The position numbers and the translations under genes are program-made. A stretch of 64,000 bases of DNA from Massilia soli (GTDB lineage: Bacteria; Pseudomonadota; Gammaproteobacteria; Burkholderiales; Burkholderiaceae_D): the NCBI RefSeq assembly GCF_016809835.1, contig NZ_JAFBIL020000005.1:248001-312000 (forward strand), written 5' to 3'. The stretch's first letter is position 1, and each line of letters starts with the position of its first letter. The notes under the pieces were generated by a model. It was not told the origin of the DNA. It did no database searches and saw only the letters and a program-made list of their open reading frames with translations. Of this stretch, positions 1-64,000 are shown in pieces.

Positions 1-328
1 GGTTGGCGATCGGCTGCGGCTGGATGCTGCCCAGGACCGCCGCGCCGCCGCCTTCGTACTTGAAGGTGTGCGCTTCCTGGCCGACCAGGTATTCGTCGCC
101 GCGGTCGCAGTGGACCATCAGCGCGATCAGGTTGGTCTGGGTGCCCGATGGCGCGAACAGCGCAGCTTCATACCCGAACATCTCGGCTGCCACCTGCTGC
201 AGGCGGTTAACGGTCGGGTCGTCGCCGTACACGTCGTCGCCGACTTCGGCGACCTGCATGGCGGAACGCATCGCGCCGCTCGGTTGGGTAACGGTGTCGC
301 TGCGCAGGTCGATCCAGTGGTGGCTCAT
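1..328 (-). CDS. ltaE: Low-specificity L-threonine aldolase, 3' part missing
   Basis: PLP enzyme that cleaves L-threonine (and allo-threonine) to glycine and acetaldehyde. The ATG is at 328 and the frame is open to the window edge, so only the first 109 residues are present. The N-terminus MSHHWIDLRSDTVTQPS is typical of the fold-type I aldolase family, followed by GDDVYGDDPTVNRLQ and ALFAPSGTQTNL, which contributes to the PLP phosphate pocket. The catalytic lysine lies outside the window. It starts 20 bp after the methyltransferase stop and is probably the last visible gene of the isc transcription unit. A GAGACG sequence precedes the ATG. Family assignment is secure; substrate range cannot be read here. 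Confidence 0.88.
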   Translation of the reverse strand, partial: MSHHWIDLRSDTVTQPSGAMRSAMQVAEVGDDVYGDDPTVNRLQQVAAEMFGYEAALFAPSGTQTNLIALMVHCDRGDEYLVGQEAHTFKYEGGGAAVLGSIQPQPIAN

Positions 329-348
329 GATGTTCGTCTCTTGATGTG

Positions 349-1242
349 TTATTTAGCCGCCGACATGGTTTCGGCTTCGGCCAGTTTCTCGCAGTAGAAG
401 CGCTCGCCCATTTCTTCCAGGCCCAGCGTCGCCAGCACTTCCTGCAGGCGCTCGGTCGGACGCTTGCGCGGCAGGTTCTTGTAGCTGGCGATGATCAATT
501 CGTTCTTCATCGAGTGCTCCCAGCCCACCAATTCGGTCACGTTGACCTGGTAGCCGTGCGCTTCGAGCTGCAGGCAGCGCAGCACGTTGGTGACCTGGCT
601 GCCGAATTCGCGCGTGTGCAGCGGGTGGCGCCAGATTTCGGTCAGCGCGCTCTTGCCCAGGTCCTTGCCTTTGTTCTTGCGCAGGACGCTGGCCACCTCG
701 GCCTGGCAGCACGGCACCAGCACCATGAACTTGGCGTTTTTCTTGAGCGCGAAGTCAATGGCGTCATCGGTGGCGGTGTTACAGGCGTGCAGCGCGGTGA
801 CGATGTCGATTTGCGCCGGCAGCTGGTTCGACCTGGTCGACTCAGCCACCGACAGGTTCAGGAACGACATGCCCGGAAAGCCAAGGCGTGCAGCCAGCTC
901 GGTCGACTTCTGCACCAGTTCTTCACGCGTCTCGATGCCGTAGATGCGCGAGCCGTCGTCCAGTCCCTTGAAGAACAGGTCGTACAGGATGAACCCGAGG
1001 TAGGACTTGCCGGCGCCGTGGTCGACCAGCGAAATGCCCGGGTGGTCCTGCTGGACTTCCTTGAGCAGCGGCTCGATGAACTGGTACAGGTGGTACACCT
1101 GCTTGAGCTTGCGGCGGCTGTCCTGATTCAGCTTGCCGTCGCGCGTGAGGATGTGCAGTTCCTGCAGCAGTTCGATGGATTGGCCGGGACGCACTTCCGG
1201 CGGCAGGACCATACCCTGCTGCCTGGTCTCAGCGCGCTTCAT
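349..1242 (-). CDS. Class I SAM-dependent methyltransferase in the isc operon
   Basis: Predicted 297-residue cytosolic methyltransferase. A glycine-rich SAM motif (VDHGAGKSYLGF) lies near residue 65, an acidic strand end (GIETREE) follows, and there is a central VPCCQAEV motif. This resembles the Methyltransf_32/Trm13-like architecture; the substrate is unknown. The ATG at 1242 was chosen because it begins the conserved-looking MKRAETRQQG sequence. An open frame extends upstream to 1398 but there it merely shadows iscX. The start overlaps the iscX 3' end by 14 bp, so translation is probably coupled. Its place between iscX and ltaE suggests co-transcription with Fe-S genes but does not prove a role in Fe-S biology. 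Confidence 0.8.
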   Translation of the reverse strand: MKRAETRQQGMVLPPEVRPGQSIELLQELHILTRDGKLNQDSRRKLKQVYHLYQFIEPLLKEVQQDHPGISLVDHGAGKSYLGFILYDLFFKGLDDGSRIYGIETREELVQKSTELAARLGFPGMSFLNLSVAESTRSNQLPAQIDIVTALHACNTATDDAIDFALKKNAKFMVLVPCCQAEVASVLRKNKGKDLGKSALTEIWRHPLHTREFGSQVTNVLRCLQLEAHGYQVNVTELVGWEHSMKNELIIASYKNLPRKRPTERLQEVLATLGLEEMGERFYCEKLAEAETMSAAK

Positions 1243-1423
1243 CGATCCACGCCTGTTGAATCGCTTCGAGAACCTTCTCGCCGCCGCGGGTGCGGTCGTC
1301 GTCGAAGCCGTCCAGCGCCACCACCCAGTTATGCAGGTCGACGAAACGCACGGTGGCGGGATCGACGTCCGGATACAGGTCGTACAGTGCCTCGGCAATG
1401 GCCGGGATATCGCTCCACTTCAT
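1229..1423 (-). CDS. iscX: Fe-S cluster assembly accessory protein IscX
   Basis: Small acidic protein of 64 residues, the usual IscX/YfhJ length (about 66). In the family it binds iron and IscS and modulates the rate of cluster assembly. The sequence MKWSDIPAIAEALYDLYPDVD and the later VRFVDLHNWVVALDGFDDD with a tryptophan-containing C-terminal helix are characteristic. It follows fdx by 12 bp and overlaps the methyltransferase by 14 bp, the usual last position of bacterial isc operons. Confidence 0.95.
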   Translation of the reverse strand: MKWSDIPAIAEALYDLYPDVDPATVRFVDLHNWVVALDGFDDDRTRGGEKVLEAIQQAWIDEAR

Positions 1424-1435
1424 CGTACGCTCCGG

Positions 1436-1777
1436 TCAGTGGCTTTTTTCAGCCGCGTGATTGATCGTATATTTCGGCAGCTCGACCACCAGGTCCTGCT
1501 GGCCGACGATCGCCTGGCACGACAGGCGCGACACAGGCTCCAGGCCCCAGGCGCGGTCGAGCAGGTCTTCTTCGTCTTCTTCCAGCTCGTTGAGCGAATT
1601 GAAGCCTTCGCGGATCAGCACGTGGCAGGTGGTGCAGGCGCACACGCGGTCGCACGCGTGCTCGATTTCGATATCGTTCGCGAGCAGCGTGTCGCAGACC
1701 GACTGGCCGGTCGGCGCTTCGAGCACGGCGCCTTCAGGGCAGTACTCGGGATGTGGAAGGATGACGATTTGTGGCAC
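1436..1777 (-). CDS. fdx: ISC-type [2Fe-2S] ferredoxin
   Basis: Adrenodoxin-like ferredoxin that supplies electrons for cluster assembly on IscU. With the chosen start it is 113 residues, and the cluster cysteines fall at 42, 48, 51 and 87, the same numbering as E. coli Fdx (HACDRVCACTTCHVL then RLSCQAI). The start is GTG at 1777: an AAGAGGT ribosome site lies 6 bases upstream, and no ATG gives a sensible N-terminus. A longer frame to 1897 exists but runs into the end of hscA. It lies 31 bp downstream of hscA. Confidence 0.95.
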   Translation of the reverse strand: MPQIVILPHPEYCPEGAVLEAPTGQSVCDTLLANDIEIEHACDRVCACTTCHVLIREGFNSLNELEEDEEDLLDRAWGLEPVSRLSCQAIVGQQDLVVELPKYTINHAAEKSH

Positions 1778-1808
1778 GGGATTACCTCTTGATTGTGTAT
1801 ATATTCGT

Positions 1809-3695
<1,887 letters not shown>

Positions 3696-3723
3696 TTGGA
3701 TGTACCGATTTATTATTCTAAGT

Positions 3724-3795
3724 CGTCGTTCCCGCGCAGGAGGGAACCCATGCTGAGCATATGTGCCGTAGGTTCCCGCCTGCGCGGGAACGACG
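3724..3795. repeat. REP-like inverted repeat pair between hscB and hscA
   Basis: Two 25-nt arms (3724-3748 and 3771-3795) are inverted copies with one mismatch, cores TTCCCGCGCAGG and CCTGCGCGGGAA. They are separated by 22 nt. The same motif family recurs at other intergenic sites in this window. In the isc transcript it would fold into a strong hairpin between hscB and hscA. No T-run follows, so it is not a canonical terminator. Confidence 0.85.
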
Positions 3796-3799
3796 CTGT

Positions 3800-4315
3800 T
3801 TAGCTTTCGAGCGCCTCGAAAGCGTAGTGAACCTCTTCGCTGAACTTTTCAAGGAACATCAGCGCGCGAACACCCTGCGCCGCGCTGTCGAAGTCGCCCG
3901 CGTCGAGCTGCGTGCCGACCAGCGCCAGCCGCGACTTGCGTTCGCCCTTGACCTGTTCGTCGAGCGCGTCAAGCGCATCGCTGTCCTTCGCCGCCCTCGC
4001 CTCGCCAAGCGCCTCGCGCCATTCCATCTGCTGCATCAGGAAGTCCATCGGCATCGCCGTGTTCGATTCCGTATTCAGGTCCACGCCATTGAGCTCGCAC
4101 AGGTACTGCGCGCGCTTTTGCGGGTTGCGCAGCGTCTGGTAAGCCTCGTTGGCGCGGGTGGCCCACTGCATCGCGACCCGCTTTTCAGCGTCGGTGGCGT
4201 TGATGAAGCGGTCTGGGTGGACGCGGCCCTGCACGTCGCGGTAGGCCGAATCGAGCGCGCCCATGTCGAGCGCGAACGTGGCCGGAAGCTGGAACAGGTC
4301 AAAGTGATTCTGCAT
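3800..4315 (-). CDS. hscB: J-domain co-chaperone HscB
   Basis: Type III J-protein of 171 residues, the usual HscB length. The N-terminal J domain starts [15 protein letters not shown] and carries the invariant HPD (residues 33-35, in RVHPDRF), which stimulates HscA ATPase. The C-terminal helical part ([17 protein letters not shown]) is the IscU-binding domain. It starts 10 bp after the iscA stop. Confidence 0.96.
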
Positions 4316-4325
4316 GACCGCCCGC

Positions 4326-4652
4326 TTAAATGCGGAAGCTTTCGCCGCAGCCGCAGTTGTCCTTGACGTTCGGATTATTGAAGCGGAAGCCTTCGTTCAG
4401 GCCTTCGCGCGCAAAATCGAGCTCGGTGCCGTCGATGAACGGCAGGCTTTTCGGATCGACGAATACCTTGACGCCGTTCGACTCGAACACCGTGTCGTCG
4501 CCGGTGCCTTCATCATCGACGTACTCGAGCTTGTAGGCCATGCCCGAGCAGCCTGTCGTGCGCACGCCAAACCGCAACCCGACGCCCTTGCCGCGGCGTT
4601 CGATGTAGCGGTTGATGTGCTTCGCAGCTTTATCGGTCACTGTAATTGCCAT
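4326..4652 (-). CDS. iscA: A-type Fe-S carrier protein IscA
   Basis: HesB/IscA family carrier of 108 residues that transfers iron or Fe-S clusters to apo-proteins. The three conserved cysteines are at 35 (TTGCSGMAY), 100 and 102 (DNCGCGESF). A good ribosome site (GAGGG) precedes the ATG. It lies 15 bp downstream of iscU. Confidence 0.97.
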
Positions 4653-4667
4653 GGTATTTCCCTCGCT

Positions 4668-5057
4668 TTAAGCGACAGCCGGATGCTTGGTCTTGTAGTC
4701 GGCAACGGCTGCCTTGATCGCGTCTTCCGCCAGGATCGAGCAGTGAATCTTCACTGGCGGCAGCGCCAGTTCTTCGGCGATCTGGGTGTTCTTGATCGAC
4801 AGCGCCTGGTCGAGCGTTTTGCCCTTGACCCATTCGGTGACCAGCGACGACGATGCGATCGCCGAGCCGCAGCCGTAGGTCTTGAACTTTGCGTCCTCGA
4901 TCACGCCGTCCGCGCCGACCTTGATCTGCAGCTTCATCACGTCGCCGCATGCCGGTGCGCCGACCATGCCGGTGCCGACGTCGCCGTCGTCTTTGCCGAA
5001 GGCGCCAACGTTACGTGGATTTTCGTAGTGATCCAACACTTTGTCCGAGTATGCCAT
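4668..5057 (-). CDS. iscU: Fe-S cluster scaffold protein IscU
   Basis: Scaffold on which IscS-derived sulfur and iron are assembled into [2Fe-2S] clusters. It is 129 residues with cluster cysteines at 37 (APACGD), 63 (YGCGSA) and 106 (KIHCSI). The HscA recognition loop LPPVK is at 99-103. It lies between iscS and iscA. Confidence 0.98.
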   Translation of the reverse strand: MAYSDKVLDHYENPRNVGAFGKDDGDVGTGMVGAPACGDVMKLQIKVGADGVIEDAKFKTYGCGSAIASSSLVTEWVKGKTLDQALSIKNTQIAEELALPPVKIHCSILAEDAIKAAVADYKTKHPAVA

Positions 5058-5084
5058 TTTGATGCTCCTAAAAATTCCGTGCGG

Positions 5085-6338
5085 TTAGTGGGCTGCCCAT
5101 TGGATCGTCGAAATGTCGATCCCTTCCTTGTGCATGTCCCACAGCGGCGACAATTCGCGCAGCTTGTCGACCTTCGACTTGAGCAGGTTGATCGCGAAGT
5201 CGATGTCTTGTTCGGTCGAGAAGCGGCCGATGGTGAAACGGATCGAGCTGTGCGCCAGTTCGTCGCTGCGGCCCAGGGCGCGCAGGACATACGATGGCTC
5301 CAGGCTGGCCGAAGTACAGGCCGAACCTGACGACACCGCGATGTCCTTGATCGCCATGATCAGGGATTCGCCTTCGACATAGTTGAAACTGACGTTCAGG
5401 TTGTGCGGCACGCGGTGCTCCATGTCGCCGTTGATGTAGACCTCTTCGATCTCCATCAGGCCCTTGGCCAGGCGGTCGCGCAGCGCGGTGACGTGGGCGA
5501 TCTCGCTGTCCATCTCTTCTTTGGCGATGCGGAAGGCTTCGCCCATGCCGGCGATCTGGTGGGTCGGCAAGGTGCCCGAACGCAGGCCGCGCTCATGGCC
5601 GCCGCCGTGCATCTGCGCTTCAAGGCGCACGCGCGGCTTGCGGCGCACGTACAGCGCGCCGATGCCTTTCGGGCCGTAGGTCTTGTGCGCGGTGAAGGTC
5701 ATCAGGTCGCATTTGGTCTTTTGCAGGTCGATCACGACCTTGCCGGTGGCCTGGGCCGCGTCGCAATGGAAGATGATGCCCTTCGCGCGGCACAGCTCGC
5801 CGATTTCGTCGATTGGCTGGATCACGCCGATTTCATTATTGACCAGCATGACCGATACCAGGATCGTATCCGGACGGATCGCCGCTTCCAGCTGGGCGAC
5901 GGTAATCAGGCCGTTGTCTTGCGGTTCGAGGTAGGTCGCGTCGAAGCCGACGCGTTCCAGCTCGCGCACGGTGTCGAGCACCGCCTTGTGTTCGGTCTTG
6001 ACGGTGATGATGTGCTTGCCCTTGGACTTGTAGAACTGGGCAGCACCTTTCAGCGCCAGGTTATTGCTTTCGGTCGCACCGGAGGTCCAGATGATTTCGC
6101 GCGGATCGGCATTGACCAGCGCCGCGACGTGGCCGCGCGCTTCCTCGACCGCGGCTTCCGCCGACCAGCCATACATGTGGCTGCGCGAGGCCGGATTGCC
6201 AAACTGCTCGCGCAGGAATGGAATCATCTTGTCGGCTACCCGTGGGTCGATCGGCGTGGTGGCCGAGTAATCCATGTAGATCGGGAAGTGCGGTGCTGGC
6301 ACGAATTTCTGCTCGATGTTTTTTTCTGGCGCGTTCAT
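5085..6338 (-). CDS. iscS: Cysteine desulfurase IscS
   Basis: PLP-dependent enzyme converting L-cysteine to alanine and a protein-bound persulfide that feeds Fe-S, tRNA-thiolation and other pathways. With ATG at 6338 it is 417 residues. The PLP lysine is near 219 ([12 protein letters not shown]) and the persulfide cysteine near 341 in the mobile loop [14 protein letters not shown]. The ATG is preceded by GGAG at 7 bp; a TTG one codon upstream (6341) is less well placed. The N-terminal extension [12 protein letters not shown] is slightly longer than in E. coli. Confidence 0.97.
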
Positions 6339-6357
6339 CAATTTACTCCAATATGCT

Positions 6358-6840
6358 TCAGTTTTGGCCGACTGCGACGTTGTTGCGGTGCATCACCACG
6401 ACGTTTTGTTCGGCACTCTTTTGCTTCTGCTGGTCGACCAGGTCTTGCAGCGACACCGAGTCGAGGTAGTCGACCATTTTCTCGTTCAGCGTCGACCATA
6501 GCTCGTGCGTCATGCAGCGCGCGCCGGTTGCGGCATCGGCGCCGTGGCAGGTTTCCTTGCCGCCGCACTGGGTCGCATCGAGCGGCTCGTCGACCGCGAT
6601 GATGATGTCGGCCACCGTCACTTTGCCCGCTTCGCGCGCCAGGCTGTAGCCGCCGCCCGGTCCGCGGATGGACTCGACGATGGCGTGGCGGCGCAACTTG
6701 CCGAACAACTGCTCCAAATAGGACAGCGAAATCGCCTGGCGCTGGCTGATGCCCGACAGCGTGACGGGACCTTTGCCTTGACGCATGGCAAGATCGATCA
6801 TCGCAGTTACAGCAAAACGGCCTTTTGTGGTCAGACGCAT
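6358..6840 (-). CDS. iscR: Rrf2-family Fe-S-sensing regulator IscR
   Basis: Repressor of the isc operon when it carries a [2Fe-2S] cluster. 160 residues from ATG 6840; a GTG one codon upstream is ignored because [14 protein letters not shown] matches the family start. A winged helix with recognition segment [13 protein letters not shown] is followed by [11 protein letters not shown]. Cluster ligands are C92, C98, C109 and H112. The gap between the second and third cysteines is 10 residues (5 in E. coli), so the ligand loop is longer. It lies 19 bp upstream of iscS. Confidence 0.96.
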
Positions 6841-6914
6841 CACAACCCCGGTAGTGATAAAATATTGCCCTCAATTCAACCGTACGTCCTCATGCTGATT
6901 CCCGGGGAAGCGTA

Positions 6915-6939
6915 GTAGTTGAATGATTTAGTCAAGTAT
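6915..6939 (-). promoter_or_regulatory. Probable type 1 IscR operator of the isc operon
   Basis: A 25-bp imperfect palindrome 75 bp upstream of the iscR ATG. Read on the minus strand it has ATACTTGACT, a 5-bp AT-rich centre and TTCAACTAC, closely matching the E. coli type 1 IscR consensus (ATA-SYYGACT-RWWWY-AGTC-RRSTAT). TTGACT inside the left arm could serve as a -35 element, so holo-IscR binding would occlude RNA polymerase. The -10 is not obvious. Confidence 0.75.
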
Positions 6940-7209
6940 ATCAAATTCCGCAGCCCTTGTCTTCGCATCCGGCTTTTCCTCCCCGGGAATGCGAAATGTG
7001 CGGCGCAGCATTTTTCCTATTGAATCCCATCCAACTCTGCTTGACCGCCGTCAGGCCGAGGCCAGATCGCGCCCCCAGTCAGGGAACCACGTGACTACTA
7101 TCCAGTGGTAGACGAGCTCTACATTCGCCTCGATCGAGGCTTGATGCCGCAACGCATACACAGTCACCAGGTCCAACCCAGTAATCCGCCCACGTCTGCG
7201 AGGATGAAA
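6940..7209. other. Intergenic stretch between the isc promoter and the protease gene
   Basis: About 270 bp between divergent genes. Apart from the IscR-type site at its left edge I see no RNA gene or convincing ORF. Two copies of TTCCCGGGGA-like sequence (near 6899 in one orientation and 6980 in the other) form a loose inverted repeat of unknown meaning. The promoter of the downstream protease must lie here but no good -35/-10 pair stands out. Confidence 0.5.
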
Positions 7210-8349
7210 ATGAAACATCCAATTCCCGTCTTATGCGCCACCGCCCAGGCTATCGCCCTGCTAGCAGCGGTCCCGGCGATGGCACACACCGACCAACCAG
7301 TGAGCAAGGAGAATGCCGACCCCAAGAGCGTGGTGGAATACTGGACGCCCGAGCGCTTCAAGTCGGCCAAGCCGCTGCCGCTGCCGGCGGCCAAGGCCGG
7401 TCAGGACAAAAAAGGCGCGCCGCCGGCCCAGCCCACTGCCAAGCCGGAAAGCAGCGACGCCCAGCCGCCGACGATCCACCTCGATCCGAACGAGCAGCAA
7501 CTGTATGAATTCGAGCAAAAGAGCTTGCTGAATGGCCAGGTCGATCCGCAAGCCCAGGGAACCTTCGGCGCGCCCTACACCAGCACCCGCGTGTTCCCGA
7601 TGTACACCGGATCGGCAGCGAACTATTCGGCCGACCGCGCCTATCCGTACCGCACGGTCGGAAAACTGTTTTTCTCGATCGACGACGCCGCTTATGTCTG
7701 CTCGGCCTCGGTAATCCAGCGCCGGGTGGTCTCCACCGCCGGCCACTGCGTCCACAGCGGCGACTCGGGCGGCTTCTACAGTAACTTCGTGTTCGTGCCG
7801 TCCTTCCGCGACGGCGCCGCGCCGTTCAAGACCTGGAACTGGCGCTATGTCGTCGTGACCGGGGCCTGGGCCTTCGGCGGCGGCGGCGTGCCGAATGCAG
7901 CCGATTACGCCATGATCGAGTTCGGCGACCAGCCGATGACCAGCGGCGGACCGCTGACCAAACTGGGCAATGTAACCGGATGGCTCGGCTGGCAGACCCT
8001 CAGCCTGAACGGCAACCACACGTCCAAGCTTGGCTATCCTTGCAACCTGGACAGCTGCCAGAAGATGCAGAACGTGATGAGCAACAACTTCCAGCTCTCC
8101 GCGCCAAACAATGTCGAGTACGGGTCGGACGCGCGGGGCGGCTCCAGCGGCGGGCCATGGGTGCAAAACTTCGCCATCCAGGCGAGCGGCGGCGCCACCG
8201 GCATCAATACCGGACAGAACCGGGTGGTCGGCATCACCTCGTACGGCTACGTCAGCACCGACCCGAAGGTGCAGGGCTCGTCGATCCCGGACAACCGCTG
8301 GGTACAGATCTGGAACCTGATCTGCGGGCGTCCGGGCAATTGCAACTAA
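7210..8349 (+). CDS. Secreted trypsin-like (S1/V8-type) serine protease
   Basis: Exported endopeptidase of 379 residues. MKHPIPVLCATAQAIALLAAVPAMAHT is a clear Sec signal peptide ending AMA. A proline/alanine/lysine-rich linker (about 40-100) follows and then a chymotrypsin-fold domain. Visible triad: His in VVSTAGHCVH, Asp in NAADYAMIEF and Ser in ARGGSSGGPWVQ. Paired cysteines suggest disulfides and a periplasmic or extracellular site. The second of two close ATGs (7210) is 6 bases from a CGAGG ribosome site and was preferred over 7204; an in-frame start at 7105 would bury the signal peptide. Target proteins are unknown. Confidence 0.85.
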   Translation: MKHPIPVLCATAQAIALLAAVPAMAHTDQPVSKENADPKSVVEYWTPERFKSAKPLPLPAAKAGQDKKGAPPAQPTAKPESSDAQPPTIHLDPNEQQLYEFEQKSLLNGQVDPQAQGTFGAPYTSTRVFPMYTGSAANYSADRAYPYRTVGKLFFSIDDAAYVCSASVIQRRVVSTAGHCVHSGDSGGFYSNFVFVPSFRDGAAPFKTWNWRYVVVTGAWAFGGGGVPNAADYAMIEFGDQPMTSGGPLTKLGNVTGWLGWQTLSLNGNHTSKLGYPCNLDSCQKMQNVMSNNFQLSAPNNVEYGSDARGGSSGGPWVQNFAIQASGGATGINTGQNRVVGITSYGYVSTDPKVQGSSIPDNRWVQIWNLICGRPGNCN

Positions 8350-8379
8350 GCGGCCAACGTCACGGCATTGCGCAGGCGG

Positions 8380-9153
8380 CTAGCCCGCCTGCAGCAGCCG
8401 CATCGGCCGGAACAGGTCTTGCATGCCGGCATTGGTGATGAACGACAGGTTGTACGGGTGCTCGGAACACAGCTGCGGGAAGCGCTCCGTCTCCCGCAAC
8501 TGCTTCAGCTGTTCGGCGATTTTTCCCCACAACACCAGGGTGGGAGCGGTTTGCGCCGAGTCGGCAAGCGCGCCCAGCACTGTCTGAAGGAAAGGCAGCC
8601 AGGCGCGCGCATCGACCGCGGGCTTCACGTGCGGCCGGAATACCAGCGCAGCGTTGAGCAGCAGGAAACCCTGGCGTGTCAGGTTGGCTTGCAGCTCGGC
8701 CAGGGTGCCGATGGCGCCGTTGGCCAGGGCCCGTTCGGCAACCGCCTGCATCGCCAGCGCAGCCGTGCTCGCCCCGTCAAGTTGCCCATCGGCGACTAGC
8801 AGCATCTTGATGAAATTGCGCAGCGACGTCGCCCGGTTCACCGGCTTCGACAAGCCGGTGGCGCACCACAGGCTGCCTACCGCGCCATCCATGAAGCACA
8901 CCCCGGTTGCGCTCTCGGCGCGCGGGTACGGTCCCTCCCCTACCAGCACGTAGCGCACCTCGCCCAGCGGCTGGGCGAAGGCGGCAAAGATGCGCTGCTC
9001 GGTCGGCAAGTAGTCATCCTCGGCAAGTGCCGGAAGATAAGCCGGGTCGGCGCGCGCGACCGCTTCCAGCCCGCGCAGCAGGTGCGGCCGCCACGTCGGG
9101 TGGGCCAGCGACAAGGCGTCGCGCAGTGATTGGGGGACAAGGTTGGCGGTCAT
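8380..9153 (-). CDS. Divergent uracil-DNA glycosylase-like protein
   Basis: Protein of 257 residues with the overall order of family 1 uracil-DNA glycosylases. A YVLVGEGPYPRAESATGVCF segment replaces the water-activating GQDPYH motif, a central LLLNAAL strand corresponds to LLLN in Ung, and SEHPYNLSF replaces the HPSPLS leucine-loop motif. The Asp of GQDPYH is a glycine here, with Glu one position earlier, so ordinary uracil excision is uncertain. No strong ribosome site was found; ATG 9153 fits the likely start MTANLVPQSLRDAL. It is convergent with the protease gene. It could be a glycosylase with altered specificity or a DNA-binding relative. Confidence 0.6.
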   Translation of the reverse strand: MTANLVPQSLRDALSLAHPTWRPHLLRGLEAVARADPAYLPALAEDDYLPTEQRIFAAFAQPLGEVRYVLVGEGPYPRAESATGVCFMDGAVGSLWCATGLSKPVNRATSLRNFIKMLLVADGQLDGASTAALAMQAVAERALANGAIGTLAELQANLTRQGFLLLNAALVFRPHVKPAVDARAWLPFLQTVLGALADSAQTAPTLVLWGKIAEQLKQLRETERFPQLCSEHPYNLSFITNAGMQDLFRPMRLLQAG

Positions 9154-9327
9154 TGCAGGGGGGGCTTGTTGGACACCCGGGATTGTAGCGCAAGGGTCCG
9201 GCGCTGCTGGCGCACGGCAGTGTTCAAGCAAGCGTCAGTTTTTAAAAAAACAAGGCATTATGACAACACCATACGGAGAACCGGTTAGCGCCGGCTCGCA
9301 TATCAATCGCAATTACGGAGGCTTTTC

Positions 9328-9771
9328 ATGCAAAAAATTTCAGAAGTGATGACCCGCGACGTCAAAAGCATTAGCCCGGAAGAAACCGTGCGCCGCGCCG
9401 CAGAGATGATGGATGAGCTCAATGTCGGTTCGCTGCCTGTGTGCGACGGCCCGAAACTGGTCGGCATGATCACCGACCGCGATATCACGATCCGCTCGAC
9501 GGCCAAAGGCCAGGCGCCGGAAACCACCCGCGTGGGCGACGTCATGAGCCCGCAGGTCCGCACCTGCAACGAGTCGCAGTCGGTCGACGAAGTGCTGCGC
9601 GAAATGGGCGATGCCCAGATCCGCCGCGTGCCGGTGGTCGACCAGGCGTCGCATTCGCTGGTGGGCATCGTCTCGCTGGGTGACTTCGCCGTGCGCCACG
9701 ACGGCACGACCGATGATGCGCTGGAAGAAATCTCGGCGCCGACCGAAGGAAGCCGCGCCAAGCTGAACTAA
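9328..9771 (+). CDS. Two-CBS-domain protein
   Basis: Stand-alone pair of CBS motifs (147 residues) forming a Bateman module, which in this family binds adenine nucleotides and senses energy state. The first CBS spans about 7-60 (VMTRDVKSISPEETVRRAAEMM to LVGMITDRDI). The second spans about 72-125 (VMSPQVRTCNESQSVDEVL to LVGIVSLGDFAV). No catalytic domain is attached. CGGAGG lies 7-8 bases before the ATG. Its partner is unknown. Confidence 0.85.
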   Translation: MQKISEVMTRDVKSISPEETVRRAAEMMDELNVGSLPVCDGPKLVGMITDRDITIRSTAKGQAPETTRVGDVMSPQVRTCNESQSVDEVLREMGDAQIRRVPVVDQASHSLVGIVSLGDFAVRHDGTTDDALEEISAPTEGSRAKLN

Positions 9772-9805
9772 GCTGCAACGGTTTCACGCAGCGCGGAACA
9801 GGCCC

Positions 9806-9830
9806 GGGTTGCGCCACGCTGGCGCGACCC
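9806..9830. terminator. Hairpin between convergent genes (possible bidirectional terminator)
   Basis: A 10-bp stem with one G-T pair (GGGTTGCGCC / GGCGCGACCC) and a 5-nt loop sits in the 66-bp gap between the CBS gene and the convergent quinone reductase gene. No T-run follows on either strand, so termination is only suggested by position. Confidence 0.4.
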
Positions 9831-9837
9831 GATCGGG

Positions 9838-10425
9838 CTACGCCGCGTTGCGCCCCAGTTCCGCCATCTTGTCGACCCAGCCGGCCACCTTGTCATGGGT
9901 GGCATTGCCCGCCAAGCCAAACAGGGTTTCGCGCACCGGTGAAATGCCGACGAATCCTAAAATATTGCGCTCCAGCGACTTGATGCTGTGCGCCATAAAA
10001 TACCAGCGGTAGACCAGCGCCGGCATGCCCATCGTAACGACGATGCGCGCCGAGCGGCCTTTCAGCACCTTGTCTGTCAGCGGGTTGCTGGCCTGGCCGT
10101 GAAACGCAAAACCCGGCCGTGCCACCTGCTCCAGGAAACCCTTCAGCAGCGCAGGCATATCGCCCAGCCACAGCGGGAACAGCAGCACCAGGTGCTCGCA
10201 CCAGCCGATATCATCCTGCGCCGTTTGCAGCACGCCGGGCAAGGCGCCTTTTTCCCAGTCCTGCTGCGTACGCAACAGGGGGAAATCAAGCTCGGCCACG
10301 CGCACATGCCGCACCTCGTGGCCGGCCAGCACGGCCGCCCTGGCATACGCGTCTTCCAGCGTATGGCACAGGTGCTCGCGGTTGGGGTCGGGATGCCCCT
10401 GAATCAGCACAATCCGCTTGCCCAT
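9838..10425 (-). CDS. Flavodoxin-fold NAD(P)H quinone reductase
   Basis: Protein of 195 residues of the NAD(P)H dehydrogenase (quinone)/KefF-MdaB-like family, reducing quinones in two-electron steps with bound flavin. It opens with MGKRIVLIQGHPDPNREHLCHTLEDAY, the flavin phosphate loop. LLFPLWLGDMPALLKGFLEQV is a hallmark near residue 80, and the MGMPALVYRWYFMAHSIKSLERNIL region near 130 is also typical. It lies 6 bp downstream of the UspA gene and should share its FNR-type control. Confidence 0.82.
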   Translation of the reverse strand: MGKRIVLIQGHPDPNREHLCHTLEDAYARAAVLAGHEVRHVRVAELDFPLLRTQQDWEKGALPGVLQTAQDDIGWCEHLVLLFPLWLGDMPALLKGFLEQVARPGFAFHGQASNPLTDKVLKGRSARIVVTMGMPALVYRWYFMAHSIKSLERNILGFVGISPVRETLFGLAGNATHDKVAGWVDKMAELGRNAA

Positions 10426-10431
10426 GGCGCG

Positions 10432-10869
10432 TCAGCGGTACACCAGCACCGGCACCAGGCTGTGCGTCAGGACCTTTTGTGTTTCGCTTCCCAGCAATAA
10501 GGCACGCACACCGCGGCGGCCGTGCGAGGCCATCGCAATCAGGTCGCATTGCCGCTCCCTGGCCGTCGCGATGATGGCGTCGTGGACGTCGTCGGAGCGC
10601 ACCACGACACTGTCGCATGGCACGCCGCATTCCTGGGCTAGCTTTTCGACGGTGAGCAGTACCTTGCGCGCCTGCTCTTCGCTTTCTTTCTCGTACTGTT
10701 CTTCCGTGTCTTCGATCATGTCGGGACGATAGGTGAAAGTATGGAAAGGCGGAACCACGTGCAGCCCCGTGACCCGCGCGCCCAACGCTTTAGCAAGGCT
10801 TACGCCGGCCTGGATGGCGGCGTCCGAGCCGGCCGAACCATCGGTCGGCAGCAGAATGTGCTTGTACAT
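10432..10869 (-). CDS. Universal stress protein, UspA family
   Basis: Single-domain Usp of 145 residues. It begins MYKHILLPTDGSAGSDAAI and carries the ATP-binding signature near the C-terminus (ASHGRRGVRALLLGSETQKVLTHS, pattern G-x2-G-x9-G-[ST]), so an ATP-binding Usp is likely. An AGGGGG-type ribosome site lies upstream of the ATG. It is first in a two-gene operon with the quinone reductase; an FNR-type box lies 63 bp upstream, suggesting induction at low oxygen. Confidence 0.92.
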   Translation of the reverse strand: MYKHILLPTDGSAGSDAAIQAGVSLAKALGARVTGLHVVPPFHTFTYRPDMIEDTEEQYEKESEEQARKVLLTVEKLAQECGVPCDSVVVRSDDVHDAIIATARERQCDLIAMASHGRRGVRALLLGSETQKVLTHSLVPVLVYR

Positions 10870-10931
10870 ATATCCCCCTCGTGGTCATCGATTCGAATGC
10901 CTAGTGTGTGCCTTCGAGGGGGGGCGCGACT

Positions 10932-10945
10932 TTGATGCACATCAA
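10932..10945 (-). promoter_or_regulatory. Perfect FNR/ANR-type box upstream of uspA
   Basis: TTGAT-GCAC-ATCAA on the plus strand is an exact match to the FNR consensus TTGAT-N4-ATCAA. Its centre is about 70 bp from the uspA ATG. If the activator sits at the usual -41.5 position, transcription would start near 10897 with a leader of about 28 nt. The -10 is weak (CACACT region), as expected for an activated promoter. Inferred target: uspA plus the quinone reductase. Confidence 0.75.
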
Positions 10946-10979
10946 AATCGGCGGACGGCGCCGTACCGGCTCGGTACTG

Positions 10980-11627
10980 CTATTCGGAATCGAGCTGCTT
11001 CGACGGATGCGCGGCGATAAAAGCGTCGAGTTCACTGCAGGCGGCGTGGATGCGCGAGATGGTCGGGAAGCGCGTCAGGTCGACCTCAAAGCGCAAGGCG
11101 TTAAACACCTGCGGCACCAGGCAGCAGTCGGCCAGCGTCGGCGTGTCGCCGTGGCAGAAGCGCCCGGTGTGCGGGGACCCCGCCAGCATCGCTTCCAGCG
11201 CGGCAAAGCCCTCCGCGATCCAGTGGCGCGACCAGGCGGCCTTGGCGTCGTCGCTCGCCTTCAGTTCGTGCACCAGGTACTTCAGCACCCGCAGATTGCC
11301 GAGCGGGTGGATATCGCATGCCACCGTCAGCGCCAGCGACCGCACCCGCGCGCGGCCAAGCGGGTCAGGCGGCAGCAAGGGCGTCGCCGGATGGGTCTCG
11401 TCGAGGTACTCGATGATGGCCACGGACTGCGTCAGCGTCGCACCGCCATCATCCTCCAGCGACGGCAGCATTGCGGCAGGATTGATCGCACGGTACGCCG
11501 GCTGCAGCTGTTCGCCGCCCTTGCGCAGCAGGTGCACCGGAACCGCCTCATACGCCAGGCCCTTGAGGTTCAGCGCGATCCGCACCCGGTACGCCGCCGA
11601 GCTGCGAAAGTAGGTGTACAGTTTCAT
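10980..11627 (-). CDS. maiA: Maleylacetoacetate isomerase (zeta-class GST)
   Basis: Glutathione-dependent cis-trans isomerase of 215 residues converting maleylacetoacetate to fumarylacetoacetate. The zeta-GST active-site motif is in MKLYTYFRSSAAYRVRIALNLKG (SSxxxRVR), followed by the thioredoxin-fold AMLPSLEDDGGATLTQSVAIIEYL and an all-helical C-terminal half. The ATG overlaps the stop of the upstream FAH gene (ATGA), so the two are translationally coupled. Maleylpyruvate isomerase is the closest alternative. Confidence 0.88.
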   Translation of the reverse strand: MKLYTYFRSSAAYRVRIALNLKGLAYEAVPVHLLRKGGEQLQPAYRAINPAAMLPSLEDDGGATLTQSVAIIEYLDETHPATPLLPPDPLGRARVRSLALTVACDIHPLGNLRVLKYLVHELKASDDAKAAWSRHWIAEGFAALEAMLAGSPHTGRFCHGDTPTLADCCLVPQVFNALRFEVDLTRFPTISRIHAACSELDAFIAAHPSKQLDSE

Positions 11628-12649
11628 CGCTGGCGCCCTTCGTAGTGGGCGACCTTCTGGTCGATCGCGCCGAAGATGCTGGCGCCCTGCTGGTCGAACA
11701 TCTCGATGCGCACGGTGTCGCCAAATTTCAGGTACGCCGTCTTGGGCGCGCCATGCTCGATGGTTTCGTACATGCGCACTTCGGCCAGGCAGCAGTAGCC
11801 CACGCCGCCGTTCTCGATGCTCGAACCGTGCAGGCTTCCCTGCTTGTTCGATACCGTTCCCGACCCGATGATGGTGCCGGCGGCCAGTTCGCGCGTGGCC
11901 GCGGCATGGGCGACCAGCTGGGCGAAGTTGAAGGTCATGTCGTCGCCGGCATTGGGCTTGCCGAACGGGCGCCCGTTCAGCGCCACGTTGATCGGCAGGC
12001 GCAGCTTGGCGTCGGCCCATGCGGCGCCCAGCTCGTCGGGGGTGACGCATACCGGGGAAAACGCGCTGGCCGCCTTCGACTGGAAGAAGCCGAAGCCCTT
12101 GGCCAGCTCGTTCGGAATCAGGTTGCGCAGCGAGACGTCGTTGACCAGCATGACCAGCCGGATCGCCTTCGCGCATGCGTCGACGCTGGCGCCCATGTCC
12201 ACTTCGCCGGTAACGACCGCCACCTCGGCTTCCAGGTCGATGCCCCAGTCCTCGGATAACGCGAAGATCGGGTCGTGCGGGCCGATGAAGGAATCGGAGC
12301 CGCCCTGGTACATCAGCGGATCGGTGTAGAACGAGGCCGGCACTTCGGCGTTGCGCGCCTTGCGTACCAGCTCGACGTGGTTGATGTAGGCGGAGCCGTC
12401 GGCCCACTGGTAGGCGCGCGGCAGCGGCGAGTGGCACTGCGTTTCGTCGAACGGCTGCATGTCCCACGCGCTGCCGTCGTTCAGGTTCGAATACACCGTC
12501 TCAAGGCGTTCGACCACCAGGTCCCAGTTGTCCAGTGCGAACTGCAGGGTTGCGGCGATCTTCGGCACCTTCTGGTAGTGGCGCAGGTCGCGGCTGACCA
12601 CGACCAGCGTTCCGTCGCGGCCGCCGGCTTTCAAAGTAGCGAGTTTCAT
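11624..12649 (-). CDS. Fumarylacetoacetate hydrolase family protein
   Basis: FAH-fold metal-dependent C-C hydrolase of 341 residues, shorter than eukaryotic FAH (about 420). Visible family features: VELVRKARNAEVP, DPLMYQGGSDSFIGP, the metal-site acidic cluster in DWGIDLEAEVAVVTGEVD, and LAAGTIIGSGTVSNKQG. The probable reaction is fumarylacetoacetate to fumarate plus acetoacetate. It lies between the VOC gene (8 bp upstream) and maiA (4-bp overlap). Fumarylpyruvate hydrolase is possible. No ring-cleavage homogentisate dioxygenase gene is seen in the window. Confidence 0.85.
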   Translation of the reverse strand: MKLATLKAGGRDGTLVVVSRDLRHYQKVPKIAATLQFALDNWDLVVERLETVYSNLNDGSAWDMQPFDETQCHSPLPRAYQWADGSAYINHVELVRKARNAEVPASFYTDPLMYQGGSDSFIGPHDPIFALSEDWGIDLEAEVAVVTGEVDMGASVDACAKAIRLVMLVNDVSLRNLIPNELAKGFGFFQSKAASAFSPVCVTPDELGAAWADAKLRLPINVALNGRPFGKPNAGDDMTFNFAQLVAHAAATRELAAGTIIGSGTVSNKQGSLHGSSIENGGVGYCCLAEVRMYETIEHGAPKTAYLKFGDTVRIEMFDQQGASIFGAIDQKVAHYEGRQR

Positions 12650-12657
12650 GTCTGGCC

Positions 12658-13203
12658 TTAGTAGTTTTTCTTGGCGTCGGCGGACGTGTGCATCCAGGCC
12701 GCGTGCTTGGGCGCCTTGCGCGTCTGGGCCCATTCGTTGAGCATGTCCCACTTGACCTCGTCGAGCTTGCGCATCATCTCGGGGGTGGCGGTGTTGACCG
12801 ACAATTCGAGGCGGTGGCCGTTGGGATCGAAGAAGTAGATCGACTTGAAGATGGTGTGGTCGGTCGGGCCGATGACGTCGATGCCGTCGGCCTGCAGCCG
12901 CTCTTTGGTCGCCAGCATCGCATCCATCGACTCGACTTCCAGCGCCAGGTGCTGGACCCAGGACGGCGTGTTCTGGTCGCGTCCCATCGGCGCCTGCGTC
13001 GGCAGCTCGAAGAAGGCCAGCACATTGCCCATGCCGGCGTCGAGGAAAACGTGCATGTACGGGTCGGGCGCGCCGGTTGACGGTACGTTGTCTTCGGCGA
13101 TCGCCAGCTGGAAGTCCATGTTCAGGTACTTGCCGTACCACTCGACGGTTTGCTTGGCGTCCTTGCAGCGGTATGCCACGTGGTGAATTCGTTTGATCTG
13201 CAT
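12658..13203 (-). CDS. VOC-family (glyoxalase/extradiol-like) protein
   Basis: Protein of 181 residues with two paired beta-alpha-beta-beta-beta modules. Candidate metal ligands are His in IKRIHHVAYRCKD (about 7), His in WVQHLALEVESMDAML (about 93) and Glu in DPNGHRLELSVN (about 139). The substrate is unknown; in this operon it may act on an aromatic ring-cleavage intermediate or a dicarbonyl. ATG 13203 begins the typical MQIKRIHHVAYRCKD start and has GGAGAGACC upstream. It is first gene of the VOC-FAH-maiA unit and divergent from the LysR gene. Confidence 0.8.
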   Translation of the reverse strand: MQIKRIHHVAYRCKDAKQTVEWYGKYLNMDFQLAIAEDNVPSTGAPDPYMHVFLDAGMGNVLAFFELPTQAPMGRDQNTPSWVQHLALEVESMDAMLATKERLQADGIDVIGPTDHTIFKSIYFFDPNGHRLELSVNTATPEMMRKLDEVKWDMLNEWAQTRKAPKHAAWMHTSADAKKNY

Positions 13204-13291
13204 GGTGGTCTCTCCATTCCAATACGCTATTAGAGGGTAAAACGAACTATCATACAAACAATATTTTCCACATCATTTATTAGCTATCGTT

Positions 13292-14215
13292 ATGAATCCG
13301 ACCCTGCGCCAGATGCGCGCCCTGATTTTCCTGGCCAAGACCGGCAGTTTTACGCTGGCGGCCGAGCAGATGCATGTGACGCAGGCGGCGCTGTCCGGAC
13401 TGATCAAGGAGCTGGAGCAGACGCTTGGCGCGCGCCTGGTCGACCGCAGCACGCGCAAGATTGCGCTCACAGAGATCGGCCGCGAGCTGTACCCGCTGTT
13501 CTCGAAAATGATCGACGATCTTGACGCTGCGCTGAACGACGTCGCCAATCATACCAAGCTAAAAAAAGGGATGGTGCGTATCGCCGCCCCGCAACTAATG
13601 GCGTGCACGCTGCTGCCCGAAGTGATCGCCGCCTATCGCGCGGCGCATCCGGATATCCAGGTCAAGCTGGTCGACTGCGCGGTCGAGAACGTGACCGCGC
13701 GCGTGACCAGCGGCGAAGTCGATGTCGGCATCGGTCCCGAGCGCGACGCGGCGGCGCAGATCGATGCGGCGGTGCTGTTCGAGATGCCGTTCGTGCTGGT
13801 GTTTCCGCAAGGGCATCCGCTGGAAGCGCGCGAACGCGTGACCTGGCAAGACCTGGCCGACTACCCGTTCATCTCGCTGCAGGGCCAGTTCACCGAACGG
13901 CTGCTGAGCGACATGCACAGCTCGCTGCGCGATGTGCCGCTCAATCCTGCCAACGAAGTGACCTTCATGACAACCGCGCTGGCCATGGTGGCCGCGAACC
14001 TCGGGGTGACGGTGTGCCTGCCGTACGCCGAACCGCTGGTCAAGCTCTACAAGCTGCACATGCGCCAGTTGCGCGAACCCGAACTGACGCGGCGCTTCTT
14101 CGTGTACACCCGCGAGAACCGCTCGCCGTCGCCTGCCGCCGAGAGCTTTATCGCCTTCCTGCTGCGCTTTGTCGAAGCGCATGACTGGAATATGCCGGTG
14201 CAAAACGGCGGCTGA
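13292..14215 (+). CDS. LysR-type transcriptional regulator
   Basis: Protein of 307 residues with an N-terminal winged helix (LRQMRALIFLAKTGSFTLAAEQMHVTQAALSGLIKELE, residues 5-42) and a periplasmic-binding-protein-like effector domain. It is divergent from the VOC-FAH-maiA operon across 88 bp, the classic LysR arrangement, so it probably controls that operon in response to an aromatic intermediate. The spacer is AT-rich around 13240-13285, but I could not pick a convincing T-N11-A operator. Confidence 0.9.
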   Translation: MNPTLRQMRALIFLAKTGSFTLAAEQMHVTQAALSGLIKELEQTLGARLVDRSTRKIALTEIGRELYPLFSKMIDDLDAALNDVANHTKLKKGMVRIAAPQLMACTLLPEVIAAYRAAHPDIQVKLVDCAVENVTARVTSGEVDVGIGPERDAAAQIDAAVLFEMPFVLVFPQGHPLEARERVTWQDLADYPFISLQGQFTERLLSDMHSSLRDVPLNPANEVTFMTTALAMVAANLGVTVCLPYAEPLVKLYKLHMRQLREPELTRRFFVYTRENRSPSPAAESFIAFLLRFVEAHDWNMPVQNGG

Positions 14216-14224
14216 CGCCCTCGT

Positions 14225-14230
14225 TATAAT
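14225..14230 (+). promoter_or_regulatory. -10 element ahead of the chaC-like gene
   Basis: An exact TATAAT 27 bases upstream of the ATG at 14258, just after the LysR stop. The -35 at the expected distance (aaacgg) is poor, so this is a tentative promoter. Confidence 0.4.
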
Positions 14231-14257
14231 GGGCGCTGGTTCAAACAGGGCAAGCAC

Positions 14258-14821
14258 ATGTCACACAACACCGTCGCCATCAACCAGCGCATGGACAAGT
14301 TCGACGGCCATCACAAGGTCTGGCTGTTCGGTTACGGCTCGCTGATTTTCAAGGCGGATTTTCCGTTCATCGAGCGGCGCGCGGCGCATATCGACAACTG
14401 GACGCGGCGCTTCTGGCAGGGCTCGCACGATCATCGCGGCACCGAGACGGCGCCGGGCAGGGTCGCGACCCTGGTTCCGCAGCCGGGCGCGCGCTGCGCA
14501 GGGATGGCTTACCTGATTACGCCGGAGGTGTTCGCGCATCTTGATCATCGCGAAAAGAACGGCTACCTGCGGCTGGCGATCGACATTCAGTTCGAGGCCG
14601 GCGACAGCGAAGAAGGACTCGTCTACATCGCCACCGCCGATAACGCTGCCTTCCTCGGGGAAGCGCATGAGCGCGATATCGCGCGCCAGATAGCATCATC
14701 GGCCGGCCCGAGTGGCCCGAATCGCGATTATCTGCTGGACCTGGCGCACGCGCTGCGCGAACTGGGCCTCGACGACCCGCATGTGTTCGAGATCGAGCGG
14801 CATCTGGCCCAGCACAAGTAA
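14258..14821 (+). CDS. Gamma-glutamylcyclotransferase, ChaC-like
   Basis: 187-residue member of the ChaC/GGCT family, which degrades glutathione or gamma-glutamyl peptides to 5-oxoproline. VWLFGYGSLIFKADFPF (about 21-37) holds the YGSL substrate loop. RFWQGSHDHRGTETAPGRVATL follows and DHREKNGY near residue 97 supplies the catalytic glutamate. The family role is glutathione turnover; the sequence suggests the ChaC subgroup rather than short GGCT. Confidence 0.85.
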   Translation: MSHNTVAINQRMDKFDGHHKVWLFGYGSLIFKADFPFIERRAAHIDNWTRRFWQGSHDHRGTETAPGRVATLVPQPGARCAGMAYLITPEVFAHLDHREKNGYLRLAIDIQFEAGDSEEGLVYIATADNAAFLGEAHERDIARQIASSAGPSGPNRDYLLDLAHALRELGLDDPHVFEIERHLAQHK

Positions 14822-14864
14822 GGCCAGGCCTGGTTGTTTTCCATTAGGTTCGGCATCATCGTTG

Positions 14865-16031
14865 TTACGCGAACAGGTCAAGCTGCCCGGTCGCGTTGCC
14901 GTTCTGCTTTCCGGCCGCCGCGGGCACCACCAGCGGGCGCCGGAAGCGTGACGCATCGAGTTCGGCGAACCTCCCGCTGCTCAGGTTCATCCCCAGCCGC
15001 TTGACGGCCTTCTCGAAACGCTGGCGAATCAGGTCGGCCCACACGCCCTCCCCGTGCATGCGCTGGCTGAAGTCGCTGTCGTAGTCCTTGCCGCCGCGCA
15101 TTTCGCGGACCCGGTTCATGACGCGCTGCGCACGGTCGGGAAAGTGCGCCTGCAGCCATTCGTGGAAGAGCGGATTGACTTCCCATGGCAATCGCAGCAC
15201 GACGTAATGGGCGCTCAAGGCGCCCGCCTCGCGCGCCGCTTCCAGCACCCGCTCCAGCTCGGGCTCGGTGACGAACGGGATGACCGGCGCGACGCTGACG
15301 CGCACCGGAATGCCGGCCTCGGCCAGCGTGCGGATCGTGCGCAGGCGCCGTGCGGGCGCCGCCGCACGCGGTTCGAGCGTGCGCGATATGGCGGGGTCGA
15401 GCGTGGTCAGGGTAATGGCGGCGATCGCCTGGTTGCGCGCGGCCATCGGCGCGAGCAGGTCGATGTCGCGCTCGATCAGCGAATTTTTGGTGATCAGCGC
15501 CGCAGGGTGCGCGCACTCGCTAAGCACCTCCAGCACGCGGCGCGTGATTTTATAGTCGCGCTCGCACGGCTGGTAGGCGTCGGTATTGACGCCGATCGCA
15601 ATTGGCTCGGGCACGTACGACGGCCTGGACAGCGCGTGGCGCAGCAGGTCCGGCGCGTTGACCTTGGCGAAGATGCGGGTTTCGAAGTCAAGCCCTGGCG
15701 AGAGTCCCAGATAACTATGCGTTGGACGCGCGAAACAGTAGATGCAACCGTGCTCGCACCCGCGGTATGGATTGAGCGACACGTTGAACGGAATGTCGGG
15801 CGAGGCATTACGGCTGAGAATGGTTTTTGCGAACTCGTCCGTCACCTGGGTCTTGAACGGCGCTGGCTCACCGTCCTCGTCGTCATGCGTCCAGCCATCG
15901 TCAAACGATTCGCGACCGTTGACCTCGTAGCGTCCTTGCAGGTTCGACACGGCGCCACGCCCCTTGCGCGCCGCGAGGGGCCGCGGAGGAAGCATTACGT
16001 GCTCTTCGCAATTTTCGTCGTGACCAGCCAT
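14865..16031 (-). CDS. SplB-like radical SAM protein (PA0069 family)
   Basis: 388-residue radical SAM protein. The [4Fe-4S]-SAM motif is CEHGCIYC (CxxxCxxC, about residues 92-99), preceded by NPYRGCEHG and followed by a TIM-barrel-type core (IAIGVNTDAYQPCER, VRVSVAPVIPFVTEPE). This belongs to the PA0069/Rv2578c group related to spore photoproduct lyase; the reaction is not established. The C-terminus ends GQLDLFA, which resembles the beta-sliding-clamp-binding consensus QL[SD]LF. AAGGTG lies 5 bases before the ATG. Convergent with the ChaC-like gene. Confidence 0.82.
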   Translation of the reverse strand: MAGHDENCEEHVMLPPRPLAARKGRGAVSNLQGRYEVNGRESFDDGWTHDDEDGEPAPFKTQVTDEFAKTILSRNASPDIPFNVSLNPYRGCEHGCIYCFARPTHSYLGLSPGLDFETRIFAKVNAPDLLRHALSRPSYVPEPIAIGVNTDAYQPCERDYKITRRVLEVLSECAHPAALITKNSLIERDIDLLAPMAARNQAIAAITLTTLDPAISRTLEPRAAAPARRLRTIRTLAEAGIPVRVSVAPVIPFVTEPELERVLEAAREAGALSAHYVVLRLPWEVNPLFHEWLQAHFPDRAQRVMNRVREMRGGKDYDSDFSQRMHGEGVWADLIRQRFEKAVKRLGMNLSSGRFAELDASRFRRPLVVPAAAGKQNGNATGQLDLFA

Positions 16032-16088
16032 GGCAGCACCTTGATACTGTACATTTATACAGTATTTTACGCCTGCTTCAAGCGCTTT

Positions 16089-16715
16089 TCAAGCGTGCGC
16101 GGCGACTGTGGCGTATTGGTCCACAAACGCGTCGAATGCGTCAAGGATCGGCTGGAAATGGCCGACGCGCCCCTCCAGCTGCATCAGGGCGTAAGTTGCC
16201 GCCTCGAGCGTCGACAGCTGGTCGGGAGCATGCGCCTTGCGGATACGGTACAGCGACGGCGGCGCGCCGGTCAGCGGCAGGCGCGGAAGATTTTGCAGCA
16301 GCCGGTTCAGGTACAGCATCTTGCGGCTCTTGCGCCAGGTGCCGTCGAGTACCACCAGCCTGAGCCCGGATGGCGCAAGGTGGCGCACCGTGGCGAAGCC
16401 TGGCGGCGGCGCCAGTCCAAGCGCGCGCTCGCCCGGCATGTCCGGATACAGCAGCACCGGCTGCCTGCCACCGGCGTGCAACAGCGCCTCCAGCGCGCGC
16501 TCGTCGAAGACCTCGCCCACCGCGATCGTGCTGCCGGGCAGGCACAGGTGCAAGAGACGCGCGCTGCCCTTGGCGTTGGCGACCTCAAGCGGGTGCTGCA
16601 GCACCAGCACCGACACGTCGGACGCGACCGGCATTGCCAGAGGGCAGATGCAGGTTTTGGCGGGTCGCAGGCAAGCCGCGCACATCGCGCGTTTAATTGG
16701 GAGCAGTTCGGGCAT
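16089..16715 (-). CDS. DTW-domain tRNA-uridine aminocarboxypropyltransferase
   Basis: 208-residue DTW-family enzyme that transfers the 3-amino-3-carboxypropyl group of SAM to uridine in the tRNA variable loop (E. coli TapT/YfiP makes acp3U47). A zinc-type cluster CAACLRPAKTCIC is near the N-terminus. VLVLQHPLEVANAKGSARLL and the signature LDGTWRKSRKML (DGTW in place of DATW) follow, with SLYRIRKAHAPDQLSTLEA. The start was set at ATG 16715; a TTG at 16730 is possible. No strong ribosome site was seen. Confidence 0.85.
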   Translation of the reverse strand: MPELLPIKRAMCAACLRPAKTCICPLAMPVASDVSVLVLQHPLEVANAKGSARLLHLCLPGSTIAVGEVFDERALEALLHAGGRQPVLLYPDMPGERALGLAPPPGFATVRHLAPSGLRLVVLDGTWRKSRKMLYLNRLLQNLPRLPLTGAPPSLYRIRKAHAPDQLSTLEAATYALMQLEGRVGHFQPILDAFDAFVDQYATVAAHA

Positions 16716-16761
16716 CGGATGGGCCGGCAAAAGTGACCGGCGTGGCAGGTGCCCGATTATA

Positions 16762-17343
16762 TCAACCCGGCACCCCTGCCTCTACCCGCTCGCGCACGGT
16801 TTTCAGCGCGCCGCTCCACGATACAAGTTCATCAAGCATCGTCGTTACCGATTTTTCGTGATGCTGGCCCGGCTTGAAGGTGGCGTAGTTCTCGAAGTCC
16901 GAAAACAGCGACAGCATCACCTGCGTGCGCACGTCAGCAATTTTTAGCTCGCCCATCACCAGCCGCAGGCTCTCCACCGCGCGCGCGCCGCCGGCGCTGC
17001 CGTAGCCGACGAAGCCCGCAGCCTTGTTGTTCCATTCGGCGAACAAAAAATCGATCGCGTTCTTGAGCGCGCCCGAGGTTCCATGGTTGTACTCCGGCGT
17101 GACGAATACAAAGCCGTCGTAGGCCGCGATTTTTGCGGCCCAGGCGATCGTGTGCGGCTTTGAATACTGCCCCATCGACGGCGGCACTGGTTCGTCCAGC
17201 AAGGGCAGGTTGAAGTCCTGGATATCGACCAATTCATACGCGGCGTCCGAACGCAGGCTGGCAATCTCCATGACCCAGTTCGCGACGTCCAGTGCTTTCC
17301 GGCCGGGCCGTGTGCTTCCGACAATCACGCCAATCCTGATCAT
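16762..17343 (-). CDS. NADPH-dependent FMN reductase-type flavoprotein
   Basis: 193-residue flavodoxin-like reductase (FMN_red family: azoreductase, chromate or quinone reductase type). It begins MIRIGVIVGSTRPGRKALDVANWV with the FMN phosphate loop GSTRPGR, and has FVTPEYNHGTSGALKNAID, a family hallmark, near residue 78. The ATG at 17343 follows GGGGAGGGG by a few bases, an unusually strong ribosome site. The physiological substrate is unknown. Confidence 0.87.
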   Translation of the reverse strand: MIRIGVIVGSTRPGRKALDVANWVMEIASLRSDAAYELVDIQDFNLPLLDEPVPPSMGQYSKPHTIAWAAKIAAYDGFVFVTPEYNHGTSGALKNAIDFLFAEWNNKAAGFVGYGSAGGARAVESLRLVMGELKIADVRTQVMLSLFSDFENYATFKPGQHHEKSVTTMLDELVSWSGALKTVRERVEAGVPG

Positions 17344-17590
17344 GGTCCCCTCCCCTGTGCAGTCGTTAATCGTTTGAAAATTGTAAAAGAAGCGACGCTT
17401 GTGGCGCGCCGCGTTGCATCGTTTACAGCCTTGCAAATCGAGCACTGCAAGGCAAACAACAAAGCGCAAAGAATCCGAAAAAAATTCGCAATTCAGTGCC
17501 CGAACTTATCAATCCGGTATTGCTCAGCAAAATTCGCATGCCTAGAATCATTACATTCCAATTGGCAATCCGATCCACCGGGAGCCTGAT

Positions 17591-18835
17591 ATCGTTACCG
17601 CCACATTTCGTTTTCGCAACGCTGCCCGCAGGCTCGCCACCGTCGTCGTCGCCTGCTTCTCGCTGACGCCGCTTCTGGCGATTGAGCAAGTGCTACCGCT
17701 CGATTACCGTCTCAACGAACAAGTCATCATGGTCCCGGCCGGCGCGCGCGGCGACGTGCAGCTGCAGACCACCGTGTTCCGGCCAAACGGCGACGGACCG
17801 TTCCCGCTCTTGATCATCAATCACGGCAAGGAGCCGGGCGACCCGCGCCTGCAGGCACGCGACCGCTTCATCTTCATGGCGACCGCCTTCGTCAAGCGCG
17901 GCTACGCGGTGATGGTGCCGATGCGGCGCGGCTTCTCCAATTCCTCGGGTACCTACATCGACCACGGCTGCGACATGCGCGCCAACGGCTACGGCCAGGC
18001 CAACGACATCAAGGCCACCATCACCTACGCGCGCAAACAGAAATGGATCGACGATGACCGCATCGTCGTCGCAGGCCAGTCCTATGGCGGCCTCGCCACG
18101 GTGGCACTGGGCACCGAAGCGATCGACGGCGTGCGCGGCCTGATTAACATCGCGGGCGGCCTGCGCGACGACGGCGACGGCTGCGACTGGCGCGGCGAAC
18201 TGGTTAACGCGTTCGCCAACTACGGCGCCAACAACAAGATCGCCAGCCTGTGGATGTATGGGTTTAACGACTCGCTATTCGGCCCCAATCTGGCGGCGCG
18301 GATGCACGATGCGTTTGTGCGTTCCGGCGGCCAGGCCAGGCTGATCGCGTTCGGCCCGTTCAAGCGCGACTCGCACGGCATGATCGCAAGCCGCGACGGC
18401 GAAAAAGTGTGGTGGCCGGATACCGAGCGCTTCCTGCAGGAGATCGGCATGCCGACCAGGGAAGTGTTCAGCATTGTCGATGCGCCGCAAGTGCCGAAGA
18501 CCGATTTCGCGGCGGTCGATGACATAGACGCGGTGCCTTACCTGACGGAGGCCGGACGTGCGGCGTACCGCGAATACCTGAACAAGATGACGCCGCGCGC
18601 GTTTGCCGTGTCGCCGAATGGCGCGTGGTGCTGGGCCGAGGAAGGAGAAGCGCCGGAGATGCGCGCGCTGGCCACCTGCGCCAAGAACAGCGGCCAGGAC
18701 TGCAAGCTGTATTCCGTGGATGACTACGTGGTGTGGCAAGCGCCGCGCATGCCGCCGGGAAGCCTGGATGACGCGCAGTTGGCGTCGACCTCGACCGGCG
18801 GTGCGGGGCTCGATCAGGCGGACCAGCCGCAGTGA
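17591..18835 (+). CDS. Exported alpha/beta hydrolase without a standard start codon
   Basis: Serine hydrolase of the prolyl oligopeptidase/dienelactone hydrolase superfamily. DGPFPLLIINHGKEPG is the oxyanion strand, VVAGQSYGGLATVAL the nucleophile elbow (GQSYGG), YGFNDSLFG the likely acid region, and His in KRDSHGMI. The first standard start in frame is GTG 17690, but that would cut off an obvious Sec signal peptide encoded upstream (RFRNAARRLATVVV then ACFSLTPLLA). The frame is open back to 17546 with no ATG, GTG or TTG. The best-placed codon is ATC 17591, 6 bases after GGGAG, so either a rare start is used or one base is mutated. Starting there gives 414 residues. Confidence 0.7.
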   Translation: MVTATFRFRNAARRLATVVVACFSLTPLLAIEQVLPLDYRLNEQVIMVPAGARGDVQLQTTVFRPNGDGPFPLLIINHGKEPGDPRLQARDRFIFMATAFVKRGYAVMVPMRRGFSNSSGTYIDHGCDMRANGYGQANDIKATITYARKQKWIDDDRIVVAGQSYGGLATVALGTEAIDGVRGLINIAGGLRDDGDGCDWRGELVNAFANYGANNKIASLWMYGFNDSLFGPNLAARMHDAFVRSGGQARLIAFGPFKRDSHGMIASRDGEKVWWPDTERFLQEIGMPTREVFSIVDAPQVPKTDFAAVDDIDAVPYLTEAGRAAYREYLNKMTPRAFAVSPNGAWCWAEEGEAPEMRALATCAKNSGQDCKLYSVDDYVVWQAPRMPPGSLDDAQLASTSTGGAGLDQADQPQ

Positions 18836-18838
18836 CGC

Positions 18839-19777
18839 TCAATCGGCGGATGACGCTCCGCCGAAGCTGTCGGCCCACTTCTGTAGCTGTCCCACCGTGG
18901 CGGTGACGCCGCCGCAAACAATCACCAGCACCGTACGGTAATCGATCAGCGACCGCGCAGCGTCATATGCCACCGCCAGCGACGCGCCGCAGGCCGGCTC
19001 CACCACCACCCGCTGATCGTCCATGAACCGCAGGCACGCCCGCACCGCATCAGAGTCCGACACGACAACGCTGCGTACCGGATGCTGCTGCGCGAAGGCG
19101 AACGCCTGCTGCGCAACCTTGCGCGCCCCGAGCGAGGTGGCGATGCTGGTAATGCCGGTCAGCTCGACGCGCTCTCCCGCCGCCAGCGACTGGGCAAACG
19201 AATCGGCGCCGGCCGTCTCCACCGCCACCACCGGCACGTCGTTCCAGCCATTGCGGCGCAGGCCCTCGACCACGCCGCACAGCAGGCCACCGCCCCCGAC
19301 CGACAGGACGACCGCATCGGGTTTGAGCCCCGCCGCCGCCACTTCGTCGATCATGCTGGCGTGTCCCTGCCACAGCAGCGGATCGTCGAACGGATGAATG
19401 AACGCGTCGGCCTCGGTCACCATCGACTGCGCCAGCGCATTCGCTTCCTGGAACGAGGCGCCATGCACGATGACCTGCGCGTTTTCGCGGCAGATCAGCT
19501 CCCTGGCGCGTTCAGTCGTGGTCTCGGGCACGACAACGACAACTGGCACGCCAAGCCTGCGGCCCGCATACGCGGCGGCAATGCCGGCGTTGCCGCCGGA
19601 CGAACAGATAAAGCGCCTGGCGCCGCGCCGCACATATTCTTCGCATGCGAAGCCGATCCCGCGGATCTTGAAAGACCCCGGCGGCTGCATCGATTCCATC
19701 TTCAGCCAGACTTGCTGGCCATCGCGGGCGGCCATCGCGCCCGATTCAAACAGGGGTGTATGCAAATGCAGCGGCAT
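18839..19777 (-). CDS. Serine/threonine dehydratase-like PLP enzyme
   Basis: 312-residue fold-type II PLP enzyme. PLP lysine in QPPGSFKIRG (about residue 37), SSGGNAGIAAAYAGRRLG for substrate carboxylate binding, and the phosphate loop SVGGGGLLCG (about 160-170). The length and lack of an ACT domain match catabolic L-serine/L-threonine dehydratases of the SDS type, which release ammonia and pyruvate or 2-oxobutyrate. It is convergent with the hydrolase (3-bp gap) and sits 3 bp downstream of a small ORF of unknown function. Confidence 0.85.
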   Translation of the reverse strand: MPLHLHTPLFESGAMAARDGQQVWLKMESMQPPGSFKIRGIGFACEEYVRRGARRFICSSGGNAGIAAAYAGRRLGVPVVVVVPETTTERARELICRENAQVIVHGASFQEANALAQSMVTEADAFIHPFDDPLLWQGHASMIDEVAAAGLKPDAVVLSVGGGGLLCGVVEGLRRNGWNDVPVVAVETAGADSFAQSLAAGERVELTGITSIATSLGARKVAQQAFAFAQQHPVRSVVVSDSDAVRACLRFMDDQRVVVEPACGASLAVAYDAARSLIDYRTVLVIVCGGVTATVGQLQKWADSFGGASSAD

Positions 19778-19780
19778 GAT

Positions 19781-20041
19781 TCAGGCGTATCTCGGAAGCT
19801 GGCGCGCAAGCGCGGCGCCGACCGCGTCGACGAAGCGCGCCGGCTGGTCGACATACAGCGCCAGCGTTGATGTGCCGGGCTTGAAAGGATACCCGAAACG
19901 CTGCCCCCCGGCCACGGCACCATCGCGCATCCGGCAATGCGGCCCGCGCCGTGTATTCACAATCAGCGGCAATCCAGCCTCATATCTTTCCAATGAAACA
20001 ACACCCTGCCCTGTCGATTGCACCAGTGCAATTAAAATCAT
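19781..20041 (-). CDS. Small ORF of unknown function upstream of the dehydratase
   Basis: 86 codons from ATG 20041, ending TGA 3 bp before the dehydratase ATG. I do not recognise it. The first ~25 residues are hydrophobic (MILIALVQSTGQGVV) and AT-rich, overlapping likely promoter DNA. The rest (RFGYPFKPGTSTLALYVDQPARFVDAVGAALARQLP) has the GC-rich third positions of a genuine gene in this genome. No clear ribosome site. It could be a small protein translationally coupled to the dehydratase, or the 3' remnant of a larger gene. Confidence 0.35.
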   Translation of the reverse strand: MILIALVQSTGQGVVSLERYEAGLPLIVNTRRGPHCRMRDGAVAGGQRFGYPFKPGTSTLALYVDQPARFVDAVGAALARQLPRYA

Positions 20042-20162
20042 AAATAATGTAAAAATCGCCCCTGATAAGGGTGGCAAAATTGCGTGTACTCCAAAGCTTT
20101 GAAGTAAAATCCCTTTTCCGCAATTTTGCACTTCCGGACGCGCGCGTGCGTCCCGAATCGAC

Positions 20163-22409
20163 ATGACCCAGGCCGCAACTTCTGACACGAACGTTCTCGA
20201 CCTGTCCACCTGCGACAGTGAACCAATCCGCACCCCGGGCAGCATTCAGCCGCACGGCTTCGCCCTGTCCCTGGCGGAAGACCTGACCGTTCTTCAGGCC
20301 AGCGAAAACCTCGCGCAGCACATCGGCAGCGCCGCAGCGGGCGCAGTCGGCCTGCCGCTGGCACGCGTCATCGGCGACACTGCGGCCGCGCTGGTCGTGA
20401 CCGAACTGGCCGCCACCCGGGTGCTCGAACGACCGCTTTACCTGGGCACTGTCTGCATCAGCGAGACCTGCTACTTCGACGTGCTGGCGCATCGCTATGA
20501 CGGCGTGCTGATGCTCGAATTCGAGAGCGTCGAGCGGCGCGCCTCGGCCGACTTCCGCAACCTCTACCCGCTGGTCGGCGAGTTCCTGCTCAAGTTGAAC
20601 AACACCGTCAGCACCGATGCGATGAGCGCGCTGGCCGCGGACGAAATCCGCGCGGTGACGGGCTACGGCCGCGTGATGGTGTACCACTTCGACCACGACG
20701 GCCATGGCCATGTGATCGCCGAAAGCCTCGCCGACGGCTATCACTCTTACCTCGGCCAGCGTTTCCCGGCGTCGGATATTCCGCGTCAGGCGCGCGAGCT
20801 GTACACGCTGAACCGCATCCGCCTGATCCACGACGCCAACTATACGCCGGCGCGCCTGGTCCCGGCGATCAATCCTGTTACCGGCGCACCCAACGACCTG
20901 TCGTTCGCCGCCCTGCGCAGCGTGTCGCCGATCCATCTGCAGTACATGCGCAACATGAAGACGCTGGCCTCGATGTCGGTATCGCTGATCGTCAAAGGCA
21001 AGCTGTGGGGGCTGATCTCGTGCCACAACGAGACCCCTAGCCCGGTCGCCTTCGAGCGCCGTACCGCCTGCGAGCAGCTGGGCCAGATCCTCGCGCTGTC
21101 GATCGAATCGCGCGAGGACGCAAGCGAACTGCAGTTCCGGCTCGACCTGCGCCGCATCATGGTGTCGATGCTGGGCGGCCTGACGCAAGGCGCCGACTTC
21201 ATCGACAACATGACAAGCGTGTTCCCCGCGCTGCTGACGTTCGCCCGAGCCAGCGGCGTCGCGATCGTCGTTGACGACCGCCTGCTTACCTATGGCGACA
21301 CGCCGAGCGATGAACAGATCCGCGAATTGGTCGGCTGGCTGTCGATCCGGGCCCACGGCGACGTGTTCCACACCGACCAGCTGGCCGCGGGGTACCCGGG
21401 CGGCGCCGACATCACGCGCAACGCCAGCGGCATCCTTGCGCTGCCGATCTCGCGCATCCACAAGCACTACCTGATCTGGTTCCGCCCCGAGGTGATCCAT
21501 ACGATCGACTGGGCCGGCAACCCGCATGCGAAAGAAGGCGCCGGCCCGCTTGACCAGCTCACCCCGCGAACCAGTTTTTCAAGCTGGCGAGAGACCATCA
21601 CCGGCACCAGCATCCCATGGCACAAGGGCGAACTGGAACTGGCGCTCGAATTCCGCACCGCCCTGCTGGGGATCGCGCTGGAACGCGCCGAGCAGATGGC
21701 CGAACTGGCGGAAGAGCTGGGCCGCGCCAACAAGGAACTCGAAGCGTTTTCGTATTCGGTATCGCACGACCTGCGCGCGCCGCTGCGCCACATCGTCGGC
21801 TTCTCCGACCTGCTGCTCGAATCGGCCAGCAACGAAGACCTGGAAAAGCGCCACCGCTTCCTGAAGAACATCAAGGAATCGGCGCGCCTCGCCGGCAAGC
21901 TGGTCGACGACCTGTTGAGCTTTTCGCAAATGGGCCGCGCGGCACTGCGCCCCAGCACCATCAGCATGAACGACCTGGTTCACGGCTGTATCGAGAAGCT
22001 GGCGGGCGACACGCATGGCCGCGACCTGCGCTGGGAGGTGGAAGACCTGCCCGAGGTGCGCGCCGACGCCTCCTTCATCCAGCTGGCCGTGTACAACCTG
22101 CTGTCGAACGCGGTGAAATTCACCAGCCAGAAGGAATCGGCGATCATCCGCATCCGGGCCGAACGCCATCCGCATGAAAACGTGTTCCACATCGAGGACA
22201 ACGGCGCCGGCTTCAACATGGATTATGTCCACAAGCTGTTCGGCGTGTTCCAGCGCCTGCACCGGATGGAAGACTTCCAGGGCACCGGCATTGGCCTGGC
22301 CAACGTGCGCCGCATCGTTGAACGCCACGGCGGCAAGGCCTGGGCCAGCTCGGTAGCGGGCCAGGGCGCCACCTTCTCATTCAGCATTCCTAAAGAACTA
22401 CCTGTCTAA
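20163..22409 (+). CDS. Bacteriophytochrome sensor histidine kinase
   Basis: 748-residue red/far-red photoreceptor kinase. Domains: PAS (about 15-110), GAF (about 135-300), PHY (about 320-500), HisKA (about 520-590) and HATPase_c (about 630-745). The biliverdin-attaching cysteine is C17, followed by PIRTPGSIQPHG. The chromophore pocket has FPASDIPRQARELY, and the PHY tongue has TPRTSFSSW. The phosphoacceptor is H535 in SYSVSHDLRAPL. The ATP site has NLLSNAVKFT, DNGAGF and GTGIGLANVRRIV. It is 9 bp upstream of its likely response regulator. No heme oxygenase gene (biliverdin source) was seen nearby. Confidence 0.95.
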   Translation: MTQAATSDTNVLDLSTCDSEPIRTPGSIQPHGFALSLAEDLTVLQASENLAQHIGSAAAGAVGLPLARVIGDTAAALVVTELAATRVLERPLYLGTVCISETCYFDVLAHRYDGVLMLEFESVERRASADFRNLYPLVGEFLLKLNNTVSTDAMSALAADEIRAVTGYGRVMVYHFDHDGHGHVIAESLADGYHSYLGQRFPASDIPRQARELYTLNRIRLIHDANYTPARLVPAINPVTGAPNDLSFAALRSVSPIHLQYMRNMKTLASMSVSLIVKGKLWGLISCHNETPSPVAFERRTACEQLGQILALSIESREDASELQFRLDLRRIMVSMLGGLTQGADFIDNMTSVFPALLTFARASGVAIVVDDRLLTYGDTPSDEQIRELVGWLSIRAHGDVFHTDQLAAGYPGGADITRNASGILALPISRIHKHYLIWFRPEVIHTIDWAGNPHAKEGAGPLDQLTPRTSFSSWRETITGTSIPWHKGELELALEFRTALLGIALERAEQMAELAEELGRANKELEAFSYSVSHDLRAPLRHIVGFSDLLLESASNEDLEKRHRFLKNIKESARLAGKLVDDLLSFSQMGRAALRPSTISMNDLVHGCIEKLAGDTHGRDLRWEVEDLPEVRADASFIQLAVYNLLSNAVKFTSQKESAIIRIRAERHPHENVFHIEDNGAGFNMDYVHKLFGVFQRLHRMEDFQGTGIGLANVRRIVERHGGKAWASSVAGQGATFSFSIPKELPV

Positions 22410-22418
22410 GGCAAGACC

Positions 22419-22880
22419 ATGTTAAAGCCCATTCTTCTCGTTGAAGACAATCCCAACGACCTCGAACTGACGCTGATCGCGCTCGAAAAGAGCCAGCTCG
22501 CCAACGAGGTGATCATCGTGCGCGATGGCGCCGAGGCGCTCGACTACCTGATGTGCCGAGGCGAATACGCAAACCGCCAGGCCGGCAATCCGGCGGTGGT
22601 GCTGCTCGACCTGAAGCTGCCGAAGGTCGACGGCCTGGAAGTGCTGCGCGAGATCCGCACCACCAACGGCCTGAAAAGCACGCCGGTCGTCATGCTGACG
22701 TCGTCGAAGGAAGAGCAGGACCTGCTGCGCAGCTATGAGCTGGGTGTGAACGCGTACGTGGTCAAGCCGGTCGACTTCACCGAGTTTGTGCGTGCGATTG
22801 CCGACCTCGGGATCTTCTGGGCCGTGCTCAACGAGCCGCCCCCTGGTTCGTACCGCTACACCAAGCCGCGCGGCGAGTAA
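22419..22880 (+). CDS. Rcp1-type single-domain response regulator
   Basis: 153-residue stand-alone receiver, the usual partner of phytochrome kinases. Acidic pocket ILLVEDNPNDLE, phosphoacceptor D64 in VVLLDLKLPKVDG, switch Thr/Ser in VVMLTSSKEEQD, Lys in NAYVVKPVDF, and the long C-terminal extension FVRAIADLGIFWAVLNEPPPG typical of the Rcp1 class. It has no output domain, so the signal must pass on by protein contact or phosphotransfer. Confidence 0.93.
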   Translation: MLKPILLVEDNPNDLELTLIALEKSQLANEVIIVRDGAEALDYLMCRGEYANRQAGNPAVVLLDLKLPKVDGLEVLREIRTTNGLKSTPVVMLTSSKEEQDLLRSYELGVNAYVVKPVDFTEFVRAIADLGIFWAVLNEPPPGSYRYTKPRGE

Positions 22881-23003
22881 GCGCAGGCCGGCGGCTCAAC
22901 TTGTCGCCAAGGCAGGTTAGCCGACACAGGATTTGCCCGCTCCGAGGATGGAACGGCGATGCCAGCCAAAACCAGGAACTTCCTTGCCGACTCAGGCCGG
23001 AAG

Positions 23004-24641
23004 TTAAGCCTGGTGGTTTGCTTGCGGCTCGTTGGCGGCCTGCTGCTGCCGGCGGCGGCGCAGCAAGTGGCGAATGCGCGAACTGAGAACATCGGCGCTG
23101 TAGGGCTTTTGAAGCAGGTTTACGCCTGGATCAAGCTTGCCTTCATGGGTCAGGACGCCCTCCGCATAGCCGGACGTATAGAGTACCTGCACTCCCGGCA
23201 GGCGCGCCATCACGGCCTCTCCCATCTCCAGCGCACTGACCTTGCCGGGCATGATCACGTCTGAAAACACCAGGTCCACATGCGCGCCGCTGTCGACCAA
23301 TGCGATCGCCGCGGCGGCGTCTTCAGCCTGAAACACTTGGTAGCCCAGTGCCGAGAGCAATTCAACGGTGCTGTTGCGCACATCGGTTTCGTCCTCGACC
23401 ACCAGGATGGTTTCGACACCGCCCACCAGCGGGACCGGCGCGCTTTCTTCATCGGCCACCGGTTCTGTCGCGCTCTTGAGCAGGAAGATCTTGACGCTGG
23501 TGCCCTCGCCCGGCTCGCTCTTGAGAATGATCTCGCCGCCCGACTGCTTGACGAATCCATACGCCATCGACAGGCCGAGGCCTGTTCCCTGGCCGGTCGG
23601 CTTGGTCGTGAAGAAGGGCTCGAAGGCACGCTGCAAAACGGCCGGCGGCATGCCGCGGCCGGTGTCGGCCACTTCGATCATCACATAATCGGCGTTACCC
23701 ACCTCGGACAGGTCAGGCGAGCTGGCGTTGACGTTAGCGGCCCGGATGGTCAGGGTTCCGCCGTCGACCATCGCGTCGCGCGCGTTGATGGCCAGATTGA
23801 GGATCACGTTATTGAGCTGGCTCGGATCGACCGTGGTACTCCACAGGCCGTCCTGGATATCGGTGAGGATGTTCGAGCGCGGACCGAGCACGCGCCGCAT
23901 CATCTCGTCCATGCTGAGGAGCACCGCGCCCGGGTTGACCACCACCGCCTGCAGCGGCTGGCGCCGCGCGAATGCCAGCAGGTGGGCCGACAGCTTGGCG
24001 CCGCGCTCGACGCCGGACAGCGCGACGTCGATGCGCGCACGCGCGCTGTCGCTGACGCCGCCCAGCAGTTTAAGCAGCTGGAGGTTACCGCCAATGATCT
24101 GCAAGACGTTATTAAAGTCGTGCGCCACGCCGCCCGTCAGCTGTCCGATCGCTTCCATTTTCTGGGCCTGGTGCAGGGCGGACTGGCTGGCCGCCAGCTC
24201 TGCCTGGCTGCGCCGTAGCGATACGAAGGCTTCGTCGCGCTGGCAGCGCGCGATAAATGCGGCGCTGTGGTAGCGCACGCGCGCCACCAGCTCGCGTGGG
24301 TCGGGCCACTTGACCAGGTAGTCGTTGGCGCCGGTAGCAAAGGCTTTCGCCTTGATCTCGGCATCCTCTTCGGACGACAACAGGATCACTGGCAGGTGTT
24401 CGGTATCGGGATGCGAGCGCAGTAGCGTAATGACATCGAATCCATCGGTCCCCGGCATCCGCAAGTCGACCAGCACGACGGTCGCCCTGACCTCCCGCGC
24501 AAGCTCGACCGCGCACTCGGCACGCGGGTCATAACGCAACGCGATGTCCGCGCAGCCCTCCAGGCAATGGCCGATGAAGTCCTGCGCGTAAGGTTGATCG
24601 TCGATCAGCAGGATCGAACAGGAACAGGATTCATCAATCAT
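23004..24641 (-). CDS. Soluble REC-HisKA-HATPase-REC hybrid histidine kinase
   Basis: 545-residue hybrid kinase with receivers at both ends and no membrane segment. The N-terminal REC (about 8-125) has ILLIDDQPYAQDF and VVLVDLRMPGTDG. HisKA has LTGGVAHDFNNVLQIIGG (H about 185), HATPase_c has NLAINARDAM, DTGRGMP and GTGLGLSMAYGFV, and the C-terminal REC (about 425-540) has ILVVEDETDVR and LVFSDVIMPG. ATG 24641 gives a compact start at MIDESCSCS; a TTG at 24722 is unlikely. Convergent with the phytochrome regulator gene. Without a sensor domain, it probably takes input as phosphate on the N-terminal REC. Confidence 0.9.
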   Translation of the reverse strand: MIDESCSCSILLIDDQPYAQDFIGHCLEGCADIALRYDPRAECAVELAREVRATVVLVDLRMPGTDGFDVITLLRSHPDTEHLPVILLSSEEDAEIKAKAFATGANDYLVKWPDPRELVARVRYHSAAFIARCQRDEAFVSLRRSQAELAASQSALHQAQKMEAIGQLTGGVAHDFNNVLQIIGGNLQLLKLLGGVSDSARARIDVALSGVERGAKLSAHLLAFARRQPLQAVVVNPGAVLLSMDEMMRRVLGPRSNILTDIQDGLWSTTVDPSQLNNVILNLAINARDAMVDGGTLTIRAANVNASSPDLSEVGNADYVMIEVADTGRGMPPAVLQRAFEPFFTTKPTGQGTGLGLSMAYGFVKQSGGEIILKSEPGEGTSVKIFLLKSATEPVADEESAPVPLVGGVETILVVEDETDVRNSTVELLSALGYQVFQAEDAAAAIALVDSGAHVDLVFSDVIMPGKVSALEMGEAVMARLPGVQVLYTSGYAEGVLTHEGKLDPGVNLLQKPYSADVLSSRIRHLLRRRRQQQAANEPQANHQA

Positions 24642-24843
24642 TGTTGTCTTCGTGTCTATGCCATGCAACGTGAAATTGTTGCACCATGTGAATTCTACAT
24701 CACGATTATTTTTCAAGTGCAAGCAATCGTGCGGAGTAACTATCGGCGATGGCGTCCATGTTCAATAACGCACAGACGGGATCGTTTTGCAGGGACAAAG
24801 TCAATCCTCGCACCATCCATTTGCTAAATTTCCAGGAGTAATC
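24642..24843. promoter_or_regulatory. Divergent promoter region, hybrid kinase and hemerythrin
   Basis: 202 bp between divergent starts, AT-richer than its surroundings (notably 24690-24740). Both genes must be transcribed from here; no single strong -35/-10 pair stands out. Confidence 0.4.
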
Positions 24844-25353
24844 ATGCGCACGAACGCGACGACCACCAAAGCAGGCAACAAGCAGATCCCGACTTCGACC
24901 GAGATGGACGCGATCGCACTATTGACCGAAGACCACGCCAAGGTCAAGGCCATGTTTGAACAATACGAAGGCCTCGGCGACCGCGCCTATGCAACCAAGC
25001 AAAAGCTGGCGATACAGATCTGCACCGAACTGACCAAGCACGCAACCGCCGAGGAAGAGATTTTCTACCCTGCCGTACGTGCCGCGACCAAGGAAGATGA
25101 CCTGCTCGATGAGGCGACCGTGGAACACGCCTCGGCGAAAGATTTGATCGAACAGATCATGTCGATGGACTCCGAAGATGAGCTGTTCGACGCCAAGGTC
25201 AAAGTGCTGGGCGAACAGATCGAGCACCACGTCGAGGAAGAAGAAGGCGAAATGTTCCCGAAAGCGCGCAAGGCTGGCCTCGACCTGGTGGCGCTGGGCG
25301 AGGAAATCCAGGCGCGCAAGGACGAGATCACGATCCCCCAGCGCATGGACTAA
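24844..25353 (+). CDS. Hemerythrin HHE-domain protein
   Basis: 169-residue four-helix protein of the hemerythrin/HHE superfamily with a predicted di-iron site binding O2, NO or iron. Ligand pattern: His in LLTEDHAKVKAMFEQ, His and Glu in KHATAEEEIFYPAV, His in TVEHASAKDLIEQ, and His/Glu in QIEHHVEEEEGEMFPKA. AGGAG lies just upstream of ATG 24844; the in-frame ATG at 24787 is too early. It is divergent from the hybrid kinase. A stress or oxygen-related role is inferred. A strong terminator follows. Confidence 0.9.
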   Translation: MRTNATTTKAGNKQIPTSTEMDAIALLTEDHAKVKAMFEQYEGLGDRAYATKQKLAIQICTELTKHATAEEEIFYPAVRAATKEDDLLDEATVEHASAKDLIEQIMSMDSEDELFDAKVKVLGEQIEHHVEEEEGEMFPKARKAGLDLVALGEEIQARKDEITIPQRMD

Positions 25354-25379
25354 GTCTTCTGCAGAAATGCCAAGCCAGG

Positions 25380-25405
25380 GCCACGTCGCGATGCGTGGCT
25401 TTTTT
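25380..25405 (+). terminator. Rho-independent terminator after the hemerythrin gene
   Basis: Stem GCCACG / CGTGGC with an 8-nt loop followed by TTTTTT, 26 bp after the hemerythrin stop. Confidence 0.85.
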
Positions 25406-25475
25406 CGCTGGGTGTCGACGGAAGTATTGGATCGCCCTAGTCCGGCGGCTCGGCTGACGCACGTTAGCCAAACGC

Positions 25476-25504
25476 AAAAGGGGCCACATTGCTGTGGCCC
25501 CTTT
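25476..25504 (-). terminator. Terminator of tRNA-Asn copy 1
   Basis: Perfect 12-bp stem (AAAGGGGCCACA / TGTGGCCCCTTT) with a 4-nt loop, ending in a T-run on the minus strand 8 bases past the tRNA 3' end. Confidence 0.85.
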
Positions 25505-25508
25505 CATC

Positions 25509-25596
25509 ATTCTGGCTCCCCGACCTGGACTCGAACCAGGGACCTGCGGATTAACAGTCCGTCGCTCTACCAACTGAGCTATCAGGGAAAAGAGGC
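25509..25596. repeat. 88-bp direct repeat, copy 1 (contains tRNA-Asn)
   Basis: These 88 bases are identical to 29645-29732. The identity covers the whole tRNA plus 4 bases beyond its 3' end and 8 bases of 5' leader. Flanks diverge, although a TATAAT-like sequence and a GGCCAC terminator core are conserved at both. Confidence 0.9.
25513..25588 (-). tRNA. tRNA-Asn (GTT), copy 1
   Basis: 76 nt including an encoded CCA. Acceptor stem TCCCTGA/TCGGGGA with one G-T pair, D arm GCTCAGTTGGTAGAGC, anticodon loop CTGTTAA giving anticodon GTT, T arm with GGTTCGAGTCC. Followed by its own terminator. Confidence 0.97.
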
Positions 25597-25599
25597 CGC

Positions 25600-25628
25600 A
25601 TTATAGCTGGCCTGTGGAAAATTGGCGA
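25600..25628 (-). promoter_or_regulatory. Promoter of tRNA-Asn copy 1
   Basis: On the minus strand an exact TATAAT (25600-25605) lies 11 bp before the tRNA 5' end; the -35 at 17-bp spacing is TCGCCA (4/6). It is weaker than the promoter of copy 2. Confidence 0.6.
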
Positions 25629-25689
25629 GAGTAAATCTGCAAAATATGCCGTTTGGGTGACAGTCGGCAAAATGGCTATAGTTGCAAAG

Positions 25690-25695
25690 TATAAT
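25690..25695 (+). promoter_or_regulatory. -10 element of the membrane hybrid kinase gene
   Basis: Exact TATAAT 50 bases upstream of ATG 25746. Transcription from it would begin near 25702, so the TTG at 25698 cannot be the translational start. The -35 is poor. Confidence 0.5.
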
Positions 25696-25745
25696 CATTG
25701 AGCGACGGGACGAACCGGATCGGCGCCGACCTCAGCGAGAAACCA

Positions 25746-28370
25746 ATGGACGACGCCATCCGTCGCATCGTGTCAAGCAAGCACAGCCGCAACGTGGGAA
25801 TGGCAGGCCCATTTGCGCTGCTGACGCTGGTATTCGCCCTGGACTTGAATACCCCGCTCGACTTTGCCGTATGCATCGGCTACGCCCCCGCCGTCTTGCT
25901 CGCGATGCTCTCGCGCAACCACCGCGTCGTCCTGATCGCCGCTGCCATCGGCGCACTGCTGACGCTACTGGGCATCATGCTCTCCCCGCCGGCCCTGGCT
26001 GGCACGCCGGATGCCTATATCGTTGTCCACCGAAGCATGGCGCTGGCCGCCATCGCGACCTGCGCCTTCCTGTCGATTTTCCTGATCCGCCTGAGCGATC
26101 GCTCCGCAACGGCCAGCCGCATGCTCGACATGGCCGGCAACCTTGGCAAGCTGGGCGGATGGCGCGTCGACGTCCAGAGCGGCAAGGTGGACTGGTCCCA
26201 CGAAGTGGCGCGGATTCACGGCGAGCCGCAAGGATTCTCGCCGAGCCTCGATCAAGGCCTCAACTATTACGCCGATGAACACCGGGCGCGCATCCGGGAG
26301 CGCGTTGTCGCCTGCATCGAACAGGGCACGCCGTTCGCGGAAGAGTTGCAGATCATTACGCGCGAGGGCGATCGCCGCTGGGTTCGCTGCGTCGGCCGCG
26401 CCGTACGCAACGAGCGCGCCATGATCGTGGCGATCCAGGGCGCCTTCCAGGATATCAACGAGCAGAAGTCGATCGAGACCCAATTGCGCCTGAGTTTGGC
26501 ATCGTGGCACAGCCTGGCCGAGGCAATGCCGATGATCGTCTGGACGGCCGACTCGTCGGGCGCGCTCGACTACTTCAATCAGTTGATGATGGCCTACTCT
26601 GGCTTGACGCGCGAGCAACTTCTGCCCAACGGCTGGATCGGCCTGATCCACCCGGACGACTGCGACGCCATGATCGCGACCTGGACCCGCGCCGTGTCGC
26701 TGCACGCGCCCGTCGAGATGAGCTTCCGCGTGCGCCGCCACGATGGGAGCTATCGCTGGCACCTGTCCCGTGCGGCCTTCGTGCCCGATGGCGTGACCGG
26801 CGCGGCCAGATGGTTTGGCAGCGCCACCGACATCGACGACCAGATGCGCCTGCAGCACGAGGCCAAATCGCTGGCCGACCGCCTGACCGCGACGATGGAA
26901 AGCGTTGGCGACGCCATCCTGGCACTCGACAGCCAATGGAACGTCGTGTACATCAACCGGCATGGCGAGGCCCTGCTCCACGTCACACGCGAAGAGCTGA
27001 TCGGCGAACGCTTGTGGGAGAAGTTCCCGGAAGCAGTTGGCTCAACCTTCGACACGGAATACCACCGCTGCGTCGAGCAGCAGGTCGCGGTCCGGTTCGA
27101 AGAATACTTCGCGCCCCTGCAAAAGCATTTCGAGATCAACGCCTACCCCGCCCCGGATGGCCTGACCGTGTACTTCCGCGACATCACCCAGCAGCGCATG
27201 CTGGCAGAGCAAATGATCCAGGCGCAAAAGCTGGAGTCCCTTGGGCGCCTGACCGGTGGCGTTGCCCACGATTTCAACAACCTGCTGACGGTTATTCTTG
27301 GCAATGCCGAGATGCTGGTCGAGCAAGCGGTGCCCGATACCACCGGCCATCTGCTCGCCGACATGATCTTCGCCGCGGCCCAACGCGGCGCGGCGATGAC
27401 CCAGCGCCTGCTCGCCTTCGCCCGCAAGCAGGCGCTGGAACCGGTGCCAGCCGACCTCAACGCCTTGGTCGGTGGTACCGACCAGCTGCTGCGCCACACG
27501 CTGGGCAGCCACATCGAGATCGCCATGCGGCGCACGAACGGGCTGTGGCTGACCCTGGTCGATCCCGGCCAGCTGGAAAGCGCGCTGCTGAATCTCGCCA
27601 TCAACGCGCGTGACGCGATGCCGGACGGCGGCGTATTGACCATCGAGACCGCCAACACCAGCCTCGACGAAGTGTATGCCAGCAACTATAGCGGCGTCAC
27701 GCCCGGCGACTATGTGATGCTGGCGGTATCGGACAGCGGCAGCGGCATCGCGCCCGATATGCTGGCGCGCGTGTTCGAGCCGTTTTACACCACCAAGCAG
27801 ATGGGCAAGGGAACCGGGCTCGGCCTTGCGATGGTGTACGGCTTCGTGATGCAATCAAAAGGCCACGTCGCCATTTCCAGCGAGCTTGGGCATGGCACGA
27901 CGGTCAAGATCTACCTGCCCCGGCTGGCAGGTGGCGAGCTGGCCGCCAGGTCCGCCGACCGGCCGGCAGAGATCGAAAACGGCAACGGCCAGCTGATCTT
28001 GGTGACCGAGGACGATGCCATGGTGCGCGCCTACGCCTGCGGACAACTGAAAGAGCTGGGCTACCGCGTGATCGAGGCCGCCAGCGGCGCCGACGCGCTG
28101 GCACTGCTGCATTCGCGCGACGACATCGACTTGTTGTTTACCGATGTCGTCATGCCTGGCGGCCTGAGCGGCCGCCAGCTCGCCGATGCGGTGCAGGCCT
28201 TCCGCCCGGCACTGCCGATCTTGTACACATCGGGCTATACTCAAGATGCAATTCTCCAACATGGCCGGCTCGCACCCGGCGTGATGCTGTTGAACAAACC
28301 TTACCGCCGTGCCGAAATGGCGCAGAAGGTCGCGGCCGCACTTGACGCAAACACACTGGAGTCGCAATGA
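25746..28370 (+). CDS. Membrane-bound multi-PAS hybrid histidine kinase
   Basis: 874-residue sensor kinase. Three or four membrane helices in the first ~120 residues (FALLTLVFALDL, FAVCIGYAPAVLLAML, VVLIAAAIGALLTLLGI, SMALAAIATCAFLSIFLI) are followed by three PAS domains (about 130-245, 255-375, 385-490). HisKA has LTGGVAHDFNNLLTVILGN (H about 510), HATPase_c has NLAINARDAM, DSGSGIAPDM and GTGLGLAMVYGFV, and a C-terminal REC (about 750-870) has LVTEDDAMVRA and LLFTDVVMPGG. ATG 25746 was preferred to TTG 25698. It overlaps the REC-EAL gene by 4 bp (ATGA), indicating a coupled pair. Lies between two tRNA-Asn copies. Confidence 0.9.
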   Translation: MDDAIRRIVSSKHSRNVGMAGPFALLTLVFALDLNTPLDFAVCIGYAPAVLLAMLSRNHRVVLIAAAIGALLTLLGIMLSPPALAGTPDAYIVVHRSMALAAIATCAFLSIFLIRLSDRSATASRMLDMAGNLGKLGGWRVDVQSGKVDWSHEVARIHGEPQGFSPSLDQGLNYYADEHRARIRERVVACIEQGTPFAEELQIITREGDRRWVRCVGRAVRNERAMIVAIQGAFQDINEQKSIETQLRLSLASWHSLAEAMPMIVWTADSSGALDYFNQLMMAYSGLTREQLLPNGWIGLIHPDDCDAMIATWTRAVSLHAPVEMSFRVRRHDGSYRWHLSRAAFVPDGVTGAARWFGSATDIDDQMRLQHEAKSLADRLTATMESVGDAILALDSQWNVVYINRHGEALLHVTREELIGERLWEKFPEAVGSTFDTEYHRCVEQQVAVRFEEYFAPLQKHFEINAYPAPDGLTVYFRDITQQRMLAEQMIQAQKLESLGRLTGGVAHDFNNLLTVILGNAEMLVEQAVPDTTGHLLADMIFAAAQRGAAMTQRLLAFARKQALEPVPADLNALVGGTDQLLRHTLGSHIEIAMRRTNGLWLTLVDPGQLESALLNLAINARDAMPDGGVLTIETANTSLDEVYASNYSGVTPGDYVMLAVSDSGSGIAPDMLARVFEPFYTTKQMGKGTGLGLAMVYGFVMQSKGHVAISSELGHGTTVKIYLPRLAGGELAARSADRPAEIENGNGQLILVTEDDAMVRAYACGQLKELGYRVIEAASGADALALLHSRDDIDLLFTDVVMPGGLSGRQLADAVQAFRPALPILYTSGYTQDAILQHGRLAPGVMLLNKPYRRAEMAQKVAAALDANTLESQ

Positions 28371-29578
28371 ACGAATGCCGCCTCCTTATCCTCGACGACG
28401 ATGAATCAATCGCCCGCACTGTCGCGCTGATCGCCAGTTCCGGCGGCGCGCAAAGCCGCGTCTGCACCAATGCCCATGAATTCCTCGACCTGACGCAGTC
28501 ATGGACGCCGAGCCATTTGTTTGTCGACCTGCAGATGCCCGACATGGATGGCCTGCAAGTGCTCAGCGAGCTCGCCAAGCGAGGCTGCCGCGCGTGCATC
28601 ATCATCAGCAGCGGCGTCGGTGCGCGCGTGCTGGAGGCCGCCGTGCTGTCGGCCAACGAGCTCGGGCTGAATGTATGCGGCATGCTGGCCAAGCCGTTCC
28701 GCCTCAACGAGCTGCGCTCGCTGCTGTTCGACACCAATGCCACGCCCAGCAAGATGGCGCTTGGCTTCGGGCCAGCCCACCTGCCGGCATTCAAGCCTGC
28801 CGCGCCGGACCTGCAGGCGGCGCTGGACCAGAAGCACCTGTTCGTGGTCTACCAGCCGAAGATCCATTGCGCCACTGGCAGGGTCAGCGGCCTGGAAGCG
28901 CTGGTACGCTGGCAGCATCCCGATCACGGCCTGATCACGCCCGACCGCTTCATCTGCCTGGCCGAGGAAGCCGGCCTGATCGACAGCATCACGCTCGCCG
29001 TGCTGCACGACGCCCTGCCCTGGTTCGCGCAGCTGTCGACCGACTACGGCGGGCTGGGCGAATTGACCTTATCGATCAATATTTCGGCGCGCAGCCTTGG
29101 CCGCCCCGAGCTGATCGACGCCATCGTCAACCTGTGCGCCCGCAGCGGCGTGAGTCCATCCAGGCTGATCTTTGAACTGACCGAGACCGCCGCCATGGAC
29201 GAGCCGGTTGCCGCGCTTACCCTGCTCACGCGGCTGCGCGTGCATGGCTTTATGCTGTCGCTGGATGATTTTGGCACCGGCTACTCGTCGATGCTGCAAC
29301 TGGTGCGCCTGCCGTTCTCGGAAATCAAGATCGACCGCTCGTTCGTGGCCAGCGCCGCCACTTCGCAGGAATCGCGTGCGGTGATCCGCTGCATTACCGA
29401 CCTGGGCCGCAGCCTGGGCATGAAGACCACCGCCGAAGGCGTCGAGGACGCCGCCACCCACGCCTATCTGCAGGAAATCGGCTGCGACCTGGCGCAGGGC
29501 TACCTGTTCGCCAGGCCCATGACGCGGCAACTGCTGACGAACTGGATGGATCAGCAACTGGCGCGATTCGGCCACTAG
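28367..29578 (+). CDS. REC-EAL response regulator, c-di-GMP phosphodiesterase
   Basis: 403-residue regulator that should hydrolyse cyclic di-GMP when phosphorylated. The receiver (about 1-125) has LLILDDDESIART and LFVDLQMPDMDG. The EAL domain (about 150-395) has GLEALVRWQHP, NISARSL, ELTE, DDFGTGYSS, KIDRSF, AEGVE and QGYLFARPM, all residues expected for an active enzyme. Its start overlaps the upstream hybrid kinase stop, so the kinase is its probable phosphodonor. The pair links an unknown PAS signal to c-di-GMP turnover (motility or biofilm). Confidence 0.93.
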   Translation: MNECRLLILDDDESIARTVALIASSGGAQSRVCTNAHEFLDLTQSWTPSHLFVDLQMPDMDGLQVLSELAKRGCRACIIISSGVGARVLEAAVLSANELGLNVCGMLAKPFRLNELRSLLFDTNATPSKMALGFGPAHLPAFKPAAPDLQAALDQKHLFVVYQPKIHCATGRVSGLEALVRWQHPDHGLITPDRFICLAEEAGLIDSITLAVLHDALPWFAQLSTDYGGLGELTLSINISARSLGRPELIDAIVNLCARSGVSPSRLIFELTETAAMDEPVAALTLLTRLRVHGFMLSLDDFGTGYSSMLQLVRLPFSEIKIDRSFVASAATSQESRAVIRCITDLGRSLGMKTTAEGVEDAATHAYLQEIGCDLAQGYLFARPMTRQLLTNWMDQQLARFGH

Positions 29579-29609
29579 GCAAGCGGCGCGGAGTGACACC
29601 CGCACATGC

Positions 29610-29640
29610 AAAAAGGGCCACGTTTTTCAACGTGGCCCTT
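29610..29640 (-). terminator. Terminator of tRNA-Asn copy 2 (may also serve the EAL gene)
   Basis: 12-bp perfect stem (AAGGGCCACGTT / AACGTGGCCCTT) with a 4-nt loop and a TTTTT tail on the minus strand. It lies between the EAL stop and the tRNA, so readthrough from the left would also meet it. Confidence 0.85.
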
Positions 29641-29644
29641 CTAA

Positions 29645-29732
29645 ATTCTGGCTCCCCGACCTGGACTCGAACCAGGGACCTGCGGATTAACAGTCCGTCG
29701 CTCTACCAACTGAGCTATCAGGGAAAAGAGGC
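29645..29732. repeat. 88-bp direct repeat, copy 2 (contains tRNA-Asn)
   Basis: Identical over 88 bases to 25509-25596, same orientation, 4136 bp apart. The two copies bracket exactly the membrane hybrid kinase and REC-EAL genes. Confidence 0.9.
29649..29724 (-). tRNA. tRNA-Asn (GTT), copy 2
   Basis: Sequence identical to copy 1 over all 76 nt, anticodon GTT, encoded CCA. It has a strong consensus promoter and its own terminator. Confidence 0.97.
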
Positions 29733-29735
29733 AAC

Positions 29736-29764
29736 ATTATGTACTGCTCGGGTTGCGCTGTCAA
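29736..29764 (-). promoter_or_regulatory. Sigma-70 promoter of tRNA-Asn copy 2
   Basis: Minus strand: perfect TTGACA (29759-29764), 17-bp spacer, CATAAT (29736-29741), 11 bp before the tRNA 5' end. This is the best promoter seen in the window. Confidence 0.85.
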
Positions 29765-29850
29765 TGCTTGGCATTTTCTGCGCTTACCTTCGTCGTACTC
29801 TCCGAAGCCGATCAAGTTGTGCTCGTACACAACTCGAAAGAAGCAAGATT

Positions 29851-31065
29851 TTAGAGCACTTTACTGATGGCGTCAATCACGACATCGATATTTTTCGAGT
29901 TCAGCGCGGCGACGCAGATACGCCCCGTGTCCACCGCGTAGATCGAGTGCTCCTTGCGCAGCATCTCGACCTGGTCCTTGGTCAGGCCCGAGTACGAGAA
30001 CATGCCGACCTGCTCGCGCACGAAGTCGAAGTCCTGGCCGGGCGCTTTTTCCTTCAGCTTGGCGACGAACTGGGTGCGCATTTCCCGGATACGCACGCGC
30101 ATGCCTTCGAGCTCCTGCTCCCACAGCGTGCGCAGTTCCGGCGTGGTCAGCACGGTGGCGACCACTTTGCCGCCGTGGATCTGCGGGCTCGAATAATTGG
30201 TGCGCACAACGCGCTTCAGTTGCGACAGCACGCGGGCCGCCTCGTCCGCCGACGCGGCGACAACGCTCAGTGCGCCAACACGCTCGCCGTACAGCGAGAA
30301 CGACTTCGAGAACGAGTTCGACACCAGCAGCGGGCCGCCTGCCGCAGCAAAGCGCGACACTACGGCGCCGTCCTGCGCGATGCCCGCGCCGAAGCCCTGG
30401 TAAGCCATGTCGAGGAAAGGAATCAGGCCGCCGTCGATCACCGCCTTGATCACATCGCCCCATTGGTCAGCCGACAGGTCGGCGCCGGTCGGGTTATGGC
30501 AGCACGCGTGCAGCACCACGACCGAACCGCGCGGCATCGCCTGCAGCGACGCCATCATGGCGCTGAAATTGACGCCGCGCGTGGCTGCATCATAGTAAGC
30601 GTAGTTATTGACGGTGAAACCGGCGCCCTCGAACAGCGCGCGGTGGTTTTCCCAGCTTGGATCGCTGATATACACCTGGGCGCCCGGCGCGAAACGCGCG
30701 AGGAAGTCGGCGCCGATTTTCAGCGCGCCGGTGCCGCCGATGGCCTGCACGGTTACCGCGCGCTTCTCTTGAATAATCGCGCTGTCGGCACCAAATACCA
30801 GCTCCTGAACCGCCTTGTCGTACGCGGCCAGTCCTTCGATCGGCAGGTAAGTACGCGGCGCGAACTGCTCGGCCAGCAGCGCCTCGGCTTTGCGTACGCA
30901 CTCCAGCAGCGGCACTTTGCCATTATCGTCATAATAGACGCCTACGCCCAGGTTGATCTTGCCCGGGTTGGTGTCGGCATTGAACGCCTCGGTGATACCC
31001 AGGATAGGGTCGCGCGGGGCCATGGCGATGGCGCTGAAGATGCTGGCGGAAGCTGGTGAGGTCAT
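29851..31065 (-). CDS. tyrB: Aromatic amino acid / aspartate aminotransferase
   Basis: 404-residue fold-type I aminotransferase of the AspC/TyrB family, exchanging the amino group of aspartate, tyrosine or phenylalanine with 2-oxoglutarate. PTYLPIEG-like motif RTYLPIEGLAAYDKAV, GGTGALKIGADFL, CCHNPTGADL, and the PLP lysine in NSFSKSFSLYGERVG (about 255). The start at ATG 31065 gives MTSPASASIFSAIAMAPRDPI, the conserved family beginning. It is divergent from uvrB. TyrB rather than AspC is inferred from typical betaproteobacterial context, not from substrate residues. Confidence 0.85.
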   Translation of the reverse strand: MTSPASASIFSAIAMAPRDPILGITEAFNADTNPGKINLGVGVYYDDNGKVPLLECVRKAEALLAEQFAPRTYLPIEGLAAYDKAVQELVFGADSAIIQEKRAVTVQAIGGTGALKIGADFLARFAPGAQVYISDPSWENHRALFEGAGFTVNNYAYYDAATRGVNFSAMMASLQAMPRGSVVVLHACCHNPTGADLSADQWGDVIKAVIDGGLIPFLDMAYQGFGAGIAQDGAVVSRFAAAGGPLLVSNSFSKSFSLYGERVGALSVVAASADEAARVLSQLKRVVRTNYSSPQIHGGKVVATVLTTPELRTLWEQELEGMRVRIREMRTQFVAKLKEKAPGQDFDFVREQVGMFSYSGLTKDQVEMLRKEHSIYAVDTGRICVAALNSKNIDVVIDAISKVL

Positions 31066-31086
31066 CGTGATAAACTTGATTGTCGG

Positions 31087-31102
31087 CTGGTTGTATAGAC
31101 AG
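31087..31102 (+). promoter_or_regulatory. Possible LexA (SOS) box upstream of uvrB
   Basis: CTGGTTGTATAGACAG fits CTG-N10-CAG with an AT-rich centre. It lies 59 bp before the uvrB ATG and just upstream of a TATATT -10-like sequence (31110-31115). uvrB is an SOS gene in E. coli. Single-site match by eye, so moderate confidence. Confidence 0.5.
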
Positions 31103-31160
31103 CGCCCCTTATATTCATTGGGCCGCGAGCGGAGTCCCATTCTAACAAAGGTCTGATCGT

Positions 31161-33248
31161 ATGGCAGAATTATCCGTCGTAAGCCCCCCGGAAGCGACCG
31201 TCGTCGCGTTCCCCGACTCGCCCTTCAAACTGCACCAGCCGTTCGCTCCGGCGGGCGACCAGCCGACCGCGATCGAGGGCCTGATCGAGGGCATCAACGA
31301 CGGCCTGTCGTTCCAGACGCTGCTCGGCGTGACCGGCTCCGGCAAGACCTACACGATGGCCAACGTGATCGCCCGCGCCGGCCGCCCGGCCATTGTCTTC
31401 GCGCCAAATAAAACCCTGGCCGCGCAGCTGTACTCGGAGTTCCGCGAGTTTTTCCCCGAAAACGCGGTTGAATACTTCGTCAGCTACTACGATTACTACC
31501 AGCCGGAAGCCTACGTGCCGCAGCGCGACCTGTTCATCGAAAAGGACTCGTCGATCAACGAGCATATCGAGCAGATGCGCCTGTCCTGCACCAAGTCGCT
31601 GATGGAACGGCGCGACGTGGTGATCGTCGCGACCGTCTCGGCGATTTACGGTATCGGTAATCCGAGCGAATACCACAAGATGATCCTGACCCTGCGCGCC
31701 AAGGACAAGGTCGCCCAGCGCGACGTCATCGCGCGCCTGATCCAGATGCAGTACACGCGCAACGAAATGGACTTCGGCCGCGGCACTTTCCGGGTGCGCG
31801 GCGACACCATCGACATTTTCCCGGCGGAGCACGCCGAACTGGCGATCCGCGTCGAGATGTTCGACGACGAGATCGAATCGCTGCAGCTGTTCGACCCGCT
31901 GACCGGGCGCGTGCGCCAGAAAATCCCGCGGTTCACCGTCTACCCGGGTTCGCACTACGTGACGCAGCGTTCGACCGTACTGAAAGCGGTGGAAAGCATC
32001 AAGGCCGAGCTGCGCGACCGGCTCGAGTTCTTCCGCACCGAAAACAAGCTGATTGAAGAGCAGCGCCTTGAACAGCGTACCCGCTTCGACCTGGAAATGA
32101 TGGCCGAAATCGGCTTTACCAAGGGTATCGAAAACTACTCGCGCCATCTGTCCGGCGCGATGCCGGGCGAGCCGCCCCCTACCCTGGTCGACTACCTGCC
32201 GAAGGACGCCATCATGTTCCTCGACGAGTCGCACGTGCTGATCGGGCAGCTCAACGCGATGTACAACGGCGACCGCTCGCGCAAGACCAACCTGGTGGAC
32301 TTCGGCTTCCGCCTGCCGTCCGCGCTCGATAACCGTCCGCTCAAGTTTGAAGAATTTGAACGCAAGATGCGGCAAACCATCTTCGTCTCGGCGACGCCGG
32401 CCGACTACGAGAAAACCCACGCCGACAATGTCGTCGAGCAGGTGGTGCGGCCAACCGGCCTGGTCGACCCGCTGGTGATCGTCAAGCCCGCCCGCACCCA
32501 GGTCGATGACCTGATGTCCGAGATTAACGACCGGATCGCCAAGGACGAGCGCGTGCTGGTGACGACGCTGACCAAGCGCATGGCCGAGCAGCTGACCGAA
32601 TACCTGGGCGACCACGGCATCAAGGTGCGCTACCTGCACAGCGATATCGAGACGGTGGAACGGGTCGAGATCCTGCGCGACTTGCGCCTTGGCACCTTCG
32701 ATGTACTGGTCGGCATCAACCTGCTGCGCGAGGGCCTCGATTTGCCGGAGGTGTCGCTGGTGGCGGTGCTGGACGCCGACAAGGAAGGCTTCCTGCGGTC
32801 GGAGCGCAGCCTGATCCAGACCATCGGGCGCGCCGCGCGCAACCTGAACGGCATGGCGATCCTGTATGCCGACAAGATCACCGATTCGATGCAGCTGGCG
32901 ATCGGCGAAACCGAGCGCCGCCGCGCCAAGCAGATCGCCTTTAATGAGGCCAACGGCATCACGCCGCGCGGCATCAAGAAGCAGATCAAGGAGCTGATCG
33001 ACGGCGTCTACAGCCCGCAGCAGGCGCGCGAGACGCTCGACGCCGAGAAGGAAACCGCGAAGATCGAATCGATGAGCGAGAAGCAGATCAGCAAGGAGAT
33101 CAAGCGCCTCGAGAAGCTGATGGTCGACCACGCGAAAAATCTCGAATTCGAGAAGGCCGCGCAGGTGCGCGACCAGCTGCACATCCTGAAGCAGCAGGCG
33201 TTTGGCGCGCCGGGAACCGACAACATCGTGTCGATGCTCGGGAAGTAA
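31161..33248 (+). CDS. uvrB: Excinuclease ABC subunit B
   Basis: Damage-verifying helicase-like subunit of nucleotide excision repair, 695 residues. Walker A in [18 protein letters not shown] (about 50-67), beta-hairpin region [20 protein letters not shown] Walker B box, helicase motif [11 protein letters not shown], and the C-terminal UVR coiled coil ([23 protein letters not shown]) that contacts UvrC. Divergent from the aminotransferase gene. Confidence 0.98.
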
Positions 33249-33565
33249 CGCGGCCTGTCCCTGTTCGCGCGGGAGAGTGGCTCTGGCACTGCCATTGCAT
33301 CAATCGGGTTCGGGGCGCTCACGGTAATCGCGGCATTGAGACTTGGAATGCAAGATTTGACGTCGCCCCTGCGAAGGCAGGGGCGACGTTGGCTTGGCTG
33401 CCGAGCGATTCGTGTCAGGCAGAATATCCCGGACAGCAGTGCGCGCCGGCGGGAATCCAAGCTGACGCCGCGCAGCGAACTTGACCTTCGCGATTACAGC
33501 ATCCTGGGTATGGGTGCCCGCCTACGCGGGCACGACGTAGTGGTGGCAACGGCGACATCGTCTTT
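33249..33565. other. Intergenic region after uvrB, repeats only
   Basis: 317 bp between uvrB and the convergent CHASE kinase gene. It holds the MITE relic (33291-33442), a palindrome at 33360-33390 and a REP-type unit with core TGCCCGCCTACGCGGGCA (33511-33537). I see no gene. Confidence 0.7.
33291..33442. mobile_element. Decayed copy of a MITE-like element
   Basis: Downstream of uvrB, about 150 bp are clearly related to the element at 57569-57832. They share CCATTGCATCAATCGG, GCATTGAGACTTGGAATG, CGTCGCCCCTGCGAAGGCAG, CTGCCGAGCGATTCGTGTCA and the right terminal repeat ending CAGCAGTGC. The left terminal repeat is not recognisable and no target duplication was found, so this copy is truncated. 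Confidence 0.65.
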
Positions 33566-36500
33566 TCAATTGCCCTGGCGAGCCAATATTTCCCTTATCC
33601 TGCGCGCCAGCTCTTCGCGCCGGTAAGGCTTGCTGAGCAGCTGCACGCCCCCGTCGAGCCGGCCGCCGGTCGTCAACGCGTTGCGCGTGTAGCCCGAGGT
33701 GTACAGCACCCGCAGGCCAGGCAGAAGCACCCTTGCCCGCTCGGCCAGTGCGGTACTCGATACCGGGCCAGGCATCACGACATCGGTGAACAGCAGGTCG
33801 ACCTGGACGCCGCCCTCCAGCATCGCCAGCGCGCTTTCTCCGTCACGCGCTTGCACCACCTGGTAGCCGAGTTCCTGCAACTGGCTGATGGCCGTGGCGC
33901 GCACGTCCTCATCGTCCTCGACGACGAGGATCGTCTCGCCGCCGCCGACCAGATCGGCCGTCGCCGCGACCTCGACGATCGTCTCGGCCTGTTCTGATCG
34001 CGGCAAATGGATCACCACCGATGTGCCGCTGCCCGGTTTGCTCAGCAGCTGGATGTGTCCGCCGCTTTGCTTGACGAAGCCGTATGCCATGCTCAGCCCC
34101 AGCCCGGTCCCCTTGCCTACCGGCTTGGTGGTGAAGAAGGGCTCGAACGCCAGCGCCTGCACTTCCGGGCTCATGCCAACCCCGGTGTCCGTCACGCTCA
34201 CGCGCACGTACTGGCCCGGCGCCATGTCCGGTGCGCCGTCCAGCCCGCCTTCGCCGATCGTGCTGTTGTCCAGCTCGATAACGATCGCGCCGCCATCGGG
34301 CATCGCGTCACGCGCATTGATGGCCAGGTTGAGGAGGACATTCTCGAGCTGGCCGGGATCGACCAGGGTGTTCCACAACAGCTCATCGGACCGGATCGAC
34401 AGCGCGACCGACTCGCCCATCGCGCGCCGCAGCAGGTCATCCATGTTGACCAGCACGTGGGTCAGGTCGACCACCACCGGCTGCAGTGGCTGGCGGCGCG
34501 CAAACGCCAGCAGTTGCGATGACAGCTTGGCGCCGCGGTCGACCGCGGCGTGCATGCTGGCAAGGCGCTTGAGCAGGCGCTCATCGCCCTTGCACAGCAG
34601 TTGCAGCAGTTGGACGTTTCCGCCGATCACATGTAATACGTTATTGAAGTCGTGGGCGATGCCTCCGGTCAGCTTGCCGACCGCTTCCAGCTTCTGCGCG
34701 TGCTGCAATGCCGCGCGCGCTTCGTCGAGTGCCTTGCCGCGTTCGATTTCAAGCTGCTCGGCAGCCTTGCGCAGGGAGATGTCGCGGATAAATGCGCTGG
34801 CCGCGTAACCATCGGCCGTCGGCAGGCCGGCGATCGCCAGCTCAACCGGAATGTGTTGTCCGCTGCGGTGAACGGCGGTCACTTCCATCACCGTGCGGAT
34901 CGGATGGCCGCCGCCGGATTGCGTAAACCGCGCGAAACCGCGGTTGTGCGCGTCACGCTGGTCCGCTGGAATTATCAGTTCGGGCAGCTGGCGCCCGATC
35001 GCCTCGGCCGCGCTCCAGCCAAACATGGTTTCGGCCTTGGCATTCCAGTCGGTGACCTGGCCGGCGGCATCGACCGCCAAGAACGCGTCGTGCGAATGGT
35101 CGAGGATCACCCTGATGCGCTGCTGTTCGTTGGCAAGCTGCGCGTTTGCTTCGCGCAGCGTACCCTCGTCCATCTTGGCGCGCGTGATATCGGTGTGCGT
35201 GCCGATCGTGCGCAGCGGGCGCTGCTGTTCGTCGCGGGTGACGGCCATCGCGCGCGCCAGTATCCAGCGCCAGCTGCCATCCTTGCAGCGCATCCGGAAC
35301 TCGACCGCATACACCGAGTCGGTGCTGGCCAGGAAACGCTTTATTTCGCCCAGCGCCAGTTCCTTGTCGTCCGGATGCAGCAGGCTGGCCCACACCTTCT
35401 CATCCTCGCCCAGTTCATCTTCCGCGTAGCCCAGCATCTCTTTCCATCGCTTGGAATACACCACGGCGCCGGTTTTGCAATTCCAGTCCCAGACGCCGTC
35501 GCCGGCGCCTTCAAGCGCATACTTCCAGCGGAATTCGCTATCGCTCAGCTGGCCGGTGACTTCCCTGGCGCGCCACGCCGCGCGCCGCTGGCCGGAGGCA
35601 AGCGCGAACACCAGTAGCCCGAGGACAGCGCTCAGGGCCGTGCCGACGACGGCGATCAGGCTCGCCTCGTCCGACTCGATGCGGTCTTCCAACGCCGGGG
35701 CCGAGCGCAGGTCGAGCGTCCACGGACGCCCGCCTATCATCAACTGCTTGGTAGCGCGAAACTGCGGCACGCGCGACTGCGTGCCAAGGCCGTTGGGGTG
35801 CGATTCGAACAGCAGCGCATCCCGATCGACCACGGTGCCGTCGTAAATGCCCATGATCAGATCCTGCGAGCGTTCGCCGCTGATTCCCCTCATTAAGTCG
35901 CTGATGCGGAACGGCGCGCCAACCCAGCCGATCAGGTTGCTGCGGCGCTGTTCCAGCGTCGACACCTCGGCGCCGCGGCGGTACACCGGCAGGTACATCA
36001 CTGTGCCGGCCTGGACGTCCTTGCCGTTTTCCTGGATCAGGCGCACCTTCGCGGACGCCGACTGCATGCCGGTGTCGCGCGCGCGCTCCATCGCCAGGCG
36101 CCGGTTTGGCTCGGTCAGCATGTCGAATCCGAGCGCGCGAAGGTTCAGGCCGCTAAAGGGCTCGATGTGGGTGATCAACGAATACAGCGCGCGCGGGCCG
36201 GGCGGATTGACATCGTAGGGCAATCCCTCGCCGCGAACGGCGGCGAGGTGCTGGTCGAGCTGGGCGGGCTGCACCAGGCGGACCACCGCCAGCCCCTGGA
36301 TGCCCGGATAGCGCTCTTCGAGACTGAGCGACCGAACGAACGCGCGGAAGTTGTCGCGGTCGACATCCATCGAGCCGAGCATGAACGCCACGACACCGCG
36401 CTGCACCTGAGCGTAGGTCGCCATCCGGACGTCGATGCGCCTTGCCGCCTGGCGCACCTGGAAATCGAACTCGCTCTGGCGCGCGCGCTGCAACTGGTCG

Positions 36501-36637
36501 CCGGCGATGCGCCAGGCGTTGTAGGTTGCCGCGAGCGACATGGCAAATACCGTCACGCCGAGCAGAAGCGGAATGCGCTTGCGCAACGATGGGAACGACG
36601 GCACGCCGTCGGCTGGCCGGCTGGCAGAAAATAGCAT
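33566..36637 (-). CDS. Membrane CHASE-PAS-PAS hybrid histidine kinase
   Basis: 1023-residue sensor kinase. TM1 (IPLLLGVTVFAMSLAATY, about 22-40), a periplasmic CHASE domain (about 45-320; MATYAQVQRGVVAFMLGS, YPGIQGLAVV) and TM2 (LIAVVGTALSAVLGLLVFAL) are followed by two PAS domains (WKYALEGAGDGVWDWNCKTG; RVILDHSHDAFLAVDAAG). HisKA has LTGGIAHDFNNVLHVIGG, HATPase_c has NLAINARDAM, DTGVGMS and GTGLGLSMAYGFV, and the C-terminal REC has ILVVEDDEDVR and LLFTDVVMPG. ATG 36637 was chosen; GTG 36649 is an alternative. CHASE domains sense small extracellular ligands; the ligand is unknown. The kinase core is closely related to that of the gene at 23004-24641. Confidence 0.92.
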   Translation of the reverse strand: MLFSASRPADGVPSFPSLRKRIPLLLGVTVFAMSLAATYNAWRIAGDQLQRARQSEFDFQVRQAARRIDVRMATYAQVQRGVVAFMLGSMDVDRDNFRAFVRSLSLEERYPGIQGLAVVRLVQPAQLDQHLAAVRGEGLPYDVNPPGPRALYSLITHIEPFSGLNLRALGFDMLTEPNRRLAMERARDTGMQSASAKVRLIQENGKDVQAGTVMYLPVYRRGAEVSTLEQRRSNLIGWVGAPFRISDLMRGISGERSQDLIMGIYDGTVVDRDALLFESHPNGLGTQSRVPQFRATKQLMIGGRPWTLDLRSAPALEDRIESDEASLIAVVGTALSAVLGLLVFALASGQRRAAWRAREVTGQLSDSEFRWKYALEGAGDGVWDWNCKTGAVVYSKRWKEMLGYAEDELGEDEKVWASLLHPDDKELALGEIKRFLASTDSVYAVEFRMRCKDGSWRWILARAMAVTRDEQQRPLRTIGTHTDITRAKMDEGTLREANAQLANEQQRIRVILDHSHDAFLAVDAAGQVTDWNAKAETMFGWSAAEAIGRQLPELIIPADQRDAHNRGFARFTQSGGGHPIRTVMEVTAVHRSGQHIPVELAIAGLPTADGYAASAFIRDISLRKAAEQLEIERGKALDEARAALQHAQKLEAVGKLTGGIAHDFNNVLHVIGGNVQLLQLLCKGDERLLKRLASMHAAVDRGAKLSSQLLAFARRQPLQPVVVDLTHVLVNMDDLLRRAMGESVALSIRSDELLWNTLVDPGQLENVLLNLAINARDAMPDGGAIVIELDNSTIGEGGLDGAPDMAPGQYVRVSVTDTGVGMSPEVQALAFEPFFTTKPVGKGTGLGLSMAYGFVKQSGGHIQLLSKPGSGTSVVIHLPRSEQAETIVEVAATADLVGGGETILVVEDDEDVRATAISQLQELGYQVVQARDGESALAMLEGGVQVDLLFTDVVMPGPVSSTALAERARVLLPGLRVLYTSGYTRNALTTGGRLDGGVQLLSKPYRREELARRIREILARQGN

Positions 36638-36729
36638 CAAGAGGTCCACGAATTGGCTGAGCGGCGTTTAGAATCCGATCATGTTAGTTGCAGTGTAACA
36701 AGAAGAGCACTGCACACAGTCAATGGACG

Positions 36730-36754
36730 AAAAAAAAGCCCGCTTGTGCGGGCT
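36730..36754 (-). terminator. Strong rho-independent terminator with no adjacent CDS
   Basis: Perfect 7-bp stem AGCCCGC/GCGGGCT with a 4-nt loop followed by eight T on the minus strand. The nearest minus-strand gene upstream ends almost 290 bp away (37043), so it more probably ends a non-coding transcript. Confidence 0.85.
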
Positions 36755-36930
36755 TCGTTCCAATGTATTACCAATAATTTAATCGCGAACCAGAGCCCAT
36801 GCTATCTGCGTGGTGCCCGGAAGTTTGGACGCCCATGCTATCTGCAAGGTGCCTCCAATGTGTAAATCGACTAGCGTATCCGGAATTACAAACCCTGGTT
36901 CTCAGAGCACCAGCTTGATGACATTACACC
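36730..36930 (-). ncRNA. Candidate small RNA with tandem repeats
   Basis: The gap 36638-37042 has no gene but is organised. It has the terminator at 36730-36754, two 23-bp near-identical repeats (36795-36817 and 36831-36853; minus-strand core GCAGATAGCATGGGC, 36-bp period), and a perfect 7-bp inverted repeat GAGTTTG/CAAACTC at 36964-36981. A minus-strand transcript ending at the terminator would carry both repeats in tandem. The 5' end is not defined (36930 is a guess). I do not recognise 6S, tmRNA or a known riboswitch. Alternatively it is the 3' UTR of the flavoprotein gene. Confidence 0.35.
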
Positions 36931-37042
36931 TGTCACATCGCGGCGCAAACCAGGATCGCGGTCGAGTTTGTGAACAAACTCAACCGCTGAACGCAGTGTA
37001 ACACAGCTTTTTGTGCGGCGCACAAATTGTTTTCACCGGGTG

Positions 37043-37960
37043 TCACGCCGCCGGCACCGCGCCGAAGATCAGCGACTGGTGCGCGGCAACGCCTGCCATC
37101 GCACCGTCGGCGACAGCCAGCGCGACACTGCCCGCGATGCGCGCGGCGTCGCCGCAGCAGAACACCCCCGCCACCGTGCTCGCCTGGCGCGCGTCGGTAC
37201 GCACGTAAAGGCCCATCGGCCCCTCGTCCAGCGCGCAGCCCAGCTCGGCGGCCAACGGGCTGTTGTGCGTGCGGCTCATCACGAACAGGCCGGCCAGCGC
37301 GATACTGCGGCCGTCGCGCAATACGACATCGGCCCTACCCTCGATGCGCGCCACCGGGGTGCGCTCGACGGCCACTGCGCGCTCGGCCAGCGCTTTCAGC
37401 TGCGCCTCGTCAGGCTCCAGTGCATCATTCAGGAACAGCGTCACGCTCCCCCAGTCCGGCAGCATCAGCGCGTGGTGCAGCGACATCGGACCGGTTGCCA
37501 GCACGCCGATGGCGCCCTGCTCCAGCTCGTAACCATGGCAGTACGGGCAGTGGAATACGCTGCTGCCCCAGCGTTCGGCCAGGCCCTCCACCGGCGGCAG
37601 GTCATCGACGACGCCGGTGGCAAGCACCAGGCGCCGCGCCTGGAATGCATGGCCATCGTGCAGCGCCACGTCGAAGCCATCGCCATTGGCCATAGCGGTG
37701 GCGGCGGTGCCTTCCTGCCAAATGACATTCGGGTAAGCCATCAATTGCGCCTTGCCATCGGCGGCGATTGCCGATGCGCTACTACCGTCCTGGGTGAGGA
37801 AGCCATGCGAGTGCGTGGCGTAGCGGTTGCGGCGCTGGCCGGCGTCGATCACCAGCACACGGCGGCGCGCGCGCGCCAGCTGCATTGCCGCCGACAAGCC
37901 CGCGTAGCTGCCGCCCACAATGATGGCGTCGAATTCATCGTTCAGCTGATTGGTGTGCAT
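37043..37960 (-). CDS. Thioredoxin-reductase-like FAD oxidoreductase
   Basis: 305-residue two-dinucleotide-binding flavoprotein. FAD site DAIIVGGSYAGLSAAMQLARARRRVLVIDAG (about 9-40), redox-type motif CPYCHGYE (about 137), and a second FAD motif GVFCCGDAARIAGSVALAVADG. The CxxC pair in this position is as in TrxB and AhpF; small stand-alone proteins of this type are usually annotated NAD(P)/FAD-dependent oxidoreductase. ATG 37960 has AAGGAGA upstream. It overlaps the Rrf2 regulator 3' end by 26 bp, so it is probably its regulated partner. Confidence 0.85.
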   Translation of the reverse strand: MHTNQLNDEFDAIIVGGSYAGLSAAMQLARARRRVLVIDAGQRRNRYATHSHGFLTQDGSSASAIAADGKAQLMAYPNVIWQEGTAATAMANGDGFDVALHDGHAFQARRLVLATGVVDDLPPVEGLAERWGSSVFHCPYCHGYELEQGAIGVLATGPMSLHHALMLPDWGSVTLFLNDALEPDEAQLKALAERAVAVERTPVARIEGRADVVLRDGRSIALAGLFVMSRTHNSPLAAELGCALDEGPMGLYVRTDARQASTVAGVFCCGDAARIAGSVALAVADGAMAGVAAHQSLIFGAVPAA

Positions 37961-38399
37961 GGATGTCTCCTTTATGTTGCGTGTAGAGGTGGTTGAACTG
38001 CTTGGACAGGTCGGCCAGGGTGACATCCTTGAAGCGCTCGATCAGCAGCGCCTCGGCTTCGTCAAAAGCGCTGGCGAGCGACTGGTTGACGACCTTCTCG
38101 ACCAGGCAGGTCGGGTGATCGATGCGGTTCCCCATCGCAAATACCGTCGGCGAACCGACTGCTTCATAGATATCGCGCAGGGTGACCTGGTGCAGGTCGC
38201 AGGTGATGGACCAGCCGCCGCCATGCCCTTTGCCGGAACTGACGTAACCCCGTTCGCGCAGGCCGGCCAGCACGCGCCGCACCAGCACGGGATTGGTGTC
38301 CAGATAGAGCGATAGTTGCTCGGATGTCAGGGGGACCTCGCTGTGCGCCATGTGCAGCAACACGTGGAGGATGGAGGATAGTTTGCTGTCTCGTCTCAT
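37935..38399 (-). CDS. Rrf2-family transcriptional regulator without Fe-S cysteines
   Basis: 154-residue winged-helix regulator of the Rrf2 family (KLSSILHVLLHMAH, TSEQLSLYLDTNPVLVRRVLAGLRERGYVSSGKGHGGGWSI). Unlike IscR/NsrR it lacks the three-cysteine cluster and has a single Cys in the dimer-helix region (HPTCLVEKV), so thiol redox or ligand sensing is more likely than Fe-S sensing. The ATG has no ribosome site, and a TATCAT -10-like sequence ends about 10 bases before it, so the mRNA may be leaderless. Co-transcribed with the flavoprotein gene. Confidence 0.85.
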   Translation of the reverse strand: MRRDSKLSSILHVLLHMAHSEVPLTSEQLSLYLDTNPVLVRRVLAGLRERGYVSSGKGHGGGWSITCDLHQVTLRDIYEAVGSPTVFAMGNRIDHPTCLVEKVVNQSLASAFDEAEALLIERFKDVTLADLSKQFNHLYTQHKGDIHAHQSAER

Positions 38400-38480
38400 G
38401 TAACTAATGATAGTACATAAATGAGAACAGTGCTGGCGGCGGATGAAAAAAGGCTGCCGGGCAGTGTCGGCGGCTTCGTT

Positions 38481-39146
38481 CTATTTGTGCGACGACACGG
38501 TAAATCCGATCAGGCGGGCAACCACTGCGGCCAGGTACATCAGGCCGACCAGCATCTCGACGCTCGCCAGCGCGCGCGCCTGCGAGGTCAGCGGAATCAC
38601 ATCGCCAATGCCGGTGCTCGATAGGAGTGCGAAGCTGAGGTAATTGAGCTCTGTCCAGGTACGCGCATCGGCAGCGTTGACTGCCGCGGCGAATGTTCCG
38701 GGATGCATCGCCTGCACCAGCACGAACAAGTGGGTGAAGGCCCATGCCAGCAAGGTGAAGGTGGCCGCGGCGGCGAACAACTCGTCTGGCGTGGTGCGCC
38801 GGTCTTCCATCATGTAGCCGACCAGGCTGACCGCGGCGTAGAAGTAAAACAGCGCTTCAAGCGCCGACGACCATGGCAGCAGGTACTCCATGCCGTACAG
38901 CGTCTGCAGGGCCAGCAAGATTATGATGGGCACCGCGATTGACCCGCTGATCCACGCGTGGCCAGGCGTACGGCGCACCATCAGCACCGTCATGGCCAAG
39001 ACGACGACGCCGAAGCCATTGAAGACTACCTGGCCGCCGCGCGTGTCCTCGATGATCGGATACAGCAGCATGCCGCTCAACTGCACCAAGAGCAGGATGG
39101 CAGACGGGTGGCGCTTGGTATGCAGGAGCAGGTTCAGCGTATTCAT
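38481..39146 (-). CDS. Six-TM potassium channel-like protein
   Basis: 221-residue membrane protein with about six helices. The last two flank a P-loop: WAFTHLFVLVQAM, then LNYLSFALLSSTGIGDVIPL with filter TGIGD (variant of TVGYG), then VEMLVGLMYLAAVVARLIG. The family is Ion_trans_2/voltage-gated-like K+ channels. No cytosolic RCK domain and no arginine-rich S4. Just downstream of the MarC-type gene (17-bp gap). Confidence 0.8.
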   Translation of the reverse strand: MNTLNLLLHTKRHPSAILLLVQLSGMLLYPIIEDTRGGQVVFNGFGVVVLAMTVLMVRRTPGHAWISGSIAVPIIILLALQTLYGMEYLLPWSSALEALFYFYAAVSLVGYMMEDRRTTPDELFAAAATFTLLAWAFTHLFVLVQAMHPGTFAAAVNAADARTWTELNYLSFALLSSTGIGDVIPLTSQARALASVEMLVGLMYLAAVVARLIGFTVSSHK

Positions 39147-39163
39147 GGTGGCTTAGCAGACTA

Positions 39164-39760
39164 TTACAATGTTTTGACGAACTCGCGGATACCGCCCAAC
39201 AGCATCTCGACCGACATTGCCGTCAGGATCAGGCCCATCAATCGCTCGAAGGCCGTCATCACCTGCGGTCCCAGGCGCTCCTGCAGCTTCTCGGCGCTGA
39301 GGAAGACTGCCAGCCAGACCACGCCGACAGCCGCCAGCGCTGCGACATTGACCGCGATCTCCGTCATGGTGTTGGCGGAGAACAGCAGCACGGTCGCGAG
39401 CGCGGATGGTCCGGCCAGGGCTGGAATCGCCAGAGGCACGATGAACGGCTCACCGCCATCGGTTTTGCCGAGCACGCCGTCCGGATGCGGGAAGATCATG
39501 CGGATCGCGATCAGCAACAGGATCACCGCGCCGCCGATGCGCAGCGAGACTTCGGACAGGTGCAGGGCTGTCAGGAAGTGGCGCCCGAAGAACATGAAGA
39601 CGAGCAGGACAGCGAAGGCGATGGCGCACTCGCGCACCACGATGCGTGCCCTCCTCGCCTTTTCGACCGGGGCGAGCGCGCTGGCGAACAAGGGAACGTT
39701 GCCGAAAGGGTCGGTGACGAGGATGAGCAGGATGAAGGTTTGGAAGAAGCTTTGGGTCAT
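39164..39760 (-). CDS. MarC-family integral membrane protein
   Basis: 198-residue UPF0056/MarC protein with six predicted membrane helices. Family hallmarks LVTDPFGNVPLFASAL near the N-terminus and PLAIPALAGPSALATVLL in the middle. The function of the family is not settled (earlier proposed antibiotic-resistance role not supported). Probably transcribed with the downstream channel gene. Confidence 0.88.
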   Translation of the reverse strand: MTQSFFQTFILLILVTDPFGNVPLFASALAPVEKARRARIVVRECAIAFAVLLVFMFFGRHFLTALHLSEVSLRIGGAVILLLIAIRMIFPHPDGVLGKTDGGEPFIVPLAIPALAGPSALATVLLFSANTMTEIAVNVAALAAVGVVWLAVFLSAEKLQERLGPQVMTAFERLMGLILTAMSVEMLLGGIREFVKTL

Positions 39761-39944
39761 GATGAATTTTCAATAGCGAATACCGAATGATACCCGGTGC
39801 GGACACAGCCGTTGCCGGGGAAATTCGCTCATCCGGTCCAGCCTCGTCGTGATTGAAGGCTCCAGTTGGATGTTAAAGCTTTGTTCAGAGCAATCTGAGT
39901 CCAAATTCTTTATGAGGTGCTAGGCACTCTGGCCCAGGGCAGGC

Positions 39945-39986
39945 AAAAAAAAACAGAGTGCCCACCGCATCACGGCAAACACTCTG
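39945..39986 (-). terminator. Terminator of the purA-phosphoribosyltransferase unit
   Basis: 7-bp stem CAGAGTG/CACTCTG closing a larger loop, followed by nine T on the minus strand, 22 bp past the phosphoribosyltransferase stop. Confidence 0.75.
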
Positions 39987-40008
39987 GCTCTCTGTTTAAA
40001 GCGGCAGT

Positions 40009-40554
40009 TTACGCCTGCTTATCGAACTTCTTCAACCACGCCGACAGCTGATGCGGGCGCAGGCCGTCATAGTCTTCAAACGGCTGATGAATCCATGGAT
40101 TGTGCGGCAGGTCTTCCAGGTAGTAATCCGGACGAATGGCCGAAGTCCCCTTCACCCAGATAACAGCCGATTTCACCTCGGTCACACCGGAGAAGTTCTC
40201 CTTCAAGTGCTTGGTCACCTTGTCCAAGGTAACGCCCGAGTCAGCCAGGTCATCAACCAGCAAGATTTTCCCCGACAGCGGGCCCTTGGTCATCGTCATG
40301 TACTTGGCAATGTCCAGGTCACCCTGCTTGGTACCCGACTCTTCGCGGTACGAGCTGGTCGACAAAATCGCCAGCGGCACGTCGAAGATGCGCGAGAACA
40401 CGTCGCCAGGACGCACGCCGCCGCGCGCCAGGCACAGCACCTGGTCGAACTTCCAGCCCGATTCATGCACCTTGAGCGCCAGGCGCTCGATCAGGCGGTG
40501 ATACTCGTCCCAGGATACCCAGAGGTCTTTATCGGTGGTTGGTGGGGTTGTCAT
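40009..40554 (-). CDS. Purine-type phosphoribosyltransferase
   Basis: 181-residue type I PRTase. PRPP loop ILLVDDLADSGVTLDKVTKHL (about 98-118), an N-terminal WDEYHRLIERLALKV helix, and LARGGVRPGDVFSRIFDVP containing the pyrophosphate-loop arginine. It resembles Gpt/xanthine-guanine PRTases and archaeal Hpt-like proteins; base specificity cannot be read. It lies 17 bp downstream of purA, so a purine salvage role is likely. A terminator follows. Confidence 0.85.
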   Translation of the reverse strand: MTTPPTTDKDLWVSWDEYHRLIERLALKVHESGWKFDQVLCLARGGVRPGDVFSRIFDVPLAILSTSSYREESGTKQGDLDIAKYMTMTKGPLSGKILLVDDLADSGVTLDKVTKHLKENFSGVTEVKSAVIWVKGTSAIRPDYYLEDLPHNPWIHQPFEDYDGLRPHQLSAWLKKFDKQA

Positions 40555-40571
40555 GAAAGCTCCTCTTCTTA

Positions 40572-43045
<2,474 letters not shown>

Positions 43046-43196
43046 GAGCAGGGACAGTTTGGGAGTTTATTAAAAGACGAACAATGCGCAGCGAGTGATG
43101 TGCGTAAAAATGGCGCCGAATCGATAATTTTACCCGAAATTGAAGGTATTGCGGGAGAAAACGGCAGAGGGTGATGCCAATCCGACACTGAAAACA

Positions 43197-43267
43197 GTCG
43201 TTCCCGCGGAAGCGGGAACCCATACATGGCATGCTCAGTATAGGTTCCCGCCGGCGCGGGAACGACG
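43197..43267. repeat. REP-like inverted repeat between hisZ and hflC
   Basis: Two inverted arms with cores GTTCCCGCGGAAGCGGGAAC and GTTCCCGCCGGCGCGGGAAC, about 22 nt apart. Same family as 3724-3795 and 51713-51775. Confidence 0.85.
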
Positions 43268-43274
43268 GTATTGC

Positions 43275-44147
43275 TTACTTGGTCGACGGATTGCGGAAGT
43301 ACTTGAAGAACTCCGAATTGGCGTCGATCACCATCAGGTCATTGCGGTCCTTGAAGCTGGCGCGGTAGGCCTCGAGCGAGCGGTAGAACTTATAGAACTC
43401 AGGGTTCTTGGTGAATGCCTGGGCGTAAATCTGCGATGCCTTGGCGTCGCCGTCACCCTTGATTTTCTCGGCTTCGCGGAACGCTTCAGCCAGGATCACC
43501 GTGCGCTGGCGGTCGGCGTCGGCGCGGATCTTTTCCGAGTCTGCCTGGCCGGTCGAACGCAGTTCATTGGCCACGCGGGCGCGCTCGGCCTTCATGCGCT
43601 CGTACACCGAGTTGTTGATCTGCTCGACGTAATCGACCCGCTTGAGGCGCACATCGACGATCTGCACGCCGATCTGCTTGGCCTCGGCCACAACCTTGGC
43701 CTGGATCGACTGCATCACCTTGCCGCGCTCGCCCGAGATCACTTCGCGCACGGTGCGCTTGGTGATTTCATCGTTCAGCGCCGCCTTGACGATCTGCGAC
43801 ATGCGGTCGCGCGCGCGGGTTTCGTCGCCGCCGAAGCTGACGTAGTACAGGCGCGGCTCGGTGATGCGCCATTTGATGTAGGCATCGACCAAAATGTTCT
43901 TCTTCTCGGCCGTGATGAAGCGGTCGGCGTCGGGCGTGTCGAGCGTCAGGATGCGCTTGTCCAGGTACAGCACGTTCTGGAACGGCGGCGGCAGCTTGAA
44001 GTGCAGGCCTGGCTCGCTGATCACTTCACGTACTTCACCCAGTGCGAAGACGATCGCGAAGCGGCGCTGGTCGACCACGAACACGGTCGACGACAGGATC
44101 ATCAAGCCAATGAAGCCCGCGACAAAAATGGTTACAAGGCGGTTCAT
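43275..44147 (-). CDS. hflC: FtsH modulator HflC
   Basis: 290-residue SPFH/band-7 protein with one N-terminal membrane anchor (VTIFVAGFIGLMILSSTVFVV), periplasmically exposed and assembling with HflK as a cage around FtsH. Band-7 core DQRRFAIVFALGEVREVI, then NNSVYERMKAERARVANELRSTGQADSEKIRADADRQ-type coiled coil. Its first base overlaps the hflK stop, so the pair is translationally coupled. Confidence 0.96.
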   Translation of the reverse strand: MNRLVTIFVAGFIGLMILSSTVFVVDQRRFAIVFALGEVREVISEPGLHFKLPPPFQNVLYLDKRILTLDTPDADRFITAEKKNILVDAYIKWRITEPRLYYVSFGGDETRARDRMSQIVKAALNDEITKRTVREVISGERGKVMQSIQAKVVAEAKQIGVQIVDVRLKRVDYVEQINNSVYERMKAERARVANELRSTGQADSEKIRADADRQRTVILAEAFREAEKIKGDGDAKASQIYAQAFTKNPEFYKFYRSLEAYRASFKDRNDLMVIDANSEFFKYFRNPSTK

Positions 44148-45424
44148 TAACGGCTCTCCCGATCACGTGAAGATTCGCGACTACGGCTGTCGCGCTGGAT
44201 TACCTGGTCAAGCGGGGCGGTTTCCGCAGGCGCCGGCATGGTTACCGGGCCCGACTTGCTGCCCACCGCTGCCGCATTGGTCGCGGTTTGCGCGATCAGC
44301 TTGTCGAGCGGGAGATAGAGCAGGTTGCTGTTCGATTTGGCATCGACCATCACCTTGCTTGCGCTGGTGAAGATCTGCTGCATGGTGTCGAGGTACATAC
44401 GGTCACGGGTGACGCCAGGAGCCTTCTGGTACTCGGCCAGCACCTGCGAGAAGCGCGAGGCGTTACCAGTGGCGTTCTCGGTCACCATCGAGCGATACGC
44501 TTCGGCTTCCTGCAGCAGGCGCGATGCGTTACCACGGGCACGCGGAATCACGTCGTTGGCGTAAGCCTGGCCTTCGTTCTTGGCGCGCTCGCGGTCCTGC
44601 CCTGCCTTGACGGCGTCGTCGAAGGCGCTTTGCACCTGCTCCGGCGGCTGCACGCCCTGCATCGTCACGTTGGTGATGACGGCGCCCAGTGCGTAGCGGT
44701 CGACGATCTGCTGCATCAGCATCTGGACGTCGTTGGCGACCTTCTCGCGGCCTTCATACAGCACGAAGTCCATCTTGCTCTTGCCGACCACTTCGCGGAT
44801 CGAGGTCTCGGCGACCTGGCGCACCGTCTCGTCCTGGTCGCGGTTGTTGAACAGCCAGTCGACCGGGCTCTTCAGCGTGTACTGCACCGCGAACTGGATG
44901 TCGATGATGTTCTCGTCGTCGGTCAGCATCAGCGCTTCTTGCGGACGCTTGTTCTTGACGTTCGAGCGGTAGCCGATTTCGGCGGTGCGCACCTGCGAGA
45001 CATTGACCGTCTCGTGGGCCTGGAACGGGTACGGCCAGCGCCAGTTGAAACCGGCGCCGGTAGTGCGGCTGAGCTTACCGAAAGTGGTCACCACGCCGGC
45101 CTGGCCTTCCTGCACGATGAAGGCGCCGCTGGCGAGCCAGATGAACAGGATGATCGCGCCGACCACGCCGGCGGTAGCGCCAGCGCCTTTCATGTCGCCG
45201 CCCATGCCGGGGCCGCCGTTGTCGCCGCCCCCGCCCCTGTTCTTCTGGCCGAACAGGCGGTTCAGGCGCGCATTGAAGTCGCGCCACATCTGTTCGAGGT
45301 CAGGCGGGCCGTCGCCAGGGCGTTTGCTTTCCTGGGCTTTGTTGTCGCCTTCGGGTTTGCGGCCCCAGCGCGGGTCGTTCAGCGTCAGCTTGATGCCGGC
45401 GCGTTTAAGAATTGAAGCAAGCAT
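44147..45424 (-). CDS. hflK: FtsH modulator HflK
   Basis: 425-residue SPFH/band-7 partner of HflC. A glycine-rich acidic N-terminal segment (NRGGGGDNGGPGMGGDM, about 65-80), a membrane helix (VVGAIILFIWLASGAFIV, about 91-108), the band-7 domain (QEGQAGVVTTFGKL) and a long helix (FDDAVKAGQDRERAKNEGQAYANDVIPRARG). The ATG lies 1 bp after the hflX stop. Confidence 0.96.
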   Translation of the reverse strand: MLASILKRAGIKLTLNDPRWGRKPEGDNKAQESKRPGDGPPDLEQMWRDFNARLNRLFGQKNRGGGGDNGGPGMGGDMKGAGATAGVVGAIILFIWLASGAFIVQEGQAGVVTTFGKLSRTTGAGFNWRWPYPFQAHETVNVSQVRTAEIGYRSNVKNKRPQEALMLTDDENIIDIQFAVQYTLKSPVDWLFNNRDQDETVRQVAETSIREVVGKSKMDFVLYEGREKVANDVQMLMQQIVDRYALGAVITNVTMQGVQPPEQVQSAFDDAVKAGQDRERAKNEGQAYANDVIPRARGNASRLLQEAEAYRSMVTENATGNASRFSQVLAEYQKAPGVTRDRMYLDTMQQIFTSASKVMVDAKSNSNLLYLPLDKLIAQTATNAAAVGSKSGPVTMPAPAETAPLDQVIQRDSRSRESSRDRESR

Positions 45425-45425
45425 G

Positions 45426-46622
45426 CTATCGTGGTCCGACGTTGGTGGAGGTTAGAATACTTTCGGCATGGAGGTCGTCGGCCGCTTCGGCCTCATACAC
45501 ATCCAGTCCGGCATCGTCCTGCTCTTTGTTCGCGTATTGATACATCAGACCTGGCGCGGACTTGGCCGCTTCGACGATCGCATCGCGCAGCAAATCCAGG
45601 CCGGCGCCACTCTTGGCGCTGATAAAAACGCGGCTGATTTTATCATATTCATCACGCTCGGTCGCCGGCTCAAGGCCAGCGGCATCGATCTTGTTCCAGA
45701 CCAGGATCTGGGGAATATGGTCGGCGCCGATCTCTTTGAGCACCAGGTTGACCTGCTCGATCTGCTCCATCCGCACCGGGCTGGCGCCGTCGACCACGTG
45801 CAGCAGCAGGTCGGCGTGAATGGTCTCTTCGAGCGTGGCGCGGAACGCGGCCACCAGCTGGTGCGGCAGTTCGCGCACGAAACCGACCGTGTCCGAGATG
45901 ACGACATTGCCGACTTCTTCGCCCAGATAGACGCGGCGCGAGGTCGTGTCGAGCGTGGCGAACAGCTGGTTGGCGACATACACGCCAGCCTTGGTCATCG
46001 CATTGAACAGCGTCGACTTGCCGGCGTTGGTGTAGCCAACCAGCGACACCGAGAAGGTGCCGCTGCGGCCGCGCGAACGGCGCTGGGTCTCGTGCTGCTT
46101 GCGCAGCTTGGCCAGGCGCGAGCGCAGGGCCTTGACCCGCTCGCCGATCAGGCGGCGGTCGGTCTCAAGCTGGGTCTCGCCCGGACCGCGCAGGCCGATA
46201 CCGCCCTTCTGGCGTTCAAGGTGGGTCCAGCCGCGGATCAGGCGCGTCGAGAGGTGCTGAAGCTGGGCCAGCTCGACCTGCAGCTTACCCTCGTGGCTCT
46301 GGGCGCGCTGCGCGAAGATGTCGAGAATCAGGCTGGTGCGGTCGAGCACCCGGACGTTCAGGCGCTTTTCGAGATTGCGCTGCTGGGCTGGCGACAGGGC
46401 GTGGTTGAAAATGACGATCTCCACCTGCTCGGCGACGCAGGCCTGCGCCACTTCGTCGGCCTTGCCGCTGCCGATGAAATAGGCGGAGTCGGGACTGGAA
46501 CGCTTGGCGGTGATGGTCGTGATCGGCTCCGCGCCCGCGGAATGGGCGAGCAGCGCCAATTCTTCGAGGCTGGCGTCAAAGTCGCCAGCGCCGAAGTCGA
46601 CGCCGACTAAGGCCGCGCGCAT
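45426..46622 (-). CDS. hflX: Ribosome-splitting GTPase HflX
   Basis: 398-residue GTPase rescuing stalled or heat-damaged 70S ribosomes. N-terminal HflX domain, linker RGPGETQLETDRRLIGERVKAL, G1 GYTNAGKSTLFNAM (about 210), G3 DTVGF, G4 NKID. The start was set at ATG 46622 (MRAALVGVDFG); a GTG at 46637 is possible. Downstream of hfq as in many proteobacteria. Confidence 0.95.
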   Translation of the reverse strand: MRAALVGVDFGAGDFDASLEELALLAHSAGAEPITTITAKRSSPDSAYFIGSGKADEVAQACVAEQVEIVIFNHALSPAQQRNLEKRLNVRVLDRTSLILDIFAQRAQSHEGKLQVELAQLQHLSTRLIRGWTHLERQKGGIGLRGPGETQLETDRRLIGERVKALRSRLAKLRKQHETQRRSRGRSGTFSVSLVGYTNAGKSTLFNAMTKAGVYVANQLFATLDTTSRRVYLGEEVGNVVISDTVGFVRELPHQLVAAFRATLEETIHADLLLHVVDGASPVRMEQIEQVNLVLKEIGADHIPQILVWNKIDAAGLEPATERDEYDKISRVFISAKSGAGLDLLRDAIVEAAKSAPGLMYQYANKEQDDAGLDVYEAEAADDLHAESILTSTNVGPR

Positions 46623-46676
46623 TGGGTACCCGGGCACAGGTTGGCGCAGCGCAAGACAGGCTTTTCGCCCATCTGC

Positions 46677-46913
46677 TTATTCAGCTTCGGAGTCAAGGTT
46701 GAGGTTGACAGCGCGGGCCGGTACAACGGTTGAAATTGCATGCTTGTAGACCATCTGGGTGACAGTGTTACGCAGCAGGACGACGTATTGGTCGAACGAT
46801 TCGATATGACCTTGCAGCTTGATCCCGTTGACCAGGTAGATCGAGACGGGGACGTGCTCTTTGCGCAATGCATTGAGGAATGGGTCTTGTAACAATTGCC
46901 CTTTGTTGCTCAT
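46677..46913 (-). CDS. hfq: RNA chaperone Hfq
   Basis: 78-residue Sm-like protein forming the hexamer that pairs small RNAs with mRNAs. Sm1 [33 protein letters not shown] and Sm2 [10 protein letters not shown] are both intact; Q8 and F39-like pocket residues are present. The C-terminal tail is short, as usual in betaproteobacteria. Confidence 0.98.
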
Positions 46914-46968
46914 AAAAGCTCCGTGTGTTGTTGTAGTAAAGAATTGGAGACGACTAGCGTTTTTTCAA

Positions 46969-47003
46969 GAGACACCATTCTATAAAAAAGAGAATGATGT
47001 CTC
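46969..47003. repeat. Inverted repeat between der and hfq
   Basis: 13-nt arms GAGACACCATTCT and AGAATGATGTCTC (12/13 pairing) around a 9-nt A-rich loop, about 55 bp upstream of the hfq ATG and 46 bp after the der stop. No T-tail follows on the minus strand, so it may be an operator, processing site or weak terminator. Confidence 0.55.
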
Positions 47004-47049
47004 CAAGCTACTGTAAACGGTTTTGCCAGTTTGTGTCGGACGACCGGCG

Positions 47050-48393
47050 TTATTTCTGCGTTCGGGCAAATGGATTCTTGCCCATGCGCAACTCGATCCG
47101 CAGCGGGGTACCGACCAGGTTGAAGGTGTCGCGGAAGTGCTTTTCCAGGTAGCGCTTGTACGGTTCGGAAATGGCGTCGAGCGAGTTACCGTGGATGACG
47201 ATGATCGGCGGATTCTGGCCGCCCTGGTGCGCGTAGCGCATCTTCGGACGGGTCGAGCCCTTGCGTTTCGGCTCCTGCTTTTCGACCGCTTCGATCAAGG
47301 CGCGGGTCAGGCGCGGGGTCGACAGGTCGGCGGTGGCGGCGGCGTAGGCGGCGTCGACGGACTTCATCAGCGGGCCGATGCCCGAGGCCTTGAGCGCCGA
47401 GATGAAGTGCATCTTGGCGAACGACAGGAAGTCCAGCTTGCGGTCGAGGTCAATCTTGATCTCGTCGCGGTCGCTCGACTGCAGGCCATCCCACTTGTTC
47501 ACTGCCACCACCAGCGCGCGGCCCGATTCAAGAATGAAGCCGGCAATGTGCGCGTCCTGCTCCGAGATATCCTGCTGCGCGTCGAGCAGCAAGATGACCA
47601 CGTGGGCTTCCGAGATCGACTGCAGCGTCTTGACAACCGAGAACTTCTCGATCGCCTCGAACACCTTGCCGCGGCGGCGAATGCCGGCCGTATCGATCAG
47701 CGTGTAGTGCCTGCCCTCGCGCTCGAACGGAATCTCGATCGAGTCGCGGGTCGTGCCCGGCATGTCGAACGCGATAACCCGCTGTTCGCCGATCAGGGTG
47801 TTGACCAGCGTCGATTTGCCGACGTTCGGTCGGCCGACGATGGCGATCTTGATGCCGCGTTCGGCCGGCTCGAGCTCTTCGACGTCGGCGGGACGCTGCG
47901 CGAACGCCGCGTCGATGGCTTCCTCGACCAGGTCGGTGACGCCGTCGCCGTGGGCGGCGGAGATCACGTACGGGTCGCCCATGCCGAGCTCATAGAATTC
48001 GGCGACGACCGACGTGTACTTCATGCCCTCGGCCTTGTTCACGACCAGCATGACCTTGCGGCCAGACTTGCGCAGGAAGTCGGTGATGGTCTTGTCGTGC
48101 GGCGTCAGGCCCTGGCGGCCGTCGACGATAAACACCACGACGTCGGCTTCGGCCACGGCCTGCTTGGTCTGCAGCGCCATCTGATGGACGATGCCTTCTT
48201 TGGCCACGGGCTCGAAACCGCCGGTGTCGATGACCAGGAACGGACGCTCGCCGACACGGCCTTCGCCGTAGTGGCGGTCGCGTGTCAGGCCAGGCATGTC
48301 CGCTACCAGCGCATCGCGCGAGCGGGTGAGGCGATTGAATAAGGTCGATTTCCCGACGTTGGGTCGACCAACTAGTGCTATTACCGGCTTCAT
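47050..48393 (-). CDS. der: Ribosome biogenesis GTPase Der (EngA)
   Basis: 447-residue double GTPase for 50S assembly. First G domain: [24 protein letters not shown]. Second: [24 protein letters not shown]; then the KH-like domain with [35 protein letters not shown]. 1 bp downstream of bamB. Confidence 0.98.
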
Positions 48394-48394
48394 T

Positions 48395-49549
48395 TTATTC
48401 GACCGCGATTGCGGTCACGGTCCCAGATTGTGTTTGAAAAATCAGATTCGAGCCTGCGACCTGGGGAACCGAAATCACCGGGCTTCCGTCAGTTGCGGCA
48501 CGTGCTAAAAAGCTGCCATCTTCCCGCGAGAGGAAGTGGATGTAACCCTGGTAGTCGCCCACCGCCACGGCGCGGCCGTAGGAGACAGGCGTCGACAGGC
48601 GACGGTAGCCCAGCTTGTCGTTCTTCCAGGCGCTGGCGCCGGTTTCGCGGTCGAAGGCCAGCACCGCGCCCTTGTCGTCCACGGCGAATACAAAGCGCTG
48701 GTCGACCGAGACGCCGACTTCCGACGACAGGTCCTTGTTCCAGCGCGGCTGGCCGGTGGCGACGTCGAAACAGCCGACCCGGCCCTGGTAAGCGGCGGCG
48801 CAGACCTGGCCTTCGAACAGCACCGGGGTGCCGCCGATGTCGGTCACGCGTTCCAGTTCGGTGGCGCCGCGCGCCTCGCCGACTGCCACTTCCCAGCGCG
48901 GCGCGCCGGTCGCCAGCAGCAGCGAAATGAGTTTGCCGCCCGGCTGGGCGATGACGACGTCCTTGTCGACGACGATCATGCCCGGCGCGTTGCGCAGGGT
49001 CAGCGCAGGCGAGGTGCGCTGCACGGTCCATTTCTGTTCGCCGGTCCTGGCGTCCAGGCCGACGATGCGGTTGTCGACCGAGCGCACCACCACGATGCCC
49101 TGCCCGATCACCGGCGAGGACAGCACTTCGGACGAGGCCTGGTACTTCCACATCGCCTTGCCGTCCATGTCGAACGCCAGCACCGCGCCCTTGTGGCCGC
49201 CGAACACCAGCATGTTGCCGTCCGAGCCGACACCGGCGGTCAGCGCGGTGTCCGACTTGACGCGCCACAGCAGGCGGCCGGTGGCCGCTTCGACGCGCGC
49301 GATGGCGCCGTCGGCGCTGGCCGCGACCACGGTGTTGCCGACGATGGCGGGCGTGAACACGAAGTCGTTCGCCTTGCCGATGTCGAGCTTCCATGCGGTG
49401 CGCACCGCCATCGAGCCTTTCAGCTCGACCAGCGGGACCGGCTGGTTACCCTTTGGCTTGGACGCGAAAGGGTTGATCGAATTGAGCGTGGAACAACCGG
49501 CCACCAGGGCCAGGACACCTGCACCGACAAGCTTATGGGTAATACGCAT
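48395..49549 (-). CDS. bamB: Outer membrane assembly lipoprotein BamB
   Basis: 384-residue beta-propeller lipoprotein of the BAM complex, anchored to the outer membrane. Signal peptide with lipobox LVAGC, so the mature protein begins at the Cys near residue 18. Repeated PQQ-like blades ([51 protein letters not shown]). Of two ATGs 6 bp apart, 49549 is better spaced from AAGG. Confidence 0.95.
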
Positions 49550-49645
49550 ATTCATGTACCTTGTACTGTTTTGTTCATTGCCGCCAGAGGGCGCAAAGCC
49601 CGCGCGCACCCGCAAAGGGCACGCGCGGGCTGCCAGGACCGGAAA

Positions 49646-50299
49646 TTACGCAGCCGCTTTCGGGGTCGCTACGGTACCGCCGATCGCTTCGAGCTTGAGC
49701 TGCACCAACTGGCGCGCCGGGTCGTTCTTTGCCATTGCATCGAGCGCCGCCTGGTACGCGGTGCGCGCCTCGGCTACCTTGTTCTGTGCGACCAGGACAT
49801 CGCCCTTGCGGTCGGCCACGGCCGCGGCAAACTGCGGCAGCACGTCGGCGTTCAGCGTCTTGAGCGCGTCGTCGTAGGCTTTCTCGTCGAGCTGCAGGCC
49901 GGCCAGGCGCAGGCGCGCCACCGACTTGTACTCGTCGCTGCCATGCTCGACAACCCACTGCAGGCGCGCCTTGGCGGTCTTGCCGTCGTTGGCGTCGAAC
50001 GCGCTCTTGGCTGCCGACAGTGCACTCATCTGGGCATACGCGCTGCGCGCGTATTTCGACTCGATATCGCTGGCGATACGCTGCACCTTGGCGTTGTCCT
50101 TGGCGGCCAGCGACTTCTGCATTTCTTCGTACAGGCCGGACGCTTCGGCGGCGTTGGTGCGCTGCGAGTAGTTCCAGTAATTGTAAGCCGCGTAGCTGCC
50201 CAGGACGATGATCGCGATCCAGGTAATCATGTTGCCAAACTTGTTCCAGAAAGCCTTCAACGACGCTATCTGCTCTTGTTCTTCGAGATCGTATGCCAT
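49646..50299 (-). CDS. yfgM: YfgM-like TPR membrane protein
   Basis: 217-residue protein with an N-terminal cytosolic stretch, one membrane helix (MITWIAIIVLGSYAAYNYW, about 24-42) and a periplasmic TPR-like domain of degenerate repeats. Matches the YfgM/UPF0070 family, which associates with PpiD and SecYEG. Standard place between hisS and bamB. Confidence 0.93.
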   Translation of the reverse strand: MAYDLEEQEQIASLKAFWNKFGNMITWIAIIVLGSYAAYNYWNYSQRTNAAEASGLYEEMQKSLAAKDNAKVQRIASDIESKYARSAYAQMSALSAAKSAFDANDGKTAKARLQWVVEHGSDEYKSVARLRLAGLQLDEKAYDDALKTLNADVLPQFAAAVADRKGDVLVAQNKVAEARTAYQAALDAMAKNDPARQLVQLKLEAIGGTVATPKAAA

Positions 50300-50346
50300 G
50301 TGTTTATAGGTATAGTAAGTGGATCAAATGGTGTGGTGCTGGTATA

Positions 50347-51687
50347 TCAGTGATGGTAATGCACGTGGTCGTGATCGTGGTCGTGACCGGCGCCGACAAT
50401 CTGGTCGACCAGGTAGTCAACCACTTCCAGGAACGGCACCGACGCCTGCTGCTGGTCGGCGTCGCCTTCGCGCAGCGCCTTGACGGCGGCCGTTTCATTG
50501 GCCATTTCGTCGTCGCCGATGATGACCGCGAACGCAGCGCCGCTGCCGTCGGCCTTTTTCATCTGGCTCTTGAAGCTGCCCGCACCTGCGGCAGTGGCGC
50601 AATGTAGCACAACATCGAGGCCGGCATCGCGAATGCGCTCGGCCAGGATGAACGCCTGGGTCTGGGCCGCCTCGCCCTGGTGCACCATGTAGACGTCGCA
50701 CAGCGCCGGCGCGGCAGGCTCGCCGGCCAGTTTCATCAGTTCGACCAGGCGCTCGATACCCATCGCGAAGCCGACCGCCGGGGTTGGCTTGCCGCCGAAG
50801 GTTTCGATCAGCGGGTCATAGCGGCCGCCGGCGCAGACGGTGCCCTGCGCGCCCAGTTCGTCGGTGACCCATTCGAACACGGTGCGGTTGTAGTAGTCCA
50901 GGCCGCGCACCAGGCGCGGATTGACCGTGTACGGGATATTGTTGGCGTCGAGGATGCGCTTGACGCCGTCGAAGTGGGCGATCGACTCGCCTTCGAGGTA
51001 GTCGAGCAGCTTCGGCGCGTTGTTGACCAGGTCCTGCATGGCCGGGTTCTTGGTGTCGAGGATGCGCAGCGGATTGGCGTGCAGGCGGCGCTTGGCTTCG
51101 GCGTCGAGCAGCGCTTCGTTCGCTTCGAAATACGCGATCAGGTCGGCGCGGTGGCGGTTGCGCTCGGCCGCGTCGCCGATCGAGTTCAACTCCAGGCGGA
51201 TGTTTTCCAGGCCGAGGTCGTCCCACAGGCGGCGGCACAGCATGATCATTTCGGCGTCGATGTCCGGGCCGGTGAAGCCGACCGCCTCGGCGCCGATCTG
51301 GAAGAACTGGCGATATCGGCCGCGCTGCGGGCGCTCGTGGCGGAACATCGGGCCCTTGTACCACAGGCGCTTCGGGCCGTCGTAGACCAGGTTGTGCTCG
51401 ACGACGGCGCGCACCACGCCGGCCGTGCCTTCAGGGCGCAGGGTCAGCGCATCGCCGTTCATTGAATCGGTAAACGAGTACATTTCCTTTTCGACGATGT
51501 CGGTGACGGCGCCGATGGCGCGCGCGAACAGCGCGGTGTCCTCGACGATCGGCGTGACGATCTTCTGGAAGCCGTAGCTTTGCAGGACCGATTGCGCGGT
51601 ATTCTCGAACAGCTCCCACAGCGGCGCGTCGGCCGGCAGGATGTCGTTCATGCCCTTCACGGCGGCCAGTTTTTCAGCTTTAGACAT
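50347..51687 (-). CDS. hisS: Histidyl-tRNA synthetase with His-rich tail
   Basis: 446-residue class II synthetase charging tRNA-His. Motif 1 region [17 protein letters not shown], motif 2 [15 protein letters not shown] and [20 protein letters not shown], HisA motif [15 protein letters not shown], motif 3 [15 protein letters not shown], then the anticodon-binding domain. The conserved part ends near VVDYLVDQI. The last 13 residues are [13 protein letters not shown] with seven histidines, not a family feature. ATG 51687; a REP hairpin lies upstream. Confidence 0.97.
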
Positions 51688-51712
51688 TTATTCTTCCACA
51701 ATTCTTTTATCG

Positions 51713-51775
51713 CGTCGTTCCCGCGACAGCGGGAACCTATACTCAGCATGGGTTCCCGCTTTCGCGGGAACGACG
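51713..51775. repeat. REP-like inverted repeat between ispG and hisS
   Basis: Inverted 25-nt arms (51713-51737 and 51751-51775) with cores GTTCCCGCGACAGCGGGAAC and GTTCCCGCTTTCGCGGGAAC. It abuts the ispG stop. Confidence 0.85.
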
Positions 51776-53050
51776 TTAGCTCAATGCAGCGGTCTCGCGA
51801 CCGTAATTTTTCTTCACATAATCAAGCACGATCTGCTGGAATTCTTCGACGATCCGTTCGCCGCGCAAGGTGGCGAACTTCTGGCCGTCGACGAAGACCG
51901 GGGCCGCCGGCGACTCGCCGGTGCCTGGCAGGCTGATGCCGATATTGGCGTGCTTCGATTCGCCCGGCCCGTTGACGATGCAGCCCATGACGGCCACGTT
52001 CATCGCCTCGACGCCGGGATAGCTCTTTTTCCACTCCGGCATCTGCTCGCGCAGGTAGGTCTGGATGTTGTCCGCCAGTTCCTGGAACGTGGTCGAGGTG
52101 GTGCGTCCGCAGCCCGGGCAGGCAATCACCATCGGCGAGAATTTGCGCAGGCCCATGGTCTGCAAAATCTCCTGCGCCACCACGATTTCCTTGGTGCGGT
52201 CGCCGCCCGGTTCGGGGGTCAGCGAAATGCGGATGGTGTCGCCGATGCCTTCCTGGAGCAGCACCGACAGCGCCGCCGTCGAGGCCACGATGCCCTTGCT
52301 GCCCATGCCCGCCTCGGTCAGGCCGAGGTGCAGCGGGTACTCGCAGCGGCGCGCCAGTTCGCGGTACACGGCGATCAGGTCCTGCACGCCCGAGACCTTG
52401 CACGACAAGATGATCTTGTCGCGCCCCAGGCCCAGCTCTTCGGCGCGCACCGCGTTCTCAATGGCCGAGGTGATCAAGGCTTCGTACATCACCGCCTGCG
52501 CGCTCCACGGTTCGGCGCGCTGGGCGTTTTGGTCCATGATACGGGCCAGCAGCGCCTGGTCAAGGCTGCCCCAGTTGACGCCGATCCGCACTGGCTTGTC
52601 GTACTGCGCCGCCACTTCGATCATCTGCGCAAACTGGGTGTCGCGCTTGGCGCCCTGCCCCACGTTGCCCGGGTTGATGCGGTACTTCGACAGCGCGCGC
52701 GCGCACTCGGGATAGTCGCGCAGCAGCGTGTGGCCGTTGTAGTGGAAGTCGCCCACCAGCGGCACATCGACTTCCATGCGGTCGAGCTGTTCGCGGATCA
52801 GCGCCACGGCGGCGGCCGCTTCCGGCCGGTCGACCGTGATGCGGACCATCTCGGAGCCGGCGCGCGCCAGCTCCTTGACCTGGATCGCGGTGCCGATCAC
52901 GTCGGCGGTGTCGGTGTTGGTCATCGACTGCACCACGATGGGCGCGTCGCCGCCGACCCAGATCTTGCGCTCGCCGTGCGAGACCAGCACGCTGCGGCTG
53001 ACGCGGCGGGCCATCGGGCCGGATGGAATTGCGGTATTCGAAAATGCCAT
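51776..53050 (-). CDS. ispG: HMB-PP synthase IspG (GcpE)
   Basis: 424-residue [4Fe-4S] enzyme of the MEP isoprenoid pathway, making HMBPP from MEcPP. TIM-barrel half with [20 protein letters not shown] and RINPGNVG; cluster cysteines in IACPGCGRT and [11 protein letters not shown]. As an Fe-S enzyme it depends on the ISC machinery at the other end of the window. 2 bp downstream of the rodZ-like gene. Confidence 0.98.
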
Positions 53051-53052
53051 GT

Positions 53053-54021
53053 TTACTGAACTTTGACTCGTGAAATGGTGCTGCCCTGCATAGGCGGCAG
53101 CGCAACCGGGGCGCCACGCAAGGTGGCCGTGACCGCGGCCGGCTTGCCGACGATGACAACCGACGGGCCGGCGATCTCGACGCTGGCCGTTTCGCCGGCC
53201 TTGACCATGCGGCGCAGCAGCGCCTTGCCGTTGGCGTCGCGTACTTCAACCCAAGAATCCTCACGCACCGCCATCACCAGCGGATTGGCGCCCGCGGCGG
53301 CAGGCGCGGCGACTGCCGGGGCCGTCGGCGCAGGCACTGCGGCTGGCGGCGCGACACTCGTCGCAGCGGCCGGCGCGGCGCCGGCCGGCGGCGTGCCGAC
53401 ACCCCGCACCGGCCCGGTGACGGCCGGCGTTTGCGCCCCAGGCGCGGCATCTGTTCCGCCAGCCGGAGGCGGCACCGAAATCAGCGGCACCGATGGATCC
53501 TGCATGACTGGTGCGGACGGCGTGAGCACCGTGACGGTTGGCACCGCGGTATCGGCGGCCGGCGTGCTGCCGCCAAACAGGGCGCCAGGCACGACGCCCA
53601 ATTGCCACGCGCCGATGCCGGCAGCGGCGACCAGCACCACGCCCAGGATCGGCAGCAGCGGCAGCTTGCTGCGCTTGCCGTGGCTAGGGAAGCGCACTTC
53701 CGAGAACGACGCCGGACGGTCGCGGCGCACGCTGCCGGCAAGCGCCGCTTCCGGCTCGTCGAGCGCAATCTGCGCCACCAGCGGCGCCGGATCGAGCCGG
53801 ACCACCTTGGCGTAGGCGCGCACGAAACCGCGCACCACGGCCGGACCTGGCAGCGCGGCGTAGTCGCCCGCCTCCAGTGCCACCACCTGGCGCACCGCCA
53901 TTTTCAGCTGGTCGGCGATCTGCTCGACCGACCACCCCATCGCTTCACGCGCTGCGGCCAGTGTTTGTCCCGGAACGCCATGATTGCCTGCTGCCGGCTG
54001 ATCTGCCCACTCTCCGCTCAT
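53053..54021 (-). CDS. RodZ-like HTH membrane protein
   Basis: 322-residue protein. N-terminal Xre-type helix-turn-helix ([35 protein letters not shown], about 20-55), a membrane helix ([20 protein letters not shown], about 121-140), a long Pro/Ala/Thr-rich linker, and a C-terminal DUF4115-type domain ([24 protein letters not shown]). It resembles RodZ, which links MreB to the elongasome. ATG 54021 follows AGGA by 7 bases; ATG 54042 overlapping pilF is an alternative. Standard place before ispG. Confidence 0.85.
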
Positions 54022-54034
54022 TGTTTTTCCTGTC

Positions 54035-54853
54035 TCACTCATTGAAAGCACCGCGCTGGTATTCTGCGTATTCTGGCGATGCCGGGAACCGGCGGCGCAA
54101 TTGCGACACCATGCTCGCCTCGGACGACTTGTCGCCGAGCTTGCGGTCGATACGGATCGCAAGCCACAGCGTTTCCGCCGGGAGGGCATCTATTTTCGCA
54201 GCTTCACGCAGGCGGCTCAGAAAGAATCCGGCGCGCTTGATGTCGCGCCGCTCGAAATAGACCTGTGCCAGGTTGCCGTTGGTCGCCGGAAGGTCGGCGT
54301 CGTAACGCAGCGCATCCAGCAAATAACGCTCGGCAGCGTCCAGCTTGCCGGCGCGCAGGCTGCACGAGCCGGCGTTCAGCAAGGCGTTCACCGGCGACTG
54401 GTAGGCCGGGTTCTTCAGCGCCGATTCGAACAGCGCGATACCCTGCTCCGCCTTGCCGTTCTGGCACAGGAAGGAGCCGTAGTTGTTCGCCAGCTCGGGG
54501 TTGCGCGGCGCCAGCTGGACGGCGCGCTGGAAGCTCTGGTCGGCCAGCGCGGTTTCGCCCATCGACGAATAGATCAGCGCGCGCACGCCGTGGGCGTCGG
54601 CCGAGGTCGGGTTGGCGGCGATGGCCTGCTTGATCTCGTCGAGCGCCACGTCGTACTTGCGGTCCTGGAAATAGCCGATCGCCAGCTGCATGCGAATCGA
54701 CGCGCGCTTTTCATCCAGCGTCTGGTCGGACGCGGTCTTCAGGTCGCCGCTGCTGGTGGTGTTGCTGTTGCCGCTGCCGCCCGCGCAGGCGGACAGGGCC
54801 GCCGCCGCGCACAGCGCCAGCGGGACCAGCCATGGCCGGGCACCGGCCGCCAT
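54035..54853 (-). CDS. pilF: Type IV pilus biogenesis lipoprotein PilF/PilW
   Basis: 272-residue TPR lipoprotein, pilotin for the PilQ secretin. Signal peptide with lipobox LSAC (Cys about 23), then TPR repeats (IRMQLAIGYFQDRKYDVALDEIKQAI, ADQSFQRAVQLAPRNPELANNYGSFL). The ATG at 54853 overlaps the rlmN stop (TGATG), so translation is coupled. Confidence 0.92.
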   Translation of the reverse strand: MAAGARPWLVPLALCAAAALSACAGGSGNSNTTSSGDLKTASDQTLDEKRASIRMQLAIGYFQDRKYDVALDEIKQAIAANPTSADAHGVRALIYSSMGETALADQSFQRAVQLAPRNPELANNYGSFLCQNGKAEQGIALFESALKNPAYQSPVNALLNAGSCSLRAGKLDAAERYLLDALRYDADLPATNGNLAQVYFERRDIKRAGFFLSRLREAAKIDALPAETLWLAIRIDRKLGDKSSEASMVSQLRRRFPASPEYAEYQRGAFNE

Positions 54854-56022
54854 CAAGAAGGAATCTCCACGATGCGCCCGAAATTGGCGCCGAACTTCTG
54901 CTGGTACTCGGCCATTTTTTCCATCCTTGCCTGCACGCGGGTGCGGTCCTGTACTTCGCCGGCCAACTGGCCGCAGGCGGCGTCGATATCGTCGCCGCGG
55001 GTCTTGCGGATGGTGGTCACGATGCCGGCCGCCATCAGCACTTCGGAGAACGCCTTGATGCGCGGATTTTTCGAGCGCAGCAACCCGGACTCAGGGAAGG
55101 GATTGAACGGAATCAGGTTGAACTTGCACGATACGCCGACGACCGGGTCGTTGACCAGCGCCACCAGCTCGCGCGCGTGCTCGTCGCTGTCATTGACGCC
55201 GTCGAGCATGCAATATTCAAACGTGACGAAGTCGCGCGGGGCGAATTCCAGGTAGCGCTTGCACGCGGCCATCAGCTCGCGCAGCGGGTATTTCTTATTC
55301 AGCGGCACCAGGCCGTCGCGCAGCGCATCGTTGGACGCGTGCAGCGACACCGCCAGCGCCACCGGCACTTCTTGCGACAGGCGGTCCATCATCGGCACCA
55401 CGCCCGAGGTCGACAAGGTCACGCGGCGGCGCGACAGGCCGTAGGCGTTGTCGTCGAGCATCAGCTTGAGCGCGGTGGCGGTGGGTTCGAAGTTGAGCAG
55501 GGGCTCGCCCATGCCCATCATCACCACGTTGGTGATCTGGCGCTCGCCCTTCGGACCAGGCTCGATGCCCTTGGTGCGGCGCAGCTCGAACTCGGCCATC
55601 CACAGCTGGCCGATGATTTCGGCAACCGTCAGGTTGCGGTTGAAACCTTGCTTGCCGGTCGAACAGAAGCGGCAGTTGACGGCGCAGCCAGCCTGGGTCG
55701 AGATGCACAGGGTGCCGCGGTTTTCTTCCGGGATGAACACGGTTTCGACGGCGTTGCCATTGCCCACGTCGACCAGCCACTTGCGGGTACCGTCGGTGGA
55801 CGTATTGTCGCTGATGATGCCTGGCGAGCGGATTTCGGCGCGCGTCTTGAGCTTGTCGCGCAGCGACTTGGCCAGGTCGGTCATGCTGTCGAAGTCGCTG
55901 GCGCCGAACTGGTGTATCCAGCGCTGCAACTGTTTGGCGCGGAACGGCTTCTCACCCAATTCGCCGCAGTAAGCGACGAGTTGCGCGGGATCGAAGTCCA
56001 GCAGGTTGGTGAGTGTCGTCAT
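54853..56022 (-). CDS. rlmN: Dual-specificity rRNA/tRNA adenine-C2 methyltransferase RlmN
   Basis: 389-residue radical SAM enzyme methylating C2 of A2503 in 23S rRNA and A37 of some tRNAs. Radical SAM motif [19 protein letters not shown] (CxxxCxxC, about 123-130), GMGEPLLNF, and a C-terminal conserved Cys in [15 protein letters not shown] that forms the methyl-carrying residue. Confidence 0.97.
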
Positions 56023-56040
56023 ATTCTTTATTCCAAAGAG

Positions 56041-56076
56041 CCGTTCCCGCGCGCGAAAGGCGGCGACAGGGAACGG
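56041..56076. repeat. Degenerate REP-like hairpin between ndk and rlmN
   Basis: CCGTTCCC and GGGAACGG arms (8 bp) around a 20-nt spacer, just upstream of the rlmN ATG and 11 bp after the ndk stop. It is a decayed member of the GTTCCCGC family. Confidence 0.5.
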
Positions 56077-56087
56077 CGGGTACTAAA

Positions 56088-56501
56088 TTACTTAACTTCT
56101 GGGAAGAAGTAAGCGATTTCTACTTTTGCAGCTTCAACAGCGTCCGAACCGTGAACCGCGTTAGCGTCGATCGAATCGGCGAAATCGGCGCGGATGGTGC
56201 CAGGTTCAGCTTTCTTTGGATCGGTTGCGCCCATCAGGTCGCGGTGTGCCAGCACGGCGTTTTCGCCTTCCAGCGCCTGGATCATGACTGGGCCGGAGAC
56301 CATGAAGTCAACCAGGTCCTTGAAGAAGCCGCGCTCTTTGTGGGCTGCGTAGAAGCCTTCAGCCTGCTCGCGCGACAGCTGGGTCATGCGGGCGGCGACG
56401 ATCTTCAGGCCAGCGCCTTCGAAACGGCTGTAGATCTGGCCGATCACGTTCTTGGCCACTGCGTCTGGTTTGATGATCGAGAGGGTGCGTTCGATTGCCA
56501 T
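56088..56501 (-). CDS. ndk: Nucleoside diphosphate kinase
   Basis: 137-residue enzyme balancing NTP pools by ping-pong phosphotransfer. [21 protein letters not shown] start, and the catalytic histidine in [24 protein letters not shown] precedes ATG 56501. Length is normal for bacterial Ndk (about 140). First gene of the long minus-strand block. Confidence 0.98.
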
Positions 56502-56727
56502 GTAAAACTCCAATAAAAAGAAAGGTTTAATAATGCGTTGTAAGACTTCAATCAACCTTTGATTTTACCATATTCCACCCCACTTGATGGATATTGCAAG
56601 GCCTGGGCCAGCAATGGTAGAGTGGCGCCGGCTTTGCGCAAGCCCGTGAGGACGATTGTCCGCCGATTTGCGCAGGCGTGCTATGCTGTTCACACATTTT
56701 TACCTTATCCATTACCGGAGGCCTACT

Positions 56728-57411
56728 ATGACCCCAATGACGCAAAACACTTTCGGCATGTCGGCAGGCAGCCAGGCCGTACGCAATAAAGTATTGCGTA
56801 ACACCTACATGCTGCTCGCCATCTCGATGATTCCGACCGTGCTCGGCGCCTTCATCGGCGTCTCGCTGGCGCTGCCGATGTTCAGTGGCTTCATGGGATT
56901 CATGATCTTCATGGCAATCGCGTTCGGCTTCTTCTGGGCCATTGAAAAGAACAAGAACTCCGGCGTGGGCGTCGCCCTGCTGCTCGGTTTCACGTTCTTC
57001 ATGGGCCTGATGATGTCGCCGCTGCTGACCCGCACGCTGGGCTTCTCGAACGGCGCGCAGATGATCATGATGGCTTTCGGCGGTACCGCCTCGATCCTGG
57101 CAGTCATGGCGACCATCGCCTCGACCACCAAGCGTGACTTTTCGGCAATGGGCAAATGGCTGACCGCCGGCGTCGTTGTCGTGCTGCTGGCTGCGGTGGC
57201 CAACATCTTCCTCGGCATGCCGGCGCTGTCGATCGCGATCTCGGTACTGGTGATCGGCATCTTCTCGGCCTTCATCCTGTATGACGTGCAGCGCATCGTC
57301 AACGGCGGCGAAACCAACTACGTCACCGCCACGCTGTCGCTGTACCTGAGCATCTACAACATCTTCACCTCCCTGCTGAGCCTGATCGGCCTGGGCGGCA
57401 GCAGCGACTAA
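56728..57411 (+). CDS. Bax inhibitor-1/YccA-type membrane protein
   Basis: 227-residue protein with seven predicted membrane helices (TYMLLAISMIPTVLGAFIGV, MGFMIFMAIAFGFFWAI, ALLLGFTFFMGLMMSPLL, GAQMIMMAFGGTASILAVMATIA, WLTAGVVVVLLAAVANIFL, LSIAISVLVIGIFSAFILYD, YLSIYNIFTSLLSLIG). The conserved ILYDVQRIV and LSLYLSIYNIFTSLL near the C-terminus define the BI-1/YccA family, of which YccA is an FtsH substrate and modulator. CGGAGG lies before ATG 56728. Confidence 0.92.
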   Translation: MTPMTQNTFGMSAGSQAVRNKVLRNTYMLLAISMIPTVLGAFIGVSLALPMFSGFMGFMIFMAIAFGFFWAIEKNKNSGVGVALLLGFTFFMGLMMSPLLTRTLGFSNGAQMIMMAFGGTASILAVMATIASTTKRDFSAMGKWLTAGVVVVLLAAVANIFLGMPALSIAISVLVIGIFSAFILYDVQRIVNGGETNYVTATLSLYLSIYNIFTSLLSLIGLGGSSD

Positions 57412-57425
57412 TCGTTGCCATCCCC

Positions 57426-57456
57426 AAAAAAACCGACCCGTGGGTCGGTTTTTTTT
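57426..57456 (+). terminator. Rho-independent terminator after the BI-1 gene
   Basis: 8-bp stem ACCGACCC/GGGTCGGT with a 2-nt loop, flanked by seven A and seven T, so it may work on both strands. 15 bp after the stop. Confidence 0.92.
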
Positions 57457-57568
57457 CGCCATGTCACCGCCACGCCGTGCCCCGCGCAGGCGGGCACCCA
57501 TACCAGCGATGCCGCAAGCGCGAGACTCCGGCCCGCTAGCCGGCTTCCGTATGGATACCAGCCTGCGC

Positions 57569-57832
57569 GCACTGCTGTCCGGGATAGTCTGCTTGACAGT
57601 GCCATTGCATCAATCGGCGCTCACAGAAATCGCGACATTGAGACTTGGAATGCGAGAGTCAACGTCGCCCCTGCGAAGGCAGGGGTCCATACTGGGCATG
57701 TTTGGTATGGACCCCTGCCTTCGCAGGGGCGACGTTGGCCTGCATTGCCGATTTGGTCGTGGCTGTCGTTTCTAAATCGACGCCTGGCTGCCGAGCGATT
57801 CGTGTCAAGCAGATTATTCCGGATAGCAGTGC
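57569..57832. mobile_element. 264-bp MITE-like element with 8-bp target duplication
   Basis: Terminal inverted repeats of 29 bp (57569-57597 and 57804-57832) agree at 26 positions: outer ends GCACTGCT and AGCAGTGC. The element is bordered by an 8-bp direct duplication GCCTGCGC (57561-57568 and 57833-57840). Removing the insert restores a REP-like core, CAGCCTGCGCGGGAA, so it landed inside a REP. No ORF. Inside is a 32-bp perfect palindrome (57661-57736). Confidence 0.75.
57661..57736. repeat. Perfect 32-bp inverted repeat inside the MITE
   Basis: Arms 57661-57692 and 57705-57736 are exact reverse complements with a 12-nt loop (core CGTCGCCCCTGCGAAGGCAG). This would make a very stable hairpin in either transcript or cruciform. 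The relic copy at 33360-33390 has a shorter, simpler version. Confidence 0.9.
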
Positions 57833-57870
57833 GCCTGCGCGGGAAGGACGCAGTGATGCTTTTCTGCCAT

Positions 57871-58332
57871 CTAGTAAGGGCTGGTGGCGGGGCGGCCCGC
57901 CGTGTCGACCCAGGCGTCATGCTCCAGCGAGCGGTCGCGCAGGCACACCCGGTCGTGCTCGGGATAAGTGATCCGGTCGACCTGCGCGCGCGTGCCGACT
58001 ACCAGGCAGGTGGTCGGCAGCGCGCTGCGGTTCCAAAGGCAGTGGCCGACCGCAACGCCGGCGCGGAAGGTTGCCGCGTCGCCGGGATGCAAGAGCGTTT
58101 CGGTGTCGCCTTCGACCAGCGTTACCTGCCCGGCGAGCACATACACCATCTCATCCTCGGCGCTATGCCAGTGCTTGATCGAGGAGCAACTACCGGGCTG
58201 CAGGATCTCAAGGTAGGAGCCGAACTGGGTCAGCCCTCCGGCTTCCGAAATCCAGTGCACCTGGTCCGGCGCGCCGCCCCCTTGCCCCTGGTTTTCTTCC
58301 TTGATGAAGCTCTCTGGCGTGTGTTTTGGCAT
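57871..58332 (-). CDS. Cupin-domain protein
   Basis: 153-residue single-cupin protein. Metal-site motif 1 HWHSAEDEMVYVLAG (about 54-68) and motif 2 LLHPGDAATFRAGVAVGHCLWN (about 81-102) are present. Enzymatic or sugar/ligand-binding role unknown. Its start is 4 bp after the stop of the multi-PAS hybrid kinase, so they form one transcription unit. Confidence 0.85.
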   Translation of the reverse strand: MPKHTPESFIKEENQGQGGGAPDQVHWISEAGGLTQFGSYLEILQPGSCSSIKHWHSAEDEMVYVLAGQVTLVEGDTETLLHPGDAATFRAGVAVGHCLWNRSALPTTCLVVGTRAQVDRITYPEHDRVCLRDRSLEHDAWVDTAGRPATSPY

Positions 58333-58336
58333 GCGC

Positions 58337-60757
58337 TTATCCTTTTTTGTAGAGCGTGGCGGCCTGGTCGACCAGCGCCATCACGTCGCCCAGCCGGACC
58401 GGCTTGACCAGGTGACGGTCGAAGCCGGCCGCCAGCGCGCGCGCCCGGTCGCTGGCCTGGCCGTAGCCAGTGACGGCCACCAGCATCGCGCCGGCCGTTT
58501 CGGGCATGCCGCGCAGCGTGCGCGCCAGCGCGTAGCCGTCGATGTCGGGAAGGCCGATGTCGAGGAACAGCAGTGCCGGCGCACAGCGGCGCGCCATCTC
58601 GATCGCTTCGGCGGCGTCGTACGATACGGCAACTTTGTGGCCGACCGCCTCAAGCAGCATCGTCAGGGTCAGCGCGGCGTCGCGGTTGTCATCGACCACC
58701 ATCAGCTGCAAGCCGCGCGCATCCGCGGCAACCGCGGCGGCGGCCAGCGGCGCGGCGGCGGTCGAGGAAGCTGCAGCGGTCGCGGTCGCAGCGTCGCACA
58801 GCGGCAAACGCACCGTGAAGCAGCTGCCCTTGCCCGGTCCGCCGCTGTGGGCCACCACCGTGCCGGCGTGCAGTTCGACCAGGCTCTTGACCAGCGCCAG
58901 CCCCAGCCCCAGTCCGCCCTGGGAACGGTCGGGCGAGCGCTCGGCCTGGGTAAACAGGTCGAACACGTAAGGCAGCAGCGGCGGCGCGATCCCGATGCCG
59001 TTGTCTTCGACGCTGATCTCGGCCTGGCCATCCACCGCGGCCAGCCGCAGGATGATGCGGCCGTCCGCCTGGGTGAACTTGGCCGCGTTGTTGAGCAGGT
59101 TCGAGAACACCTGGATCAGGCGGGTGCGGTCGCCCCTGACCGAGACGTCCTGTTCCGGCGCCTGGATCGTGAATTGCTGGTGCTTGGTCTCGAGCATCGC
59201 GTGCACCTGCTCGACCGCGTCGGCGACCAGGTCGTTGAGCACCAGCGTTTCTTCATGCAAGGTCACCAGTCCGCGCGTGACCCGCGAGACGTCCAGCAGG
59301 TCGTCCACCAGCTTGGTCATGTGCGACACCTGGCGGCTGATGATGTCGCTGGTGTGGCGAACCCGTTTTTCGTCCAGCGCCGTCAGCTTGAGCAGTTCGG
59401 CCGCGGTGCTGATCGGCGCCAGCGGGTTGCGCAGCTCGTGCGCCAGCATCGCCAGGAATTCATCCTTGCGGCGGTTGGCGGCGCGCAGCTCGCTTTGGGC
59501 CGTCTCGATGGCCGTCACGTCGGTGTCGGTGCCGAACCACTGGATGATCGCACCAGTTCCGTCGTGCAATGGCGCGGCGCGGATGAAGTAGGTGCGGTAG
59601 TCGCCCTGCGCCGACCGGATCCGCACCTGGACTTCATAGGGCTCGCCGCTGGCATGGGCGCGGGTACGTTCGGCCACCAGCAGCGCGCGGTCGTCCGGAT
59701 GGATGAAGTCGAGCCAGCGACCCGCCTCCAGCTGCTCGGGCGTCGAGCCGGTGTAGTCGTACCAGCGGTCGTTATACCAGTGCAGCTGGCCGGCAGCGTC
59801 GGCCATCCAGGCCAGGTGAGGAATGGTGTTTGCCAGGTCGCGCAGGCGTTGTTCGCTCTCGCGCAGCGCCAGGCTCGCCATCACCGCATCGGTCACGTCG
59901 CTGCCTTCGACGAAAATGCCGGACACCTGGCCGAGGTGGTCGCGGGTCGGCTGGTAGACGAAATTGAGGTAGCGCTGTTCGATGGTGCCGTCGGATGAGC
60001 GCTTGAGCATGAGCGGCACTTCGCGCCCGATGAATGGTTCGCCGGTCCGATAGACCTGGTCGAGCAGGTCGAAAAAACCCTGGCCTGCAACCTCCGGCAA
60101 TACGTCGCGCGCGCTTTTGCCGATGATGTTGCCGCGCTCGCCGATCAGCTCCAGGTAGGCGGTGTTGGCGATCTCGAACACATGGTCCTTGTCGCGCAGC
60201 ACGGCGATGATCCCGGGCGCCTGGTAGAACAGCTGGCGCAGGCGGTCGACCTCCTGGGTGCGGTGATTCTCGGCCAGCACCTGCTCGGTGGTTTCGGTGC
60301 AGGCGCAATAGACCCCGGCCACGTTTCCCCGCTCGTCGCGCATCGGCGCGTACGAGAAGGTGAACCAGGTCTGCTCGATGAAGCCCTTGCGCATCAGCTG
60401 CAGCGGCAAGTTCTTGTGGTAGGTGGAGTGCCCCGCCATCGCCTGCTCGATGATCGGGTAGATGTCGCTCCAGATCTCGGACCAGATTTGCTGGAACGGC
60501 TGGCCAAGCGCGGCGGGATGCTTGGCGCCGAGGATCTCGGCATAGGCATCGTTGTACAGGAAGCTCAGCGTGGGGCCCCAGGCGACAAACATCGGGAACG
60601 ACGTATTGAGCATCAGCCCGACGACGGCGGACAGCGATTGCGGCCAATGCGCAGCGTCGCCCAGGGGCGAGCGGGACCAGTCGAGCGAGCGCATCAAGGC
60701 ACCAGCCTCGCCGCCCGCGGTCAGGAATGCGGGCATTGGTGCAATATCTTCACGCAT
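58337..60757 (-). CDS. Soluble multi-PAS hybrid histidine kinase
   Basis: 806-residue kinase without membrane segments. Three PAS-like domains (about 40-165 with FPMFVAWGPTLSFLYNDAYAEILG; about 175-300 with RQLFYQAPGIIAVL; about 315-430 with IPHLAWMADAAGQLHWYNDRWYDYTG). HisKA has DEFLAMLAHELRNPLAPIS (H about 450), HATPase_c has NLLNNAAKFT, DNGIGIA and GGLGLGLALVKSLV, then an Ala-rich linker and a C-terminal REC (about 690-800) with LMVVDDNRDAALTL and LLFLDIGLPDIDG. ATG 60757 has AAGG 8-9 bases upstream. The signal is unknown; the cupin gene follows directly. Confidence 0.9.
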   Translation of the reverse strand: MREDIAPMPAFLTAGGEAGALMRSLDWSRSPLGDAAHWPQSLSAVVGLMLNTSFPMFVAWGPTLSFLYNDAYAEILGAKHPAALGQPFQQIWSEIWSDIYPIIEQAMAGHSTYHKNLPLQLMRKGFIEQTWFTFSYAPMRDERGNVAGVYCACTETTEQVLAENHRTQEVDRLRQLFYQAPGIIAVLRDKDHVFEIANTAYLELIGERGNIIGKSARDVLPEVAGQGFFDLLDQVYRTGEPFIGREVPLMLKRSSDGTIEQRYLNFVYQPTRDHLGQVSGIFVEGSDVTDAVMASLALRESEQRLRDLANTIPHLAWMADAAGQLHWYNDRWYDYTGSTPEQLEAGRWLDFIHPDDRALLVAERTRAHASGEPYEVQVRIRSAQGDYRTYFIRAAPLHDGTGAIIQWFGTDTDVTAIETAQSELRAANRRKDEFLAMLAHELRNPLAPISTAAELLKLTALDEKRVRHTSDIISRQVSHMTKLVDDLLDVSRVTRGLVTLHEETLVLNDLVADAVEQVHAMLETKHQQFTIQAPEQDVSVRGDRTRLIQVFSNLLNNAAKFTQADGRIILRLAAVDGQAEISVEDNGIGIAPPLLPYVFDLFTQAERSPDRSQGGLGLGLALVKSLVELHAGTVVAHSGGPGKGSCFTVRLPLCDAATATAAASSTAAAPLAAAAVAADARGLQLMVVDDNRDAALTLTMLLEAVGHKVAVSYDAAEAIEMARRCAPALLFLDIGLPDIDGYALARTLRGMPETAGAMLVAVTGYGQASDRARALAAGFDRHLVKPVRLGDVMALVDQAATLYKKG

Positions 60758-60834
60758 CGGCAAAGCCTTTTCTACTCACAAGTTGTCGCGAGTATAAAGG
60801 ATGCCCGGCGCCCCCGTCAGAGCGCGAACGTACA

Positions 60835-62175
60835 TTAGGCGAGATCGAACACGGCCATCGACTCCACGTGGGAGGTGTGCGGGAACATGTTGACCACGCC
60901 AGCCTTGCTGAGCACGTAGCCTGCTTCGTGCACCAGCACGCCGGCGTCGCGCGCCAGCGTCGACGGGCTGCAGGACACGTAGACAATGCGCTTTGGCATC
61001 ATTTCAGGGTGGCTGGCGCGCAGGCCTGCCAGCGCTGCCGACAAGGCGGCGGCGCCGTCGCGCGGCGGATCGATCAGCATGCGGTCGAACTTGCCGAGGG
61101 CGACCAGGTCCTCGGTGGTCACGTCGAACAGGTTGCGGGTGAAGAAGGCAGTCTTTTCCGACAAGCCGTTGGCGCGCGCATTGGACAACGCGCGCTCGGT
61201 CAGCGCAGTGCTGCCCTCGATGCCGACCACTTCGCGCGCCAGTGTTGCCAGCGGCAAGGTGAAGTTGCCCAGGCCGCAGAACAGGTCGGCGACGCGCTCG
61301 TCAGCCTGCACGTCCAGCAACAGCAGCGCCTTGTGCACCAGCACCCGGTTGATATGGTGGTTCACCTGGGTAAAGTCGGTCGGCTTGAATGGCATCCGGA
61401 CATTAAACTCGGGCAAGCTGTAATACAATTCCTTGCCGATTGGATAGAACGGCGCCGCGGTATCGGGTCCGCCTGGCTGCAGCCACCACTGGATGTTCCA
61501 CTGGTCGGCGAAGGCTTGCATCAGCGCTTCGTCCTGGGCGCTCAACGCGTCCATGTTGCGCATTACCATGACCGTCAGCTCTTCGCCGATCGCCAGTTCG
61601 ATCTGCGGCACCTTGTTGTAGATGGACATCGCGGCGATCATCTCGCGCAGCGGCACCAGCATGGCCGATACATGTGGCGGGAGAACATGGCATTCGGTGA
61701 TGTCGGCAACAAAACTCGATCCGCGCTCGTTAAAGCCGACCAGCACCACCTCGCGCTTGGCCAGGTAGCGTGCCGACAGGCGCGCGCGGTAGCGGTAGCC
61801 CCAGGTCGGGCCGTACATCGGCCGCATGACGTTGCCGGCCTTGACCTTGCTGATGTGCCACAGGTTATCTTCCAGCACGCGCTGCTTGACGGCGACCTGG
61901 GCCGATGGCTCCATGTGCTGCATCGAGCAGCCGCCGCAGACACCGAAATGCGGGCAGCGCGGCGCAACGCGCATCGACGATTCGCGGTGCAGCACCGTCA
62001 TGTGCCCGGCCTCCCAGTTCTTCTTTTTCTTGGTCGTCGCGAAGCTGACCCGCTCGCCCGGCAGCGCGCCTTCGACAAACACCACCTTGCCCGGCGAGCC
62101 GTCTTCATTGTCGAGGTGGCCGACGCCGCGCGCGTCCATGTCGAGGGATTTGATGTCGATGATCTTGTCGTGCAT
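60835..62175 (-). CDS. rlmD: 23S rRNA (uracil-C5)-methyltransferase RlmD
   Basis: 446-residue enzyme forming m5U1939 in 23S rRNA. Weak TRAM domain (MHDKIIDIKSLDMDARGVGHLDNEDGSPGKVVFVEGALPGE), [4Fe-4S] cysteines in CPHFGVCGGCSMQHM, SAM motif DLFCGLGNFTLPLA, and catalytic SCSPSTLARD near the C-terminus. ATG 62175 begins the TRAM domain. Downstream of rpoS, separated by a REP-like repeat. Confidence 0.94.
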   Translation of the reverse strand: MHDKIIDIKSLDMDARGVGHLDNEDGSPGKVVFVEGALPGERVSFATTKKKKNWEAGHMTVLHRESSMRVAPRCPHFGVCGGCSMQHMEPSAQVAVKQRVLEDNLWHISKVKAGNVMRPMYGPTWGYRYRARLSARYLAKREVVLVGFNERGSSFVADITECHVLPPHVSAMLVPLREMIAAMSIYNKVPQIELAIGEELTVMVMRNMDALSAQDEALMQAFADQWNIQWWLQPGGPDTAAPFYPIGKELYYSLPEFNVRMPFKPTDFTQVNHHINRVLVHKALLLLDVQADERVADLFCGLGNFTLPLATLAREVVGIEGSTALTERALSNARANGLSEKTAFFTRNLFDVTTEDLVALGKFDRMLIDPPRDGAAALSAALAGLRASHPEMMPKRIVYVSCSPSTLARDAGVLVHEAGYVLSKAGVVNMFPHTSHVESMAVFDLA

Positions 62176-62213
62176 AGCGATAAGGGATGGGGAAAGTGGT
62201 GTGGTGAATTCAC

Positions 62214-62292
62214 CGTCATTCCGGCCCACGCGGGAATCGATGCCACCTCTGCGCGGAGGAGCGATGGGTTCCCGCGTTCGCGGGAACGACGG
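62214..62292. repeat. REP-like repeat between rlmD and rpoS
   Basis: Right arm is a typical GGTTCCCGCGTTCGCGGGAACGAC unit in its core (GTTCCCGCG/CGCGGGAAC); the left arm is degenerate (CGTCATTCCGGCCCACGCGGGAAT-like). It lies in the 143-bp gap between the genes. Confidence 0.75.
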
Positions 62293-62318
62293 CGTTTCGG
62301 CTGCTCAGCCGGTGCGCA

Positions 62319-63317
62319 TCATAGCAAGGAATCGCGCACCACGCCACGCGAGGCCATCGCCCGCTTCAGCTTGATCAGCGCTTCCTGCTGGATCTGGCGC
62401 ACCCGCTCGCGCGTCACGCCCATCTCTTCGGCCAGGGTTTCCAGGGTGGCCGGATCGTCGTTGTCGAGGCCAAATCGGCGCATCACCACGATGCGCTGCT
62501 TGTCCGGCAGGCGGCTGAGCCAGTCGCGCACCAGCAGCGTCATTTCGTGGTGTTCGGCGCGCGAATCGGGGGCGTCGTCGGCGTCGCCAGGCAGCATGTC
62601 CATCAGGCTGGACTGGGGATCGTTGTCCAGCGGGGCGTCGAGCGAGGTGGCGTGCTCGGACAGCGCCAGGATGTCCTGCACCTCCTCGACCGGCCGCCCG
62701 ACCAGGTGGGCGATGTCTTCGGCCTTGGCGTCCTTGCCGTCATGGTGCTGGGCTTCGAGGTGGTATTTGGCGCGCAGGATCTGGTTCAGCTCGCGCACCA
62801 TGTGCACCGGCAAGCGCACCGTGCGCGCCTGGTTCATGATGGCGCGCTCGATGCTCTGGCGGATCCACCAGGTGGCGTAGGTCGAAAAACGGAAGCCGCG
62901 CTCGGGCTCGAACTTGTCGATCGCGCGCATCAAGCCGATATTGCCTTCCTCGATCATGTCGAGCAGCACGACGCCGCGGTTGATGTAGTGCTTGGCGATC
63001 GACACCACCAGCCGCAGGTTGTGCTCGATCATGGCCTGGCGCGCGTCGAAGTCGCCCGCCTTGGCCAAGGTGGCGAAATGCACTTCCTGGGGCGCGGTAA
63101 GCAACGCCCTGGTGCCGATCTGGTTCAGGTAATGCTGGGTGGTGTCGGTGGAGAGCTCGGCTGCCAGCACTTTCTTGAGCTCGTCAACGGTCTCGAGTAC
63201 CGGAACCGCTTCGGCCCCGCTGGCGGGCGCGTCGCCGCCCTCGCCGTCATCTATCGCCTCGTCGGGATAATCATCGGCCGAGGGGTCGTCTTCAAGTTGG
63301 CGCGGCGAGTGTGACAT
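62319..63317 (-). CDS. rpoS: RNA polymerase sigma factor RpoS
   Basis: 332-residue stationary-phase/general stress sigma factor. Region 1.2 [23 protein letters not shown], region 2 [55 protein letters not shown], region 3 and region 4.2 [25 protein letters not shown]. An acidic N-terminal extension (about 45 residues) precedes. Downstream of nlpD as in most beta/gammaproteobacteria; an rpoS promoter inside nlpD would be expected. Confidence 0.97.
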
Positions 63318-63340
63318 TTGCTACTCTCCGGAAGGAGTGT

Positions 63341-64000
63341 TTAGCGTATCGGCAAAAACTTCGATGGGTCGACCGGCTTGCCCTGCTGGCGGATCTCGAA
63401 GTGCAGTTTAACCGAGTCGGCATCGGAATCGCCCATTTCGGCGATGACCTGTCCCTTGTTCACGTTCTGTCCTTCCTTGACCACGATGCTGCGGTTGTGG
63501 GCGTAGGCGGACAGCAGGCTGTTGCTATGCTTAACGATGACGAGATTACCATATCCGCGGATGCCGCTGCCTGCATACATGACTTTTCCGGCGCCGGCGG
63601 CCATCACATGCTGCCCTGCCCGGCCGGCAATGTCGATGCCTTTATTCTTGCCTTCGTCGAAAGTGGCGACAATGCGGCCGTCCGATGGCCACATCCACGA
63701 CAGCTTTTCGTCGTCGGTGGCAGTGACGGTCGCCCCTGGCACGATCACTGGCGCGGCCGGCGCGGCGACGGCGATTGGCGCGGCCGGCTCGGGACGCTCG
63801 ACCGGTCTCTGGTCGGCGCGGCCGTTGTTGCCCTCGCCCTTCTGGGCGTCGGCCACCGCGGTGTCGGTGTACGGGCGCTTGTCGGCGCGCGGCGTGGTCT
63901 TGCGCGGCACCACAGGCTGGCGGGTTTCCGGCGGGGCAACCGGCGCGGCCTGCGCCAGCTGGGCAGGCGGCGACACGCGCAGCACCTGGCCATACTTGAT
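63341..64000 (-). CDS. nlpD: NlpD-like LysM/LytM protein, 5' part missing
   Basis: The last 219 residues of an envelope protein whose 5' end lies outside the window. The visible part starts in a LysM domain (IKYGQVLRVSPPAQL), then a Pro/Ala-rich linker, then a LytM (M23) domain (WPSDGRIVATFDEGKNKGIDIAG to KLHFEIRQQGKPVDPSKFLP). The second metal-binding HxH is KLH here and the first His site is GIDIAG, so the peptidase is inactive, as in NlpD, which instead activates the amidase AmiC at the septum. 23 bp upstream of rpoS. Confidence 0.93.
   Translation of the reverse strand: MKYGQVLRVSPPAQLAQAAPVAPPETRQPVVPRKTTPRADKRPYTDTAVADAQKGEGNNGRADQRPVERPEPAAPIAVAAPAAPVIVPGATVTATDDEKLSWMWPSDGRIVATFDEGKNKGIDIAGRAGQHVMAAGAGKVMYAGSGIRGYGNLVIVKHSNSLLSAYAHNRSIVVKEGQNVNKGQVIAEMGDSDADSVKLHFEIRQQGKPVDPSKFLPIR

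Follow-up and report, generated by a model that had tools for sequence, protein, structure and literature searches.

A histidine- and cysteine-rich C-terminal tail, kept across relatives of Massilia soli, is a probable metal-binding appendage of histidyl-tRNA synthetase

In proteins, Zn, Ni, Co and Cu are usually coordinated by histidine, cysteine, aspartate and glutamate, and the tail of Escherichia coli SlyD mixes His with Cys. Runs of His codons have a second setting: leader-peptide attenuators, such as the his leader, lie upstream of the gene that they regulate and combine alternative hairpins with a terminator. We know of no metal-delivery role for histidyl-tRNA synthetase (HisRS). In the consulted part of the work on mycobacterial GroEL1, peptides of its tail DHDHHHGHAH form three Cu(II) sites, a number that the replacement of single His residues leaves unaltered, and a role in metal homeostasis is predicted for this tail (PMC10170517). 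The consulted part of a second source states that some N-terminal His-rich regions of HypB are proposed to store or buffer nickel, that one His-rich HypB also binds Zn, Cu, Co, Cd and Mn, and that the SlyD tail is required for [NiFe]-hydrogenase maturation; the His-rich tail of Klebsiella aerogenes UreE is given there as dispensable for urease maturation (PMC7055735), so that not every His-rich tail matters.

The window analyzed here is a stretch of 64,000 nucleotides of Massilia soli DNA (NZ_JAFBIL020000005.1, positions 248,001 to 312,000). On its minus strand, positions 50347..51687 hold hisS, the gene for a histidine--tRNA ligase of 446 amino acids plus stop codon, as seen from the open reading frame, TIGR00442, Pfam and the AlphaFold2 fold. 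The protein scores 492.9 bits against TIGR00442 over residues 9-411 (curated cut-off 286.75) and contains the Pfam domains tRNA-synt_His and HGTP_anticodon, of which HGTP_anticodon is the last and stops at residue 428. An AlphaFold2 model computed from an alignment of 63 HisS has a mean pLDDT of 84.8, and the PDB entry closest to it is 4e51 (4e51_A, TM-score 0.95 normalized to target, 64% identity). By NCBIfam, Pfam and fold, HisS of the window is an ordinary histidyl-tRNA synthetase, the same enzyme with the same fold as those of E. coli (1kmm) and B. thailandensis (4e51).

Beyond all of these family models (the TIGR00442 match ends at 411 and HGTP_anticodon at 428) lies a tail of 13 residues, seven of them His (residues 434-446; 50350..50388, minus strand), and the 13 tail codons with the stop codon make up exactly positions 50347-50388. 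The initial annotation had described a His-rich end past the conserved domain, and this description is confirmed. The tail consists largely of an HD-repeat part, HDHDHD (residues 435-440; 50368..50385, minus strand), whose unit number varies among relatives, and a C-terminal cap, HVHYHH (residues 441-446; 50350..50367, minus strand). In the AlphaFold2 model, pLDDT is under 50 throughout residues 434-446, as it is elsewhere at residues 56-66 and 120-122, and the model thus points to a tail that is probably disordered. Downstream of hisS, a spacer of 47 nt (50300..50346, minus strand) leads to the gene for a yfgM-like TPR protein of 217 amino acids (49646..50299, minus strand; open reading frame, PF09976 TPR_21, 220.2 bits), which we take to be yfgM, in line with the earlier placing of the tail just before that gene.

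Compared with the described systems, HisS and GroEL1 are alike in that the tail is C-terminal and rich in Asp and His. GroEL1 differs as a chaperonin-type protein whose Cu(II) binding was measured, whereas the HisS tail is known here from sequence, and the exchange of Cys and His seen among HisS tails (described below) is not mentioned in the consulted part of the GroEL1 source (PMC10170517). SlyD and HypB share with HisS a His-rich terminal region; unlike HisRS, they are metallochaperones. The 4e51 sequence has no His/Cys tail, and its aligned end is an acidic stretch at the point where the window tail begins. The protein of the window is therefore best described as an ordinary HisRS carrying a type of metal-ligand tail already described on other proteins. 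Among the open-licence papers listed, judged by titles and the starts of abstracts, we found none on a His-rich tail of HisRS.

Within the genome, hisS stands alone among 361 open reading frames (at least 120 amino acids, from 464 kb; picked mechanically, with some wrong frames included) in having at least four His in the last 13 residues. A DNA pattern for HVHYH has a single site in the 5.0-Mb genome, which is the hisS tail. The corresponding pattern for HDHDH has five sites: two overlap within the hisS tail, another (L148; G000, contig C39, around 175295-175309) is inside a heavy-metal P-type ATPase, and the remaining two (L146 and L147) fall in frames that we could assign to no real gene. 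The P-type ATPase scores 385 bits against TIGR01525 (cut-off 346.25) and carries a long His/Asp-rich stretch ahead of the ATPase core. Separately, the genome encodes an FKBP-type (SlyD-like) protein (L316, positions 1192-1758, minus strand, contig C1) whose C-terminal tail is acidic and rich in His and includes QHEHVHGAHGHHHGDEDDEGDEGDE; its best NCBIfam model gives 110.1 bits, below the cut-off of 174. Since this FKBP-type protein has a His-rich tail of its own, the idea that the HisS tail substitutes for a missing SlyD tail was set aside. The idea that the HisRS paralogue hisZ shares the tail does not hold: hisZ (41891-43045, minus strand; NF008935, 591.3 bits, cut-off 350), which the window carries some 7 kb away from hisS, has no His tail and ends WILKNLG. 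No metal gene was recognized among the open reading frames flanking hisS when their list was inspected by eye.

To follow the tail across relatives, 245 genomes of the window's family were searched; 243 gave a match, and from these 161 hisS ends were read, mainly among the matches listed. These genomes were chosen to cover genera (43 of 44 in the end) and are not a random sample, genomes outside the listed matches being under-sampled. One hisS broken by an in-frame stop (L098, genome G013) was left out, leaving 160 ends; genome G023, whose hisS is cut by the end of a contig, is not in the count, and genome G024, with a long acidic extension ending HEHH, was counted as tail-less. On this basis, a His-rich or His/Cys-rich tail ends HisS in 149 of the 160 readable cases, in 34 of 43 genera. 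The initial annotation had named as refuting its reading a tail confined to this strain or replaced by unrelated residues in close relatives; instead, the tail is kept across the sampled family. The nine tail-less genera (g9, g10, g11, g20, g29, g34, g35, g36 and g43) are distant from the window HisS, at 61-65% identity, except g10 at 74%. In the nearest relatives found of the window strain (L083 and L084), the sequence VGCGHDHD stands against VGAGHDHD of the window, with Cys in place of Ala, so that even at this short distance the tails are not alike in their possible ligands.

Named genomes with the tail are those of Massilia, Duganella, Pseudoduganella, Herbaspirillum, Collimonas, Glaciimonas and Solimicrobium. 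NCBI places Massilia, Herbaspirillum, Collimonas, Glaciimonas and Solimicrobium in the Oxalobacteraceae, where Duganella and Pseudoduganella presumably belong as well; the named members of the tail clade are thus Oxalobacteraceae. No tail was found in sampled Burkholderia, Paraburkholderia, Caballeronia, Cupriavidus, Ralstonia, Polynucleobacter, Achromobacter, Comamonas or Acidovorax. In other families of the order, none of 40 genomes (35 families), drawn from the 133 other-family genomes with a match, reached a combined four His and Cys within the final 25 residues. A HisS tree was built from the 136 unique sequences among 140 proteins with the tail columns excluded, a tail being scored as more than two His plus Cys after the DQI anchor. 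All tails fall in one clade with an SH-aLRT of 99, in which 64 of 65 members carry one; none of the 71 rows outside this clade does. The exception in the clade is a metagenome-assembled genome labelled Janthinobacterium lividum (G025; L131 / L015), whose hisS ends IFGQAE, and no His-rich frame was found among the three forward frames of 180 bases read around its hisS stop. The simplest history, on this unrooted tree, would be a single gain of the tail in the ancestor of the clade and a single loss.

The composition of the tail is strongly biased. Over 150 tails, a set that includes G024, His makes up 36%, Asp 18%, Gly 12% and Cys 3%, and Lys plus Arg together about 1%; Lys and Arg are absent altogether from 124 of the 149 tails. 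The His-Asp units vary in number, with 11 to 21 residues following the DQI anchor within the single genus g26. At the very end, by comparison, a cap H[VIL]HY[HKR], followed by one residue at most, closes 90 of the 149 tails, and 47 genomes from 12 genera share the exact ending HVHYHH, spelled in 27 different ways at the DNA level. The cap is missing from the other 59 tails, in 15 genera (e.g., g7, g23 and g41), in which the richness in His and Cys is kept.

We compared pN/pS in the last six codons with that in the 12 codons ahead of the tail. The values were 0.018 versus 0.195 in g26, 0.017 versus 0 in g28, 0 versus 0.078 in g22, 0 versus 0.238 in g30, 0.033 versus 0.465 in g1, 0.092 versus 0.154 in g6, and 0.087 versus 0.086 in g14, these seven genera being hand-chosen and their pairs non-independent. 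Over all 619 within-genus pairs, pN/pS was 0.225 in the last six codons and 0.296 in the 12 codons ahead of the tail; the higher all-pairs value is probably due to genera in which different tail types occur together, g18 and g40 among them. Synonymous sites in the seven genera are far from constant, with pS from 0.3 to 0.98, so that there is hardly space for an RNA element under conservation, and the low pN/pS of the last six codons indicates that selection in these genera acts on the peptide.

Cysteine is present in 50 of the 149 tails. The initial annotation had proposed a comparison of HisS C-termini for conservation of His, and what proves to be conserved is richness in His and Cys, with Cys joining or replacing His in these 50 tails. 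Examples are GECGCGENHSSHDCCSH (g7), DDSSCCDDPNHIHINH (g32), CGDDCDHDHHHHH (g40) and HDCDDENCNEHGHHHRP (g18), and the g41 tails DEHDCDCCG and DDHCCC have one His and three Cys each. Two Cys lie at most four residues apart in 28 of the 149 tails. Switches between His-only and Cys-bearing tails number nine on the best tree, and the well-supported branches alone force at least four changes of the Cys label versus all others. In 122 of the 149 tails, His and Cys together number 6 to 8, and their separate counts are negatively related (rho -0.37, a raw value uncorrected for relatedness). A trade-off between the two on independent supported branches was not significant, with only four pairs available; we therefore claim an exchange of His and Cys, not a proven compensation.

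The exchange of His and Cys, the accompanying Asp and Glu, and the near lack of Lys and Arg suggest a transition-metal-binding tail, by analogy with SlyD, HypB and GroEL1. Terminal, rich in His, Cys, Asp and Glu and predicted to be disordered, the tail has the features of the His-rich metal-binding tails, a class that is functional and not one family. From its sequence we infer that the tail binds metal, and among the three readings offered in the initial annotation (a histidine sensor, metal binding or a neutral extension) metal binding appears to fit best. In particular, a metal site would tolerate Cys in exchange for His and a counter of His codons would not, which favors metal binding over the sensor. 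We also count for metal binding the similar His stretches of the P-type ATPase and the FKBP-type isomerase in the same genome. Points against it are a cap more fixed than plain metal holding requires, the non-significant trade-off between His and Cys, the smaller number of switches forced by well-supported branches, the tail-less G025 inside the clade, the low pLDDT also seen at residues 56-66 and 120-122, the dispensable UreE tail, and the lack of a recognized metal gene beside hisS. Taken together, we consider it probable that the tail is a conserved, likely disordered, transition-metal-binding appendage of HisRS, acquired most simply by a single gain in the ancestor of the clade.

If so, the tail of each subunit would hold at least one ion of Zn(II), Ni(II), Co(II) or Cu, the choice of metal being a guess, and its likeliest use, also a guess, would be to buffer such metals at HisRS, either by keeping them out of the Mg-dependent active site or by taking them from the free substrate histidine, which is itself a metal chelator. 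A metal-dependent side reaction of HisRS might be a further option, suggested by two statements in the consulted part of one source: HisRS is rated there among the synthetases most active in Ap4A synthesis, and zinc stimulates the Ap4A activity of PheRS and, to some extent, of LysRS, that part making no mention of zinc together with HisRS (PMC10148737). The bolder proposal, that HisRS of this clade responds to metals, with a tail that senses or strips Zn, Ni, Co or Cu, possibly from metal-histidine complexes, and so ties the charging of histidine, and perhaps Ap4A synthesis, to the metal state of the cell, we regard as speculative and rather unlikely.

The tail matters in that an essential enzyme gained and kept a set of metal ligands across most of the sampled family, and in that this set is made largely of the amino acid which HisRS itself handles. 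If the tail does bind metal, it would link translation to metal homeostasis, a link for which we found no paper among the open-licence ones listed. There is also a practical side for protein work: native HisRS of these bacteria may stick to metal-affinity columns.

The over-fixed cap raises the possibility of a binding partner. Here, HVHYHH would dock on the ribosome, the yfgM product, tRNA-His or the other subunit, and any metals would be incidental. The recurrence of the cap in 90 of the 149 tails agrees with docking, as does the strong purifying selection on the last six codons in genera that keep it. However, the 59 tails that lack the cap are still rich in His and Cys, which fits metal chemistry better than a single docking surface, and an acidic tail with few Lys or Arg is poorly suited to RNA binding. 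We therefore hold docking to be a doubtful alternative to metal binding.

A further alternative, raised in the initial annotation, is a histidine-starvation sensor resembling a leader peptide: a shortage of charged tRNA-His would halt ribosomes at the terminal His codons of hisS and so change the expression of hisS or of the downstream yfgM. Its appeal lies in the seven His codons among the last 13 of the gene for the cognate synthetase, a run of His codons like that of the his leader, and in the gene order: a yfgM-type start follows hisS in 146 of 161 cases by one pattern and in 14 more by eye, the one case left being the broken L098, and in 153 of 160 by a second pattern. In addition, the consulted part of one source argues that a shortage of HisRS makes closely spaced His codons a burden and that genes carrying them are then lost (PMC2923632), which makes a His-rich end on HisRS itself odd, yet is no proof of a sensor. 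Against these points, the His codons are not conserved as codons, as seen from the Cys-bearing tails and the single His in the two g41 tails, and the non-His cap residues V and Y are kept with pN/pS near zero in several genera, so that the peptide is what is kept. CAC and CAT are used in similar proportion in the last 20 codons (573:394) and in the rest of the pieces read (396:245). Unlike the his leader, the run lies at the end of a gene of 446 codons; no terminator-like site was found in 50150-50600, nor any Rfam match up to E 0.1 in 49400-52000. Anything from 6 to 141 nt separates hisS from yfgM, and 32 of the 153 spacers that a pattern recovered in the 160 genomes are no longer than 13 nt. 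Moreover, stalling within hisS would presumably lower HisRS just when it is needed. With Cys in the tails, no terminator or Rfam element and a variable spacer, the sensor was rejected, and we consider it highly improbable. As a separate observation on this spacer, that of L127 (genome G067) contains about nine copies of ATCAC and is possibly prone to slippage, and a close relative, L126 (genome G027), has a short version.

Least probable of all is a neutral low-complexity extension arising by slippage of GAYCAY repeats, as the initial annotation had also allowed: the number of HD units does vary between close relatives, as in g26, many outgroup HisS end in short acidic stretches, and Asp to His is a change of one base, but such an extension, whether neutral or strain-specific, was rejected on the family-wide retention of the tail (149 of 160 genomes), on the single tail-less member of the tree clade, and on the last six codons, which within genera differ often at synonymous sites but seldom in the encoded amino acid (pN/pS 0 to 0.092 in the seven genera).
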